A DNA stretch of 64,000 nt from Gluconacetobacter diazotrophicus PA1 5 (GTDB lineage Bacteria; Pseudomonadota; Alphaproteobacteria; Acetobacterales; Acetobacteraceae), in contig NC_011365.1 of NCBI RefSeq assembly GCF_000021325.1, positions 310,001-374,000 of the forward strand, given 5' to 3'. A program made the translations under genes and the position numbers. Numbering within the stretch: position 1 is the stretch's first letter; every line of letters starts with the position of its first letter. This document shows, in pieces, positions 1 through 64,000 of the stretch. The notes below the pieces were generated by a model that worked only from the letters and a program-made list of their open reading frames with translations, was not told where the DNA came from and ran no database searches.

Positions 1-490
1 CCTGCGCGACGGCAAGGTGGACGTGGTGCAGGTTTCGGACCCCATGTCCCCCCAGGCGCTGGCCGCGATGTTCGACACGCTGGGGCAGAGTGGCGCCGCG
101 CCGCTGTTCACCCTGTCGGATACGGTGCGGATGACCGCGCAGGGCCACACGGTGCCGACCCTGGCCGAACGCTTCGCCCAGGAACGGGGGCACCCGCCGG
201 ACGGCCTGTTGTACGAGGCGTGGAAGGTCGTGGCCGCCGCCGCGTCGCTGGACGTGGCGCTGGTGCTGCCGATGCTGACCCCGCCGGCGCAGGTCGCGGG
301 CTGGCGTCATGCCATGGCAACGGCCGATGCCCACGGCGCGGTCGATACCCTGATGAACGGCAACGGCCGCAAGCTGGTCACCGGCACGGATTGCGCGCCC
401 CACCTGCGGGACATGACCGGCGAGACTTCCGCCGTCCTGACCCTGCGCCGCTGGCTGGCCTCCCACGCGCCGAACTGGCGCCTTGGATAA
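1..490 (+). CDS. C-terminal part of an unidentified protein, possibly a TctC/Bug-type solute-binding protein
   Basis: The reading frame is open from base 2 to the TAA at 488-490 (about 162 residues) and clearly runs in from outside the window, so the true start is not visible. The end of the protein has an alternation of short helices and a 'VPTLAE..' segment followed by 'LYEAWKVV' and 'TPPAQVAGW', which loosely recalls the C-terminal lobe of tripartite tricarboxylate (TctC/Bug) binding proteins. The resemblance is weak and no diagnostic motif is present. It lies 5 bp from the convergent end of an iron-type ABC transporter and need not be related to it. Confidence 0.45.
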   Translation, partial: LRDGKVDVVQVSDPMSPQALAAMFDTLGQSGAAPLFTLSDTVRMTAQGHTVPTLAERFAQERGHPPDGLLYEAWKVVAAAASLDVALVLPMLTPPAQVAGWRHAMATADAHGAVDTLMNGNGRKLVTGTDCAPHLRDMTGETSAVLTLRRWLASHAPNWRLG

Positions 491-495
491 GTCGG

Positions 496-1281
496 TCAGG
501 GGCCGGCTTCGACCCCATCGACCACGACATGGGGCCGGCCGAGCGAGCAGCTTTCGACGCGGGCGCGCACCCCATAGACCTGCTGCAGCGTCTGCGTGGT
601 GATGACGTGCCGGGGGGTCCCGGCCCCCACGATCACGCCCTGCCGCAGCATCACCACGTAATCGGCCTGTTGCAGCGCGATGTTCAGGTCGTGCAGGACC
701 ACCACCGTCACCATGTTGCGCGCGCGGGTTTCGCGGCGGACGACCTGCATCACCGAAAACTGGTGGTGCAGGTCCAGTGCGCTGAGCGGTTCGTCCAGCA
801 GCAGAACGGCGGGGCGGCGGACCAGCGCCTGGGCCAGCCCGACCAGTTGCCGCTGGCCGCCCGACAGTTCGTCCATATAGCGCAGGGCCAGGTCGTCCAC
901 GCCCAGCCGGGCCAGGACGTCCAGGGCCTCGCTGACCTCGTCGTCTTCCCAGTCGCCGGCCGGGGCGGCGGCGCGCCGGGCGGCGATGACCGATTCCAGG
1001 ACCTGGAGATGCACGGCAGGCGGCAGGGCCTGCGGCAGGTAGACGCAGTGCCGGGCCCGCAGCGCGGGACGCATGCGCGACAGTTCGGCCTCACCGCACC
1101 GGACCGTGGCCCCGGTGCGCTCCAGCCCGGCCAGGGCGCGCAGCAGGGTCGACTTGCCGCTTCCGTTCGGACCCAGCAGGGCCGAGACCTGGCCGGCCGG
1201 CAGCGGCCCGACCGAAAGGTCGTCCAGCACCGTCCGGCGGCCATAGCGCACCGTGACGTGGGCAGCGGTCAGGCCGCTCAT
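496..1281 (-). CDS. Iron-siderophore type ABC transporter, ATP-binding subunit
   Basis: This 261-residue ATPase would energise uptake of a ferric-siderophore, haem or cobalamin-type ligand from the periplasm. The Walker A motif GPNGSGKST is at about residues 37-45, the signature LSGGQ at 139-143, and Walker B VLLLDEP at 159-165 followed by the SALD D-loop; this order and length fit the FecE/FepC/BtuD family. An ATG at 1281 overlaps the permease stop as ATGA, so I prefer it to a start further upstream that would run through the permease gene. It is the last gene of a three-gene operon (binding protein, permease, ATPase). The ligand cannot be told from sequence. Confidence 0.93.
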   Translation of the reverse strand: MSGLTAAHVTVRYGRRTVLDDLSVGPLPAGQVSALLGPNGSGKSTLLRALAGLERTGATVRCGEAELSRMRPALRARHCVYLPQALPPAVHLQVLESVIAARRAAAPAGDWEDDEVSEALDVLARLGVDDLALRYMDELSGGQRQLVGLAQALVRRPAVLLLDEPLSALDLHHQFSVMQVVRRETRARNMVTVVVLHDLNIALQQADYVVMLRQGVIVGAGTPRHVITTQTLQQVYGVRARVESCSLGRPHVVVDGVEAGP

Positions 1282-2393
1282 GATGCCACCCGGCGGCGCA
1301 GCACGATCGCCAGGAAGAAGGGAATGCCCACCAGGGCGGTGACGATGCCCACGGGCACGATGACGCCCGGCAGCACGTTGCGTGCCGCGACCGAGGACAG
1401 CGACATGATCAGGCATCCGACCAAGACGCTGCCGGGCAGGTAGAAGCGATGGTCCTCGCCCAGCAGGCCGCGGGCGATATGCGGGGCGACCAGCCCCACG
1501 AAGCCGATGGTGCCGACGAAGGACACCGCCAGCGACGACAGGATGCTGATCCGCAGCAGCGACCCGATGCGTACCCGGCGTACGTCCACGCCGAAGCTGG
1601 CCGCCCGTTCCTCACCCATGCGCAGGGCGGTCAGCGACCAGGCCGAGCGAAAGGACAGGGGCAGGATGACGGCGCAGACCGACGCCAGGATGCCCACCTT
1701 GCTCCAGTTCGAGCGGGTCAGGCTGCCCATGGTCCAGAACACCAGGTCCTGCAGCGCGTCCTCGCTGGCCACGAACTGGACCAGCGAGACCAGGGCGTGA
1801 AAGGTGAAGACCAGCGCGATGCCGAACAGCACCACGGTGCTGGTCGAGGCATCGCGCAGGCAGGACACCAGGTCCAGCAGGAAGGCGGAACCGATGGCGA
1901 AGGCGAAGGCATCGGCCGAAACGACCCATTCAGCGGGCACGCCCGGGATCTGCCATTGCAGGACGATCGCCAGCGACGCCCCGAACGCCGCCGCAGCCGA
2001 TACGCCGAGCGTGAACGGGCTGGCCAGCGGGTTGTTCAGGATCGTCTGCATTTCGGCCCCGGACAGGCCCAGCGCCGCGCCGACGCACACCGCCATCAGC
2101 GCGTACGGCAGGCGGATCTGCCAGACGATGACGCTCTGCCCGGCCGGGACGTCGTGCGGATGCAGCAGGACCCGCAGCAGGGTCGCGGGCGACAGGCCGG
2201 ACGGTCCCAGCGCGAAATCCAGCAGCATCGACATCAGGATCAGTACCGTCAGCACCGCCAGGATCAGGCTGCGGCGGCGCAGCAGGTGACGATAGGAATC
2301 CCGGACATGCCGCACGCGCTCGGCCGTCAGCAGGGCGGGATCGACCGGCCCGGAACGAACCGCACGGGGGCGCGTCAGGGTCGTGTCGGTCAT
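1278..2393 (-). CDS. FecCD-family ABC transporter permease
   Basis: This 371-residue inner-membrane protein has about 9-10 hydrophobic helices after a 45-residue cytoplasmic head. Family landmarks are visible: 'RLPYALMAVCVGAALGLSGA', the 'NNPLASPFTLGVSAAAAFGA' loop that contacts the ATPase, and 'GFVGLVAPHIAR' near the C-terminus. In BtuC/FepD-type importers two such chains form the channel; only one permease gene is present, so it probably works as a homodimer. Both ends overlap neighbours by ATGA (2390-2393 and 1278-1281), which implies translational coupling. Confidence in the family is high; the substrate is inferred only from the FecCD class. Confidence 0.94.
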   Translation of the reverse strand: MTDTTLTRPRAVRSGPVDPALLTAERVRHVRDSYRHLLRRRSLILAVLTVLILMSMLLDFALGPSGLSPATLLRVLLHPHDVPAGQSVIVWQIRLPYALMAVCVGAALGLSGAEMQTILNNPLASPFTLGVSAAAAFGASLAIVLQWQIPGVPAEWVVSADAFAFAIGSAFLLDLVSCLRDASTSTVVLFGIALVFTFHALVSLVQFVASEDALQDLVFWTMGSLTRSNWSKVGILASVCAVILPLSFRSAWSLTALRMGEERAASFGVDVRRVRIGSLLRISILSSLAVSFVGTIGFVGLVAPHIARGLLGEDHRFYLPGSVLVGCLIMSLSSVAARNVLPGVIVPVGIVTALVGIPFFLAIVLRRRVAS

Positions 2394-3541
2394 GGCGTGT
2401 CCGACACCCAGTAGGTCCCGCTATTGGGAACGGGCAGGAAGCGCGCGTAAAGCTCGGTCCGGGTCGCTTCGGGATCGACGTCGCGGAACAGGTCGGGATG
2501 GAACCATTTGGCCATCACCTCGACGGCCAGGATATTGTACGGGGAATCGTAGAACGAATGCCACAGCCCGTAGGCATGGCCGTCCTTCACCGCGCTCAAC
2601 GTGGAAATCCCGGGCCGTTGCAGCACGGCCTGCACCGAAGCGCGGGCCGAGGCCGGATCGGTCTCCGCCCCCATATGCACGCCCAGGCCCTGATAGGCCG
2701 GCCCCTTGGTGCCATCCACGATATAGATGTCGGGATTGGCGGCGATGACCTGTTCCAGCGCGATGTCACCGATATAGCCGGGCAGCAGCGGGGCGGCGAT
2801 ATTGCGCCCGCCCGCCGCGTCGATGAAGGCGCCCATGTTGCCGTTGCCGGCCGTGTGACAGCAGGAATCCCGGGTGCCGGCCAGCATTTCCAGGAACACG
2901 GTCGGCCGGGCGGATTGCGGCAGGGTGGCGACGCGGGTGCGAATACGGTCCAGATGCGCCTGGTAGAAGGCGATATAGGCCTCGGCCTCCGCCCGGCGAT
3001 CCAGCACCGCGCCCAGGATACGCATGGACGGGACGGTGTCATCCAGCGGGTGGGCACGGAAATCGACGAACACCACCGGGACATGCGCGCTCTGCAATTG
3101 CGCGACCAGTTCGCTGGAGGCCGCGGGACCGTGTCCGGAAACCGACAGGATGGCCAGGTCGGGGCGCAGGTCCAGCACCTTCTCGGGGCTGATCGTGTCG
3201 GCCGTGGTCTTGCCGATCAGCGCCACCTTGGCCGCCGCCGGAAAGGTCGCGACATATTTGTCGTAGCTCTGGACGTCGGCATCGCGGAATTCGCCCTGCC
3301 AGCCGACGATGCGGTCGAAGAGGTGGGATTTTTCCAGCGGCGCCAGGGCATAGATCAGCCTGCCCTCCCCCAGGATGATCCGGTGGACATGGGCGGGAAT
3401 GTCCACGCTGCGCCCCGCCAGGTCCGTGATCGTCGCGGCACGCGTGCCACCCGCCGCCATCATCGCGACGGCAGCCGCCAGGCCCGCGACCGTCCGCCAT
3501 AACCGACAATGCCCATGCTTCCGGGGGGATTTTGCCTTCAA
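2390..3541 (-). CDS. Periplasmic substrate-binding protein of an iron-type ABC transporter
   Basis: This 383-residue protein carries an N-terminal signal peptide (basic KAKSPRKHGHCR, then a hydrophobic Ala-rich stretch, cleavage near 'GGTRA-ATITD') followed by a cluster A-2 binding-protein fold typical of FepB/BtuF proteins: 'ITDLAGRSVDIPAHVHRI' at the mature N-terminus and 'ISPEKVLDLRPDLAIL' in lobe 1. The predicted start is TTG at 3539-3541; an AGGAG sits about 8 bases upstream, which supports this unusual start. It is the first gene of the operon and would capture the ligand in the periplasm. A Fur-box-like site lies about 50 bp upstream, consistent with iron control. Confidence 0.88.
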   Translation of the reverse strand: MKAKSPRKHGHCRLWRTVAGLAAAVAMMAAGGTRAATITDLAGRSVDIPAHVHRIILGEGRLIYALAPLEKSHLFDRIVGWQGEFRDADVQSYDKYVATFPAAAKVALIGKTTADTISPEKVLDLRPDLAILSVSGHGPAASSELVAQLQSAHVPVVFVDFRAHPLDDTVPSMRILGAVLDRRAEAEAYIAFYQAHLDRIRTRVATLPQSARPTVFLEMLAGTRDSCCHTAGNGNMGAFIDAAGGRNIAAPLLPGYIGDIALEQVIAANPDIYIVDGTKGPAYQGLGVHMGAETDPASARASVQAVLQRPGISTLSAVKDGHAYGLWHSFYDSPYNILAVEVMAKWFHPDLFRDVDPEATRTELYARFLPVPNSGTYWVSDTP

Positions 3542-3591
3542 GCGCTTTCTCCTGGCAGGTGCCCAGCCTTCATATCGCCTTCCCTGCTAAG

Positions 3592-3606
3592 TGAGAAGCA
3601 TTCGCG
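3592..3606 (-). promoter_or_regulatory. Candidate Fur box ahead of the ABC importer operon
   Basis: The plus strand reads TGAGAAGCATTCGCG, which matches the 7-1-7 Fur motif TGATAATnATTATCA at most half-site positions. It lies about 50 bp upstream of the binding-protein start, where a promoter operator is expected. This is a by-eye match to a degenerate motif; no -10/-35 pair was clear. Confidence 0.4.
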
Positions 3607-3694
3607 AAAGAAGCGGGCTTGCGTGCATGGCTCGCATGTTTGCAGGTCGTCCTGCACGCGCCCCCGCAAGATCCGTGCCGGTACGAAGCCGGAG

Positions 3695-4285
3695 TCAGCC
3701 CCGCCGGCGCAGGAGAATCCGCACCGATCCCTGGTTGGCGGCGTGCGGATGGGTGACGGCCAGGATCAGCGGCCGCAGGTCCGGGCGGCCCAGCCAGAAG
3801 GGCAGTTCGCGCCGCAGGACACCGCCCTGCCGGCCGGACCCCAACCCGGTAATGACCTCGACGCAGCGCAGATTGTCGGCCCGTGCCTGGACCAGGAAGG
3901 CATGAAGGCGTTGAAAGGCCGCCTGCACGTTCTGCCCGTGCAGGTCCAGCGTGCGGGTCGGGCGCAGCTTGCCGCTGACCAGGGCGCGCCAACTGGTATC
4001 ATCCAGCCCCGGCCGGCGTTCGCCGATTTCCACGCTGGCCTGCGACCGGTGCAGGGTATAGGCGGGCACGCGGGGCTGCAGGGGCGCCGGCTGGGGCGAT
4101 CCGGCGGCAAGGGGCGCGGCACGGCGGCCCCGGACCGGAGAAGGAACGACGTCCGGAACGGGAGCAGGCTCGGGCGCGCCAGCGGGGTTACCGGCCGCCG
4201 CCTTTCGCGCCAGCGGCTTGATATCCCGCACGAAAGCCGTCCACAGCGCCTGTTCGTCTTCTCTCAGAGTCCGCCGTCGGCGCAC
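3695..4285 (-). CDS. Smr (small MutS-related) domain protein
   Basis: The last ~85 residues form an Smr domain with the diagnostic 'LDLHGQNVQAAFQRLHAFL' and 'VITGLGSG' (a variant of the usual T-G-x-G) segments; the first ~100 residues are a Pro/Ala-rich linker. Smr domains are nucleic-acid nicking or binding modules, but the job of these stand-alone alphaproteobacterial proteins is not settled. Two GTG codons lie at 4291 and 4285; a GGAGG sits 7 bases before the second and almost touches the first, so I place the start at 4285 (196 residues). In many alphaproteobacteria this gene follows mltA directly; here two genes intervene. Confidence 0.85.
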   Translation of the reverse strand: MRRRRTLREDEQALWTAFVRDIKPLARKAAAGNPAGAPEPAPVPDVVPSPVRGRRAAPLAAGSPQPAPLQPRVPAYTLHRSQASVEIGERRPGLDDTSWRALVSGKLRPTRTLDLHGQNVQAAFQRLHAFLVQARADNLRCVEVITGLGSGRQGGVLRRELPFWLGRPDLRPLILAVTHPHAANQGSVRILLRRRG

Positions 4286-4366
4286 GCCCACCCCTCCATC
4301 CGGAATGGGCCTGTCTTAGAGCAGATCGCGCCCGGGCCGAAGACCCGATCGCGATCCGTTCCCCCT

Positions 4367-5794
4367 TCAGTGCGTGGTTTCAGCCAGTTGGTGGCCCTGG
4401 TAGGTGCCGGTCAGGGTCTGGAGGAAGGCCACGATATCGGCCACGTCGTGGTCCGACAGGTCGTGATCGGGCGTCTGGTAGCGCGCCATTTCCCGCACTG
4501 CCTGGTCCAGCGTCTTGACGCTGCCGTCATGGAAATACGGCGCGGTCAGGGCGATGTTGCGCAGGTTCGGCACCTTGAAGCGTTCCATGTCGGCGTCCGA
4601 ATGGGTCACCATATAGCGTCCCTTGTCGGCATCGGTCAGCGTGCCGCCGCGCGCGGCGAAGTAATCGCCCTCCAGGCCCATCGCCTCGAACGCCTGCCCG
4701 CCCAGCGAGACGCCGGTGTGGCAGCCCGAGCATCCCACGCTCTTGAACAGCGCGTAGCCGTTCTTTTCCTGCGCGTTCAGGGCCTGGTCGTCGCCCTTCA
4801 GGTAGCGGTCGAAGCGGCTGTCGGGGGTGATCAGGGTCTTTTCATATTCCGCGATCGCATCCGTGATCCGGTCCCTGGTGATCTCGTCCGAGCCGAAGAC
4901 GCCCTGGAACGCGGTGAGGTAGGTGGGGTCCTGCTTCAGCTTGTCGGCCACGCCGGTCCAGTCGTGCGATCCCATTTCCAGCGGGTTCATCACCGGTCCC
5001 GCCGCCTGGTCGGCCAGGGTCGCGGCGCGGCCGTTCCAGAACTGGCTCTGATTGAACGCGGCGTCATAGACGGTGGGCACGTTGATCGGGCCGTGGCGGT
5101 TGTCGATGCCCAGCGCCGTGACCCGGCCGTCCACGCCGCCATGGTCCAGCGCATGGCAACTGGCGCAATTGAGGGTGCCGTCCCCCGACAATTGCTTGTC
5201 GAAGAACAGGCGCTGGCCCAGCGCGACCTTGGCCGCATCCACCGGCAGCGTCTCGGGCACCGGCTGCACCGGTTCGGCCGCGAAGCGTGGGGCGACCCCC
5301 GGGGTCGCGTAATGCGCGCGCCGTTCCGCCGCGATCCAGGTCAGCAGCGCGTCACGCTGCGCCTGCGACAGATGGGCGTGCCAGTGCAGCAGCAGGTACA
5401 GGGTCGGCGGCATGCGGTTCTGGCGCACCACTTCCTCGATCCGCGCCAGTTGTTCCTCGGACGGAACGGCGCCGCTCTGGAACGCGGCCAGCACGGGCTC
5501 GATCCGGAAATGACGCAGGCCCTGGTCCACGTCGCGCTGCATCAACTGGTTCGCCACCGGCACATGGAAATAGAACGGCAGGTCGGTATTGCGGGCATGG
5601 CAGTAGTCGCACCGGGATTCGCGAATCGCGGCGAAGGCCGCCGAGGCGACCGGATCGGCCAGTGTTGGAGAATTCGTGCCCAATGTCGGCGCGGTGTCAT
5701 GGTCGAAATGGGTCAGATACCCCACTGTTCCGCCATAGGCGACGCAGCCCAGGGCCGCCACTGATAGTACGAGCTTGCGCACCGACACATTCAT
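4367..5794 (-). CDS. Triheme cytochrome c peroxidase (YhjA/MauG-like)
   Basis: This 475-residue protein starts with a single N-terminal membrane anchor (residues ~8-28) and then has three CXXCH haem-c sites: CDYCH at 62-66, CASCH at 210-214 and CSGCH at 355-359. Classical bacterial diheme peroxidases have two; the extra N-terminal haem and the anchor match the E. coli YhjA type, which takes electrons from quinol to reduce H2O2 in the periplasm. The MauG-like core is evident in 'LGQRLFFDKQLSGDGTLNCASCH' split around 195-214 and in 'VPNLRNIALTAPYFHDG'. The gene lies between smr and a DNA methyltransferase on the same strand, with about 108 bp of AT-richer DNA upstream that probably holds its promoter. 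Confidence 0.9.
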   Translation of the reverse strand: MNVSVRKLVLSVAALGCVAYGGTVGYLTHFDHDTAPTLGTNSPTLADPVASAAFAAIRESRCDYCHARNTDLPFYFHVPVANQLMQRDVDQGLRHFRIEPVLAAFQSGAVPSEEQLARIEEVVRQNRMPPTLYLLLHWHAHLSQAQRDALLTWIAAERRAHYATPGVAPRFAAEPVQPVPETLPVDAAKVALGQRLFFDKQLSGDGTLNCASCHALDHGGVDGRVTALGIDNRHGPINVPTVYDAAFNQSQFWNGRAATLADQAAGPVMNPLEMGSHDWTGVADKLKQDPTYLTAFQGVFGSDEITRDRITDAIAEYEKTLITPDSRFDRYLKGDDQALNAQEKNGYALFKSVGCSGCHTGVSLGGQAFEAMGLEGDYFAARGGTLTDADKGRYMVTHSDADMERFKVPNLRNIALTAPYFHDGSVKTLDQAVREMARYQTPDHDLSDHDVADIVAFLQTLTGTYQGHQLAETTH

Positions 5795-5902
5795 TCTCCG
5801 TTGTCGTCAGAAGAATGGTCTGGCCCATCCAGGTTTTCACTGTCAAAATAATCTTTTCTATCAGAACGATCGACGCAATCGATAATACTGTCGGCCAGGC
5901 CT

Positions 5903-6718
5903 CTATTTCATCGCCTGCGTCAATCTGTCGCGGGCCACGGTGACATAGGCCGTATCGAGGTCGATGCCGATGGCACGGGCCCCTTCCTCCTGCGCCGCGA
6001 CCAGGGTGGTGCCGGTTCCCATGAACGGGTCCAGCACCACCGCGCCGGGCCGGCCGTGCAGTCGGATGCACATGCGGGGCAACTGAACCGGGAACGTGCC
6101 CGGATGGTTGAATTTCTGCGCCTTGCCCTGCACCGTTTCATAGGGAATGAACCAGGTATCGCCCCGGCAACGCCGGTCCTGTTCGTGCCCGCGGCGGGCG
6201 ATGTTCGACTTGTCCTTGTAGGGCACGCCGATATCCAGCCGGTTCAGTTCCACGGTGCCCGAGCGTGTCAGGTGGAACAGGTGTTCGTGGTTGCGATGCA
6301 GGTAGCGCGCGCTGTTCACCGGCTTGAAATGGCCGAACGTGTCCTCGTTCACCGAGACCGACTTGATCCAGCTGATATGGTTCTGCAGATGAAATATCTC
6401 GCGCAGGCGCACGGCCAGCTCGAACGGAATCCAGGGCTGCGCCGACGACCCAGCGATGTTCAGGAAGAACGACCCGTCCGGCCGCATGACCCGGTGCAGT
6501 TCGCGCGCGACCGCCATCATCCAGTCCAGGTACTGGGTTTCGGACATGCGGTCGCTATAGGTCCGGTAGCCCAGCCCGATATTGTACGGCGGCGAGGTGA
6601 CCACGACATCGACCGAATCCGCGTCCATCCGCCGCAGCACCCGCAGGCAGTCGCCGCGCACCAGCTGATGCGGCCCGATGGCGTAGCGCAGCGTTCGCGG
6701 GGCGCGGGCGGCGGTCAT
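5903..6718 (-). CDS. Orphan DNA (N4/N6) methyltransferase, beta class
   Basis: This 271-residue protein has the catalytic motif IV TSPPYN at residues 41-46 and the SAM-binding motif I DPFMGTGTT near the C-terminus (~234-242). Catalytic motif first and SAM motif last is the beta-class order of amino-methyltransferases such as YhdJ. Between them lies a target-recognition region. No restriction endonuclease gene is adjacent, so it looks like an orphan methylase used for gene control or DNA maintenance, not defence. The ATG overlaps the mltA stop as ATGA, so it is translationally coupled to mltA. The recognition sequence cannot be predicted. Confidence 0.88.
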   Translation of the reverse strand: MTAARAPRTLRYAIGPHQLVRGDCLRVLRRMDADSVDVVVTSPPYNIGLGYRTYSDRMSETQYLDWMMAVARELHRVMRPDGSFFLNIAGSSAQPWIPFELAVRLREIFHLQNHISWIKSVSVNEDTFGHFKPVNSARYLHRNHEHLFHLTRSGTVELNRLDIGVPYKDKSNIARRGHEQDRRCRGDTWFIPYETVQGKAQKFNHPGTFPVQLPRMCIRLHGRPGAVVLDPFMGTGTTLVAAQEEGARAIGIDLDTAYVTVARDRLTQAMK

Positions 6719-7917
6719 GGTTCGCCCGCGATCCCGACGATCTTCGCCGTGGGGGCGGCGCCCATCGAAGCGGGCTCCATGACCACGACGGGGCGCGGCA
6801 CGAACGTAATCGTCCGGCCCCGCTGCTGCATCGCGCCGGCGGTCTGTTCGGCGTCGGGGCCCCAGCCCATGAACAGGTCGGCCCGCGCCGGCCCCTGGAT
6901 ATCCGTCCCGGTATCCTGGGCGAAAACCAGCCGCTGCCAGCTTGACCCCGCGGGGCCGGGCAGCGTCGTTTCCACCCAGACGGGCGAGGCCAGCGGGATC
7001 GACCGCCTGTCGACCGCCACCGACCGGCCCGGCGTCAGCGGCACACCCAGCGCCCCGGGTGCCCCCTGGTCGGCATAGACATGGTCCAGCACGGTGAAGA
7101 ACACGTAATTCGGATTGTCCTCCATCACCGTGCGGGCCTGGTCGGGATGGGCGGTCAGCCAGGCGCGGATCGACTGCATGCTGACGGCGTCCGCATCCAT
7201 TTCGCCCTGCCGCACCAGGACGCGGCCCAGCGGTACGTATTCCTGGCCGTTCTTGGCGCCGAAGCCCAGGCGTACCACCTGTCCGCTGGGCAGGCGGACA
7301 CGACCCGATCCCTGGATCTGGAGGAAGAACAGGTCGGCAGGGTCCGCGACCCAGAGCAGTTCCAGGTTGCGGCCTGCCAGCGCGCCGGCATCGATCTGCG
7401 CCCGCGTCCAGTACGGCATGAACTGGCTGCCCTGCCAGCGGCCCGTGACCATGCGCCCATCGGTGGCGCGGGTGCGGACCAGGTCGTCTGGCACGCCATA
7501 GACCGGGGTCTGGTACACGCCGCCACGCGACAGCGAACCGCGGATTTCCGGTTCGTAATAGCCGGTGAACAGGGCCTGACCGGCGGTCAGCACCGGCTGG
7601 AACCATGTCTCGAAGAACTGCCGGGCCGCCGGGGCGTCCCCGGTCGGCAGCGCGGCAGCAGCGCGGCACGCCGGCAGCCAGTCGCCGACATGCGTGCCGC
7701 GCCCGCTATCGGCGCCCAGGCCGGCATCGGCCGGCAGGCGGCCCAGATAGCGGCATTCCCCCAGGAAGACCGGCAGGGCGCGGACCGCCTCATCGCTTCC
7801 CCAGCCCTTGATGTCGGAAAACGCGAGCGGCTGCCCCGTCCCCTCCAGATCGGTCGCGGCACAGGCGGATAGCAGGAGAATGGCGCCGGCGGAGGCGCCC
7901 CGCAGGATCTTGGTCAC
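6715..7917 (-). CDS. mltA: Membrane-bound lytic murein transglycosylase A
   Basis: MltA cleaves peptidoglycan glycan strands to give 1,6-anhydro-muropeptides at the outer membrane. The protein starts with a short lipoprotein signal (VTKILRG..AILLLSAC) whose lipobox Cys follows LLSA. MltA landmarks are 'FTGYYEPEIRGS', 'LFFLQIQGSGRVRLPSG', 'NPNYVFF' and the 3D-like 'AQDTGTDIQGPARADLFMGWG', which carries the catalytic Asp region. A GTG at 7917 gives a standard 18-residue lipoprotein signal and about 400 residues; the frame stays open upstream into the Tim44 gene, and no clear ribosome-binding site fixes the start. Confidence 0.92.
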   Translation of the reverse strand: MTKILRGASAGAILLLSACAATDLEGTGQPLAFSDIKGWGSDEAVRALPVFLGECRYLGRLPADAGLGADSGRGTHVGDWLPACRAAAALPTGDAPAARQFFETWFQPVLTAGQALFTGYYEPEIRGSLSRGGVYQTPVYGVPDDLVRTRATDGRMVTGRWQGSQFMPYWTRAQIDAGALAGRNLELLWVADPADLFFLQIQGSGRVRLPSGQVVRLGFGAKNGQEYVPLGRVLVRQGEMDADAVSMQSIRAWLTAHPDQARTVMEDNPNYVFFTVLDHVYADQGAPGALGVPLTPGRSVAVDRRSIPLASPVWVETTLPGPAGSSWQRLVFAQDTGTDIQGPARADLFMGWGPDAEQTAGAMQQRGRTITFVPRPVVVMEPASMGAAPTAKIVGIAGEP

Positions 7918-7993
7918 GAAGGAATGAGACAAGGATAAGGCCAGACAGGTTTCGGACGGGGTGAAAGGAAAGATGGCGGACGGATCAGAGGGA

Positions 7994-8674
7994 TCAGGCG
8001 CTGCGGCTGGCCGCCAGGCGCCATGCCGCGCCGCTGATCGCAACGCCCAGCGGGCGTTCGAACGTCCACAGGTCCGAAAACTCGGTCACGGCGTCGGTGC
8101 CCGCGACCGGGTGCCCGTCCTTGTCCGAGGTCAGGCTGATCTGGTCCGAGACGATGCGCACGTCGATGCGGGCATGGGTGGCGCCGTCCCGTTCCTCGAT
8201 CGCGGCATCCACGATGGCCAGGCTGGCGATGGCGCGAACCTCGGCCTTCTGGATTTCGCCCGATTGCTCGCGCGAGCGGATCGCGGCCTCGAACGCGCTG
8301 AAGGCGTTGGCGGTCAGGCGCTCGCGCAGCATCGCGACATCACCCGCGGCGAAGGCCAGGACGATCTGGCGGAACGCGGCCTCGACCCCCTTGAGGAACT
8401 GCGCCGGGACGAAGTCGCGTTCCTGCTGGGCGATCGCGGCCAGGACCTGGCCGACCCGGGTTTCGGGCGCGGGCACGTCATAGTCGGTCAGGGTGGCCGG
8501 CGGTTCCGCCCGGCCCTCGATCACCGGGCCGGGGCGCGGGACCGCGCTGGGCGGTGGCGCGGGTTCGACGCCCACGCGCGTGCCCAGGATGCTGCGCAGC
8601 CGCAACGCCAGAAAGGCGGCGACCAGACCGAACAGCACCAGGTCGAACGGAAAATGACTGAACGAGAAATCCAT
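7994..8674 (-). CDS. Tim44/TamA-like domain inner-membrane protein
   Basis: The protein has one N-terminal membrane segment (residues ~10-26), a Pro-rich linker, then a Tim44-like domain from about residue 75 ('FLKGVEAAFRQIVLAFAAGDVAMLRERLTANAFSAFEAAI', spread over 95-135). In mitochondria Tim44 tethers Hsp70 to the import channel; bacterial homologues are anchored proteins of poorly known function, perhaps in protein traffic or membrane integrity. TTG, GTG and ATG codons lie in tandem at 8680-8674; I chose the ATG (226 residues). It diverges from secB, a neighbourhood conserved across alphaproteobacteria, and precedes mltA. Confidence 0.85.
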   Translation of the reverse strand: MDFSFSHFPFDLVLFGLVAAFLALRLRSILGTRVGVEPAPPPSAVPRPGPVIEGRAEPPATLTDYDVPAPETRVGQVLAAIAQQERDFVPAQFLKGVEAAFRQIVLAFAAGDVAMLRERLTANAFSAFEAAIRSREQSGEIQKAEVRAIASLAIVDAAIEERDGATHARIDVRIVSDQISLTSDKDGHPVAGTDAVTEFSDLWTFERPLGVAISGAAWRLAASRSA

Positions 8675-8754
8675 CACCAAGCCTAATCAGTGGCGACCCG
8701 GCCGGCCCGGTCCCCACCATCATCCCCTTAACGTATCCTGAACATAGGCAAGCC

Positions 8755-8812
8755 CCCCGGACGACACAATGCGGGACGACGTCATGCGGCGGCCGCATTG
8801 CGTCGTCCGGGG
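8755..8812. repeat. 58-bp imperfect palindrome between the Tim44 and secB genes
   Basis: Two 20-bp arms (8755-8774 and 8793-8812) are complementary at 19 of 20 positions around an 18-base loop. The loop itself begins with GACGACGTCATGCGG, a near copy of the inner part of the left arm, so the same unit occurs twice directly and once inverted. It sits in the 261-bp divergent intergenic region and could be an operator for both genes, a terminator-like hairpin, or a dispersed repeat. Confidence 0.6.
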
Positions 8813-8935
8813 CGGGATTCATGAAATTCCGCCCACACTCCCCCGCCGCCGTCCGCCGAGGTTGGCGAACGGCGCGGGGCGTGCTACCGGCGAGGCTCGG
8901 TATCCGCCTTCTGCCTGCTAAGGAAAGCTTCGTTC

Positions 8936-9451
8936 ATGTCCGACACGACCCAGCCCCCCGCCGATGACGCCCAGAACGTTCCGCCGGCGATGCCGCTGAC
9001 CATCAATGTTCAGTATATCAAGGATCTGTCGTTCGAAGTTCCCGCCGGCGCTGAAATCTTCGCGACCCTGCGCGCGAATCCCCAGATCGCGGTGAACATC
9101 GACGTGCAGGCCAATCGCCTGCAGGCCGAGCATCCGGTGTTCGAAGTCGTTCTGGCGATCAAGACCGAAGCCCTGGAAGCGCCGGAAAAGGAAGGCGCCG
9201 CCCCCGGCCGCCCGGTGTTCATCGCCGAACTGGCCTATGGCGCCGTCGTGACCCTGACCAACGCACCGGACGAACTGGTCGAGCCGATCCTGCTGGTCGA
9301 AGTGCCGCGCCTGATCTTCCCGTACGTGCGCAACATCATCAGCGAAGTGACGCGTGACGGCGGGTTCCCGCCCGTGGTGCTGCAGCCGATCGACTTCGTG
9401 GCGCTGTGGCAGGCCAAGCGCAGCTTCCCCCAGACGGCCGGCAACGCCTGA
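8936..9451 (+). CDS. secB: Protein-export chaperone SecB
   Basis: SecB is a cytoplasmic tetrameric chaperone that holds preproteins unfolded and passes them to SecA. The 171-residue protein shows the typical order: disordered N-tail, 'INVQYIKDLSFEVP', 'VFEVVLAIKTEA', 'VFIAELAYGAVVTLTN', and the closing 'LIFPYVRNIISEVTRDGGFPPVVLQPIDF' segment spread over residues ~125-153, nearly invariant in the family. The ATG at 8936 follows an AAGGAAAG. A strong Rho-independent terminator lies about 40 bp downstream. Confidence 0.97.
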   Translation: MSDTTQPPADDAQNVPPAMPLTINVQYIKDLSFEVPAGAEIFATLRANPQIAVNIDVQANRLQAEHPVFEVVLAIKTEALEAPEKEGAAPGRPVFIAELAYGAVVTLTNAPDELVEPILLVEVPRLIFPYVRNIISEVTRDGGFPPVVLQPIDFVALWQAKRSFPQTAGNA

Positions 9452-9489
9452 TCGGGATATCCGGGCGGGCCGCCTGAGGCCCCCCATCG

Positions 9490-9516
9490 AAGGCCCGCCT
9501 CGCGCGGGCCTTTTTC
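9490..9516 (+). terminator. Rho-independent terminator after secB
   Basis: A perfect 9-bp GC-rich stem (AAGGCCCGC at 9490-9498 with GCGGGCCTT at 9504-9512, loop CTCGC) runs into TTTTT. It ends secB and, being symmetrical, may also serve the convergent hemD. Confidence 0.85.
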
Positions 9517-9528
9517 ATTTTGCGGCTT

Positions 9529-10266
9529 TCATTCCCCGGCCGGTCGCCGCCCCAGCCGGTCCAGGATCGCCGCCTGGTCGGGTCGTGCCGCGACCTGGAT
9601 CGCACGCCAGGTCGCCGTGGACAGCGCCGCCTCGGTTGACTTTGAAATCGCGATCGCCCGGATGTTCCGCAGGGCGGCGTGCCCGCCCGCCGGCAGGTGA
9701 CGCAGGAACTGGCGTGCCGTCTCGGCCGAATAGAACAGGGCCGCGTCGATGACGCCCCCGGCCAGGGCCGTGCGAACCGCCGCGTCGGGCGCCCCCGCGG
9801 GCCGCACCCGATAGACGCAGCGCCGGCTGACGCGGAACCCGGCCCGCCGCAGCGCCACGGCCAGATCCTGTCCATAGGTGGGCGCCGTCGGCACCAGCAG
9901 GGACCCCGCCCCCGGGTCCAGCCGGTCGCGGGCGAGGTCCGCCAGGTCGGCCGCCGTTCCCGCCGCCACCGTGACGTCGGTGAATCCCGCATCGCGCATC
10001 CGTCGGGCCGTGACCGCGCCGACCGCCAGAATCGGCATGTCGGGCCGTACGCGGCCCGCCAGCGCCGCGATGGCCTGCCCGCTGGTCAGCAGGACGGCCT
10101 GGGTGCGGGCCAGCGGCAACACGGCATCCATGATCGGTTCGATCCGCAGCGCGGGCATGGCATGGGCCTGCCAGCCCAGCCGTTCGACCGCCGCCATGGT
10201 GTCGGCCAGCCCGGGTTCCGGCCGTGTGACCAGAACGCCGGTGCGGGGCGGTGCGTCAGGCGGCAA
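9529..10266 (-). CDS. hemD: Uroporphyrinogen-III synthase
   Basis: HemD closes hydroxymethylbilane into uroporphyrinogen III with inversion of ring D, in the cytoplasm. Sequence conservation in this family is low, but 'GVLVTRPEPGLADTMAAVERLGW' at the N-terminus, 'AVLLTSGQAI', 'ILAVGAVTARRMRDAGF' and 'IDAALFYSAETARQF' in order are typical, and the 245-residue length fits. The predicted start is a TTG that overlaps the end of hemC by 11 bp, so the pair is probably translationally coupled; the exact start is not certain. The hemC-hemD order strengthens the call. Confidence 0.88.
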   Translation of the reverse strand: MPPDAPPRTGVLVTRPEPGLADTMAAVERLGWQAHAMPALRIEPIMDAVLPLARTQAVLLTSGQAIAALAGRVRPDMPILAVGAVTARRMRDAGFTDVTVAAGTAADLADLARDRLDPGAGSLLVPTAPTYGQDLAVALRRAGFRVSRRCVYRVRPAGAPDAAVRTALAGGVIDAALFYSAETARQFLRHLPAGGHAALRNIRAIAISKSTEAALSTATWRAIQVAARPDQAAILDRLGRRPAGE

Positions 10267-11359
10267 AGACGTCCGATGGGCTGTCCATCCGAAGGCTGCG
10301 GCCCAGTTCGCGGCCCATTTCCTCGGCGTCGGCGCGCAGGCCGGTCACGGTCCGGCGCAGCAGGAAGGACCCGTCCTCGCGCGCGACCAGGCCGGTCAGG
10401 CGCAGGCTGGCCTCGGCGCCCGCCAGTCCCGGGACCAGGCGGGCATAGCCGCCGATCGGGGTGCGGCACGATCCGTCCAGTTCCGCCAGCAGCGCGCGCT
10501 CGGCGGTGGCGACGGCGCGGGCCTCGTAATCCTCGATGGCGGCCAGAAGCTCGCGCAGTTCCACGTCGCTTTCGCGAACGGTGACGCCGACGATGCCCTG
10601 GCCGGCGGCGGGGACCATGATTTCCGGATCCAGGACGATATCCGCGCGGTCTTCCATTCCCAGCCGGCGCAGGCCGGCCAGGGCCAGCAGGGTCGCATCG
10701 CACTGCCGCGCCGCCAGCTTGTCCAGCCGCGTCTGCACATTGCCGCGCAGCAGGCCGAAGCGCAGGTCCGGGCGCACATGCAGCATCTGCGCCTGGCGCC
10801 GCACCGACGCGCAGCCGACCAGCGCATTGCGCGGCAGCGCGGCATACGGATCGGCCGCATCGGCGGCGTCGTGCCGCCCGCCGGCGCCCGGACCCAGGAT
10901 CAGGGCATCGCGCGCGTCCTCGCGCCGCAGGGTGCAGGCCAGCACCAGGCCGGGCGGCAGCGTGGTTTCCAGGTCCTTCAGGCTATGGACCGCGAAATCG
11001 ATCCGCCCGTCGGACAGGGCATCGTGAATTTCCTTGGCGAACAGTCCCTTGCCGCCGATTTCGGCCAGACGGCGATTCTGCACCTGGTCGCCGGTGGTGT
11101 TGATCTGGTGTTCCTGGAACGCCCCCATGTCGCGCAGGACCGGGCAGAACCGCGTCAGCATCGTCAGGAACGCCCGGGTCTGCACCAGTGCCAGCGGCGA
11201 GGCCCGCGTGCCCACGCGCAGCGGCAGTTCGCGACGGTGCGGCAATGCGGCCCGCGTGGCCGCCTGCTTCTGGCGCGCGGCGGCCTGCGCCGCGATTTTC
11301 TGCAATGCGGAGGACGGGGCGGCTGACGGGCCAGGAACGGACGGAGGAGCGGAAACCAT
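10256..11359 (-). CDS. hemC: Hydroxymethylbilane synthase (porphobilinogen deaminase)
   Basis: HemC joins four porphobilinogens into hydroxymethylbilane on a covalent dipyrromethane cofactor. Landmarks are 'LRVGTRASPLALVQT', 'INTTGDQVQNRRLAEIGGKGLFAKEI', 'FAVHSLKDLETTLP', and the cofactor-binding Cys in 'ELDGSCRTPIGGYA'. The 367-residue product carries about 45 extra residues, rich in Ala, Gln and Arg, before the catalytic core; no alternative start closer to the core is obvious. It diverges from tsaD across about 70 bp. Confidence 0.96.
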   Translation of the reverse strand: MVSAPPSVPGPSAAPSSALQKIAAQAAARQKQAATRAALPHRRELPLRVGTRASPLALVQTRAFLTMLTRFCPVLRDMGAFQEHQINTTGDQVQNRRLAEIGGKGLFAKEIHDALSDGRIDFAVHSLKDLETTLPPGLVLACTLRREDARDALILGPGAGGRHDAADAADPYAALPRNALVGCASVRRQAQMLHVRPDLRFGLLRGNVQTRLDKLAARQCDATLLALAGLRRLGMEDRADIVLDPEIMVPAAGQGIVGVTVRESDVELRELLAAIEDYEARAVATAERALLAELDGSCRTPIGGYARLVPGLAGAEASLRLTGLVAREDGSFLLRRTVTGLRADAEEMGRELGRSLRMDSPSDVFAA

Positions 11360-11430
11360 GCGATGTCTCTATTACCGCGACGACACGAAGGAAAGATGAC
11401 ATAGCGCCCGGCGGAACTGTATTTTATGCA

Positions 11431-12579
11431 ATGATCATGTCCGTGTCCCCTGCCACGCCGCCCGATTCCGCCGAGACAGCGGCGCAAGCCCCTGTTCCGG
11501 CGCCCGATATGGCGCCCATCCTCGCAATCGAATCGTCCTGCGACGACACGGCCTGCGCCATCCTGGCACCCGACGGCACGATCCTGGCCGAGACCGTTCT
11601 GTCGCAGGCCGGACATGTTCCCTTCGGCGGCGTGGTGCCGGAAATCGCGGCCCGGGCCCATCTGGCCGCCCTGCCGGCCCTGGTACGCCACACGCTGGAC
11701 GTGGCCGCCCTGCCTGCCGAGGCGCTGGGCGCGATCGCCGCCAGCACCGGCCCCGGGCTGATCGGCGGGCTGATCGTCGGCGCCGGCATGGCCAAGGGGC
11801 TGGCCGTGGCGCTCGGCCGGCCTTTCGTCGCCGTGAACCATATCGAGGCCCATGCCCTGACCGCCCGGCTGCCCGGCCTTGTCCCCGGCGGGGCATCGTT
11901 TCCCTATCTGCTGCTGCTGGTCTCGGGCGGCCATTGCCAGTGCATCGCGGTCGAGGGCGTGGGCCGGTATCGCAAGCTGGGCGGCACCATCGACGATGCC
12001 GCCGGCGAAGCGTTCGACAAGGTCGCGAAGATGCTGGGCCTGGGCTGGCCCGGCGGCCCGGCGGTCGAGGCCCTGGCGCGCGAGGGCGATCCGGCCCCCT
12101 GGCCGCTGCCCCGCCCGCTGCGGGGCCGTCCGGGCTGCGACTTCTCGTTTTCCGGGCTGAAGACCGCCGTGGCGCAGAAGCTGGCGCCATTCGCGGCCGG
12201 CGCCCTGCCCCGGACCGCCGCCGCCGGCATTGCCGCCAGTTTCCAGGACGCGGTGGCCGACATCGTCGCCGACCGGGTGGCCCATGCGCTGGACATGATG
12301 CCGCAGGCCACGCTGCTGGTCGCGGCCGGCGGCGTGGCCGCGAATACGGCCCTGCGCACGCGCCTGACCACCCTTGCGACCTCCCGCGCCCTGCCCTTCG
12401 CGGCGCCTCCCCTGCGGCTGTGTACCGACAATGCGGTCATGGTCGGCTGGGCCGCCATCGAAACCCTGCGCGAACGCCGGCGGCTGGGGCTGCCGCCCAC
12501 CGACGACCTTGACCTGCTGCCCCGTCCGCGCTGGCCGCTGGAGCAGATGGCCGAACGGTTCGCGCACCCCGCCCCATGA
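11431..12579 (+). CDS. tsaD: tRNA N6-adenosine threonylcarbamoyltransferase TsaD
   Basis: TsaD transfers the threonylcarbamoyl group to A37 of ANN-decoding tRNAs, working with TsaB and TsaE. The ASKHA ATPase-fold signatures are present: 'LAIESSCDDTACAIL', the metal site HIEAH at 137-141, 'LVSGGHCQ', 'GGTIDDAAGEAFDKVAKMLGL' and 'LCTDNAVMVGWAA'. The ATG at 11431 (or 11437) gives about 382 residues; the first ~28 precede the conserved core. Its stop overlaps rlmJ as ATGA. Confidence 0.96.
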   Translation: MIMSVSPATPPDSAETAAQAPVPAPDMAPILAIESSCDDTACAILAPDGTILAETVLSQAGHVPFGGVVPEIAARAHLAALPALVRHTLDVAALPAEALGAIAASTGPGLIGGLIVGAGMAKGLAVALGRPFVAVNHIEAHALTARLPGLVPGGASFPYLLLLVSGGHCQCIAVEGVGRYRKLGGTIDDAAGEAFDKVAKMLGLGWPGGPAVEALAREGDPAPWPLPRPLRGRPGCDFSFSGLKTAVAQKLAPFAAGALPRTAAAGIAASFQDAVADIVADRVAHALDMMPQATLLVAAGGVAANTALRTRLTTLATSRALPFAAPPLRLCTDNAVMVGWAAIETLRERRRLGLPPTDDLDLLPRPRWPLEQMAERFAHPAP

Positions 12580-13403
12580 ATTATCGCCACGCCTTTCATG
12601 CCGGCAATTTCGCCGATTGCATGAAACATGCGCTGCTGGTGCTGCTGCTACAGGCATTGGCCCGCAAGCCCGCGCCGTTCGCGGTGCTGGACACGCATGC
12701 GGGGATCGGCCGCTACGACCTGACCGGCGAGCAGGCTGGACGCACGGGGGAATGGCGCAACGGGATCGGCCGCCTGCTGGAGACGGCACCGGACGGCGTG
12801 CCGTCGCTGTACCTGGACCTGGTGCGCCGGGCCGGTGCGCCGGACATCTATCCCGGTTCGCCGCTGATCGCCGCGATGATGCTCCGCCCGCAGGACCGGC
12901 TGATCTGCTGCGAACTGCACCCCGAGGACAGCCGCCTGCTGCGCGCGGTGTTCGCCGGCCAGCCGCAGATCGCGGTGCACGCCCGCGACGGCTATGCCGC
13001 CCTGCGCGCCCTGCTGCCGCCGCGCGACGCGAAGCGCGGGCTGGTGCTGATCGACCCTCCTTTCGAACAGCCCGATGAATTCCACCGCCTGGCAGGCGGA
13101 ATCGTCACGGCGCATCGCCGATTCGCGACCGGGATCATCGCCGCCTGGTACCCGATCAAGCATCGCGCGCCGGTGCGCGCATTCCTCGATTCGCTGCGCG
13201 AATCGGGTATGCGCGACATCGTGGCGCTGGAACTGACCCTGCGCCCGCCGCTGGACCCGTCACGCCTGAACGGCAGCGGCCTGGTGGTGGTCAATCCGCC
13301 CTTTGGCTTTCTGGACCAGGCCCTGCCGGCGCTGCGCGCCCTTGCCCATCTGTCCCCGGATGGGACAGGAGAGGCAGCCGTCACGCGCATCGTCGAGGAA
13401 TAG
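12576..13403 (+). CDS. rlmJ: 23S rRNA (adenine(2030)-N6)-methyltransferase
   Basis: RlmJ methylates A2030 of 23S rRNA. The 275-residue protein begins with the family's 'MNYRHAFHAGNFADCMKH' and contains 'FAVLDTHAGIGRYDL' (SAM motif I), 'YPGSPLIAAMMLRPQDRL', and the catalytic motif IV 'VLIDPPFEQPDEF'; 'NPPFGFLDQALPAL' follows near the end. It is the middle gene of a tsaD-rlmJ-gpsA run, coupled to tsaD by an ATGA overlap and 33 bp from gpsA. Confidence 0.94.
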   Translation: MNYRHAFHAGNFADCMKHALLVLLLQALARKPAPFAVLDTHAGIGRYDLTGEQAGRTGEWRNGIGRLLETAPDGVPSLYLDLVRRAGAPDIYPGSPLIAAMMLRPQDRLICCELHPEDSRLLRAVFAGQPQIAVHARDGYAALRALLPPRDAKRGLVLIDPPFEQPDEFHRLAGGIVTAHRRFATGIIAAWYPIKHRAPVRAFLDSLRESGMRDIVALELTLRPPLDPSRLNGSGLVVVNPPFGFLDQALPALRALAHLSPDGTGEAAVTRIVEE

Positions 13404-13436
13404 GCGCGGGGCGGGAGGATAACGGGGGACAGGATC

Positions 13437-14399
13437 ATGAACGCACCACGCATCGCCGTCATCGGGGCCGGCGCCTGGGGGATCGCCCTGGCGGTCCAGG
13501 CGGCCCGCGCGGGCGCGCAGGTGCATCTGTGGGCCCGGAAACCGGACAGCCTGTCCGACACCCGCACCCTTCCCCGCCTGCCGCATGTGACCCTGCCGGA
13601 ATCGATCACCGTGACCGGCGACATGCCGGCCCGTGCCGACGCGGTGCTGCTGGCGGTGCCGATGCAGCATCTGCGCGCCGTGCTGGGCCACGTGCCGCCG
13701 GCCGGACCGATGATCGCCTGCTGCAAGGGGGTGGAGCGCGACAGCCTGGCCCTGCCGCTGGAGGTGATCGCCTCCCGTCATCCGAACCTTCCGCGCGCCG
13801 TGCTGTCCGGCCCCAATTTCGCGCATGAGGTGGCGCAGGGCCTGCCGACGGCAGCGGTGCTGGCCTGCGAGGACCCGGTCGAGGCCCGGGATCTGGCCGA
13901 CCATCTGACGACCCCGGAATTCCGCCTGTATGCCAGCGACGACGCCATCGGGGTGCAGATCGGCGGCGCCGCGAAGAACGTGATCGCCATCGCCGCCGGG
14001 GCCACGATCGGCGCGGGCCTGGGCGAAAACGCAAGGGCATCGCTGATGACGCGCGGCCTGGCGGAACTGGGCCGGCTGTCGCGGGGTCTGGGTGGCCGCG
14101 CGGAAACGCTGTCGGGCCTGGCGGGCGTGGGCGACCTGATCCTGACCTGCACGGGCCCGTCCTCGCGCAATTTCAGCCTGGGCCTGGCGCTGGGAAGGGG
14201 CGAAGCCCTGTCCGCGATCCTGGGCCAGCGCACCACGGTCGCCGAAGGCGTCACCACCGCCCCCGCCATCCTGGCCCTGGCCCGCAAACACGACATCAGC
14301 GTGCCGGTGATCGAAACGGTATCGCTGCTGCTGGCCGAGGACATCGACCTGGCCGAAGCCCGCGACCGGCTACTGAGCCGGCCCGTCGGGACGGAGTGA
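13437..14399 (+). CDS. gpsA: NAD(P)-dependent glycerol-3-phosphate dehydrogenase
   Basis: GpsA reduces dihydroxyacetone phosphate to sn-glycerol-3-phosphate for phospholipid synthesis. The 320-residue protein has the dinucleotide motif 'IAVIGAGAWGIALA' at 5-18, 'VLSGPNFAHEVAQGLPTA', the catalytic Lys in 'GGAAKNVIAIAAG' and 'LSGLAGVGDLILTCTG'. tsaD-gpsA neighbourhoods are common in alphaproteobacteria. Its end faces the convergent secreted-protein gene across 42 bp. Confidence 0.96.
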   Translation: MNAPRIAVIGAGAWGIALAVQAARAGAQVHLWARKPDSLSDTRTLPRLPHVTLPESITVTGDMPARADAVLLAVPMQHLRAVLGHVPPAGPMIACCKGVERDSLALPLEVIASRHPNLPRAVLSGPNFAHEVAQGLPTAAVLACEDPVEARDLADHLTTPEFRLYASDDAIGVQIGGAAKNVIAIAAGATIGAGLGENARASLMTRGLAELGRLSRGLGGRAETLSGLAGVGDLILTCTGPSSRNFSLGLALGRGEALSAILGQRTTVAEGVTTAPAILALARKHDISVPVIETVSLLLAEDIDLAEARDRLLSRPVGTE

Positions 14400-14441
14400 G
14401 CGGCCCGGCACCGACCGCGACAATCACGCCACTGGCGACAT

Positions 14442-14891
14442 TCAGTTTCCGGTCCCGGACCCGGGCGTGCCGTTGCAGACACCATCCATGCAGGTCGCCG
14501 ATGTCCCGCCCGCGTCGGGGTCGCGCGCGCCGCCCCGTTGTCCGCGTCCGGTCGCCAGGCGGTTGCACTGGTTGTCCACGCAGGTGGTCGAGACCGGACC
14601 GGAGGATTGCTGCTGGCCGTTCGGGACACCGTACGGCCAGATATCGCCCGGCGTGACGTACACGCCGCCGCCCTGCTGGTACGGATTATAGCCATATCCG
14701 TTCGAACCGGTGGTCGTTCCGCCGTTGCCGCAGGCGGTTCCCGTACACCCGCCCGAGTGCATCGTGTTCCGCGCCCTGCCCTGGGACGTGCCTGAGGAAT
14801 TGTTCCTGTCCCACGCCTCGGCATCATGAAGGCCGGACATCAGCCCGGACATCATAAGGGTGGCAAGAAGAGCCGTGCGGGTGAATGTCAT
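14442..14891 (-). CDS. Small secreted Gly/Asn-rich protein with three C-x4-C motifs
   Basis: I do not recognise this 149-residue protein. It has a Sec signal peptide (MTFTRTALLATLMMSGLMSG..DAEA, cleavage near residue 26) and a mature part rich in Gly, Asn, Ser and Thr. Its only cysteines form three evenly built pairs, C49-C54, C104-C109 and C134-C139, each C-x4-C; the last two, CVDNQCN and CMDGVCN, look like copies of one unit. Such pairs could form disulfides or bind metal or haem in the periplasm. The ATG at 14891 has a GGAGG seven bases upstream, so it is very likely translated. It is 41 bp downstream of nupC on the same strand. Confidence 0.75.
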   Translation of the reverse strand: MTFTRTALLATLMMSGLMSGLHDAEAWDRNNSSGTSQGRARNTMHSGGCTGTACGNGGTTTGSNGYGYNPYQQGGGVYVTPGDIWPYGVPNGQQQSSGPVSTTCVDNQCNRLATGRGQRGGARDPDAGGTSATCMDGVCNGTPGSGTGN

Positions 14892-14932
14892 GGCATTCCT
14901 CCACTGATGGATGACAGACGGTCCCCGGACCA

Positions 14933-16174
14933 TCACCCGACGAACATACCCGCAATGGTCGCACTGGCGAAATTCGACAGCGATCCTGCCATGACCGCGC
15001 GCAGGCCCATCTTCGCGACGTCCGCCCTGCGCTCCGGGGCCACGCTGCCGAAACCCGCGATCAGGATGCCGATCGACGACAGGTTGGCGAACCCGCACAG
15101 CGCGAACGACGCGATGGCCAGCGCCCTGGGATCGAGCGCCGCGTCGTGGAAATGCGGTGCCAGGGCGACGTAGGCCACGAATTCGTTGAACACCAGCTTC
15201 TGGCCCATGATCGCGCCGACCACGCCGCATTCATGCCACGGCACGCCGATCAGCCATGCCAGAGGGGCGAACACGACGCCGAACAGCCGTTCCAGCGACA
15301 GGTCCGCGATGCCCAGCCAGCCGCCCAGCCCGTGGATCATGCCATTGGCCAGCGCGATCAGGCCGATGAAGGCGATCAGCATGCTGCCGACCGCGACCGC
15401 GACGCCCACGCCGCTGGCGGCCCCGATGGCCACGGCCTCGAAGACGGTGGCGGGGTGTTCGTGCCCGAATTCCAGGTCCAGCCGGGTGATGCGCGTGGCC
15501 TCGCGCGCGGGCATCAGGATCTTGGCGAACAGCAGGCCGCCGGGAATGGCCATGACCGACGCCGCCAGCAGATAGTCCATCGGCACGCCCAGGCCGGCAT
15601 AGCCCGCCAGAACCGACCCGGCGACCGAGGCGGTACCGCTGGACATCACCGCGAACAGTTCCGCCCGCGTCAGCAGCGGGACGTAGGGGCGCAGAGCCAC
15701 GGGCATCTCGCTCTGCCCCAGGAAGATGGTGGTGACGGCGGAGAAGGATTCGATCGTCGATGTCCCCAGCGCCCGGCGGACCGCCCCGCCCAGAAGCGCC
15801 GCCAGGCGCTGCATGACCCGGTAATGATACAGGATCGCGATCAGGGCCGAGACATAGACGATCTGCGGCAGGACGCGGAACGCGAAGATGAATCCGGTAT
15901 GGGGAAACAGCGTGTTCATGCGCGGATCGACCAGCGCGCCGAACAGGAACAGACTGCCCTGCGCGCCGTATCCCAGCACGGTATCGACCGCGCCGGACAG
16001 CGCATGCAGCGCGTGGCGCCCCGGCGGGACGAACAGCACCATGCCGCCCAGCGCCACCTGCATCAGGCCGGCGGCCAGGACAATGCGGGGGCGAATGGCC
16101 CGCCGGTCGGTCGAAAACGCCACGGCCAGTCCGATCAGGCCGGCAAGACCAAGGATTCCATGCAGGACAGGCAC
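14933..16174 (-). CDS. Concentrative nucleoside transporter (NupC/CNT family)
   Basis: This 413-residue inner-membrane protein would import nucleosides with H+ or Na+. CNT landmarks are the N-terminal membrane helices, 'GFIFAFRVLPQIVYVSALIAILYH' (split around 94-117), 'IFLGQSEMPVALRPYVPLLTRAELFAVM', 'GTASVAGSVLAGYAGLGVP', and the C-terminal 'VGAIMGQKLVFNEFVAYVAL' and 'CGFANLSSIGI' segments, in the correct order. The length is typical of bacterial NupC. It diverges from the glutathione peroxidase gene. Confidence 0.93.
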   Translation of the reverse strand: MPVLHGILGLAGLIGLAVAFSTDRRAIRPRIVLAAGLMQVALGGMVLFVPPGRHALHALSGAVDTVLGYGAQGSLFLFGALVDPRMNTLFPHTGFIFAFRVLPQIVYVSALIAILYHYRVMQRLAALLGGAVRRALGTSTIESFSAVTTIFLGQSEMPVALRPYVPLLTRAELFAVMSSGTASVAGSVLAGYAGLGVPMDYLLAASVMAIPGGLLFAKILMPAREATRITRLDLEFGHEHPATVFEAVAIGAASGVGVAVAVGSMLIAFIGLIALANGMIHGLGGWLGIADLSLERLFGVVFAPLAWLIGVPWHECGVVGAIMGQKLVFNEFVAYVALAPHFHDAALDPRALAIASFALCGFANLSSIGILIAGFGSVAPERRADVAKMGLRAVMAGSLSNFASATIAGMFVG

Positions 16175-16320
16175 GTCGCCTCACCAATACCAGGACGAAA
16201 CGAGATTGTGCGCTGCGCGGGGCGCTGTCCAGCGCCCGCGGCCCGCCGGTACTCGTGTCGCATGGGAAACTGCTCTAGTCTTGCGCGTTCGGACAGGATG
16301 CAAGAGACAGAATCGGTTCC

Positions 16321-16806
16321 ATGACGACCGCGTACGACTTTACCCTTCCGTCGCTGGATGGCGGTACGATCGACCTTGGCGCGCTGCGCGGCAAGCCGAT
16401 CCTGATCGTGAACACCGCGTCGAAATGCGGCTTCACGCCGCAATTCGAAGGGCTGCAGGCGCTGTGGTCGTTCTATCGCGGCAACGGGCTGACGATCATC
16501 GGCGTGCCGTCCAACGATTTCGGCAACCAGGAGCCCGGCACCTCGACCGAGATCGCGACCTTCTGCGCCCGCAATTACAGCGTCACCTTCCCCATGGCCG
16601 CGCGCAGCCATGTCCGGGGCGCCGACACGCTGCCGCTGTTCCGCTGGATCGCGCAACAGGGCGGCCTCATGGCCCGCCCGCGCTGGAACTTCTACAAATA
16701 CCTGATCGGCCGCGACGGCCGCCTGGCAAACTGGTTCGTCAGCCTGACATCGCCCGAATCACACCGCATGCGCGTGGCTATCGAGCGCGCGATCCTGGAC
16801 ACCTGA
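16321..16806 (+). CDS. Glutathione peroxidase family protein
   Basis: This 161-residue thioredoxin-fold peroxidase reduces H2O2 or lipid peroxides. The catalytic tetrad can be read: Cys36 in 'NTASKCGFTPQFEGL', Gln70 in 'NDFGNQEPG', and Trp122-Asn123 in 'RWNFYKYLIGRDG'. It has Cys in place of selenocysteine and lacks the dimer loop, like BtuE, so thioredoxin may be the real donor. There is no signal peptide, so it is cytoplasmic. It is a second peroxide-removing enzyme in the window beside the triheme peroxidase. Confidence 0.93.
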   Translation: MTTAYDFTLPSLDGGTIDLGALRGKPILIVNTASKCGFTPQFEGLQALWSFYRGNGLTIIGVPSNDFGNQEPGTSTEIATFCARNYSVTFPMAARSHVRGADTLPLFRWIAQQGGLMARPRWNFYKYLIGRDGRLANWFVSLTSPESHRMRVAIERAILDT

Positions 16807-16901
16807 TCCGCCGCCCCTGATTCCGCCATCCATGTGAATCATGGTGTCCGGCCGGCCCTGCCTCGGGCAGTATGCGCCGGTTCCGCTCCAGGAGGTCGCG
16901 C

Positions 16902-18470
16902 TTGCTCAGAGGTTTTCTCACCGTCGGTGGCTGGACGATGCTCAGCCGCGTGCTGGGCCTGGTGCGCGACCAGCTGCTGGCCGCCTTCCTGGGCGCGGGA
17001 CCGGTCCAGGACGCCTATCAGGTCGCCTTCCGCCTGCCCAACATGTTCCGCCAGCTTTTCGGCGAGGGCGCGCTGAACACGGCGTTCGTTCCGCTCTTTT
17101 CCGGCATGCTCGCGACCGAAGGCCCCGACCGGGCCCGCCGCTTCGCCAGCGAGACGTTCAGCGTCCTTCTGACATGGCTGACGATGATCGCCGTGCTGGG
17201 CGAGGTCTTCATGCCGCAGGTCGTACGCGTGATCGCCGCCGGCTTCCCGCTGGATGGCGACCGCTACCATATGGCGGTCACGCTCAGCCGCATCACCTTT
17301 CCCTATCTGGTGCTGATCTGCGCCGCGGCACTGGTGTCGGGCGTGCTGAACGGCCTGCACCGGTTCGGCGTCGCGGCGGCGGCCTATGTATCCTTCAACG
17401 TCGTCGGCATCGCCTCGATCTTCCTGCTGACGCCGCTGACCGGCGATGTCGCGCGCGCCGCCGCCTGGGGCGTCACCGCGTCGGGCGTCGCCCAGCTTGG
17501 CCTGCTGCTGCTGGCGGTCCGCCGCGCCGGCTTCCGCCTGATGCTGCTGCCGCCGCGCCTGACGGCGCGCATCCATACCCTGATCCGGCGCATGGCGATC
17601 GGTTGCCTGGGCAGCGGCGTCAGCCAGATCAACCTGCTGGTGGATACCATCATCGCCTCGTACCTGCCGCCCGGCAGCGTGTCATTCATCTATTTCGCCG
17701 ACCGCATCAACCAGTTGCCGCTGGGCGTCCTGGGGGCCGCGGCCGGCACCACCCTGCTGCCGGTACTGAGCCGCCACGTCGCCGCCGAGGACCATGACGG
17801 CGCACACGGCGCGCAGAACCGGGCGATCGACTATGCCATGATCCTGACCCTGCCGGCGGCGCTGGGCATGATGGTGCTGGCCCAGCCGATCATCGCCACG
17901 CTGTTCCAGCACGGCGCGTTCACCCCGCGCGACGCCATGCTCTCGGCGCAGTCGCTGCGTGCCTTCGCCATCGGCCTGCCGGCCTTCGTGCTGATCAAGG
18001 TCCTGGCCCCGGGCTTCTTCGCCAGGGGCGACACGGCCACACCGGTCCGGGTGGGCCTGTTCACCCTGACCCTGAATTTCGTCCTGAACCTGCTGCTGAT
18101 GCACCCGCTGCACCATGCCGGCCCGCCGCTGGCCAGCAGCCTGGCTGCGATCGTCAATGTCGCCACGCTCGGCTTCCTGCTGCGCCGCCGGGGCATATTG
18201 CGCATCTCCACCACCACCCTGTCGCGGGTCGGCCGGATGGCGCTTGCCGCGCTGGGCATGGCGGCGGTGCTGATGATGCTGGACCTGACGGCCCTGGGGC
18301 CGCTGGCCGTCCAGCACGGCCCGCTGCGGATCATGGCGCTGGGCGTGCTGGTCATGGCCGGCATGCTGGCCTATGGCGCCGGGTTGCAGGTCCTGGGCGT
18401 GATGGAACTGCGCGTGGCCGCGGCGATGCTGCGCGCCCGCCTCGCCCGCCGGCGGGGACGGCCGGCATAA
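16902..18470 (+). CDS. murJ: Lipid II flippase MurJ
   Basis: MurJ flips the peptidoglycan precursor lipid II across the inner membrane. The product of about 522 residues has the MATE-like fold with roughly 14 membrane helices; 'TMLSRVLGLVRDQLLAAFLGAG' at the N-terminus, 'FRQLFGEGALNTAFVPLF' and 'VLIKVLAPGFFARGDTATPV' are diagnostic. The start is probably the TTG at 16902, with AGGAGG six bases upstream; an in-frame ATG at 16872 has no such site and would add ten mostly basic residues. mutS follows on the same strand. Confidence 0.95.
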   Translation: MLRGFLTVGGWTMLSRVLGLVRDQLLAAFLGAGPVQDAYQVAFRLPNMFRQLFGEGALNTAFVPLFSGMLATEGPDRARRFASETFSVLLTWLTMIAVLGEVFMPQVVRVIAAGFPLDGDRYHMAVTLSRITFPYLVLICAAALVSGVLNGLHRFGVAAAAYVSFNVVGIASIFLLTPLTGDVARAAAWGVTASGVAQLGLLLLAVRRAGFRLMLLPPRLTARIHTLIRRMAIGCLGSGVSQINLLVDTIIASYLPPGSVSFIYFADRINQLPLGVLGAAAGTTLLPVLSRHVAAEDHDGAHGAQNRAIDYAMILTLPAALGMMVLAQPIIATLFQHGAFTPRDAMLSAQSLRAFAIGLPAFVLIKVLAPGFFARGDTATPVRVGLFTLTLNFVLNLLLMHPLHHAGPPLASSLAAIVNVATLGFLLRRRGILRISTTTLSRVGRMALAALGMAAVLMMLDLTALGPLAVQHGPLRIMALGVLVMAGMLAYGAGLQVLGVMELRVAAAMLRARLARRRGRPA

Positions 18471-18533
18471 CGGCATGACGGCACGTCATTTCCCGGGTGG
18501 CACATCGCGGTCCGGGCCTGTACACAGGCCGGC

Positions 18534-21155
18534 ATGACGCTCCCTTCACCGGACGGCGCCACTCCGGCCATGGCGCAATGGTTTTCCCTCAAGGCCGAAC
18601 ATCCCGAGGCCCTGCTGTTCTTCCGCATGGGTGATTTCTACGAGATGTTCTTCTCCGACGCCGAGGCGGCGGCCGGCGCGCTGGATATCGCCCTGACCGC
18701 GCGCGGCACGCATGGCGATATCCCGATTCCGATGTGCGGCGTCCCGGTCGGGGCGGCATCGTCCTACCTGGCGCGGCTGATCCGTCGCGGGTTCCGCGTG
18801 GCGGTGGCCGAACAGACCGAACCGCCGCGCAAGCCCGGCAAGGGCGGCCCCAAGGGCCCGCTGGCCCGCGCCGTGGTGCGGCTTGTCACCCCCGGCACCC
18901 TGACCGAGGACGAATTGCTGGAGGCCGGACGGCAGAACCTGCTGCTGGCCGTCGCCTCGCGCGGCGGACGCGGAACGCGCGGCTGGGGCGTGGCGTGGAT
19001 CGATATTTCCACCGGCACATTCGAGACGGCCTCGGTTCCCGCCGAGGGGCTGATGGACCTGCTGGGCCGGCTGGACCCGGCGGAAATCCTGGCGGCGGCC
19101 GAGATCGACCTGGGTGACTTCGCGGCCCGGCGCGCGCCGGCAACCATTCCCCCCGGCCCGGAAGCCGCCCGGCGGCGCGTGGCCGAGACCTTCCATGTCG
19201 CCAGCCTGGACGCGTTCGGGACCTTTTCCGACGAGGAAGCGGTCGCCGGCGCCATGGCCCTGGATTACGTCCGGCGCAGCCAGGCCGGCCAGATGCCGCG
19301 CCTGTCGAGGCCCCAGGCGCATGAAAATGGCGGAGTGCTGGGCCTGGACCCCGCCACGCGCGCCAGCCTTGACCTGCTGCGCACGCGCGACGGCGGCACC
19401 GAGCATACGTTGCTGGCCAGCGTCGGCCGCACCGTCACCGCGCCCGGCAGCCGATTGCTGGCGGAATGGATCGCCGCCCCCCTGACCCGGGACGCCGCGA
19501 TCGCCGCCCGCCAGGACGGCTGGTCGTGGCTGATCGAGGAAGGCGGCGTGCGCGCGGCCCTGCGGCAGGGATTGCGCGGTACGCCGGACATCGCCCGCGC
19601 GCTGGCCCGCCTGTCGCTGGGCCGTGGCCTGCCGCGCGACGCGGCGGCGATCCGCGACGGGCTGGCCATCGCCCGGCGCATCGCCCAGGCCCTGACGGAC
19701 GGCCGCACCGCACCGCCCGCGCTGCTGGCCGACGCCATGCGCCACCTGGGCGAGGCAACGGACCTGGAAGCCCGGCTGAAGCAGGCCCTGGCCGAAGACC
19801 TGCCGGCCCGGGTGGAAGACGGCGGCGTGATCGCCGCCGGCTTCGATGCCGAACTGGACGCCGAACGGGCCCTGCGCGACGACAGCCGCCGGGTCATTGC
19901 CGGGTTGCAGAACGATTATGCCCAGAAATTCGGGCTGGCCAGCCTGAAGATCCGCCATCACGCGCAACTGGGCTACGTCATCGAGGTCCCGGCGGCGACC
20001 GCCCCCCGCCTGCGCGAGCGCACCGACCTGATCCTGCGCCAGGGCACGGCCAGCGCGGCCCGGTTCTCGACCGAGGAACTGGTCAGCCTGGACCGCCGCA
20101 TCGCCGAGGCCGCGGAGCGTGCCGCAACGCGCGAGCGGCGGATCTTCGCCGCCCTGGTGCGCGAGATCCTGGACGAACCCGCCCCGCCGGTCATCGCGGG
20201 GGCGCTGGCGGTCCTGGACGTGCTGCAATCCTGCGCCGACCTGGCCGCCGGCGGCATGTGGTGCCGGCCCGAGGTCACGGACGACGACGCCTTCACGCTG
20301 ACGGCCTGCCGCCACCCGGTGGTCGAGGCGGCGCTGCCGCGCAGCGAGCGCTTCACCCCGAACGATTGCGTGCTGGAACCCGCCCAGCGCGTCATGCTGC
20401 TGACCGGGCCGAACATGGCGGGCAAATCGACCTTCCTGCGCCAGACCGCGCTGGCGGTCATCCTGGCGCAGGCCGGGCTGCCCGTCCCGGCCAAGGCCGC
20501 GCGGATCGGCGTCGTCGACCGGCTGTTTTCCCGCGTGGGGGCATCGGACGACCTGGCGCGCGGGCGGTCGACCTTCATGGTGGAAATGACCGAGACCGCC
20601 GCCATCCTGAACCAGGCCGGCCCCCGGTCCCTGGTGGTGGTCGATGAAATCGGGCGCGGCACCGCGACGCTGGACGGGCTGGCCATCGCCTGGTCGGTGC
20701 TGGAAGCCATGCATTCGACATTGCGCTGCCGTTCCATTTTCGCAACGCATTTCCACGAACTGGCCGAACTGGCGGAAAGCCTGCCGCGCCTGTCGCCCCA
20801 CACGATGAGCGTGCGGGAATGGAAGGGCCAGGTGATCTTCCAGCACGAGGTCATACCCGGATCGGCGCGCCGAAGCTGGGGCGTGCACGTGGCCCGGCTG
20901 GCCGGCGTGCCGGAACCGGTTGTCCGCCGCGCCGCGCGGCTGCTGGCGGGACTGGAGAAGGAACGCGCGGTGGGCGCCAGGCCCCTGCCGCTGTTCGCCC
21001 CGGCGGATAGCACCCCGCCTGCCGAAGAACCCGATCCGGGCGTGCCCGAACCGGTGCGGCGGATGCTGGAACAGCTCGACCCCGACGAGCTGACGCCGCG
21101 CACGGCGCTGGACATGGTCTACGCGATCAAGAAACTGATGCTTGAAGAATCCTGA
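18534..21155 (+). CDS. mutS: DNA mismatch repair protein MutS
   Basis: MutS recognises mismatches and recruits MutL. The 873-residue protein has the mismatch-reading Phe-x-Glu in 'RMGDFYEMFF' (about residues 35-40), the connector and lever domains, Walker A 'GPNMAGKST' at ~625-633, 'DDLARGRSTFMVEM', Walker B 'SLVVVDEIGRGTATLDG' and 'FATHFHELAEL'. The C-terminal ~50 residues end in a short helical segment like the tetramerisation region of E. coli MutS. It is followed closely by glnD. Confidence 0.97.
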   Translation: MTLPSPDGATPAMAQWFSLKAEHPEALLFFRMGDFYEMFFSDAEAAAGALDIALTARGTHGDIPIPMCGVPVGAASSYLARLIRRGFRVAVAEQTEPPRKPGKGGPKGPLARAVVRLVTPGTLTEDELLEAGRQNLLLAVASRGGRGTRGWGVAWIDISTGTFETASVPAEGLMDLLGRLDPAEILAAAEIDLGDFAARRAPATIPPGPEAARRRVAETFHVASLDAFGTFSDEEAVAGAMALDYVRRSQAGQMPRLSRPQAHENGGVLGLDPATRASLDLLRTRDGGTEHTLLASVGRTVTAPGSRLLAEWIAAPLTRDAAIAARQDGWSWLIEEGGVRAALRQGLRGTPDIARALARLSLGRGLPRDAAAIRDGLAIARRIAQALTDGRTAPPALLADAMRHLGEATDLEARLKQALAEDLPARVEDGGVIAAGFDAELDAERALRDDSRRVIAGLQNDYAQKFGLASLKIRHHAQLGYVIEVPAATAPRLRERTDLILRQGTASAARFSTEELVSLDRRIAEAAERAATRERRIFAALVREILDEPAPPVIAGALAVLDVLQSCADLAAGGMWCRPEVTDDDAFTLTACRHPVVEAALPRSERFTPNDCVLEPAQRVMLLTGPNMAGKSTFLRQTALAVILAQAGLPVPAKAARIGVVDRLFSRVGASDDLARGRSTFMVEMTETAAILNQAGPRSLVVVDEIGRGTATLDGLAIAWSVLEAMHSTLRCRSIFATHFHELAELAESLPRLSPHTMSVREWKGQVIFQHEVIPGSARRSWGVHVARLAGVPEPVVRRAARLLAGLEKERAVGARPLPLFAPADSTPPAEEPDPGVPEPVRRMLEQLDPDELTPRTALDMVYAIKKLMLEES

Positions 21156-21183
21156 CATCTGGACCACGGATAGAACGGATAGA

Positions 21184-24153
21184 ATGGAAGGCCGACCTCC
21201 GTCCGGCCCCACGCCCATGCAGGAAATCGATCCCCCCGCGATGTCGACCCCGTCTTCCCCCTCCCAGGCTTCCACCCCCTCGGCCGTCAGGGACCTGACC
21301 ACCAGCCTCGCGGCATCGCTCCTTTCCCCCGAGGACGGCGCGGCCGTACCGCGCGAGCAGGCCATCGCGCTGTTCCGCCGCCATCTCGCCCGGTTCCAGG
21401 CATCGGTGCGCGAGGAATTCGAGGCCCATCGCCTGCATGGCACGTCGGCCGCCAAGCAACTGGCACTGCACACCGACGGCATGATCCGCACCCTGGTCGA
21501 TTTCACACTGGACCACGCGCTGGCCGGCTCGATCGGGCCTGGGGCACGCAGCCTGGCGGTCACCGCGACGGGGGGATACGGGCGCGGCATGCTGGCGCCG
21601 TTCAGCGATATCGACCTGCTGTTCCTGACGACCGACGAACCCTCGGCCGACGTCAGCCGCGTGGTGGAATACATCCTGTATTTCCTGTGGGACCTGGGGC
21701 TGAAGGTCGGGCACGCCACGCGCTCCATCGCGCAATGCATTGCCGAGGCCGAGGCCGACACCACCGTCCGCACCACATTGCTGGACGCCCGGCTGCTGGC
21801 CGGCGACGCGTCGCTGTTCGCCATGTTCGAGGCCCGGTACATCGTCGCCTGCGTCGAGGCCGGGGCCGCGCGCTTCATCTCGGACAAGCACAAGGAACGC
21901 ACGGCGCGCCATAACCGCTTCGGCGACAGTCCCTATCTGGTCGAACCGAACGTGAAGGAAGGGCGCGGCGGCCTGCGGGACCTGCAGACCCTGTACTGGA
22001 TGTGCCGCTACACGTTCGGCACGCGCCATGTATCCGACCTGCTGGCACCGGGCTTCAGCCGCCTGGGCCTGCTGACCGAGCAGGAGGCCAAGCGCGCCCG
22101 CCGGTCCTGGGACTTCCTGTGGAGCGTCCGGCTGCACCTGCATTACATCTCGGGCCGGGCGGAGGAGCGCCTGACCTTCGACGTGCAGCCCGTGGTCGGC
22201 GCGCGCATGGGCTACACCCGCCATGGGCGCCAGGTGGGCGTCGAGCGCTTCATGCGCCATTATTTCCTGACGGTGCGCGAGGTCATGCGCCTGACCCACG
22301 TGCTGGAACCCGCCGTGATGCGCCAGGCGCTGGGCCCGGCGGCCAACGCGCCGCAAGCCGACAGCGCGATGCGCGACGCGGGCTTCACCGTCCTGGACGG
22401 CCAGATCCTGCCGGAACGCGGCACCTCGTTCGATGCCGAGCCGATCCAGATGATGCGGCTGCTCGAATGGGCGCGCACCCGCAAGCTGCCCATCCACCCG
22501 CTGGCCATGCACCAGCTGATCCGCTGGGAACGGCGGGCCGCCAGCCTGCGCGGCGACCCCGAGGCCGCGCGCATCTTCCTGGAACTGCTGTGCGGCACCC
22601 CGCCGGAGCGCATCGGCCGCCCGCCCCATAGCGCCGAGGCCGAGAACGCGGCCGGCGAAGAGGTCCCCAGCTTCCACGCCACCGCGCAGGACCGCCGCCA
22701 AGGCAACGCCTACTGGCTGCATATCCTGAACGAAACCGGGATCATGGGGCGGCTGATGCCCGACTGGTCGCGCATCGTCGGCCAGATGCAGTTCGACACC
22801 TATCACGTGTTCACGGTCGACGAGCACACGATCGAGGCCATCCGCATCTTCGGCCGGATCGAACATGGCGCCATGGCCGACGAAATTCCGCAGGCGTACG
22901 ACCTGGCGCGCAACCTGCAATCGCGGCGGGCCCTCTACATGGCCATCCTGCTGCACGACATCGCCAAGGGACGCGGCGGCGACCATTCCGAACTGGGGTC
23001 GGAAATCGCGCTGGATGTCTGCCCGGAAATGGGCCTGACCGGCGAGGAGACCGAAACCGTATCCTGGCTGGTGCTGCATCACCTGCTGCTGAGCCACACG
23101 GCCTTCCAGCGCGACATCGACGACCCGAAGACCATCCTGGACTTGGCCGACACCATCCAGTCGCCCGAGCGCCTGCGGCTGCTGCTGCTGCTGACCATCG
23201 TGGACATGCGCGCCGTCAGCCCGCGCGTGTGGAATGCCTGGAAGGCCACCCTGCTGCACGAGCTGTACATGCGCGTGGCCGAGGTGCTGGAGGGCGGCCT
23301 GGCCACCACCGAACGCGACGTGCGCGTGGCCCGCGCCAAGGACGCGGCGGCCGAGATCCTGGAAGATGACGGGTTCAAGCGCGCGGACATCGATCATTTC
23401 CTGGGCCTGGGCTATGGCAGCTACTGGCTGTCCTTCGACCAGGACACCCACGCCCGCCATGCCGAGCTGATTCGCGAGGCCGAACGGCACAAGGCCCCGC
23501 TGACGGTCGAAACCCAGCCCCTGCCCGCCCGTGGCGTGACCGAGGTCACGATCTACACCGCCGACCATCCCGGCCTGTTCTCGCGCATGGCCGGCGCGCT
23601 GGCGATCGCGGGGGCGTCGATCGTCGATGCCCGCATCCACACGCTGATCAACGGCATGGCGCTGGACACGTTCTGGATTCAGGACGCGGGCGGCGAGGCG
23701 TTCGAGGAACCGCACCAGTTGGCCCGCCTGTCGGCGCTGGTCGAACAGGCGCTGTCCGGCCGGGTGGACATTCCCAAGGAAATCGTCAGCGCCGGCCGCA
23801 TGCGCTATGGGCGGCGCATGCGCGCGATCCACGTGCCACCCCGCGTGGTGATCGACAACCGGGCATCGAACACCTACACGGTCATCGAAATCAACGGCCG
23901 CGACCGCCCCGGCCTGCTGCATGACGTGACCCAGGCGATCAGCGACCACAAATTGCAGATCGCCTCGGCCCATATCACGACCTACGGCGTACGCGCGGTG
24001 GACGTGTTCTACGTCAAGGACCTGTTCGGCCTGAAGATCACTGACGAGCGACGCCTGGGCGAAATCCGCGAAGCCCTGCTGCACGGCCTGCGCCAGGCCG
24101 AGGAAGCCATGACCAGCGAAATCGGGCCGCCGGCGGAATCGCTGATCGCGTAG
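21184..24153 (+). CDS. glnD: Bifunctional [protein-PII] uridylyltransferase / uridylyl-removing enzyme
   Basis: GlnD senses glutamine and adds or removes UMP on PII proteins, so setting nitrogen control. Domains in order: nucleotidyltransferase with 'GGYGRGMLAPFSDIDLLFL' (~129-148), the helical linker, an HD phosphohydrolase with His-Asp near 591-592 ('LLHDIAKGRGGDHSELG'), and two ACT domains starting near 787 and 898 that bind glutamine. ATG 21184 gives 989 residues; a TTG at 21142 that overlaps mutS and an ATG at 21241 are alternatives, and none has a strong ribosome-binding site. Confidence 0.95.
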   Translation: MEGRPPSGPTPMQEIDPPAMSTPSSPSQASTPSAVRDLTTSLAASLLSPEDGAAVPREQAIALFRRHLARFQASVREEFEAHRLHGTSAAKQLALHTDGMIRTLVDFTLDHALAGSIGPGARSLAVTATGGYGRGMLAPFSDIDLLFLTTDEPSADVSRVVEYILYFLWDLGLKVGHATRSIAQCIAEAEADTTVRTTLLDARLLAGDASLFAMFEARYIVACVEAGAARFISDKHKERTARHNRFGDSPYLVEPNVKEGRGGLRDLQTLYWMCRYTFGTRHVSDLLAPGFSRLGLLTEQEAKRARRSWDFLWSVRLHLHYISGRAEERLTFDVQPVVGARMGYTRHGRQVGVERFMRHYFLTVREVMRLTHVLEPAVMRQALGPAANAPQADSAMRDAGFTVLDGQILPERGTSFDAEPIQMMRLLEWARTRKLPIHPLAMHQLIRWERRAASLRGDPEAARIFLELLCGTPPERIGRPPHSAEAENAAGEEVPSFHATAQDRRQGNAYWLHILNETGIMGRLMPDWSRIVGQMQFDTYHVFTVDEHTIEAIRIFGRIEHGAMADEIPQAYDLARNLQSRRALYMAILLHDIAKGRGGDHSELGSEIALDVCPEMGLTGEETETVSWLVLHHLLLSHTAFQRDIDDPKTILDLADTIQSPERLRLLLLLTIVDMRAVSPRVWNAWKATLLHELYMRVAEVLEGGLATTERDVRVARAKDAAAEILEDDGFKRADIDHFLGLGYGSYWLSFDQDTHARHAELIREAERHKAPLTVETQPLPARGVTEVTIYTADHPGLFSRMAGALAIAGASIVDARIHTLINGMALDTFWIQDAGGEAFEEPHQLARLSALVEQALSGRVDIPKEIVSAGRMRYGRRMRAIHVPPRVVIDNRASNTYTVIEINGRDRPGLLHDVTQAISDHKLQIASAHITTYGVRAVDVFYVKDLFGLKITDERRLGEIREALLHGLRQAEEAMTSEIGPPAESLIA

Positions 24154-24165
24154 GGGAAAGCGAAG

Positions 24166-24191
24166 GCTTCTTTTTCTGAAGAAAAAGAAGC
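24166..24191. terminator. Perfect AT-rich hairpin between glnD and the orphan cluster
   Basis: GCTTCTTTTTC (24166-24176) and GAAAAAGAAGC (24181-24191) pair perfectly around TGAA. It lies between the convergent ends of glnD and the small gene at 24202-24627, so it may be a two-way terminator. No clean U-run follows on either strand, so it could instead be a dispersed hairpin repeat. Confidence 0.5.
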
Positions 24192-24201
24192 AAAAAGACT
24201 T

Positions 24202-24627
24202 TTATTCGTTAAGGGCTGTTTCGGAAGCCATCGACGCGGTGATCTGATTGTTTTTGTCATATTCTTCAAGAATCGAACGCAGAGATTTTAGGGATGCGAT
24301 GTCTCCCTGCACGTCGCCGATACCGTTTTTCTCTTGGTAGGAAATCAGGTTATCAATCATCGAATACATGTTCGATGATCCGCTCACCAGTTTCCCGCCG
24401 TTGACGCCTTCCAACGCATATCCATCCATCAAAGCCATTTCGCCACTTTGATGGAGTGTGATCTTCCCCTCCCGGGTCAACTGCTCCCGGGCAGCCTCCA
24501 TCTCCTGAGGGCTCATGTCGCTGAACGTTGTCGGAGTGGACGGGCTGTTATTTAAAAGGGTCTGGGACGATGCGGAACTGTTCTGGACCAGATGAACAAT
24601 GATCGAGGACGTGCTGCTGACCCGCAT
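24202..24627 (-). CDS. Unrecognised small Ser-rich protein (orphan cluster, gene 3)
   Basis: I do not recognise this 141-residue protein. It has no signal peptide or membrane segment. The first ~35 residues are Ser/Thr/Asn-rich and include 'SSTSSIIVHLVQN', which resembles 'MTSTVVVHVANG' in the protein at 25457-26365; the rest is predicted helical ('SPQEMEAAREQLTREG', 'SLKSLRSILEEYDKN'). Base composition is less GC-rich than the surroundings. An AAAGGA about 10 bases before the ATG supports translation. It is the last of three same-strand genes, 81 bp from the second. Confidence 0.7.
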   Translation of the reverse strand: MRVSSTSSIIVHLVQNSSASSQTLLNNSPSTPTTFSDMSPQEMEAAREQLTREGKITLHQSGEMALMDGYALEGVNGGKLVSGSSNMYSMIDNLISYQEKNGIGDVQGDIASLKSLRSILEEYDKNNQITASMASETALNE

Positions 24628-24708
24628 TGTCGATCCTTTCCTTTACTCCGATCAGCATAAGACGACGGCCGAGAGTGTCCAGTAATCGTGACTGATGGGA
24701 AGAACCGG

Positions 24709-25416
24709 TCAGGATAATTTCGGCAGATCCTGCTCGACCTCGTCCAGGGCGTCCTGGGCAGACTGGATGTCGCTGTTATGCTGTTTCTTCAGCCGATTTT
24801 TGGCTTCTTTAAGCATATCTTCCAACTGGGCCGCCACCTTCCGCACCGTCTGCTGGAAATCCGGACTGTCGCTTGTGCCCGCGCCATTTTTCCCGCTGCC
24901 ACCCGCTGCCTGCCCTGACGTACTGTCCGTCGCTGGCTGCGACAGGGACGGATCGGAAACATCGCCGCCGTCCCGAACGGTTCCCGATGAGTCCTGGGTG
25001 TCCTGCGGGACGGAAATCACCATGTCGCCCACTTCGGCCATGCCGGCGGACGTTCCCTGGTTCTGCGCATATTGCTGCACGGCGGCGGCAAGCTGGTGTG
25101 CGAATTGCGCCAATTCCTGGGCAAGCGCCTTGGGCGAAAGAAACGCCTTCATGAACATAAGCTGCCGGATCTGCGCCTGGAGACGATCGACCCGCTGCTC
25201 CGCATCGGCCCGGACGGATTGCCGGCTGGACTGGATGATCTGGTCCAGACGCGACAGGGCCTCCTGCGACAGGGTAACGGAATCACCGTCGCTGGACACC
25301 GGGGCCGCGCCACCTTCGGCCGACGCGGCGCTGGATTGGGTGGACGACGCATCGCTGTCGGTGCCGAACGGCCCCAGATAAGTGAGGTCCGACTGCGTGG
25401 TGGCGATCCTCGTCAT
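24709..25416 (-). CDS. Unrecognised coiled-coil, Ser/Asp/Gln-rich protein (orphan cluster, gene 2)
   Basis: This 235-residue protein has no signal peptide or membrane helix. A disordered acidic N-terminus (~1-45) leads to 'DSVTLSQEALSRLDQII', a long helical or coiled-coil stretch (~45-120), a low-complexity Ser/Gly/Thr linker (~125-185) and a second charged helix ('VRKVAAQLEDMLKEAKNRLKKQ'). Two helices joined by a flexible linker suggest a structural or chaperone-like partner, but this is only inference. AAGGA precedes the ATG. It lies 40 bp after the first cluster gene and 81 bp before the third. Confidence 0.72.
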   Translation of the reverse strand: MTRIATTQSDLTYLGPFGTDSDASSTQSSAASAEGGAAPVSSDGDSVTLSQEALSRLDQIIQSSRQSVRADAEQRVDRLQAQIRQLMFMKAFLSPKALAQELAQFAHQLAAAVQQYAQNQGTSAGMAEVGDMVISVPQDTQDSSGTVRDGGDVSDPSLSQPATDSTSGQAAGGSGKNGAGTSDSPDFQQTVRKVAAQLEDMLKEAKNRLKKQHNSDIQSAQDALDEVEQDLPKLS

Positions 25417-25456
25417 TCACGGCATCCTTTCACCGGACGGCCTCCGAAACCCGCTT

Positions 25457-26365
25457 TTACGTAAGATCTAACTTGGATTTGTCGCCGGGTTTGTGTTTTT
25501 CGTCCGAAATCTGAAACAACTGGTCGATCAGGTTGTTCTGGTCGGCCCGTTTCGTCGCAACCGGATCAAGAACGGCCGTGGCCGAGGCGGCGCTGCCGGC
25601 CGTTCCATCGCTTTCGGACGTGGAGTCAGCGGTTGCGGCACTGCCGTTGGGCGTAAACGAAGAGGAAAAGGTCGCGAACTCGACTGTTCCATCGGGTTCT
25701 TCCTTCCACGCCACCGGGTCCTGCGAGCCGCTCGATTGCTGGACGAACTGCGTGATCAGGCTTGCCGTCTCGGTGTCCGATTTTTCATCGGCCGATTTTC
25801 CCGCCGCCGTATAAAGAGCGGACAGGGATACCGTGGAAACATCGACCTCCTGCTGGTAATCGCCCGTTACGGCATCCGGTCCGTACCCGGTATCCACTCC
25901 ATTGACCATTTCGTTGGCGGCAGCGACCCATCCGCCGGGCACATGCAGCATCACGGCATCGGATCTGGAGAGGTCATATTCTTTCGTCGATACGGAAAGA
26001 CCGGCCGACTGCGATGCCCCGCCGCCAAAGCTCTCCATCGCTGTCGTCTCCGACGTCGCTTTCGGGGCCCGTTCCGCCGTGGTCGGCAACATATAGGAGA
26101 GTTCGTTGTTTTCGACCCAGGAACCGTAACTCATCTCCCCCGATGCGGTGATGGGCTGAGCACCGACTCCGTTGGCCACATGCACCACCACGGTAGAGGT
26201 CATCTTGCTGAGATCCGCCTGTATCAGCGCCTGTGCCGACGCGGAAAGACCGATATCCCGCGCGGACCTGTCGCCGGAGGTTTCCGTCGCGGGAGCGTCC
26301 GCCTTCTTGCTCTCGGCCCAGACATTATAGGTCGAGGCACCTGACGCTGTTATTGATAGTCCCAC
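25457..26365 (-). CDS. Unrecognised Ser/Thr/Ala-rich repeat protein (orphan cluster, gene 1)
   Basis: I do not recognise this protein of about 302 residues. It is acidic, Ser/Thr/Ala-rich and has no signal peptide. A unit seems to recur: 'GLSITASG..' at the start, 'IGLSASAQ..MTSTVVVHVANGVG' and 'AGLSVSTKEY..SDAVMLHVPGG', each with a GLS start and the latter two with a V-x-x-HV-x-G strand. The GTG at 26365 follows AGAGGA by seven bases and I chose it; GTG/ATG codons at 26407/26404 have no ribosome-binding site. It starts the run with the next two genes and lies 135 bp downstream of the TPR gene. Confidence 0.7.
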   Translation of the reverse strand: MGLSITASGASTYNVWAESKKADAPATETSGDRSARDIGLSASAQALIQADLSKMTSTVVVHVANGVGAQPITASGEMSYGSWVENNELSYMLPTTAERAPKATSETTAMESFGGGASQSAGLSVSTKEYDLSRSDAVMLHVPGGWVAAANEMVNGVDTGYGPDAVTGDYQQEVDVSTVSLSALYTAAGKSADEKSDTETASLITQFVQQSSGSQDPVAWKEEPDGTVEFATFSSSFTPNGSAATADSTSESDGTAGSAASATAVLDPVATKRADQNNLIDQLFQISDEKHKPGDKSKLDLT

Positions 26366-26500
26366 GGCCTTTCCTCTCAATCCAGTGTCAAAATTTAAAT
26401 CCATCACTGGTTAAGAAAACGTTAATACCATTGTCATTATTGATATATGGCACCTATTCGTCGCGGACATGGGTTTGAAAAATCGCTCAATACCGGCGTT

Positions 26501-28441
26501 CTACGCGGATTTATCCGCAAGAGGCCCCGTGGCGAAACCAACCCGCCAGCGAAGCAACGCCGCGTGCACGGCCTCGATCGGCGCGGCCCAGGCGGTGTCG
26601 GGATCGTCCGGCTGGTGCTGGCGGAACTGTTCCAGAGAAGGATACCAGCGGCTGCCCCGGTCGCCCCAGCGCGGGGGCTCGGCACGGTCGAAGGTGGCGG
26701 ACCAGCGCCAGTCGCCGCCGAAGCGGTTCAGCAGCCAGACTGGTCTGCCCATCGCGCCGGCCAGATGGGCGATGGCGGTATCGACGGTGATCACCAGATC
26801 CAGTCCGGCGACGATCCGGGCGGTGTCCAGCATGTCGCCTTCCGCTGACCGCTCCAGCGCGAAGGGCGGCGCGGCGGCGGCCGGACCGTGCTGGAGGCTG
26901 ACGAAAAACAGGCCCGGCACGTCGGCCAGTGGGGCCAGCCGATGCGCCGGGATCGACCGCCTTCGATCGAAGCGGAAGGACGGATTGCCCGCCCAGCACA
27001 ACCCTACCCGGGGCCTCTCCCCCAGGTCGGGCGCGGGTGCCGGCAGCAGATAGGGCGCGAAGGGCGGAATATCGGTCATGCCCAGCCGATGCGGCAGGCT
27101 GATCAGGCCGCAGCGCGCCACCACATCGTCCGGCAGCGGGTCCCCTGGCGGCAGGACGGTGCACCGCGTCGCGATCTGCCCGTCCGGATCGGGCATCGTT
27201 TGCAACAGCCGGTGCAGGCTGTGCGGCACATCCAGCACAACGGACGCGCGGCGCAGGCAGTCGGGCAGGTAGCGCAGGAACTGGATCGCGTCACCCAGCC
27301 CCTGCTCGGCATATAGCAGCACGCGCCCGCGCGGCAGTGACGCCCCGTCCCATTCCGCGACGCCCTGCCCGCGCATGGGTGGCAGCAGGCGGGATCGGGC
27401 TTCCAGATGGCGCCATCCCTCGGCGTACGCGCCACGCGCCAGCAGCAATGTTCCCAGATTGAACTGGGCCCGCGCGCCCTCCGCCTCCCGCGCCAGGATG
27501 GGGTCGCGCAGGACGGCGCGGTACAGGGCCTCGGCCGCATCCCCCTCGGCCAGTTCGTCCAGAATGGTCGCGGCATTGACCGCGATCCGCGCATCGCCCG
27601 GCGCCAGAATCCTGGCTCGTTCCAGGGCGGTCCGGGCCTGCGGCAGATGACCCAGCGCCATCAGGACCAGCCCCAGATTGTTCTGCGTTTCCGCGACGCC
27701 GGGCGCCAGGGCAGCGGCGTGCTCCAGCGCGACGCGGGCGTCCTCGTGCCGGTTCAGCGCGAACAGCGCGGCGCCATGATTGGCCCAGGCCGCCCCGTCA
27801 TCGGGGAGAAGCCGGACGATCTGCCGATACAGCGCCTCGGCCCCCGCGGGCTGGCCCCGATCCGCCAGTAGGGTGGCCAGCCCGTGCAGGGCGCCGGCAT
27901 GGTCGGGCGCAAAGCGGTCCGCCCCGGCCACGATCTCCGCCGTCGCCGCGGCGTGGTCCCCGCCATGGATGCACGCGCGGGCCCATTCCAGTAGCAGGGC
28001 CATGTCACCGGGACACAGGGCCCGCGCCGCGCGCAGGCTGGCCTCGGCCTCCGCCCAGCGGCCCAGTTCACCCAGCGCGCCGGCCAGGGCGGCGTGGGCG
28101 CGCGCGTCGCGCGGTTCGCGCAGTACGGCCACCGCCAGCGCGGCGCGGGCCTCCTCCACATGGCCCTGCTCGCGCAGGGCGCAGCCCAGGGTGATGTGAA
28201 AATGCGCCGCCGGCAGCAGCGCGACGGCCTTGCCCGCCAGCCCGATCGCAAGGTCCGGCCGCCCGGCGGCACGGGCGACGCAGGCCATGCCGTGCAGGAC
28301 GTCGGCATCCCGGCACGCGGGCCGCGCGGACAGGGCGGCGTGAAGCAGCGCCAGCGCCCCGTCGCGGTCCCCGGCTTCAAGCAGCGCCATGGCCCGTGCC
28401 GCGCTGTCCGGCCCGTCGGGGGCCGCCTGCCGTTTGTCCAT
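26501..28441 (-). CDS. TPR-repeat protein with C-terminal glycosyltransferase-9-like domain
   Basis: The 646-residue protein has two parts. Residues ~15-340 are tetratricopeptide repeats ('ALLEAGDRDGALALLHAAL', 'AHAALAGALGELGRWAEAEASL', 'NNLGLVLMALGHLPQARTAL'). Residues ~370-620 resemble the ADP-heptose/GT9 fold that often follows TPRs in bacterial proteins: 'LLYAEQGLGDAIQFLRYLP', 'VGLCWAGNPSFRFDRRRSIP', and 'VDTAIAHLAGAMGRPVWLL'. Such proteins are thought to modify surface or flagellar components, but the substrate is unknown. The ATG at 28441 is used since the open frame above runs antisense through the Taq gene. It precedes the three orphan genes on the same strand. Confidence 0.82.
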   Translation of the reverse strand: MDKRQAAPDGPDSAARAMALLEAGDRDGALALLHAALSARPACRDADVLHGMACVARAAGRPDLAIGLAGKAVALLPAAHFHITLGCALREQGHVEEARAALAVAVLREPRDARAHAALAGALGELGRWAEAEASLRAARALCPGDMALLLEWARACIHGGDHAAATAEIVAGADRFAPDHAGALHGLATLLADRGQPAGAEALYRQIVRLLPDDGAAWANHGAALFALNRHEDARVALEHAAALAPGVAETQNNLGLVLMALGHLPQARTALERARILAPGDARIAVNAATILDELAEGDAAEALYRAVLRDPILAREAEGARAQFNLGTLLLARGAYAEGWRHLEARSRLLPPMRGQGVAEWDGASLPRGRVLLYAEQGLGDAIQFLRYLPDCLRRASVVLDVPHSLHRLLQTMPDPDGQIATRCTVLPPGDPLPDDVVARCGLISLPHRLGMTDIPPFAPYLLPAPAPDLGERPRVGLCWAGNPSFRFDRRRSIPAHRLAPLADVPGLFFVSLQHGPAAAAPPFALERSAEGDMLDTARIVAGLDLVITVDTAIAHLAGAMGRPVWLLNRFGGDWRWSATFDRAEPPRWGDRGSRWYPSLEQFRQHQPDDPDTAWAAPIEAVHAALLRWRVGFATGPLADKSA

Positions 28442-28525
28442 CCCCTGCCCCCGGTTGCCATCGCGCCGTGCCATCGCCCACACTGGCGCCCGCAGTGCCA
28501 CACCCGACTGGCCGAGGACGACATC

Positions 28526-30025
28526 ATGCCCCAGCACGCCTACACGGACCTGACGACCCATTTTGCGCGCATCGGCCGTATCCGCAACGCCCTGGGAATC
28601 CTGGGCTGGGACAAGGATGTGATGATGCCGGCCGGCGCCGCCGAAAGCCGGGCCGACAGCATCGCGACCCTGGACGTGCTGTGCCACGAAATCCTGACCG
28701 CCCCTGTGATCGCGGAACTGCTGGACCGGGCGGAGGCACCTGCCGGATCGTGGCAGGCGGCGAACCTGCAGGAAATGCGGCGGGCCTACCTGCACGCCGC
28801 GTCCGTGCCCGCCGATCTGGTCGATGCCATGTCCCGCGCCGCGTCGCGCTGCGAGATGGCCTGGCGCGCCGCACGCCGCGAGGGTGACTTCGCGGCGCTG
28901 CTGCCGACCCTGTCCGAGGTGCTGGACCGCACGCGCGACCTGGCGGTGGTCAAGGGCGCGGCGCTGGGCCTGTCGCCCTATGACGCGCTGCTGGACCAGT
29001 ACGATCCGGGCACCCGCCGCGCGGACATCGACCCGGTCTTCGCCGAACTGCGCCGCGACCTGCCCGCCCTGATCGCGGACGCCCAGGCGCACCAGGCCGC
29101 GACCCCGGCGCCGGTCCTGCCCACGGGCCCCTTCCCCGTTCCCCTTCAGGAGCAGATGGGGCGGCGGATGATGATGGCGCTGGGCTTCGACATGGAACGC
29201 GGACGGCTGGATGTCAGTGCGCATCCGTTCTGCGGCGGGGCCGAGGACGACGTGCGAATCACCACCCGGTACGAGGACGACGATTTCCTGGCGGCCCTGA
29301 TGGGCGTGATCCACGAGACCGGGCACGCGCTGTACGAGCAGGGCCTGCCGCATGACTGGCGGACGCAGCCGGTGGGCCAGGCGCGCGGCATGAGCCTGCA
29401 TGAAAGCCAGTCGCTGCTGATGGAAATGCAGGTCGCGCGATCGCGCCCCTTCATGGACTGGGCGGCGCCGCTGCTGCGCGCGGCCTTCGGCGGGGCGGAG
29501 GCCGACCCGGCCTGGTCGGCCGACAGCCTGTATCGCGCCGTGACGCGGGTACGCCCCGGCTTCATCCGCGTCGATGCCGACGAGGTCACCTATCCCGCCC
29601 ACGTCCTGGTCCGGTACGAGATGGAAACGGCCCTGGTCGACGGCACGCTCGCGCTGCGCGACCTGCCCGAAGCGTTCAATGCCGGCATCCATGGCCTGCT
29701 GGGCCTGACGGTGCCGAACGACCGGCTGGGTTGCCTGCAGGACATCCACTGGCCCTCCGGCGCGTGGGGCTATTTTCCCACCTACACGATGGGCGCCATC
29801 CTGGCCGCGCAACTGCGCCAGGCCGCGTTCCGTGCCGACCCCGCCATTCCGTCCGGCATCGCGCAGGGCGATTTCGCCCCGCTGCTGGGCTGGCTGCGCA
29901 CGCATGTCCACAGCCAGGCCAGCCGCCTGTCCACCCCCGACATCATCCGCGCCGCAACGGGTGCCGCGCCGTCGACCGATGCCTACCGGGCGCATCTGCG
30001 CGAACGCTATTGCGGCGCGGAATAG
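28526..30025 (+). CDS. Carboxypeptidase Taq (M32 metallopeptidase)
   Basis: M32 enzymes remove C-terminal residues with broad specificity using one zinc ion. The 499-residue protein shows the zinc site HETGH at ~263-267 ('VIHETGHALYEQGLP') and the downstream 'GMSLHESQSLLME' segment that supplies the third ligand. Other family features are 'LGWDKDVMMPAGAAESRA' at the N-terminus and 'GCLQDIHWPSGAWGYFPTYTMGAI'-type sequence spread over ~405-428. The ATG at 28526 has GAGGAC upstream. It diverges from the TPR gene across 84 bp. Confidence 0.95.
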   Translation: MPQHAYTDLTTHFARIGRIRNALGILGWDKDVMMPAGAAESRADSIATLDVLCHEILTAPVIAELLDRAEAPAGSWQAANLQEMRRAYLHAASVPADLVDAMSRAASRCEMAWRAARREGDFAALLPTLSEVLDRTRDLAVVKGAALGLSPYDALLDQYDPGTRRADIDPVFAELRRDLPALIADAQAHQAATPAPVLPTGPFPVPLQEQMGRRMMMALGFDMERGRLDVSAHPFCGGAEDDVRITTRYEDDDFLAALMGVIHETGHALYEQGLPHDWRTQPVGQARGMSLHESQSLLMEMQVARSRPFMDWAAPLLRAAFGGAEADPAWSADSLYRAVTRVRPGFIRVDADEVTYPAHVLVRYEMETALVDGTLALRDLPEAFNAGIHGLLGLTVPNDRLGCLQDIHWPSGAWGYFPTYTMGAILAAQLRQAAFRADPAIPSGIAQGDFAPLLGWLRTHVHSQASRLSTPDIIRAATGAAPSTDAYRAHLRERYCGAE

Positions 30026-30135
30026 GACCGGCCGTCCCGCACATACCTTGTGACGTTAGCACTTTTTTCACATCGGCATGGGACCGTCGACATCCTTGAA
30101 GTCCGAAACCGGAACAAGAGAGGAGGGTGTCAACG

Positions 30136-32070
30136 ATGTCCACGACCACGACCTACAAGACCGCTTCCGGGGTGACCTACACCGTCACCGACACCTCCTA
30201 CCTGGGGCAGAACGACTACGACGTCACGATCACGGCCAGTGACGGCACGGTCCTGCTCGATCAGGACAATATCAATCGCGGCATCGACATCCTCGGCGTC
30301 ATCGACCTCGCGGCTTCCGGCGATGTCATTACGGGGTCCACCGATTCCACCTCGCTGGTCAGCCTTGCCAGCATCGGAACCTATGTCAGCGTTCCCGGCG
30401 CGACGGGCAACTTCATCGTCGGCGCCGGTGCCCTTGCCGCCAACACATATTACATCGGCGGAACGACGACGATATCCGGCCTGGCGAACCTGGTCACCGG
30501 AACGACCATCAATGTCGTAGGGGGCACGGCAACGCTGTCCGGCAACAGCGGCAGCACCCTGCTCGGCGCCCTGAACGGATCGACGGTCAACATCGAATAT
30601 GGCGGCACGTTCAACACCGGCGCCGCCCTCGGCAGCCTCCTGGAAGGGGCGACGGTTTCGTTCGGGAGCGGCGGCGGCACGCTGGTCATCAATGGCGGCG
30701 GCACCGCCATCAGCCTGCTGGCATCCGGTCCGCTGTCGGCCACGACCATCCAGAACTACGATCCGTCCAGGGACACGATCGAACTTCAGGACACCGTCGC
30801 TCCGATCTCGGGCTACACGATATCCGGCGATACGACCCGGACGATCACCCTGTACGGAAGCGACGGCACGCAGGTCGCCACCTACACGGTCAACCTGGCA
30901 TCCGGCGTAAACCTGGCCAACGGAACATACAATGCCGTCAACAGCACGCAGGGCAATCCCCTGAACATCACCTACACCACCGGCAATACCTATATCGGCG
31001 TCTGCTTCCTGGCGGATTCGATGATCCGCACACCGTCCGGCGACATCGCGGTCCAGGACATCCGCGTGGGCGACGAAATCCTGGCCTGCCCGGACGGTGA
31101 GTGGCGGGACGGCGAACAGGGGACCGGCGAACGGCTCGGCACGGTCGTCTGGACCGGCAAGGCCCATGCCACCGTTCGTCCCGGCCTTCCGGATGACGAG
31201 GCCGGCTATCCGGTCCGCATCCTCAGGGACGCCATCGCCGACGGCGTGCCCTACAAGGACATGCTGGTCACGCCGGAACATTGCCTGTTCCTCGACGGCG
31301 TCTTCATTCCGGCCCGCATGCTGGTCAACGGCCGGTCCATCTTCCACGACCGCACCATTACCGCCTACGATTATTACCACATCGAAACGGAACGGCATTC
31401 CGTCATTATCGCGGACGGCATGCCGACCGAAAGCTATCTCGATACCGGAAACCGCCGCTCTTTCCGTCAGGATGGGAAAATCGTCCATATCGGCGCGGGC
31501 AACGCCCGATCCTGGACGGAAGACGCCGCCGCCCCGCTGGGGGTAACGCGCGCGGTGGTCGAACCCGTCTTCCGCCGGATCGAGGCCCGGGCGCGGGACG
31601 CGGGCATCGCCAGTGCGATCGTGGGGCCGGTCCTGACCGACGATACCGGCCTTCACCTGCTGACCGAGAACGGTCAGGCCATCCGCCGGACCCGCGATGC
31701 CAACGGGTATGCCACGTTCCTGATCCCGCCAGATGTCGGCACCGTCCGCATCGTCTCGCGCACCAGCCGGCCCAGCGATGCGATCGGCCCCTTCCTCGAC
31801 GACCGGCGACGCCTCGGCGTGCTGGTCGGCGGAATCACCCTCCTCGATTCGGACAATATGCGTCTGATCGACACCTATCTGGCCGATCCGGCACTCGACG
31901 GATGGGATGTCCAGGAAGCCGGTCCGCACCGCTGGACCAATGGCGATGCCATACTGCCGCTGGGCCCGCGCCGCCCCGACAGCTTCGGCATCCTGGCCAT
32001 CCAGGTACTGGCGGGCGGCCCCTATCCCGTTACGGCGGAGGCAACGGAAGCAGTCGCCCAATCAGCGTGA
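30136..32070 (+). CDS. Hint-domain protein with N-terminal beta-repeat region
   Basis: This protein of about 644 residues has a Gly/Thr/Asn-rich N-terminal half with short repeated strands ('GTTINVVGGTATLSGNSGS', 'GSTVNIEYGGTFNTGAALGS'), like passengers of adhesins. A Hint (hedgehog/intein) domain starts at Cys290 ('VCFLADSMIRTPSGDIAVQDI') and has the block-B TPEH at 379-382; about 190 residues follow. Hint domains can cleave their own N-terminal bond, so the passenger might be released or ligated. No Sec signal is visible; export route unknown. The ATG at 30136 follows AGGAGG by nine bases and is preferred to GTG 30127. Similar proteins are frequent in Acetobacteraceae. Confidence 0.85.
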   Translation: MSTTTTYKTASGVTYTVTDTSYLGQNDYDVTITASDGTVLLDQDNINRGIDILGVIDLAASGDVITGSTDSTSLVSLASIGTYVSVPGATGNFIVGAGALAANTYYIGGTTTISGLANLVTGTTINVVGGTATLSGNSGSTLLGALNGSTVNIEYGGTFNTGAALGSLLEGATVSFGSGGGTLVINGGGTAISLLASGPLSATTIQNYDPSRDTIELQDTVAPISGYTISGDTTRTITLYGSDGTQVATYTVNLASGVNLANGTYNAVNSTQGNPLNITYTTGNTYIGVCFLADSMIRTPSGDIAVQDIRVGDEILACPDGEWRDGEQGTGERLGTVVWTGKAHATVRPGLPDDEAGYPVRILRDAIADGVPYKDMLVTPEHCLFLDGVFIPARMLVNGRSIFHDRTITAYDYYHIETERHSVIIADGMPTESYLDTGNRRSFRQDGKIVHIGAGNARSWTEDAAAPLGVTRAVVEPVFRRIEARARDAGIASAIVGPVLTDDTGLHLLTENGQAIRRTRDANGYATFLIPPDVGTVRIVSRTSRPSDAIGPFLDDRRRLGVLVGGITLLDSDNMRLIDTYLADPALDGWDVQEAGPHRWTNGDAILPLGPRRPDSFGILAIQVLAGGPYPVTAEATEAVAQSA

Positions 32071-32142
32071 CGGGCCGGATGGATGGCCGCCATACCCGTC
32101 GCGCGGTTGCCATCGGCGGCGGATCATGGCGAGATGCCGCGA

Positions 32143-33294
32143 ATGTCACGTTTCCTTCCGATCCCGTCCCCCCCGCTTTCCTCCGGACTGGCGTCCGGGG
32201 CGCTGGCGGTCTCCATCCTGTTCGCCGCCCTGCCGGCCCTGGCCGCGAAGCCGGCGCCGCCGCTGGACCCGTCGGCGCCGCTGGTGCCCGTGGCCGAATC
32301 CACGGCGCGGGTCTGGAACGCCGTCGCGGTGCTGCCCGACGGCCGCATGATCCTGGAATACCCGGCCTGGACCGGAACCCCCGGCCCCGCCCTGACGCTA
32401 CGCGACGCCGACGGGACGCAGCATCCCTATCCGGACGCGGGCTGGAACGATCCGGCGGCGGACCCGGCGCATCGCTTCGTCTCGGTCGAGGGGCTGCACC
32501 TGACCGATGACGGCATGCTGTGGGCGCTGGATAGCGGGATCGGCGCGGACGGACACGCACCGCAACCCGGTTCCGTCAAGCTGGTTCAGGTCGATACCCG
32601 CACGGGCGCGGTCGCGCGGACCTATGTGCTGGACCCGGCGGTGCTGCGGCCCGGCAGCCATGTGGCGGGGGTACGGGTCGGCAAGGGGTATGCCTTCATC
32701 CTCGATTCCGGCGTGCCGGGCCTGATCGTGATGGACCTGGCGCATGGCACCCAGCGGCGGCTGCTGGATCACAATCCCTCACTGACCGCGCAACGGACGA
32801 TCACCGTCGACGGGCGGACGCTGCTGGATACGGACGGCCGCGCGGCGATCGTCCACGCCAACCGGATCGAAATCAGCCCCGACGGCGAGTGGCTGTACTA
32901 CCAGACGCTCTGCGGGCCGCTCTACCGGTTCGGCACCGAACTGCTGACCGACACCAGCCTGACCGATGTCGAACTCGATGATTCCGCAACGCTCTGGTAC
33001 AAGACGCCGCCGCTGGGTGGCATGACGGTGGGGCGCGACGGCACGCTGTATTTCGACGACGTGTCCACCGGCAGCATCTTCCGCTTCACCACCGGCCGCA
33101 TCTATCAGCGTATCGTCGTGGACCCCCGCCTGCGCTGGCCGGCCGAACCCTACATCACGGCGAACGGGCAGCTTTACGTCCCGACCGCGCAGATCGACCA
33201 TACGCCGCACTTCAATGGCGGCCGAGTGGACGTACAGTGGCCGCTGACGCTCTACCGCATCGATGTCCGTGCCCTGCCGCCGGCGAAATACTGA
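32143..33294 (+). CDS. Secreted major-royal-jelly/yellow-like beta-propeller protein
   Basis: The product of about 383 residues starts with a signal peptide ('SGLASGALAVSILFAALPALAA', in two parts) and continues as a six-bladed propeller of the MRJP/yellow family: 'VSVEGLHLTDDGMLWALDSG', 'VQVDTRTGAVARTY', 'IEISPDGEWLYYQTLCGPLYR' (overlapping blade edges) and 'GGMTVGRDGTLYFDDV'. Bacterial members are periplasmic or secreted and may bind sugars or act as lactonases; the reaction is unknown here. An ATG at 32134 is an alternative start. It is 72 bp after the Hint gene and 50 bp before thrC. Confidence 0.82.
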   Translation: MSRFLPIPSPPLSSGLASGALAVSILFAALPALAAKPAPPLDPSAPLVPVAESTARVWNAVAVLPDGRMILEYPAWTGTPGPALTLRDADGTQHPYPDAGWNDPAADPAHRFVSVEGLHLTDDGMLWALDSGIGADGHAPQPGSVKLVQVDTRTGAVARTYVLDPAVLRPGSHVAGVRVGKGYAFILDSGVPGLIVMDLAHGTQRRLLDHNPSLTAQRTITVDGRTLLDTDGRAAIVHANRIEISPDGEWLYYQTLCGPLYRFGTELLTDTSLTDVELDDSATLWYKTPPLGGMTVGRDGTLYFDDVSTGSIFRFTTGRIYQRIVVDPRLRWPAEPYITANGQLYVPTAQIDHTPHFNGGRVDVQWPLTLYRIDVRALPPAKY

Positions 33295-33344
33295 CCACCG
33301 TAAGCCCCTTCGCGCGGGGCGCGCTTGGCGATATAATCGTGGGT

Positions 33345-34742
33345 ATGCGCTATCTTTCCACCCGGGGACAGGCCCCCGTCCGTGACTTTTCCTCGGTCCT
33401 GCTGGCCGGCCTGGCCGAGGACGGCGGGCTGTACCTGCCGGAAACCTGGCCCGTCCTGACCGCCGACGACTGGCGGGCACTGCGCGGCCTGCCCTATCCC
33501 GACCTGGCCGCGCGGATCATCGCGCCCTTTACCGCGGGCTGCATCGCGCCGGATGTGCTGCAGCGGCTCTGCCGCGAATCATATGCCGGGTTCGACCACG
33601 CCGCCATCGTTCCGCTGACGCAGGTCGAGGACGGGCTGTTCGTCCAGGAACTGTTCCACGGGCCGACGTTGGCCTTCAAGGACATGGCGATGCAGTTGCT
33701 GGGGCGGCTGTTCGACCATGTGCTGGCCGAGCGCGACGCGCATGTGACCATCGTGGGCGCCACGTCGGGCGATACCGGATCGGCGGCGATCGAGGCCTGC
33801 CGCGGGCGCGAACGGGTGAAGATCGTCATCCTGCACCCCGAGGGCCGGACATCGGACGTGCAGCGGCGGCAGATGACCACGGTGCTGGAACCGAACGTGA
33901 CCAACCTGGCGGTGCAGGGCACGTTCGACGATTGCCAGGACCTGGTGAAGGCGATGTTCGCCGACGCCCCCTTCCGGCAGGACATGCACCTGTCGGCGGT
34001 CAATTCCATCAACTGGGCCCGCATCGCGGCGCAGATCCCCTATTACGTCTATGCCGCCCTGGCGCTGGGCGCGCCGGACCGCGAGGTCTCGTTCGCCGTG
34101 CCGACCGGCAATTTCGGCAACATCCTGGCGGCGTGGGCGGCACGGCGCATGGGCCTGCCCGTGCGCGCGCTGTGCGTGGGGTCCAACCGCAACGACATCC
34201 TGACCCGTTTCCTGCGCGACAACGACATGAGCGTGCAGGGCGTGGTGCCCAGCCTGTCGCCGTCGATGGACATCCAGGTCTCCTCGAATTTCGAGCGGCT
34301 GCTGTTCGAACTGCTGAACCGCGATGCGGCGGCATGCGCGCGCATCGTCACCGAATTCCGCCAGACCGGCCACATGGCGGTGCCCGACCCGGTGTGGCGG
34401 CAGGCATCGGGCCTGTTTCACGCCCTGGCCCTTGACGATCAGGACACGAAGACCGAAATCCGTAACCTGCATGCCGCCAGCCAGTATCTGGCCGACCCGC
34501 ACAGCGCCATCGGGATCGCCGCCGGGCGGATGTTCCGCGAACCTGGCATTCCGATGGTGGCGATGGCCACCGCCCATCCGGCCAAGTTCCCCGACGCCAT
34601 GGAACAGGCGACCGGCATCCGCCCGGCCCTGCCGCCGGCGCTTGCGGATCTATTCGACCGGCCGGAACGTTACGAAGTCGTGGCCGCGCGGCTGGACGCG
34701 GTCGAGGACCGGGTTCGGGCGGCGGTGCTGAAGAACGCCTGA
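33345..34742 (+). CDS. thrC: Threonine synthase
   Basis: ThrC converts O-phosphohomoserine to threonine with PLP. The 465-residue protein has 'MRYLSTRGQAPVRDFSSVLLAGLAEDGGLYLP'-type N-terminal sequence (about 1-32), the PLP-binding Lys112 in 'HGPTLAFKDMAMQLLG', the phosphate loop 'GATSGDTGSAAIEA' and 'AVPTGNFGNILAAWAA'. This is the long, gamma/fungal-like class of threonine synthase usual in proteobacteria. It leads an apparent thrC-M16 peptidase-pmbA group on the plus strand. Confidence 0.96.
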   Translation: MRYLSTRGQAPVRDFSSVLLAGLAEDGGLYLPETWPVLTADDWRALRGLPYPDLAARIIAPFTAGCIAPDVLQRLCRESYAGFDHAAIVPLTQVEDGLFVQELFHGPTLAFKDMAMQLLGRLFDHVLAERDAHVTIVGATSGDTGSAAIEACRGRERVKIVILHPEGRTSDVQRRQMTTVLEPNVTNLAVQGTFDDCQDLVKAMFADAPFRQDMHLSAVNSINWARIAAQIPYYVYAALALGAPDREVSFAVPTGNFGNILAAWAARRMGLPVRALCVGSNRNDILTRFLRDNDMSVQGVVPSLSPSMDIQVSSNFERLLFELLNRDAAACARIVTEFRQTGHMAVPDPVWRQASGLFHALALDDQDTKTEIRNLHAASQYLADPHSAIGIAAGRMFREPGIPMVAMATAHPAKFPDAMEQATGIRPALPPALADLFDRPERYEVVAARLDAVEDRVRAAVLKNA

Positions 34743-34768
34743 ACCGCCCTTTTCCCATCTCTTCGGAC

Positions 34769-34789
34769 GTCCGGCCCCGCCGGCCGGAC
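34769..34789. other. Hairpin between thrC and the M16 peptidase gene
   Basis: GTCCGGCC (34769-34776) and GGCCGGAC (34782-34789) form a perfect 8-bp stem with a 5-base loop. No U-run follows, so it may stabilise or attenuate the transcript and not end it. Confidence 0.4.
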
Positions 34790-34806
34790 CGTCACGCAGG
34801 ACCCTG

Positions 34807-36072
34807 ATGACCGACCAGATCAACGTCACCCGCCTTCCCTCCGGCCTGACCGTCGTCACCGAACGCATGGAGCGCGTGGAAACCGTGTCGTTCGGCGCCT
34901 ATGTCGCCGCCGGCACGTGCAACGAGCATGCCGAGGAAAACGGCGTGTCGCACTTCCTGGAACACATGGCGTTCAAGGGAACGGACAGCCGCACCGCCGC
35001 CGGCATCGCCGAGGAAATCGAGAACGTGGGCGGCCATATCAACGCCTACACCGCGCGCGAGCATACGGCCTATTACGTCAAGTTGCTGAAGGAGGACCTG
35101 GCACTGGGCGCCGACATCATCGGCGACATCCTGACCCACAGCAGCTTCGCCCCCGACGAGGTCGAGCGCGAGCGCGGCGTGATCCTGCAGGAAATCGGCC
35201 AGGCGAACGACACGCCCGACGACATCATCTTCGACCATTTCCAGGAAACCGCCTTCCCCGAACAGCCGATGGGCCGCCCCACCCTGGGCACCGAACCGCT
35301 GATCCAGGACATGAGCCGCGAGACCCTGATGCGCTACATGCGCACCCATTACACCACCGCGAACACCGTGATCGCGGCGGCGGGCAACCTGCACCACGCC
35401 GATGTGGTGGCCCTGGCCGAACGGCATTTCCGCGACCTGCCGGCGCTGGACAGTTCGACCGGCTTCGATTCCCGCTATCTGGGCGGCGAGTTCCGCAAGG
35501 AGAAGGAACTGGACCAGGCCCATGTGGTGCTGGGCTTCCCGTCGGTGGGCTATGGCGACCCGGACTACTATCCGGTCCTGCTGCTCTCGACCCTGCTGGG
35601 CGGCGGCATGTCGTCGCGCCTGTTCCAGGAAATCCGCGAGAAGCGCGGGCTGGTCTATTCGGTCTATTCCTTCAACGCTCCGTTCCGCGATGGCGGCCTG
35701 TTCGGCATCTATGCCGGCACGGGCGAGGACCAGGCCGACGAACTGATCCCCGTCACGCTGGAGGAGTTGCGCAAGGTGCAGGGCCATGTCGGACAGGACG
35801 AGCTGAACCGCGCCCGGGCGCAGTTGAAGTCCTCGCTGCTGATGTCGCTGGAAAGCACCGGCAGCCGGTGCGAACAGCTTGCGCGGCAGTTGCAGGTGTT
35901 CGGCCGCCTGATCCCGACCGCCGAAACGGTGGAGCGGATCAACGCCGTCACCATCGCTGACGTGCGGCGGGTGGCCACGCGGCTGTTCCGGGGCAAGCCC
36001 ACCCTGGCCTCGCTGGGGCCGGTGCGCAACATTCCCGGCATCGCCGCCATTGCCGAGGCCCTGGCGGCATGA
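34807..36072 (+). CDS. M16 family zinc peptidase (mitochondrial-processing-peptidase-like)
   Basis: This 421-residue protein has the inverted zinc motif HFLEH at residues 49-53 ('GVSHFLEHMAFKGT') and the downstream Glu in 'VERERGVILQEIGQ'; the Gly-rich 'LGGGMSSRLFQEIREKRGLVYSVYS' stretch (about 260-284) lies in the second half. It resembles the beta subunit of mitochondrial processing peptidase and bacterial PqqL-like M16B enzymes, likely cutting peptides or signal sequences. There is no signal peptide. AGGA precedes the ATG. Its stop overlaps pmbA as ATGA. Confidence 0.94.
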   Translation: MTDQINVTRLPSGLTVVTERMERVETVSFGAYVAAGTCNEHAEENGVSHFLEHMAFKGTDSRTAAGIAEEIENVGGHINAYTAREHTAYYVKLLKEDLALGADIIGDILTHSSFAPDEVERERGVILQEIGQANDTPDDIIFDHFQETAFPEQPMGRPTLGTEPLIQDMSRETLMRYMRTHYTTANTVIAAAGNLHHADVVALAERHFRDLPALDSSTGFDSRYLGGEFRKEKELDQAHVVLGFPSVGYGDPDYYPVLLLSTLLGGGMSSRLFQEIREKRGLVYSVYSFNAPFRDGGLFGIYAGTGEDQADELIPVTLEELRKVQGHVGQDELNRARAQLKSSLLMSLESTGSRCEQLARQLQVFGRLIPTAETVERINAVTIADVRRVATRLFRGKPTLASLGPVRNIPGIAAIAEALAA

Positions 36073-37409
36073 GCACCGATCCGCTCGACCTCCTCGGCAC
36101 CCTGATCGGCAAGGCCCGGGCGGCCGGTGCCGACGCGGCGGATGCCGTCTACATGGCGCGGACCACGCACGGCGTGCAGGTCCGCAACGGCCGGACCGAG
36201 GACCTGGAACGGTCCGAGACCAGCGACCTGGGGCTGCGGGTCTTCGTCGGCCGCCGCTCGGCCATCGTCTCGGCCACCAGCCTGGACCCGGAACGCTTCG
36301 ACCCGCTGGTCGCCCAGGCGCTGGCCATGGCCCGCGTGGTGCCCGAGGACCCGCATTCCGGCCTGTCCCCCGACGCGGTGCAGGGCTTCGTGGACGCGGC
36401 GGGGATGGACCTGCTGGACCCGGCGCAGCCCGACACCGCCGCCCTGCTGGACCGCGCGCGCGCGGCCGAGGACGCGGCGGTATCGGTCGCGGGCGTCACC
36501 AACAGCAATGGCGGATCGGCCTCGTCGGGCCTGTCCGACATCATCCTGATGACCTCGGCCGGGTTTTCCGGCCGCTACGCCCGCAGCAGCCATTCGGTGT
36601 CGGCCAGCGTCCTGGCCGGACAGGGCACCGGCATGCAGCGGGATTACGACTATCACGCGACGGTGCATCTGTCCGATCTGGACGATCCCGCCAAGATCGG
36701 GCGCAGCGCCGGCGAGAAGGCGGTGGCCCGGCTGAACCCGACCCGGCCGCGCACCGGCAGCATGGCGGTGGTGTTCGACCCGCGCGTATCCTCCAGCCTG
36801 CTGGGCCATCTGGCGGGGGCCGTGAACGGCAGCGCCATCGCCCGGGGCACCTCGTTCCTGAAGGACCGGATGGGGCAGCGGATCATGCCAGCCGGCATCC
36901 ACATCATCGACGACCCGACGCAGTCGCGCGGCCTGTCAGCCCACCCGTTCGACGGCGAGGGCATGCGCGCGGGCGAACTGGTCATCGTGCAGGACGGGGT
37001 ACTGATGAACTGGGCGCTGGATTCCCGCAGCGCGCGGCAGGTCGGGCTGCCCGGCAACGGCCGGGCCAGCCGGGGGACCACGGCCCCTCCGGGACCGTCG
37101 CTGGGCAGCCTGTATGCCCGGCCCGGCACCGTGACACCGGCCGCGCTGATGGCGGACATTGCCGAGGGCATCTACGTGACCGAACTGATGGGATCGGCCA
37201 TCAACGGCCTGACCGGCGATTACAGCCGGGGCGCCTCCGGCTTCATGATCCGTGGCGGCACGCTGGCCGAACCGGTTGCCGAATTGACCATCGCCGGCAA
37301 CCTGAACGACATGTTTGCCCGCATGGTCCTGGCGGACGATCTGGTATTCCGCCGTGGCATCAACGCGCCCACGATCCGGATCGACGATCTGATGATCGCC
37401 GGTTCCTGA
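36069..37409 (+). CDS. pmbA: TldD/PmbA family metalloprotease subunit
   Basis: PmbA (TldE) works with TldD in proteolytic maturation of modified peptides and in degradation of unfolded peptides. The 446-residue protein matches the PmbA side of the family: 'GVQVRNGRTEDLERSETSDLGLRVFVG' (about 36-62), 'PRTGSMAVVFDPRVSSSLLG' and 'GASGFMIRGGTLAEPVAELTIAGNLNDMF' near the end. It lacks the HExxxH zinc motif found in TldD, as PmbA does. No tldD gene is in the window. It is coupled to the M16 gene by an ATGA overlap. Confidence 0.92.
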   Translation: MSTDPLDLLGTLIGKARAAGADAADAVYMARTTHGVQVRNGRTEDLERSETSDLGLRVFVGRRSAIVSATSLDPERFDPLVAQALAMARVVPEDPHSGLSPDAVQGFVDAAGMDLLDPAQPDTAALLDRARAAEDAAVSVAGVTNSNGGSASSGLSDIILMTSAGFSGRYARSSHSVSASVLAGQGTGMQRDYDYHATVHLSDLDDPAKIGRSAGEKAVARLNPTRPRTGSMAVVFDPRVSSSLLGHLAGAVNGSAIARGTSFLKDRMGQRIMPAGIHIIDDPTQSRGLSAHPFDGEGMRAGELVIVQDGVLMNWALDSRSARQVGLPGNGRASRGTTAPPGPSLGSLYARPGTVTPAALMADIAEGIYVTELMGSAINGLTGDYSRGASGFMIRGGTLAEPVAELTIAGNLNDMFARMVLADDLVFRRGINAPTIRIDDLMIAGS

Positions 37410-37435
37410 CCCAGCGATACGGGATGGACAGATCC

Positions 37436-38398
37436 ATGAGCACACCGACCACGCCCGCCCGTCCGCCCCGCCCCCGTCGCGCGGCGATCCTGCTGCTGGG
37501 CACCGCGTTGGCCGCGCTGCCGCTGCTGGGCCTGCCGCAGGGCGCCGACGCGCGTCCGGGCAGCGGCCTGTCGATGGGCAGCCGGGGATCGCGCACCTAT
37601 AGCGCCCCCGCCCCGACGACGACCTCGCCCTACGGCGCCGCGCCGATGCAGCAATCGATCATGCCGCGATCGGCCCCGGGCTATGGCGGCGCGCCGTCGG
37701 CCTTTCCCCGCTCGCCCTATGGCGTGCCGTACGGCTCGCCCTACGCGGCCCGGCCGCATCCGTTCGCCAACGGGTTCCTGGGCGGGTTGCTGGGCGCGGG
37801 CCTGTTCGGCGTGCTGTTCGGACACGGGATCGCGGGCGGGCTGCATGGCGGCGGCAGCTTCCTGGGTTTCCTGATCCAGCTTGTCCTGCTGTTCCTGCTG
37901 GTCGGCTGGCTGGTGCGCCGGTTCGGCGGTGGCGCGCGCAGGACGGCGCCCATGCCCGCCGCCCCCTATGGCCAGGGCCCGTCCGCCGATCAGGTCACGA
38001 TCACGCCGGACGATTACCGGGCATTCCAGCGCCTGCTGCTGGATATCCAGGCGGCATGGAGCCAGCGGAACCTGCCGGCGCTGCAACACATGGCGACGCC
38101 CGAAATGGTGGGCTATTTCAACGCCCAGTTGTCCGACCTGGCCAGCCGCGGCGCGCGCAACGTGGTGTCGGACGTGCGCTTCGAACAGGGCGACCTGTCG
38201 GAAGCGTGGAGCGAGAACGGCTTCGACTACGCCACCGTGGCCATGCGCTATTCGATGGTGGACATCACCACCGACATGACGGGACGGGTCATCGACGGCA
38301 GTTCGACAGAACGGGTGATGGTGACCGAACTCTGGACCTTCGTCCGCCCGACGCGCGGCGGGGCGTGGCTGCTGTCCGCGATCCAGCAGGGCCGGTAG
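37436..38398 (+). CDS. Second Tim44-like membrane protein
   Basis: The 320-residue protein has an N-terminal signal or anchor ('AAILLLGTALAALPLLGLP'), a Pro/Tyr/Gly/Ser-rich stretch (~40-110), Gly-rich hydrophobic helices including 'FLIQLVLLFLLVGWLVRRF' (~143-162), and a C-terminal Tim44-like domain from ~180 ('FQRLLLDIQAAWSQRNL', 'MATPEMVGYFNAQLSDL', 'ERVMVTELWTFVR'). The layout matches alphaproteobacterial 'Tim44-like domain' proteins of unknown job. It follows pmbA by 26 bp. A differently built Tim44 protein lies at 7994-8674. Confidence 0.83.
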   Translation: MSTPTTPARPPRPRRAAILLLGTALAALPLLGLPQGADARPGSGLSMGSRGSRTYSAPAPTTTSPYGAAPMQQSIMPRSAPGYGGAPSAFPRSPYGVPYGSPYAARPHPFANGFLGGLLGAGLFGVLFGHGIAGGLHGGGSFLGFLIQLVLLFLLVGWLVRRFGGGARRTAPMPAAPYGQGPSADQVTITPDDYRAFQRLLLDIQAAWSQRNLPALQHMATPEMVGYFNAQLSDLASRGARNVVSDVRFEQGDLSEAWSENGFDYATVAMRYSMVDITTDMTGRVIDGSSTERVMVTELWTFVRPTRGGAWLLSAIQQGR

Positions 38399-38410
38399 TA
38401 CCTCCCCCCA

Positions 38411-38430
38411 GAAATTCGCGAGCGAATTTC
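38411..38430. repeat. AT-rich palindrome, copy 1
   Basis: GAAATTCG and CGAATTTC pair around CGAG. The same arms recur at 38571-38592, and in both copies the palindrome is followed by a similar cAGGCA stretch, so this is a repeated unit and not chance. Confidence 0.6.
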
Positions 38431-38570
38431 ACAGGCAAGGCAGATCGCGATGAGGTGAATCACCTGATCCCGTGAAAATGCCCGCAAAACCACGCAATGG
38501 AGCATTTTATCAGAGTCTGGTCTGATAAATTGCTCTGGACACATCAATACCTGAAAGACCTGTCGATCTC

Positions 38571-38592
38571 TGAAATTCGCACGCGAATTTCA
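38571..38592. repeat. AT-rich palindrome, copy 2
   Basis: TGAAATTCGC and GCGAATTTCA pair perfectly around AC. It repeats the core of 38411-38430 and is followed by GAGGCAGG where the first copy has CAGGCAAGG. Confidence 0.6.
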
Positions 38593-38716
38593 GAGGCAGG
38601 ATAAGCGCGACCGATCACGAGATCCGGCAATTACCGGTCCAGATCGCAGAGGCGCAACCTCCATTCTTTTTTTATTTTGCATACGAACCCACTGGACGCC
38701 ACATCAATTTCTAATA

Positions 38717-38746
38717 CCAACGGTTATAGGTACTGACCCGTGTGTG
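38717..38746 (+). repeat. IS630 left terminal inverted repeat
   Basis: The end begins CCAACGG and reaches CGTGTGTG; it matches the complement of 39847-39876 with about seven mismatches. Confidence 0.85.
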
Positions 38747-39307
38747 CCCATTTCCTGAGTCCGATGGATCGGATGGTGTCAGGCAGGGCGGCAAGCTTGT
38801 TCCAGGCGGAACAGGCGGCGTCGATGATATGATCGATGCCGTCGAAGACGGTGTTGGACAGCCAGTTGGCGCGCAGGAACTGCCAGACATTTTCGACCGG
38901 GTTCAGTTCGGGCGCGCGGGACGGCAGGAAGATCAGGCTGATATTGCGGGGCAGCTTCAGCTTGTCGGTGGTATGCCATCCTGCGCGATCGAGCAGCACG
39001 ACGGCGTGGGCACCGCGGACGACGCAGCGCGAGATTTCCTCGATGTGCAGTTGCATGCTGGCGGTGCCGATGAACGGGAGCGCCAGGCCGGCGGCTTTGC
39101 CACGCGCCGGACAGATCGCGCCGAACAGCCAGGCATTCTCGTAGCGCTGATCAGCCGGCTGGCGTGGCCGCGTGCCACGCCGGGCCCATTGTCGGACGAT
39201 GCCGTTCTTCTGGCCGATCCGGGCCTCGTCCTGGAACCAGATCTCGATCGGCTTGCCCTTGGGCAGATGGCCGGTATGGGCATTCAGGATGCGGGGGAAG
39301 TTTTTTT
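38724..39307 (-). CDS. IS630 transposase, frame B (DDE catalytic part), reached by -1 frameshift
   Basis: After a -1 slip on the A7 run the frame reads 'KNFPRILNAHTGHLPKGKP' and 'IEIWFQDEARIGQKNG' (first Asp), then 'HAVVLLDRAGWHTTDKL' (second Asp) and 'LPSRAPELNPVENVWQFL' (Glu), the IS630 DDE triad in order. An internal ATG at 39056 could start a shorter product without the first Asp, so the fused product is the likely active enzyme. The frame ends 7 bp inside the left end of the element. Confidence 0.85.
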
Positions 39308-39793
39308 GAATGCCTCCATGACGCCAGCGTCCTGACCCGGGTGACGTGGCCGGGCGCTGACATAGGAAAAACCAAGCCGTTTCAGTAGAGTGGACACATG
39401 ACGCTCATGATAGACGACGCCGAAGCGCTCTTCGATCACGCGTTGCAGATCGACCCGGCGCCAGCGCACCACGCCATCGCGCTGCCGATCCGGGCCTGCC
39501 TCGACCAGGGCCTTCAATTCGGTCTGCTGTGCGACACTCAGACGGCAGGCCGGCCCTGCGTGCAGATGATCGCGCAGGCCATCCGGCCCTTCAGCATTGA
39601 AGCGGTGAACCCAGTCCCGCAGCGTCTGGCGGTCCATGCCGCCTACGCGGGCCGCATCGGTGCGGCTGGCCCCGTCACGGATCGCCGCCAGGGCCAGAAG
39701 CCGGCGCGCAGCGTTCGCCTGCCGGCTGCGCGCCGCAAGTCGCCTCAGCTCAGAGGCCGAATAGTCATCCCGTAGCTTCACCGCTCTCGTCAT
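39284..39793 (-). CDS. IS630 transposase, frame A (DNA-binding part)
   Basis: The first ~169 residues of the transposase hold two helix-turn-helix segments ('ASELRRLAARSRQANAARRL', 'TDAARVGGMDRQTLRDWVHRF') and a winged region ('VIEERFGVVYHERHVSTLLKRLGF'), as in IS630 proteins. The ATG at 39793 has GGGAGG about nine bases upstream. The frame ends at 39284, just after the A7 run at 39301-39307 (minus strand) where a -1 shift would lead into the catalytic frame. Confidence 0.88.
   Translation of the reverse strand: MTRAVKLRDDYSASELRRLAARSRQANAARRLLALAAIRDGASRTDAARVGGMDRQTLRDWVHRFNAEGPDGLRDHLHAGPACRLSVAQQTELKALVEAGPDRQRDGVVRWRRVDLQRVIEERFGVVYHERHVSTLLKRLGFSYVSARPRHPGQDAGVMEAFKKTSPAS
39301..39307 (-). 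promoter_or_regulatory. A7 slippery run for transposase -1 frameshifting
   Basis: On the coding strand the sequence is TTC AAAAAAA CTTCC. Frame A reads AAA AAA ACT and stops 8 codons later; re-reading one A gives AAA AAC TTC and enters the DDE frame. Programmed -1 shifting on A runs is known in IS630-family elements. Confidence 0.75.
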
Positions 39794-39846
39794 CTGCCAG
39801 ATCCTCCCAAAATCAAGAGAATCAGAGCCGGCGCCGTTCGTCACTT

Positions 39847-39876
39847 CACACACGAGTCAGTGGCTACGGCCTTTGG
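39847..39876 (-). repeat. IS630 right terminal inverted repeat
   Basis: Read inward on the minus strand it begins CCAAAGG and reaches CGTGTGTG, mirroring the left end. Confidence 0.85.
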
Positions 39877-39976
39877 TATAAATAGCTTTTATTCACCACA
39901 ACGAAAAAACATCGATGCAATTCCATTCTTGCCTAAAAATATATGGAACATTCCCAATATCGACCTTGGCAGCGTA

Positions 39977-40496
39977 ATGCATTTCATTTCTGGACTTCCC
40001 CGCTCGGGCTCGACGCTGCTGGCGGCCATCCTGCGACAGAACCCCCGCTTCAGCGCGTCCATGAGCAGCCCTGTCTGCGGCCTGGTCCGCAAGCTGCTGG
40101 ACGGGATGAGCGCCAATAGCGAATTCGCGTCCTTCATCACCGACGAACAGCGCCGGCGCATCCTGCGCGGGGTGTTCGAAAATTATTACGGCGACAATTT
40201 CACGTCCCGAACCGTGTTCGACACCAACCGGGCCTGGAGCAACTGCCTGCCTCTGCTGGGCGACCTGTTCCCCGGCTGCCGGGTCATCGCCTGCGTGCGC
40301 GACGTGCCCTGGATACTGGACAGTATCGAACGGCTGGTCCGCCGGAACTGCCTGGCGGCGTCGGGCATGTTCAATTTCGATTCCGCCGGCTCGGTCTATA
40401 CGCGGGCCGAGGCCGTGGCACGGGCCGACGGCATGCTGGGCTACGGCTACAACGCCCTGAAGGAAGCCTTCTATGGCGAGCATGTTAATTTCTGCT
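39977..40496 (+). pseudogene. Sulfotransferase-family gene, 3' end lost at an IS21 insertion
   Basis: The intact N-terminal ~170 residues begin 'MHFISGLPRSGSTLLAAILRQNP', the 5'-phosphosulfate (PAPS) loop of sulfotransferases, and include the 3'-phosphate region 'VIACVRDVPWILDSIERLVRRN'. Family members usually run to 250-300 residues. Here the frame enters the left end of an IS21-family element and meets a TGA at the junction (40496-40498). The rest of the gene is not found on the far side of the element, so it was deleted or moved. Its own promoter region was also hit by the IS630 element 100 bp upstream. Likely non-functional. Confidence 0.82.
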
Positions 40497-40568
40497 GAGA
40501 TTTGACCCTGGGTTTTCATCGAGAACTGACCCGGCCTTTGGTTATCTCTGCTATGTTTTATGGGCTGG

Positions 40569-41339
40569 TCAAGCGGTTGCCTTTTCCTTCCGGTTCCTGG
40601 GGGCGGCGGAGCTTGCGCGGAACCGGTAGCTGTCATTTCCGGTTTCGAGGATATGACAGTGGTGGGTAAGGCGATCGAGCAGGGCTGTCGTCATTTTGGG
40701 ATCACCGAAGACTTCGCCCCATTCGCTGAAGCTCAGATTGATGACGCTGGTGCGCTCGTAGAGACGGCTGAGGAGATGGAACAGCAGGGCACCGCCTGAT
40801 GCGCTGAACGGCAAATAGCCAAGTTCGTCCAGGATCACGAGATCGAGGCGCAGGAGACGTTCCGCGATCTGTCCTGCGCGATTGGCGGTTTTTTCCTGTT
40901 CGAGGGCGTTGACGAGGTCGACCGTGGACCAGAACCGTATCTTCTTGCGGTGATGTTCGATCGCCTGCACGGCAAGTGCGGTGGCCAGATGGGTCTTGCC
41001 GGTTCCTGGGCCACCAATGAGGACGACGTTGTCGGCACGGTCGATGAAATCCCCGGCATGGAGTTGACGGACCATGGCCTCGTTGACCTCGGCGGCCGAG
41101 AAATCGAACCCTGCCAAATCTTTGTAGGCCGGGAACCTGGCAGTCTTGGTTTGATAGGCGATGGAGCGCACCTCTCGCTCGGCGAGTTCCGCCTTCAAAA
41201 GCTGGGAGAGGACGGGGATGGCGGCCTCGAATGCCGGCGCACCCTGTTCGGTCAGTTCGGCCGTGGCCTGGGCCATGCCATACATCCGCAGGCCGCGCAG
41301 CATGACGACGAGGGCACCGGCCGCGGGATCATGACGCAT
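40569..41339 (-). CDS. istB: IS21 transposition helper ATPase
   Basis: IstB is an AAA+ ATPase that helps IstA choose and join targets. The 256-residue protein has Walker A '[10 protein letters not shown]' near residue 106-115, Walker B '[12 protein letters not shown]' and '[23 protein letters not shown]' sensor-region sequence (split around ~185-207). The ATG at 41339 overlaps the istA end, so the two are translationally coupled. It appears intact. Confidence 0.94.
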
Positions 41340-42852
41340 GACGGGCCTCCCCGCGCAGGGCGTCATACCGTCCGGTATCGGCCTGAGGCTCGCGTTCGAG
41401 CACCAATGCCTGCGGCGCGTCGAGCCTGGGTGCTCCTGTTTTCTTGGCGTCCGTCAGACGATGCAACGTATTGAGGACGTGTGTCTTGGTGGCTACTCCC
41501 TCCTCGAGCGCGAGTTCAACCGCGCAAAGCACGGCCTGCTCATCATGCTGCAGCACCAGGGCGAGGATCTCGACCATTTCCCGGTCGCCGCCCGTGCGCC
41601 GGAGGAGGTGCGTCTGCAGCGTCCGGAACGCCTCGGGCAATTCAGAGAAGGGCGCGCCATTGCGCAAGGCCCCGGGTTTGCGCTGGAGCACCGCCAAGTA
41701 ATGCCGCCAGTCATAGATCGTGCGACCGGGCACGCCGTGGGACCGCTCGACGATCCGGGGATGTTCGCATAGGATCCGCCCCTCGGCCGCGATCACCAAC
41801 CGGTCGGGATAGACGCGCAGGCTGACCGGCCGATTGGCAAAAGAGGCGGGCACACTGTAGCGGTTGCTTTCGAACTGCACGAGGCAAGTCGGCGAAACCC
41901 GTTTGGTATGTTCGACGAACCCGTCGAACGGGCGCCCTGGAACCATCAGGTGAGGCACTTCCGCCGCATGGGCCTCGGCGAGGCTGCCGGGCAATTCGAC
42001 ATGCCTCAAGATAGTCCAACGTTCCCGGCAACGCGCCTCGAGCCAGACGTTCAGGGAGGCCAGATCAGGAAAATGCGGCATCTCCTGCCAGATCTGCCGC
42101 CGGGCGTCCTGGACGGTCTTCTCGATTTGACCTTTCTCCCAACCCGCTGCCGGATTGCAGAACTCCGCCTCGAACAGATAATGGCTCACCAGGGCCGAAA
42201 AACGCAGATTGACCTGGCGGACCTTGCCGGGCCCAACCCGGTCCACGGCGGTTTTCATATTGTCAAAAATACCTCGACGCGGCACCCCGCCCAAAACGCG
42301 AAAGGCTTCCGTCAGCGCGTCGAACAGCATCTCGTGAGTCTGGAGCGGATACGCCCGCAGAATGAAGGCCCGGCTGTAGGACAGCTTGGTGTGGGCGACC
42401 TGCAGCTTGACGCGCCGCCCCCCGATCACCGCCCAGTCCTCTCCCCAGTCGAACTGGAAGGCCTCTCCGGGTTGAAAGCGCAACGGAACGAACACGCCGC
42501 GTCCCGTCGTCTGCCGCGCCCTTTGCTGTTCCGCCTTCCAGTTCCGGATAAAGGCCGCAACCCGTCCATACGATCCGTCATAACCCAGCGCTACAAGATC
42601 CACATGCAGGCGCCGCCCCGTGCGGCGCTGCTTGCGCGACTTTGACGTCTCCAGAGCAAGCCAGGTCGCCAGTTTCTCCGCAAACGGGTCCAGCCGGCTC
42701 GGACGCTCGGCAACCTTGAACTGCGGCTCAACCGTCTCCGCCCGGAGATACTTGCGGATCGTGTTGCGCGACAATCGCGTCCGACGCTCAATCTCGCGGA
42801 TCGGTACATGATCCCGGTAATGCCACCGCCGGATCACACTCAACAATTCCAT
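41329..42852 (-). CDS. istA: IS21 transposase
   Basis: IstA is the DDE transposase. The 507-residue protein opens with a helix-turn-helix ('[22 protein letters not shown]', split around 7-28), the first catalytic Asp lies in '[16 protein letters not shown]', the second in '[14 protein letters not shown]', and the Glu in '[16 protein letters not shown]'. An AAAGGAG precedes the ATG at 42852. The gene seems intact, so the element may still be active. Confidence 0.94.
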
Positions 42853-42950
42853 GCTGATCACTCCTTTAACCCCCGGACAGTTGCTCCGGGGAAGTGTCAG
42901 ACACGGGTCAATTCTCAATGAAAATTTCCGCCCCTACAGGGTCAGTTCTC

Positions 42951-43191
42951 GCTGGAAATCAACAGCCACGCCTTCGGCCTGACCACGCCGACCACGCGCG
43001 AGGCGTTCCTGGCCGGCGGCAATGCGTTCGACGTCGCGGGCGTGCCGCTGTCCACCGACGCGGCGGTGCTGAAGGCGGGGCTGCAGGCGAAGCTGACCGA
43101 CAGGCTGAATGTCGGCCTCTCCTATGTCGGGCAGTATGGCGACCATTCCACCGACAGCGGCCTGACCGGTAACGTCAAGGTCACGTTCTGA
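42951..43191 (+). pseudogene. C-terminal fragment of an autotransporter beta-barrel
   Basis: Immediately beyond the IS21 right end an open frame of about 80 codons reads 'LEINSHAFGLTTPTTREAFL', 'FDVAGVPLSTDAAVLKAGLQ', 'LTDRLNVGLSYVGQYGD' and ends 'GNVKVTF' plus TGA. This is the last part of a type V autotransporter translocator, including the closing aromatic Phe needed for barrel insertion. There is no start or passenger; the upstream gene was cut by the IS21 event. It shares nothing with the sulfotransferase on the other flank. Confidence 0.85.
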
Positions 43192-43202
43192 TCCACCTGG
43201 CT

Positions 43203-43220
43203 GTGGCCCGGACGGGCCAC
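43203..43220 (+). terminator. Hairpin after the autotransporter fragment
   Basis: GTGGCCCG (43203-43210) and CGGGCCAC (43213-43220) pair perfectly around GA, 11 bp after the stop; only a weak CTTTC follows. Probably the original terminator of the lost gene. Confidence 0.5.
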
Positions 43221-43244
43221 GGCTTTCACGCCTGAAAGTCGGCT

Positions 43245-43922
43245 ATGAAACTTTTCACTCCTGTCCCGCTGGTCGCCGTCATCGGGGGCGCGGCGGCCGC
43301 TCTCACCCTCGGCGTGGCCTATTCCGGGCATTCCGGTCCGGGCGTGGCCCAGGCCTCGACGCATGGCGCCGCATCCGCGGTTCCGGCCAGCACGCCGGCG
43401 ACGGCGGCCCCGGCCGCCGCACCGGCCGCTTCACCGGCGGAACTGTCGCAATCTTCGGGACAATGGACCTATCGGTGCCTCTATGCCCAGGCTCCGGCCA
43501 CAGGACCGGCTCTGTGCACGATCGAACAGCACCTGATCGTTCAGAACCCGCAGAAGAAGGCCGTGCAGGTCGGTGACGTGCTCTTCAGCCGGAGCAGGAC
43601 CGCCGGGGGCAGCCTGTCGGCAACCTATCAACTGACACTGCAGACGCCGCTGATGGTATCGCTGGTCCGGCCGCCCACCATTGCCATCGACGACGGCGCG
43701 CCGGTGGCGCTGACATGGCAGGTCTGTACAGCCAATGGCTGCATCGCCCGTATGGCGCCCCTTCCCGATGCCGTCCTGTCGAGCGCGCGGCACGGCAAGA
43801 CCGGGCATATCCAGATCGGAACTGTCCAGGGTGGCGCGGTGACGATCAATTTCGAACTCGCCGGCCTCGATACGGCCGTGACGACACTCGATAGCTGGGC
43901 CCACCGACAAAGCCCGTCATAG
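43245..43922 (+). CDS. Invasion-associated locus B (IalB) family protein
   Basis: The 225-residue exported protein has an N-terminal signal or anchor ('PLVAVIGGAAAALTLGVAYSG', split), an Ala/Pro-rich linker (~35-65) and the IalB domain: 'GQWTYRCLYAQAP..LCTIEQHLIVQN', 'PLMVSLVRPPTIAIDDG', and 'QVCTANGCIARMAP' with a Cys pair that likely forms a disulfide, near the C-terminal third. In Bartonella IalB helps red-cell invasion, but the family is widespread in free-living alphaproteobacteria, where its job is unclear. Confidence 0.87.
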   Translation: MKLFTPVPLVAVIGGAAAALTLGVAYSGHSGPGVAQASTHGAASAVPASTPATAAPAAAPAASPAELSQSSGQWTYRCLYAQAPATGPALCTIEQHLIVQNPQKKAVQVGDVLFSRSRTAGGSLSATYQLTLQTPLMVSLVRPPTIAIDDGAPVALTWQVCTANGCIARMAPLPDAVLSSARHGKTGHIQIGTVQGGAVTINFELAGLDTAVTTLDSWAHRQSPS

Positions 43923-43930
43923 AATGGGGT

Positions 43931-43969
43931 GCAGGGCGTCACGCCCTGCCGGGTCCGGGCAGCGCCCGG
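43931..43969. terminator. Two tandem hairpins between convergent ialB and the oxidase remnant
   Basis: GCAGGGCG/CGCCCTGC (43931-43949, loop TCA) is followed by CCGGGC/GCCCGG (43955-43969, loop AGC). They fill the gap between two convergent genes and probably act as a two-way terminator. Confidence 0.6.
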
Positions 43970-43980
43970 CCTTCACTTCA

Positions 43981-44118
43981 TCACAAGCGGACCAGCGCCA
44001 GCCCGTAGAATACGGCCGCCAGGGCCAGCAGCGTGATCGCCACGCCGTAAATACGGCCGCGATGGCGTCGGACGAATTCGGTGGCTTCGGCGTCCGTCAG
44101 GGAATGTGGCTGATTCAT
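43981..44118 (-). CDS. 45-residue single-helix membrane protein (CoxF-like) next to ctaB
   Basis: This short gene encodes MNQPHSLTDAEATEFVRRHR then a single membrane helix ('YGVAITLLALAAVFYGLALV') and ends RL. Its place right after ctaB, 9 bp from that stop, and its layout (charged head, one helix) match the small CoxF-type proteins found in alphaproteobacterial cytochrome oxidase operons between ctaB and ctaG. No ctaG or subunit III follows. The function is unproven; the call rests on position and topology. Confidence 0.6.
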   Translation of the reverse strand: MNQPHSLTDAEATEFVRRHRGRIYGVAITLLALAAVFYGLALVRL

Positions 44119-44127
44119 CGCCCGCCC

Positions 44128-45075
44128 CTATCGCATGATCAGGAAGTGGTCGGCCAGCAGTCCGCAGAACAGCAGGAACAGGTAGGCCAGGGAATAGCGG
44201 AACGCCCGACGCGCCGGCCGGTCGCCCGTCAGGCTGACGCCGGCCTCGTCCTGTCGATCCGTCAACACGCCAACCGCGCAGGCGACGAACCCGGCATCCA
44301 GCAGCGACGCGACACCGGTATAGAGCCAGCCCGCCTGATGCAGAAACGACGGCACCAGCGACACCGCCGACAGGATCAGCGTGTAGAACAGGATCTGCCA
44401 CCGCGTATGCCGCGCACCCCGCACGACCGGCAGCATCGGGATTCCGGCGCGACCGTAATCCTTGCAGGCATACAGCGACAGCGACCAGAAATGCGGCGGG
44501 GTCCAGAGAAAGACGATGGCGAACATTACCACCGGCAGCACGCCCAGCGACCCGGTGGTGGCGGCCCACCCGATCATCGGCGGGAATGCGCCCGCGGCCC
44601 CGCCGATCACGATGTTCTGCGGCGTCGAACGCTTCAGCCACATCGTGTAGATCACGGCATAGAAGAAGATCGAGAACGCCAGGATAAACGCCGCCAGGGC
44701 GTTGGCTGCCAGCCACATCAGCAGGACCGACGCCACCGACAGGCCGATGCCGAAGCCCAGCGCCTGGTCGTCACGAATGCGGCCGTCAGGGATCGGGCGC
44801 CGCGCGGTGCGGGTCATCACCGCGTCGATGTCGCGGTCATACCACATGTTGATGGCACCGGCGGCCCCGGAGGCCATGCAGATGCACAGGATGCTGACAG
44901 CGGCGATCAGCGGATTGATCGGTCCCGGCGCCATGGCCAACCCGGCCGCGCCGGTGAACACGACCAGCGAAATCACCCGCGGCTTCAGCAGCGCGAACCA
45001 GTCGCGGGCCTCGGTTCCGACCAAAGCGGCGTCGAAACGGGTTACGGCGCCTTCGGTGGTTGCCGCGCCGCTCAC
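44128..45075 (-). CDS. ctaB: Protohaem IX farnesyltransferase (haem O synthase)
   Basis: This UbiA-family membrane enzyme adds a farnesyl group to haem B to make haem O for terminal oxidases. The 315-residue protein has about nine helices, the prenyl-diphosphate Asp motif 'NMWYDRDIDAVMTRTARRP', and the second 'LYACKDYGRAGIPMLPVV' loop. It overlaps the oxidase subunit I homologue by ATGA. Since a bo3- or ba3-type quinol oxidase elsewhere would also need haem O, this gene can stay useful even if its neighbour is not a working oxidase. Confidence 0.95.
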   Translation of the reverse strand: MSGAATTEGAVTRFDAALVGTEARDWFALLKPRVISLVVFTGAAGLAMAPGPINPLIAAVSILCICMASGAAGAINMWYDRDIDAVMTRTARRPIPDGRIRDDQALGFGIGLSVASVLLMWLAANALAAFILAFSIFFYAVIYTMWLKRSTPQNIVIGGAAGAFPPMIGWAATTGSLGVLPVVMFAIVFLWTPPHFWSLSLYACKDYGRAGIPMLPVVRGARHTRWQILFYTLILSAVSLVPSFLHQAGWLYTGVASLLDAGFVACAVGVLTDRQDEAGVSLTGDRPARRAFRYSLAYLFLLFCGLLADHFLIMR

Positions 45076-46436
45076 GCCCGTGCTCCGTGGGCCAGGATAC
45101 CGGCGAAGGAGTCACGCGGTGCGGGCGACGGCACCGTCCATTCCAGGGTCCGGGCACCCGGCCCCCAGTAATTCGCGGCCAGCGGACGCGTGCGTCCCGC
45201 CAGCGTCAGGGCGATGGCGGCGACGAAGGCCAGCATCGACAGGCCCAGCAGCACCACGCCGGTCGATACGAAAGCCGGCTGATGCGGAGCCAGCAACAGG
45301 ATGCTGCCCCCCACCGCCAGCGCGACATGCAGCCGGCCGGCCCGTTCGGGGCAGGCGCGGCCCGTCATCTTGCCGATCCAGTAATAAAAACCGGCGAATG
45401 TCGCGAACAGCGCGGCCGGCAGCGCCACGGCATGCCCGGCCGCCGGACCGCCCAGCAGCGCCAGGACCGGCCCCGCGACCAGCAGCACAGCAAAGGCGCA
45501 GGCCCACAGCATCGGCACGCGGAAAGCCGCCCGCCCGCCCAGGACGGTGGCGCCCCAGGCCGCCAGCAGGACCAGCATGGGCACCGCGATCGTCGCCTGT
45601 TCGATCAGGGGCCGCACGACGGATTGCACGGCCAGCCCATCAGCGAACAGGTCATGCACCCAGATGGTCGCACCCCCCACGGACAGGACGACCATGGCCC
45701 CCAGCGCCGCGCCACGCAGCCGCAGGGCGACGCCTGAAAAGGTTTCGACCACCTGGCATACGATGCCCGCGGCCGGCAGCAGCAACAGGCCGATTTCGGG
45801 ACCCGAAAAGGCGCGCAACGCCAGTTCGGCCTGCCGCCCGCCGGTACCGGCCAGCAGGCCGCGCGTCAGCGAGGCCGCCAGCACCGGCAGCACGATCACC
45901 ATCATCATCCCGGTCAGCGCCTGCGCCCAGGCGAACAGCGGCATGTCGCGCAGCGCCATACCGGGGCGGCGCATGTTCAGCACCGTCGCGACCATGTCGA
46001 TCGACAGGCCCAGCATCGCGGCACACCACAGCAGCATGCCCGGCGCCGTCGCCATCCCGGACAGGACCAGCGCGAAGCTGACGGCCAGGCCGGCCCAGCA
46101 CAGCAGGTTCAGCCGGCGGAACGCCATATCCGGCGCCCCCAGCAGCAGCGGCACGAACCAGGACCCGAACCCGCCGGTCAGGGCCGGCAGGGCACAGAAC
46201 AGGATCATCAGCGCGCCGTGATCGATCGTCATGCGGTGCCACGGGGCGGAGGCGGCCCCGTCCAGCCCAGCCTGACCGACCTGCAGCAGAAGCGCGAGGC
46301 CGCCGCCCGCCAGCCCCGCCAGCACGGCCAGGACCAGATACAGGCTTCCGACCGTCTTGTGGCCGCATGCGCGGTTCCATCGCGCCGGGAAGCCACCGGT
46401 TCCGATCCCTGCCCGAACCTGCCCGTCAGTCGGCAT
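45072..46436 (-). CDS. Degenerate haem-copper oxidase subunit I homologue without the O2-reducing site
   Basis: This 454-residue, ~12-helix protein aligns along its length with cytochrome c oxidase subunit I ('LPALTGGFGSWFVPLLLGAPDMAF', split, ~83-106; 'FAGFYYWIGKMTGR' ~347-360; 'NYWGPGARTLEWTVPSPAP' at the end). Both low-spin haem ligands seem kept: His73 and His335. The active site is not: the CuB-His/Tyr motif GHPEVY is SGPEIG (211-216), the HH pair is His261-Asp262, and the high-spin haem His is Ala333. The K-channel Lys is also absent. An AGGAG precedes ATG 46436. It is coupled to ctaB. The open frame is intact, so it is probably expressed, perhaps as a haem-binding or assembly protein. 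Confidence 0.8.
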   Translation of the reverse strand: MPTDGQVRAGIGTGGFPARWNRACGHKTVGSLYLVLAVLAGLAGGGLALLLQVGQAGLDGAASAPWHRMTIDHGALMILFCALPALTGGFGSWFVPLLLGAPDMAFRRLNLLCWAGLAVSFALVLSGMATAPGMLLWCAAMLGLSIDMVATVLNMRRPGMALRDMPLFAWAQALTGMMMVIVLPVLAASLTRGLLAGTGGRQAELALRAFSGPEIGLLLLPAAGIVCQVVETFSGVALRLRGAALGAMVVLSVGGATIWVHDLFADGLAVQSVVRPLIEQATIAVPMLVLLAAWGATVLGGRAAFRVPMLWACAFAVLLVAGPVLALLGGPAAGHAVALPAALFATFAGFYYWIGKMTGRACPERAGRLHVALAVGGSILLLAPHQPAFVSTGVVLLGLSMLAFVAAIALTLAGRTRPLAANYWGPGARTLEWTVPSPAPRDSFAGILAHGARA

Positions 46437-46588
46437 GCGCCTCTTCTCCTGCGATAACGGACCGCGCCAGGCGGTCTTCCTCAAAGCGCGATGATTTTAC
46501 CGGAGCGTGCCTGCAAAGACGAGCCCCGAGGAGCCCGCATCCGGCATGGCCGCCATTCCCGCCCCGCCGACGCGGCGGGCCGGCCATG

Positions 46589-47326
46589 TCAGCCGGCCAT
46601 GGTTTCGACCGAAGGCGCCGCGCCGTCACGCGGCAGCGTCACCAGCGTGAACAGCCCGGCGGGGGGCACGGACTGGATCGTCGCCTGCGCCAGGTCGGCC
46701 GGCGGCAGGAGGGATTCGATGGCGAAATCGGGATGCCAGCCCAGCGAGTGCGAGGCCCGCGCCATGCCGCGTTCCACCGCCAGCCGCACGCCGCCCGTGG
46801 CCAGGAAATGATTGACGAACAGGATGTGGCCACCCGGCCGCACCACGCGCTTCAGCTCGCACAGCAGCCGGCGCGGATTAGGCACGACCGAGGCCACGAA
46901 CATCGCGACCGCGATGTCGAACGAGCCATCGGCGAAGCGCGTCTCCTCGGCATCCATTTCCAGCAGCGCGTCGACATTGCGCAGGTTCATCCGCGCCACG
47001 CGCTGACGCGCCCGGTCCAGCATGTCCCCCGACAGGTCGATGCCGGTGATGCGCTTGTCGGATCGGTAATGGGGCAGCGCCAGGCCGGTGCCGACCCCCA
47101 CTTCCAGCACCGCCGAGCCGGGCAGGCCGTTGACCGCCGCGACCGCGCGCTTGCGCCCGAAGGCCGAGACCCCGCCGAACAGGGCGTCATACACGCCCGC
47201 CCAGCGGCGATAGGCGGCTTTCACGGCTTCGGCATCAAGGGCCGAACGCGGCGCGGGGGCATAGCCACCCGCGATGCCGGCCGCGGAACCCGTCTCGGCG
47301 GGGGCGTCTTGAAGAACTTCGCTCAT
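46589..47326 (-). CDS. SAM-dependent methyltransferase, PmtA-like (phosphatidylethanolamine N-methyltransferase)
   Basis: The 245-residue protein has a ~30-residue leader, then 'VKAAYRRWAGVYDALFGGVSAFGRKRA' (about 35-61), strongly like the Rhodobacter-type PmtA N-terminus, and the SAM motif 'AVLEVGVGTGLALPHY'. 'ITGIDLSGDMLDRARQRV' and 'LKRVVRPGGHILFVNHF' complete the class I fold. PmtA makes phosphatidylcholine from phosphatidylethanolamine at the membrane. A related quinone methyltransferase role (UbiE-like) is the main alternative. GAGGA lies six bases before the ATG. Confidence 0.82.
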   Translation of the reverse strand: MSEVLQDAPAETGSAAGIAGGYAPAPRSALDAEAVKAAYRRWAGVYDALFGGVSAFGRKRAVAAVNGLPGSAVLEVGVGTGLALPHYRSDKRITGIDLSGDMLDRARQRVARMNLRNVDALLEMDAEETRFADGSFDIAVAMFVASVVPNPRRLLCELKRVVRPGGHILFVNHFLATGGVRLAVERGMARASHSLGWHPDFAIESLLPPADLAQATIQSVPPAGLFTLVTLPRDGAAPSVETMAG

Positions 47327-47458
47327 CAGGAGTCCTCTCTGCCCTGCCGGGCGATTGTCTTCAAGTGGCCGTCGCACCAAAGTCCGCTGTCGCGCCGCAA
47401 AATGCCTGCCCTTCCCATTTGTTCGTGCCACCTTGGCCGCATCCCCTCGCCCACCCGA

Positions 47459-48463
47459 TCAAGCCCCGCCATCCAGCCGGCGCAGGATGCAGTCCCAGAT
47501 CAGGCCCGCCGAGTTGATATCATCGAACCGGTCTATTTCCTGCAGGCCGGTCGGCGACGTCACATTGATCTCGGTCAGCCAGTCGCCGATCACGTCGATC
47601 CCGACGAAGATCAATCCCTTTTCACGCAGCATCGGTCCGATCGCCTCGCAGATCTCGCGGTCGCGCGGGGTCAGTTCCACCTTCGCCGCCTTGCCGCCCA
47701 CATGCATGTTCGACCGGGCCTCGCCCTGCGCGGGAACGCGGTTGATGGCACCGATCGGCTGGCCGTCCGCCAGGATGATACGCTTGTCGCCGCGCCGGAC
47801 CGCGGCCTCGTACCGCTGGATCATCAGGGGCTCGCGCGAGCGGGCGAAATGCATCTCCAGCAGGGAATTCAGGTTTTCGTCATCCTCACGGATGCGGAAG
47901 ACGCCCGCGCCGCCATTGCCGAACAGCGGCTTGACGATGATGTCCCGCCACTGGGCGCGGAAATCGCGGATGGCTTGGACGTCCCACGTCACCAGCGTGG
48001 GCGGCATCAGGTCGGGATAATGCGTGACCAGCAGCTTTTCCGGCGCGTTGCGCACCGATTCCGGGTCGTTGACCACCAGCGCCCGGCCCGGGCCGGTACC
48101 GTGGACATGTTCCAGCATATGCGTGGCGGTAATATAGGCCATGTCGAACGGCGGGTCCTGACGCATCAGGATCACGTCCATCCCCGACAGGTCCAGCACC
48201 CGTTCCTCGCCCAGCGCCGCGTGATCGCCCGCCACGCGCTGGACGCGTGCGGGGCGCGCCCGTGCGGTCAGCCGCTCGGTTCGCGTGCCGCCAGCATGCC
48301 CGTCGGTGCGTCCCTCGCGCAGGCTCAGGCCCTGCACATGGTAGACGAACAGTTCGTATCCCCGGGCCTGCGCCTCCAGCATCAGGGCAAAGGTGGAGTC
48401 GCCATTGATGTCGATCCCGGCGAGGGGATCCATCTGTACGGCGACCTTCAACGGGCGGGACAT
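47459..48463 (-). CDS. gshB: Glutathione synthetase
   Basis: GshB joins gamma-glutamylcysteine and glycine using ATP. The 334-residue ATP-grasp protein has '[25 protein letters not shown]' (about 7-31), '[21 protein letters not shown]', '[20 protein letters not shown]' (ATP-binding Lys and Gly loop) and '[20 protein letters not shown]', all typical. CGGAGG precedes the ATG. greB is upstream on the same strand. The product serves the glutathione pool that the peroxidase at 16321 may use. Confidence 0.96.
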
Positions 48464-48555
48464 GGACGCAGCCTCCGGCGACGATTCGGACCGCGGACGA
48501 CGAACGGCGCCATCCGCCCCTGCTTCTTAGTCGAATTTCTTTGCAACGAAAAATC

Positions 48556-49098
<543 letters not shown>

Positions 49099-49113
49099 CG
49101 CAAAACAGGCCTC

Positions 49114-49211
49114 GATGTTGGTCCGGAAACGTGGGCTGGTGAGCGCGAGCGCCACGAAGCGCAGGAAACACGCGTCGGATCGCCACCAGCGCGCGTTTCC
49201 GGACCAACATC
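49114..49211. repeat. 98-bp large inverted repeat between the epimerase gene and greB
   Basis: The 18-bp arms GATGTTGGTCCGGAAACG (49114-49131) and its exact complement (49194-49211) enclose 62 bp. Inside, GCTGGTG (49135-49141) and CACCAGC (49185-49191) extend the stem after a 3/3 internal loop. It starts one base past the epimerase stop and ends 15 bp before the greB start. It may be a terminator or attenuator for read-through into greB, or a mobile miniature element. Confidence 0.7.
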
Positions 49212-50111
49212 CTAACAGGCCATCAGGGCGATGCGGATATGTCCCTCCAGCTTTGCGCCGGGGGCCAGGACATGCACGCCCCGATCGATGACGCCGGAAT
49301 GGTTGAACGCGTCGTTCATGTTCGTCACCGGCTCGACGGCGATGAAGGGTTTGTCCGGCGGGGTGAACAGGACCAGGTGACGGAACGGATCGTCGGCCTC
49401 GATCGTCAGGGCCAGCCCTTCGTTCGGCCAGCGCAGGAAGGCCGCGCGTTCCCACCCCGCATAGCAATTGTCGATATCCTGCGTGGTGACGGCATGCATA
49501 TGCTCGAACGACCAGTCCCCCGTCGCCGGCACGCGCAATGCGGGCAGGTGGTGTTCGTCGTTCGTCCAGACCGTTTCGGCAGCAAAGCCCAGTTGCAGGC
49601 CGCTGCGCCGGGGAAAATAGGGGTGGAAACCCATTCCCACCGGCTGGGACCGCAGGTCGGTGTTTTCGATCAGCATACCGATCGACAGGCTGTCCTCGCG
49701 CAGGTCGAAGCGCAGTTGCGCACGATAGGCGAAGGGCCACTGGCCGATCACCTGGCCCGTCACCTGCTCGTAGGGGGGATGCCAGTCCAGCACCAGTGTC
49801 GCACTGTCGTCGGCCAGCAATTCCAGTTGCCACGGATGCTCCCAGCCATTCCCGTGGAGGGTATTGGACTCGCCGCCAAAATTGGGCTTCATCCGATACT
49901 CGGTACCCTCGAACCGGAAATGGCCGTTGGCCACGCGATTGGAGAACGGAACCAGCGGATAGCCCGAAACCGCCCGGCCCCGCTGCGCCAGCAGGTTGGC
50001 GTCGCTGACGGCGTGCAGCACGCAGATGTCGCGGCTCTTCCAGTAGGCGACGGCACCCCCCAGTTCGGGCAGCAATCCCAGCCGGCCCGTTCCGGCAGTC
50101 AGTTCGATCAT
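49212..50111 (-). CDS. Aldose 1-epimerase family protein
   Basis: The 299-residue beta-sandwich protein resembles galactose mutarotase: 'YPLVPFSNRVANGHFRFEG', 'NTLHGNGWEHPWQLE' with the catalytic-region His, 'PVGMGFHPYFPRR' with the second His, and 'FIAVEPVTNMNDAFN' with the catalytic Glu. It interconverts alpha and beta anomers of aldoses, useful in a sugar-oxidising organism. The stop abuts a large inverted repeat. Confidence 0.93.
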   Translation of the reverse strand: MIELTAGTGRLGLLPELGGAVAYWKSRDICVLHAVSDANLLAQRGRAVSGYPLVPFSNRVANGHFRFEGTEYRMKPNFGGESNTLHGNGWEHPWQLELLADDSATLVLDWHPPYEQVTGQVIGQWPFAYRAQLRFDLREDSLSIGMLIENTDLRSQPVGMGFHPYFPRRSGLQLGFAAETVWTNDEHHLPALRVPATGDWSFEHMHAVTTQDIDNCYAGWERAAFLRWPNEGLALTIEADDPFRHLVLFTPPDKPFIAVEPVTNMNDAFNHSGVIDRGVHVLAPGAKLEGHIRIALMAC

Positions 50112-50160
50112 TCCGTTCGTTCTCCCGCGTCGCCGGTTGCGTTGCCGTGACGACGTCTTT

Positions 50161-52392
<2,232 letters not shown>

Positions 52393-52504
52393 AGTTGCGG
52401 ACTGTGGGGATCGCGCGACCCGGACGCAAGGCCCATCGCACGCACACCCGCCCCCCGCCGCAATTCGGCCTTGGCATCTCGCCCGCGCGGCCTACACTCG
52501 CGGG

Positions 52505-53314
52505 ATGGACGGTTCCATCCCCCCTTCCGGCAGCCCGCCCACGCCGTTCGTCCGCGTGATCGACCTGGAAACCAGCGGGCGGAATGCCGCCGATGGCGGG
52601 ATCGTCGAAATCGGCTGGCAGGATGTCGCCCGGGACGCCGACGGCACCTGGGCCCTGGCCGGCCCACCCGGGGCGCGCCTGACCCACCCGGGCGGCCCCA
52701 TCACGCCGCAGACCATGGCGATCCATCACATTACCGACGCGCACGTGCGCGACGCCCCGCCCTTTGCCGAGATCGCGCCCGACATCCTGCACCCGGCGGA
52801 CCGGCCGGCGGCGATGGCGGCCCATCGCGCCAGTTTCGAACAGGGCTGGATTCGCGGCAGCCTGCCGCCTGCCCTGACGACCGGACTGCACTGGATCTGC
52901 ACCTATAAATGCGCGCTGCGGCTGTGGCCCGACGAACCGGGACATTCCAACCAGGGCCTGCGCCATTCCCGCCGGCCTGCCGGGCTGGAGCGCGCACTGG
53001 GCGACCCGCCGCACCGCGCCGGGCCCGATGCCTATGTCACGGCGCACCATCTGCGCGACATGCTGGCGCTGGCCACGGTGGAGCAGTTGCTGCGCTGGTC
53101 GCGCGAACCCGCCCTGCTGACCCGTGTGCCGCACGGCCCGCTACGCGGCCGCCAGATCCGCAACCTGGCGACCGGCGACCTGGACCGGCTGCTGGCCGAG
53201 GACCGCCGACGCGGCCCCGACCTGGCCTTCACCCTGCGCACCGAACGCGCGCGCCGCGCCGGGCTAAACGAGACGACGCTAGCGCCGCCGGTTCAGCAGG
53301 CCTTTCGCTTTTAA
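52505..53314 (+). CDS. ExoX-like DEDDh 3'-5' exonuclease
   Basis: The 269-residue protein aligns with E. coli exodeoxyribonuclease X: 'VIDLETSGRN..GGIVEIGW' (motif I, D-x-E), 'ITPQTMAIHHITDAHV', 'WICTYKCALRLWPDEPGHSN', 'PPHRAGPDAYVTAHHL' (motif III His and Asp), and a C-terminal 'VPHGPLRGRQIRNL' like the ExoX tail. Motif II is unusual: ExoX has AHNASFD, here AHRASFE, so the Asp metal ligand is Glu and the Asn is Arg. Activity may be altered. It would trim DNA ends in repair or recombination. Confidence 0.85.
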   Translation: MDGSIPPSGSPPTPFVRVIDLETSGRNAADGGIVEIGWQDVARDADGTWALAGPPGARLTHPGGPITPQTMAIHHITDAHVRDAPPFAEIAPDILHPADRPAAMAAHRASFEQGWIRGSLPPALTTGLHWICTYKCALRLWPDEPGHSNQGLRHSRRPAGLERALGDPPHRAGPDAYVTAHHLRDMLALATVEQLLRWSREPALLTRVPHGPLRGRQIRNLATGDLDRLLAEDRRRGPDLAFTLRTERARRAGLNETTLAPPVQQAFRF

Positions 53315-53590
53315 CGACGGCTTCGTAAGCCCCGCCGAGGGGCGTCTCAGTTCTGTCCAATTTTCGATCAGGATCTTGAGCGCCCATAGGATGCAGCCAA
53401 ATCCGATGGCGAACAGGATCGAGCCTGCCGGGTCGCCGACATGTCGGCCAACGACATTCCCTGAAACAACGATTAAGCTTCCGGACTGGGACCATAAGAC
53501 GATCGCCCGGCGCTCCCTGGTCCATCCGGAGAGCGGCCGGGAAAGTGGCGGCGACAACGGCTCCCTGTCCGCGTCGGACGTTTCATTCAT
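53279..53590 (-). CDS. Small membrane protein of unknown function
   Basis: This 103-residue protein has a hydrophilic N-terminus (~1-30), a weakly hydrophobic middle and one clear membrane helix ('AGSILFAIGFGCILWALKILI', split, ~55-75), then a basic tail (KAKGLLNRRR). I do not recognise it. It starts 5 bp after the ABC1 gene on the same strand, so it is probably co-transcribed, and its last 36 bp overlap the convergent ExoX-like gene. Confidence 0.6.
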   Translation of the reverse strand: MNETSDADREPLSPPLSRPLSGWTRERRAIVLWSQSGSLIVVSGNVVGRHVGDPAGSILFAIGFGCILWALKILIENWTELRRPSAGLTKPSLKAKGLLNRRR

Positions 53591-53595
53591 GCGGA

Positions 53596-54960
53596 TCAGG
53601 CCTCGATCGGCGTCGGCACTCCGGCAACCCGAATAGCCTCCGCCTGCCGGGCCGCCAGTTGCGCCGCGTCGAAATCGGCGATCAGTTCCTGGAACAGCCG
53701 GTACCAGTTCAATTTCGCGCCCAGGCGCAGGAACACGCTGCCCAACCCGATGGCGGAGCGGTCCACCAGCACGAATTCGCGCGGCGGGCGCACCCCGCCC
53801 GTGCGCTTCAGTCCGGCATAGACGCGTTCGGCCACCGCGCGGCCGAATTGCGGGTCGTCATTTTCCTGGATGGGACGCACCCGGTCCTGCATCAGCGGTT
53901 CGTAGATGAAGCGGGCCCATTCATTGAGGATCCGCATCGTCTCGCGCGACATGTTGGTAAAGCCCCAGGCCTGATAGGCGTGATAGGCCAGGTCCTCGTC
54001 ATTGCGTTCCAGCGCGCGGTACAGGTCGATGATGCCCTGCACGAACCTAGCCGGGAAGATCCGGATCGCGCCCAGGTCCAGCAGGTTCAGCCCGTAATCG
54101 CCCCGCACGGTGAAATTGCCCATGTGCGGGTCGCCATGGATGACGCCGTAACGGTACAGCGGCACGTACCACGCATGGAACAGCGCGCGCGCCATGGCAT
54201 TGCGCTGGTCCTGCGACGGGTTGGTGTCCAGGACCTTCTGCACCCCGCGGCCCTCCAGCCAGTCCATGACCAGCAGCCGCCGGGTCGTCATGTCCTCGAC
54301 CGGGGCGGGCACGCTGACATCGGGCCGATCGGCCAGCATCAGGCGATAGAGCCGCAGGTTCGCGGCCTCGCGCAGGTAATCCAGTTCCTCGCGCAGGCGC
54401 GCTTCCAGTTCCACCAGCACGTCATCCTGCTGGATGGTACTGTCGATCCGGTAATACAGGCCCACCGCCATGCGGAACTGCCGCAGGTCGGAATCCACCG
54501 TGGCCTGCATGTCGGGATATTGCAGCTTGCACGCCACCAGCCGCCCGTCGGGCAGGACGGCCCGATGCACCTGGCCCAGGCTGGCGGCGGCCGCGGCCTC
54601 GTGCTCGAAGGTGCGGAAGCGCCGTTCCCAGTCGCGGCCCAGTTCGCTGGCCATGCGCCGGCGCACGAAGCTCCATCCCATCGCGGGGGCATTGGCCTGG
54701 AGCTGCGCCAGTTCCACGGCATATTCCTCGGGCAGGGCACCGGGAATGGTGGACAGCAGTTGCGCGCCCTTCATCAGCGGCCCCTTCAGCCCGCCAAGGA
54801 TGGATTTCAGGTCGCCGGCATGGGCCGTCCGGTCGGTCCGGATGCCCATCTTGTGCCCCGCGATCCGCGCCGCGATGCCGCCGACGGCGCCCGAGGTCCG
54901 CACCATCCGGCGGAATTCGCCGAACAGCCCGGTATTGTCGAGATCCCGTTCTTCCGCCAC
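53596..54960 (-). CDS. ABC1/UbiB (AarF) family atypical kinase
   Basis: UbiB-family proteins are atypical kinases or ATPases linked to ubiquinone synthesis. The ~454-residue protein has the KxGQ motif as 'LMKGAQLLSTIP', the Ala-rich loop 'AAAASLGQVHRAVL', the invariant Lys in 'VACKLQYPD', 'VIHGDPHMGNF' (catalytic region) and 'LNLLDLGAIRIFP' where DFG is usual (here DLG). No C-terminal membrane helices are obvious, unlike E. coli UbiB. A GTG at 54960 directly after the pepF stop, with GGAG ten bases upstream, is the preferred start; a TTG at 54996 would overlap pepF. Confidence 0.88.
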   Translation of the reverse strand: MAEERDLDNTGLFGEFRRMVRTSGAVGGIAARIAGHKMGIRTDRTAHAGDLKSILGGLKGPLMKGAQLLSTIPGALPEEYAVELAQLQANAPAMGWSFVRRRMASELGRDWERRFRTFEHEAAAAASLGQVHRAVLPDGRLVACKLQYPDMQATVDSDLRQFRMAVGLYYRIDSTIQQDDVLVELEARLREELDYLREAANLRLYRLMLADRPDVSVPAPVEDMTTRRLLVMDWLEGRGVQKVLDTNPSQDQRNAMARALFHAWYVPLYRYGVIHGDPHMGNFTVRGDYGLNLLDLGAIRIFPARFVQGIIDLYRALERNDEDLAYHAYQAWGFTNMSRETMRILNEWARFIYEPLMQDRVRPIQENDDPQFGRAVAERVYAGLKRTGGVRPPREFVLVDRSAIGLGSVFLRLGAKLNWYRLFQELIADFDAAQLAARQAEAIRVAGVPTPIEA

Positions 54961-54961
54961 G

Positions 54962-56809
54962 TCAGGCACGCTCCAGCTCGTCGATAAATCCGGCAATCAC
55001 ATCCAGCCCCTTGCGCCAGAATCCGGGATCGGCCGCATCCAGCCCGAACGGCGCCAGCAATTCGCGATGCCGCATGGTGCCGCCCGCGCGCAGCATGTCC
55101 AGATATTTGTCCTGGAAGCCCGCATGCCCGGACTGGAACACGCCATAGAGCGCATTCACCAGGCAATCCCCGAACGCATAGGCATACACGTAGAACGGAG
55201 AGTGAATGAAATGCGGGACATAGGTCCAGTAGACGTCATAGTCCGGGGTGAAGTTGAACGCCGGTCCCAGGCTTTCGGTCTGGACCTGCCGCCAGATGGC
55301 GCCGATCCGTTCGGGCAGCAATTCGCCCGATTTCCGCTCGGCATGCACCAGGGTCTCGAACCGGTAGAATGCGATCTGGCGGACGACGGTGTTCAGCATG
55401 TCCTCGACCTTGGCCGCCAGCATCAGCCGGCGGCGCGCGGGGTCGGTCTCGGCATCCAGCAGCGCGCGGAAGGTCAGCATTTCGCCGAACACGCTGGCGG
55501 TCTCGGCCAGGGTCAGCGGCGTGCCCGACATCAGGTAGCCATGGGGTGCGGCCAGCACCTGGTGCACGCCGTGCCCCAGTTCGTGCGCCAGGGTCATCAC
55601 GTCGCGGGTACGGCCGTGATAGTTCAGCAGCAGATAGGGATGGACCGACGGCACCGTGGGGTGGGCGAACGCGCCCGACGCCTTGCCCGGCGCGGGTGCG
55701 GCATCGATCCACGCATGGTCGAAGAACCGGCGCGCGACGGTGCCCATGCGCGGGTCGAACGCCTCATAGGCCGCCAGCACCTGCCGCGTGGCCTGGTCCC
55801 ATGGGATGATCCGGTCGTCGGCCGACGGCAGGGGGGCGTTGCGGTCCCAATGTTCCAGCTTCTCCAGCCCCAGCCATTTCGCCTTCAGGGCGTAATAGCG
55901 GTGGGACAGACGCGGGTAGTCGGTCGTCACGGCCTGGACCAGCGCGTCCACGACCTCGTCCTCGACCATGTTGCTGCGGTTGCGGTAGGAGCCCGGGCGC
56001 GGATAGTGACGCAGCGAATCGGAAATCGCCTTGTCCTTGGCCAGCGTGTTGGTGATCAGCGAAAACAGCCGGATATTGTCGCCGAACACGGCGCCGATGG
56101 CGCGGGCCGCCCGTTCGCGCACCGCGCGGTCCGGGTCCGACAGCCGGTTCAGCGCCTCGCCGACCGTAAGCCGGCTGTCGTCCAGCGGGATACGCAGGCC
56201 GGCCATCGTCTCGTCGAACAGGCGGCACCACGCCGCCGCCCCGGTGACCGATTTCTCGTGCAGGACCTGCTCGATCTCGTCGGACAATTGATGCGGGCGG
56301 AAGACGCGCAGGTCGCGCAGGAACGGCGCCCAGACCGCCAGCGCCGGGTCGGCCAGCCGCGCCGCCATCTCGTCGTCGCCGATGCGGTTCAGTTCCAACG
56401 TGAAGAACAGCAGATGGGTCGAGATATCCGTCAGCCGCTCGTTCACCGATTGCGAGAACCGGCCGATCGCGGCATCGGACGAATCGCCGGCGAACAGCAG
56501 TTGCGCATAGGACGCGGCACGGCCCAGCACCTCGTCGATCCGCTGGTATTCGGCGATCGCCTCCGCCAGCGCGGCCGGCGAGGCCCCGGCCAGGCGCCCG
56601 CGCCAGACATCGGCGAACGCGGCCGCGTCCGCTTCCGCCTGGTTCAGGTCGGTCCGCAGCCTGTCCGATTCGGGGCTGTCATACAGGTCGCCCAGGTCCC
56701 AGCGCGGCAGGTCCCCGGCCGTGCCGGCCGTCGCCCCGCCCTCGGCCTCGCGCCCGCACCGGCCCCCGCACGGGCCGTCGATCCAGGCGGAAAGATTCTG
56801 TCCAGACAT
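54962..56809 (-). CDS. pepF: Oligoendopeptidase F (M3B metallopeptidase)
   Basis: PepF cuts peptides of about 7-17 residues in the cytoplasm. The 615-residue protein has the zinc motif HELGH at 409-413 ('MTLAHELGHGVHQVL') with the downstream Glu in 'LAETASVFGEML', and the preceding 'GAFAHPTVPSVHPYLLLNYHG' segment (split ~382-402) typical of the family. The N-terminal ~35 residues are variable. Its stop is one base from the GTG of the ABC1 gene, so the two are in one operon. Confidence 0.95.
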   Translation of the reverse strand: MSGQNLSAWIDGPCGGRCGREAEGGATAGTAGDLPRWDLGDLYDSPESDRLRTDLNQAEADAAAFADVWRGRLAGASPAALAEAIAEYQRIDEVLGRAASYAQLLFAGDSSDAAIGRFSQSVNERLTDISTHLLFFTLELNRIGDDEMAARLADPALAVWAPFLRDLRVFRPHQLSDEIEQVLHEKSVTGAAAWCRLFDETMAGLRIPLDDSRLTVGEALNRLSDPDRAVRERAARAIGAVFGDNIRLFSLITNTLAKDKAISDSLRHYPRPGSYRNRSNMVEDEVVDALVQAVTTDYPRLSHRYYALKAKWLGLEKLEHWDRNAPLPSADDRIIPWDQATRQVLAAYEAFDPRMGTVARRFFDHAWIDAAPAPGKASGAFAHPTVPSVHPYLLLNYHGRTRDVMTLAHELGHGVHQVLAAPHGYLMSGTPLTLAETASVFGEMLTFRALLDAETDPARRRLMLAAKVEDMLNTVVRQIAFYRFETLVHAERKSGELLPERIGAIWRQVQTESLGPAFNFTPDYDVYWTYVPHFIHSPFYVYAYAFGDCLVNALYGVFQSGHAGFQDKYLDMLRAGGTMRHRELLAPFGLDAADPGFWRKGLDVIAGFIDELERA

Positions 56810-56982
56810 CGATGCGCCTCCACCCTGCTGTCCCGCGTTCGCGGTGACCGTATCCTGCCTAACATCTAATGCGGAATGCGCGCGGGCGCGACCCCGCCGA
56901 CATCATCGGTAACAGGCGGCCAAGACAAACGGCCGGAAGGTCTCCCTCCCGGCCGCCGGTTATCCTGTCCTGCGCCTGAAAC

Positions 56983-61524
<4,542 letters not shown>

Positions 61525-61529
61525 ATCCG

Positions 61530-62984
61530 TCACTCCGCCGCCTGGGCGCACGCGGCCGCCCGGTTCTCCAGCCAGCGATGCATCTGCGTCGCGGCATCCC
61601 GTCCATCGCGGATCGCCCAGACAACCAGGCTGGCCCCGCGCACAATATCACCCGCCGCGAAGACGCCCGGCAGACTGGTCATGAAGCTTTCATGATCGAT
61701 CCGCAGCGTGCCCCAGCGCGACACCGCCAGGTCCGGCTGGCCCCACAGGGTGGGCAGCGGCTCGGGATCGAAACCCAGCGCCTTGATCACCAGGCCGGCT
61801 TCCAGCACGAAGGAGCTGTCCTCGACCGGTTCGACCGACTGGCGGCCGCTGGCGTCGGGCAGGCCCAGCTTCATCCGCACGGCGCGCACGCCGGTGACGG
61901 TGCCGTCGCCCAGGAACGCCTCGGGCGCGGCCAGCCAGACGAATTCGACGCCCTCTTCCTCGGCATTCTTCACTTCGCGGATCGAGCCGGGCATGTTGGC
62001 GCGGTCGCGGCGATAGAGGCATTTGACCGATTTCGCACCCTGGCGGATGGCGGTGCGCACGCAATCCATGGCCGTATCGCCGCCGCCGATCACCACCACC
62101 GACTTGCCCTTCGCGTTCAGCATCGCGCTTTCGGACGCCGCCACATCATCCCCCAGCGACAGGCGGTTCGACACCGTCAGATAGTCCAGCGCCTTGACGA
62201 TGCCCGCCAGTCCCGCACCGGGACCGCCGATATCGCGCGACTTGTAGACACCGGTGGCGATCAGCACCGCGTCATGACGCGCGCCCAGCGTCGCGAACGA
62301 CACCTGCCCCTCGCCGTCCGCGTCCGCGACGTTCTGGCCCAGATGGAACCGCACCCCCGATTCCTCCAGGTAGAGATGGCGCCGCGCGACGATGTCCTTT
62401 TCCAGCTTGAAGCCGGGGATGCCGTAGATCATCAGGCCGCCGACGCGGTCGTAGCGGTCATAGACATGCACCTGGTGCCCCTGCTCGCGCAGTTGCATCG
62501 CCGCCGCCAGGCCGCCGGGGCCGGCGCCGATGATGCCGATCGAGGTCTGGCGTTCCACGGGCGGGCGGATCGGCTCGACCCAGCCGCTGGCGAAGGCGGT
62601 ATCGGTGATGAAGCGTTCGACCGCGCCGATGGTGACGCTCTCGAACCCCTTCTCGATCACGCAGTTGCCTTCGCACAGCCGGTCCTGGGGACAGATCCGG
62701 CCGCAGATCTCGGGGAAATTGTTCGTCGCCGACGACAGGGCATAGGCCTCTTCCAGCCGCCCCTCGGCCGTCATCTTCAGCCAGTCGGGAATATTGTTGC
62801 CCAGCGGGCAATGGATCGAGCAGAATGGAACACCGCATTGCGAGCACCGGCTGGCCTGCTGTTCGGCCTTGCCGACGGCGAATGCGCGATAGATCTCGTC
62901 GAAATCCGCGTTGCGTTCGGCAGCCGGGCGCTTGTCCGGCTGGCTCTGCGCCACGGAGACGAATTTCAGCATGCGCTCGGCCAT
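61530..62984 (-). CDS. gltD: Glutamate synthase, small (beta) subunit
   Basis: GltD takes electrons from NADPH and delivers them to GltB through FAD and Fe-S centres. The 484-residue protein has Cys clusters 'CSQCGVPFCSIHCP' and 'CGRICPQDRLCEGNC' near the N-terminus, the FAD motif 'IGIIGAGPGGLAAA', the NADPH motif 'VVVIGGGDTAMDCV' and a C-terminal 'GVFAAGDIVRGASLVVWAI'. The ATG at 62984 follows AGGGGG. It is the first gene of gltD-gltB; the 200 bp upstream contain two strong palindromes. Confidence 0.97.
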   Translation of the reverse strand: MAERMLKFVSVAQSQPDKRPAAERNADFDEIYRAFAVGKAEQQASRCSQCGVPFCSIHCPLGNNIPDWLKMTAEGRLEEAYALSSATNNFPEICGRICPQDRLCEGNCVIEKGFESVTIGAVERFITDTAFASGWVEPIRPPVERQTSIGIIGAGPGGLAAAMQLREQGHQVHVYDRYDRVGGLMIYGIPGFKLEKDIVARRHLYLEESGVRFHLGQNVADADGEGQVSFATLGARHDAVLIATGVYKSRDIGGPGAGLAGIVKALDYLTVSNRLSLGDDVAASESAMLNAKGKSVVVIGGGDTAMDCVRTAIRQGAKSVKCLYRRDRANMPGSIREVKNAEEEGVEFVWLAAPEAFLGDGTVTGVRAVRMKLGLPDASGRQSVEPVEDSSFVLEAGLVIKALGFDPEPLPTLWGQPDLAVSRWGTLRIDHESFMTSLPGVFAAGDIVRGASLVVWAIRDGRDAATQMHRWLENRAAACAQAAE

Positions 62985-63063
62985 CGGCTTCCCCCTGCGA
63001 CATCGCGCGCTCCTGCCGAAGCGGGCGCACGTTTCCGGCGGAAGACCTACGATAGACATCACC

Positions 63064-63096
63064 GTCAAAAAAGACAGGGTGACTGTCCTTTTTGAC
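63064..63096 (-). promoter_or_regulatory. Inverted repeat in the gltDB upstream region (site 1)
   Basis: GTCAAAAAAGACAG and CTGTCCTTTTTGAC (14-bp arms, one mismatch) flank GGTGA, 80 bp upstream of gltD. It may be a hairpin in the leader or a regulator site. Confidence 0.55.
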
Positions 63097-63143
63097 AAAA
63101 AACACGGCGATACCCCAAATCGACCCGATGACCAGATCGCAAA

Positions 63144-63164
63144 ATTGGTCCGTATCGGACCAAT
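63144..63164 (-). promoter_or_regulatory. Perfect palindrome in the gltDB upstream region (site 2)
   Basis: ATTGGTCCG and CGGACCAAT are perfect 9-bp arms around TAT, 160 bp upstream of gltD and 30 bp past the end of the next gene. The spacing and symmetry are those of a dimeric repressor or activator site; the regulator is unknown. Confidence 0.55.
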
Positions 63165-63193
63165 CAGCCAGATAATGCGTTGACTTTGATCGT

Positions 63194-64000
63194 TTATGTA
63201 ATTTTGTATCGGCTGAGATAGGACGGCGCGATCATTTCCATCGGCACGGCATCGATCCCCAACAGGCGCAGGCCGGGGGTGCCTTCCGACGCCACATTGT
63301 CCACCGACAGCATCGTCAACTGGTCGCGGGTCAGCATCCGGCCCGGCAGATGCTCCAGCCACATCGCCTGCCACCAGGCCAGCGCGCCAGGCATGGGGAA
63401 GATCAGCCGGCTGCGGCCGAGCGTGGCCACGATCCAGCGCATGACACCCTCCATCGTCCAGATCGCGGGGCCGCCGAATTCATAGATCTCGCCGCTGTGC
63501 CCCTCGCCGGCCAGGATGCGGCGGATGCCCTCGGCCACGTCGGCGGCATAGACCGGCTGGATGCGCGTCGCAGCACCATAGACCGGCATGACCGGGCTGT
63601 ATCGCGCCAGTGCGGCGAACAGGTTGGTGAACCGGTCCTCCGGCCCGAACAGGATCGACGGACGCACGATCGTCGCCTCGGGCATGTTGCGCAGCACCGC
63701 CTCCTCGCCGGCCGCCTTGCTGCGGCCGTAGGCCGAGCGGCTGTCCGGCGACGCGCCGATGGCCGAGACGTGCAGCAGCCGCCCGACCCCCGCCGACGCC
63801 GCCAGCCGGGCCACGCGCGCCGCGCCATCGACATGCACGGCCTGGAACGTCGCCCGGCCGCGTTCGGCCAGGATGCCCACCAGGTTCACGACCACCTGCG
63901 CGCTCTCGACCACCGGCACCAGCGAGTCCTCGTCCAGGATCGACGCCCCGAGCGGCACGATCTGCCCGACATCGCCCAGCGGACGCAGCGCCGCCGCCAG
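63194..64000 (-). CDS. NDUFA9-like NAD(P)-binding epimerase (5' end outside the window)
   Basis: The frame is open from its TAA at 63194 to the window edge, so about 268 C-terminal residues are seen. It is an atypical short-chain dehydrogenase of the complex I NDUFA9 type: 'VVNLVGILAERGRATFQAVHVDGA', 'LLHVSAIGASPDSRSAYGRSKAAGE' (Tyr-x3-Lys variant Y-G-R-S-K), 'ATIVRPSILFGPEDRFTN', and 'PVYAADVAEGI' (sequences split around gaps). In alphaproteobacteria such proteins are linked to respiratory complex I or quinone biology. The upstream part and start are missing. Confidence 0.87.
   Translation of the reverse strand: MAAALRPLGDVGQIVPLGASILDEDSLVPVVESAQVVVNLVGILAERGRATFQAVHVDGAARVARLAASAGVGRLLHVSAIGASPDSRSAYGRSKAAGEEAVLRNMPEATIVRPSILFGPEDRFTNLFAALARYSPVMPVYGAATRIQPVYAADVAEGIRRILAGEGHSGEIYEFGGPAIWTMEGVMRWIVATLGRSRLIFPMPGALAWWQAMWLEHLPGRMLTRDQLTMLSVDNVASEGTPGLRLLGIDAVPMEMIAPSYLSRYKIT

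Follow-up and report, generated by a model that had tools for sequence, protein, structure and literature searches.

The cytochrome c oxidase subunit I homologue that lies beside the haem O synthase gene ctaB in Gluconacetobacter diazotrophicus PA1 5, here called ctaD', has lost the oxygen-reducing centre and kept both histidine ligands of the low-spin haem, and the gene looks repurposed rather than dying. Its product is most likely a membrane protein with a single haem that would help CtaB to supply haem O to the bo3 oxidase.

A degenerate subunit I gene coupled to ctaB

The window, by which we mean the whole stretch of DNA that was analysed (64,000 nucleotides of contig NC_011365.1), carries on its minus strand four consecutive genes in the order gshB, pmtA-like, ctaD' and ctaB:

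47459 to 48463, minus strand: gshB (glutathione synthase), conserved upstream neighbour, by profile match and locus comparison
46589 to 47431, minus strand: pmtA-like methyltransferase, conserved upstream neighbour, by profile matches; also found upstream of canonical ctaC (loci L078, L081 and L230)
45072 to 46436, minus strand: ctaD', degenerate cytochrome c oxidase subunit I homologue of 454 aa, by open reading frame, COX1 match, Paracoccus alignment and COX1-fold model
44128 to 45075, minus strand: ctaB (haem O synthase), TIGR01473 with 327.5 bits against a cut-off of 210.3

The ctaD' frame opens with ATG at 46436, its stop codon ends at 45072 and it contains no internal stop, in agreement with the intact frame of the initial annotation. 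The coupling to ctaB proposed there is likewise real, because the GTG start of ctaB overlaps the TGA stop of ctaD' (GTGA). On the downstream side, a gene for an IalB-family protein on the plus strand (43245-43922; PF06776, 60.5 bits) faces the ctaD'-ctaB pair. Elsewhere in the window, two frames that are transposase-like by eye (38724-39853 and 40569-42918, presumably IS630-like and IS21-like) flank a sulfotransferase-like frame (39860-40498), which is short and may be truncated.

The protein matches Pfam COX1 (PF00115) with 154.2 bits, above the curated cut-off of 34.8, and reaches 187 bits with TIGR02891, the NCBIfam equivalog for cytochrome c oxidase subunit I, whose cut-off is 670.75. It belongs to the COX1 superfamily but scores far under what the equivalog requires of a working subunit I. 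An AlphaFold2 model adopts the COX1 fold (mean pLDDT 83.9, pTM 0.87) with H73 and H335 both inside long helices, and the five solved structures that it matches best, at TM-scores by query of 0.81-0.82, are all chains of aa3 subunit I; this COX1-like pose is favoured by the input, because 20 of the 30 rows of the alignment supplied were canonical oxidases, the other 10 being ctaD'.

Low-spin haem ligands are kept and the active centre is lost

The window protein was aligned residue by residue with Paracoccus subunit I (chain 1ar1_A, the source of the Paracoccus numbering), and the same columns were counted in 58 distinct ctaD' sequences from 20 genera of Acetobacteraceae, made up of the window protein, those of 49 other loci and eight more from the same genera. 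The lowest pairwise identity among them is 15%. For the Paracoccus residues we assume the accepted roles as ligands, cross-link Tyr and K-channel Lys. The positions concerned are as follows:

46218 to 46220, minus strand: codon of H73, aligned with Paracoccus H94, a low-spin haem ligand; His in 58 of 58
45927 to 45929, minus strand: codon of W170, invariant in the 58 ctaD' and in 20 canonical rows
45789 to 45806, minus strand: SGPEIG replacing GHPEVY in the alignment, with loss of the CuB His and the cross-link Tyr (H276 in 0 of 58, Y280 in 0 of 58)
45660 to 45662, minus strand: codon of W259, invariant in the 58 ctaD' and in 20 canonical rows
45651 to 45656, minus strand: HD replacing the CuB HH pair in the alignment (H325 in 29 of 58, H326 in 2 of 58)
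45432 to 45434, minus strand: codon of H335, aligned with Paracoccus H413, a low-spin haem ligand; His in 58 of 58

H73 and H335, which the initial annotation had read as the two axial ligands of the low-spin haem, do align with H94 and H413, and neither is replaced in any of the 58 sequences. Its reading of the catalytic centre held as well: the CuB His and cross-link Tyr of GHPEVY are both Gly in the window protein (H276 to G212, Y280 to G216), the high-spin haem ligand is Ala (H411 to A333) and the K-channel Lys is gone (K354 to Leu). The replacement of the CuB pair by HD was also correct, with the refinement that H325/H326 correspond to H261/D262, so that one of the three CuB ligands, the equivalent of H325, survives in the window protein; the full set of three CuB His, high-spin haem His and cross-linked Tyr is not present. 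Besides the columns listed above, H411 is kept in 2 of the 58 sequences and K354 in none. The oxidase reaction is excluded by this loss of ligands. R54, which we take to be the formyl partner of haem A, is retained in 10 of the 58, for which reason haem B or O would fit the site better than haem A. R473 and R474, presumably the haem-propionate Arg pair, are missing from all 58 (0/58 each), which means that the haem pocket has been altered.

How strict the retention of the two ligands is can be judged from the 189 positions that the window protein covers and that do not vary among 20 canonical relatives. Their median retention is 16 of 58 sequences, and four residues alone, H73, W170, W259 and H335, are kept in all 58. 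H73 and H335 are also the sole His columns common to the whole set, the next ones reaching 49, 29 and 22 sequences. Misaligned His in the distant rows could be ruled out: in all 58, each ligand lies exactly 16 residues before a conserved landmark (G89 and Y351, respectively) with no gap between, and a loose pattern run on the raw sequences recovers both His motifs in all 58 too. Chance is very unlikely to have produced the same gap-free spacing in every sequence. With H276, Y280 and K354 absent throughout, these counts bear out the earlier proposal that the reaction with O2 was lost and the low-spin haem site retained.

A working oxidase or NO reductase whose ligands have been relocated within the protein would be in keeping with membership of the COX1 superfamily and with the CuB-position His that 29 of 58 sequences still have. 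We consider its probability negligible, as beyond the two low-spin columns there is no His column common to all 58, the ground on which a relocated active site was rejected, and a subunit II gene was not found at the locus.

Gene order and origin

The order gshB-pmtA-ctaD'-ctaB recurs in 50 loci, the window and 49 others, across the 20 genera. It was seen in all 20 loci picked for ctaD'-like matches; of 36 loci drawn around ctaB, most of them from genomes in which the match was weak or absent, 29 have it. The draw was not random and leaned towards genomes resembling acetic acid bacteria. The remaining seven ctaB loci comprise one cut at ctaB (L210), four canonical ones (L211, L221, L229 and L230) and two in which ctaB stands alone (L227 and L228). 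Four of the 20 loci (L066, L067, L068 and L076) encode proteins that match the canonical reference better than they match the window protein, and were classed as ctaD' by their lost ligands. Searches of the 20 and 29 ctaD'-bearing loci with phmmer (E<=1e-6) returned no ctaC or ctaE, the subunit II and III genes, and neither ctaG nor surf1 was found when these loci were compared.

At the same place, canonical relatives carry pmtA-ctaC-ctaD-ctaB-(ctaG)-ctaE-surf1 (L078, L081 and L230). It follows that ctaD' is the ancestral ctaD in situ, from whose locus the partner genes have been lost, and that its linkage to ctaB is in part a legacy of the ancestral cox operon. In the ctaB tree, the 49 rows linked to ctaD' form one side of a single branch (support 86/83; 92% of 200 bootstrap trees), which is consistent with one origin of ctaD', the support being moderate and the drawn root a midpoint. 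The tree omits L226 (a bad fragment), L210 (the contig ends at ctaB) and L094 (identical to L081), and L096 and L101 yielded no ctaB.

Two genomes (L227/G014 and L228/G065) have ctaB behind pmtA, and neither ctaD' nor ctaC was found between the two genes; their matches elsewhere are frames of canonical size, of cyoB size or split, and both genomes group with the canonical rows in the ctaB tree. CtaB can hence do without ctaD' in some genomes. In the other direction, 17 of the 298 genomes of the family gave no ctaB match (E<=1e-30), 11 of these 17 having a completeness of 90% or more and a contamination of 5% or less, and a ctaD' profile (E<=0.001) found nothing in 13 of them. The other four contain a 788-aa frame (G093), a 633-aa frame and a contig-end fragment (G039) or contig-end fragments (G132 and G166), so no complete frame of ctaD' size was found in the 17 genomes without a ctaB match, the contig-end fragments of three of them being unclassifiable. 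A COX1 search of five of the 17 (G042, G078, G082, G128 and G220) gave no match in two and one weaker match each in three, in frames of 785-833 aa that we take to be quinol NO reductases.

Across 190 genomes of the class, the A4 profile (E<=1e-60) matched in 141, three of them Acetobacteraceae. Outside this family all matching open frames are at least 486 aa long, the four shortest (486, 493, 506 and 507 aa) being partly resolved, at a threshold that could miss a divergent ctaD'. One of them, from another alphaproteobacterial family (L234, G349; 507 aa, 477 in a re-read frame), keeps GHPELY, HFHY and the Lys and has QHM in place of the CuB HHM. Judged from these motifs it is a near-canonical subunit I and not a ctaD', and possibly an independent early loss.

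This distribution bears on the idea that ctaD' encodes an independent b-type cytochrome, which would use its single low-spin haem to carry electrons or to sense haem or the redox state, and be next to ctaB for historical reasons. The retained site is that of the electron-entry haem of the canonical oxidase ancestor, and canonical ctaD already adjoins ctaB (L077, L078 and L081), as such an idea would have it. We regard it as rather improbable, given that ctaC and the other oxidase subunit genes were not found at the locus, that ctaD' lacks several loops of canonical subunit I in the alignment, and that a complete ctaD' was not found in the 17 genomes without a ctaB match.

Intact frames under purifying selection

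All 58 frames end at a stop codon and none has an internal one. Single stops inside matches had been flagged by the searches in G194, G072, G259, G191 and G035, and also in G224 and G259; by their coordinates they sit at the ends of frames, and none of the 58 stretches used is interrupted. Within Gluconacetobacter, a stop-free orthologue with 68-100% identity occurs in 13 of 14 genomes, the genome of the window and another of the same species included; in the other one (G012, 87% complete), neither a ctaD' orthologue nor ctaB was found.

The dN/dS of ctaD' ranges from 0.10 to 0.39 over 20 pairs. Eight of these, from Gluconacetobacter, Novacetimonas and Komagataeibacter, gave 0.12-0.39 by the Nei-Gojobori method, to be compared with 0.06-0.23 for ctaB, 0.06-0.20 for pmtA and 0.08-0.16 for gshB in eight pairs each, the neighbour genes being taken stop to stop, and ctaD' exceeded ctaB in all eight. 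The 12 pairs from other genera gave 0.10-0.24, with dS above 1, and hence poorly measured, in nine. On these values ctaD' is evolving faster than ctaB, yet not neutrally.

The initial annotation had also considered a relic on its way out, that is, a dead ctaD held in frame only through the coupled translation of ctaB. The GTGA overlap would allow for this, the loss of ctaC, ctaE, ctaG and surf1 from the loci is what decay might leave, and the abstract of Matsutani 2014 reportedly attributes the loss of ctaD function to accumulated mutations. Such a relic is nonetheless very improbable in the light of the dN/dS values, the absence of internal stops and the four invariant residues, both ligands among them, in 58 sequences from 20 genera; the reading was rejected on these grounds. 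Ligands at the active-site positions, or frameshifted and drifting orthologues, would have spoken against the loss of reaction with retention of a haem site; the sequences were searched for both, and neither result overturned it.

Other haem and oxidase genes of the genome

Three genes of the genome match COX1: the bo3-type cyoB, ctaD' and a second intact subunit I with SHPAVY for GHPEVY. The last (L002; G000:C1:939637-940965) reads FYSHPAVY where Paracoccus has FFGHPEVY, with Glu replaced by Ala, and adjoins a frame for a subunit II with a C-terminal CxxCH stretch. The ctaB beside ctaD' is the only haem O synthase above the family cut-off genome-wide, two weaker matches of the UbiA family lying below it, and ctaA is located at another place. 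Among the minus-strand frames after cyoB, we saw no cyoE, and cyoC and cyoD, as we name them from their sequences, are there. With a single ctaB over the cut-off and no cyoE after cyoD, the product of ctaB would be expected to feed the bo3 enzyme. The abstract of Matsutani 2014 is likewise said to describe a ubiquinol oxidase operon without cyoE.

A proposed role in haem handling

By ancestry, ctaD' encodes subunit I of an aa3-type cytochrome c oxidase that has since disappeared, and the gene has stayed where it was in the acetic acid bacteria. It no longer has the high-spin haem/CuB centre or the K-channel Lys, nor the presumed haem-propionate Arg pair, and its partner genes are gone from the locus. 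We propose that the product has become a membrane protein without catalytic function, with a single bis-histidine site for haem. The protein would sit beside CtaB and hold a haem at the old low-spin site, where it may either receive newly made haem O destined for the bo3 ubiquinol oxidase or present haem B to CtaB. Handling of haem O, or B, together with CtaB is suggested because the only haem O synthase gene found adjoins ctaD', the bo3 operon shows none of its own and R54 is lost in 48 of 58 sequences. The bound haem, its identity, the contact with CtaB and the delivery to bo3 are what we infer. The initial idea of a haem-O carrier or a partner of CtaB would fit the linkage to ctaB and the shared absence with it. 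The formation of a CtaA-CtaB complex is reported in a passage of PMC9145763.

We hold the proposal as a whole, a former oxidase subunit with one haem that handles haem O or B with CtaB, with just under even confidence. More tentatively, ctaD' could represent a new class of haem-handling membrane proteins derived from a terminal oxidase. Its one task would then be to accept or relay haem O for CtaB and thereby to supply a bo3 enzyme that has no haem O synthase gene in its operon. Two observations argue against a role that is simple or essential: the propionate Arg pair is missing, and two genomes have ctaB without ctaD'.

A published suggestion has to be weighed here, namely that ctaD' is a scaffold that stabilises CtaB in the membrane, any haem serving only its own folding. 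A structural role of this kind was proposed for the COX1-like protein beside ctaB in Acetobacter, called 'deranged' in the part of PMC10715153 that describes Matsutani 2014, and the linkage and coupling of ctaD' to ctaB agree with it. However, if the protein were purely a scaffold, one would not expect just the two haem ligands to persist in all 58 sequences when the median for canonical-invariant residues is 16, and the same passage has all metal-binding residues lost, which is untrue for the ctaD' sequences studied here. We therefore think a scaffold alone unlikely, while giving it real weight, and prefer the haem-handling role. The kept low-spin pair contradicts the printed description and argues against a relic; in the open-licence literature, we did not find the retained pair in print.

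The family offers a clear case in which an enzyme reaction was lost and one cofactor site stayed under strict selection across 20 genera, and it corrects the printed description of a gene that has lost all its cofactor-binding residues. The insertion of haem a into oxidases is described as unresolved in a section of PMC5249081, and the transfer of a modified haem from synthase to terminal oxidase is an unresolved problem that ctaD' could help to test. If the proposal is true, a low-spin-only oxidase subunit beside ctaB would be a simple natural system for the study of haem delivery.

Comparison with known systems

The gene and its link to CtaB are already in print, and ctaD' is a COX1-family protein, not an oxidase. 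With CtaD/COX1 of the A-family aa3 oxidases (Paracoccus 1ar1_A) it shares the fold, the gene position and both low-spin ligands; unlike them, it has no high-spin ligand, cross-link Tyr, K-channel Lys, propionate Arg pair or partner subunits at the locus, and the window protein has one CuB-position His left. NorB, the nitric oxide reductase, is defined by a high-spin His and three FeB His, a set that ctaD' does not present, the oxidase-centre columns being lost.

The 'deranged COX1-like protein' of Acetobacter is, like ctaD', a COX1-like gene product clustered with ctaB, and differs in that all its metal-binding residues are lost according to the passage in PMC10715153, whereas ctaD' keeps the low-spin pair in 58 of 58. 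The two almost surely belong to the same family, matched here by description, none of the 58 rows being named Acetobacter. The relevant part of PMC5158111 lists ctaB (APT_01774) and ctaD (APT_01775), whose numbers are consecutive, as conserved among three strains of Acetobacter pasteurianus. Passages of two other papers describe the acetic acid bacteria as having no aa3 oxidase and bo3 in all genomes (PMC4007555), and ctaB and ctaA as still functional remnants of the cytochrome c oxidase cluster (PMC6915089, citing Matsutani 2014).

Finally, Surf1c acts on the aa3 oxidase in Paracoccus, as stated in a section of PMC5249081, and surf1 was not found at the ctaD' loci. Surf1 and the CtaA-CtaB complex could be functional analogues of ctaD', as a helper that would hold haem between CtaB and an oxidase, a likeness of role for which we claim no sequence relation.
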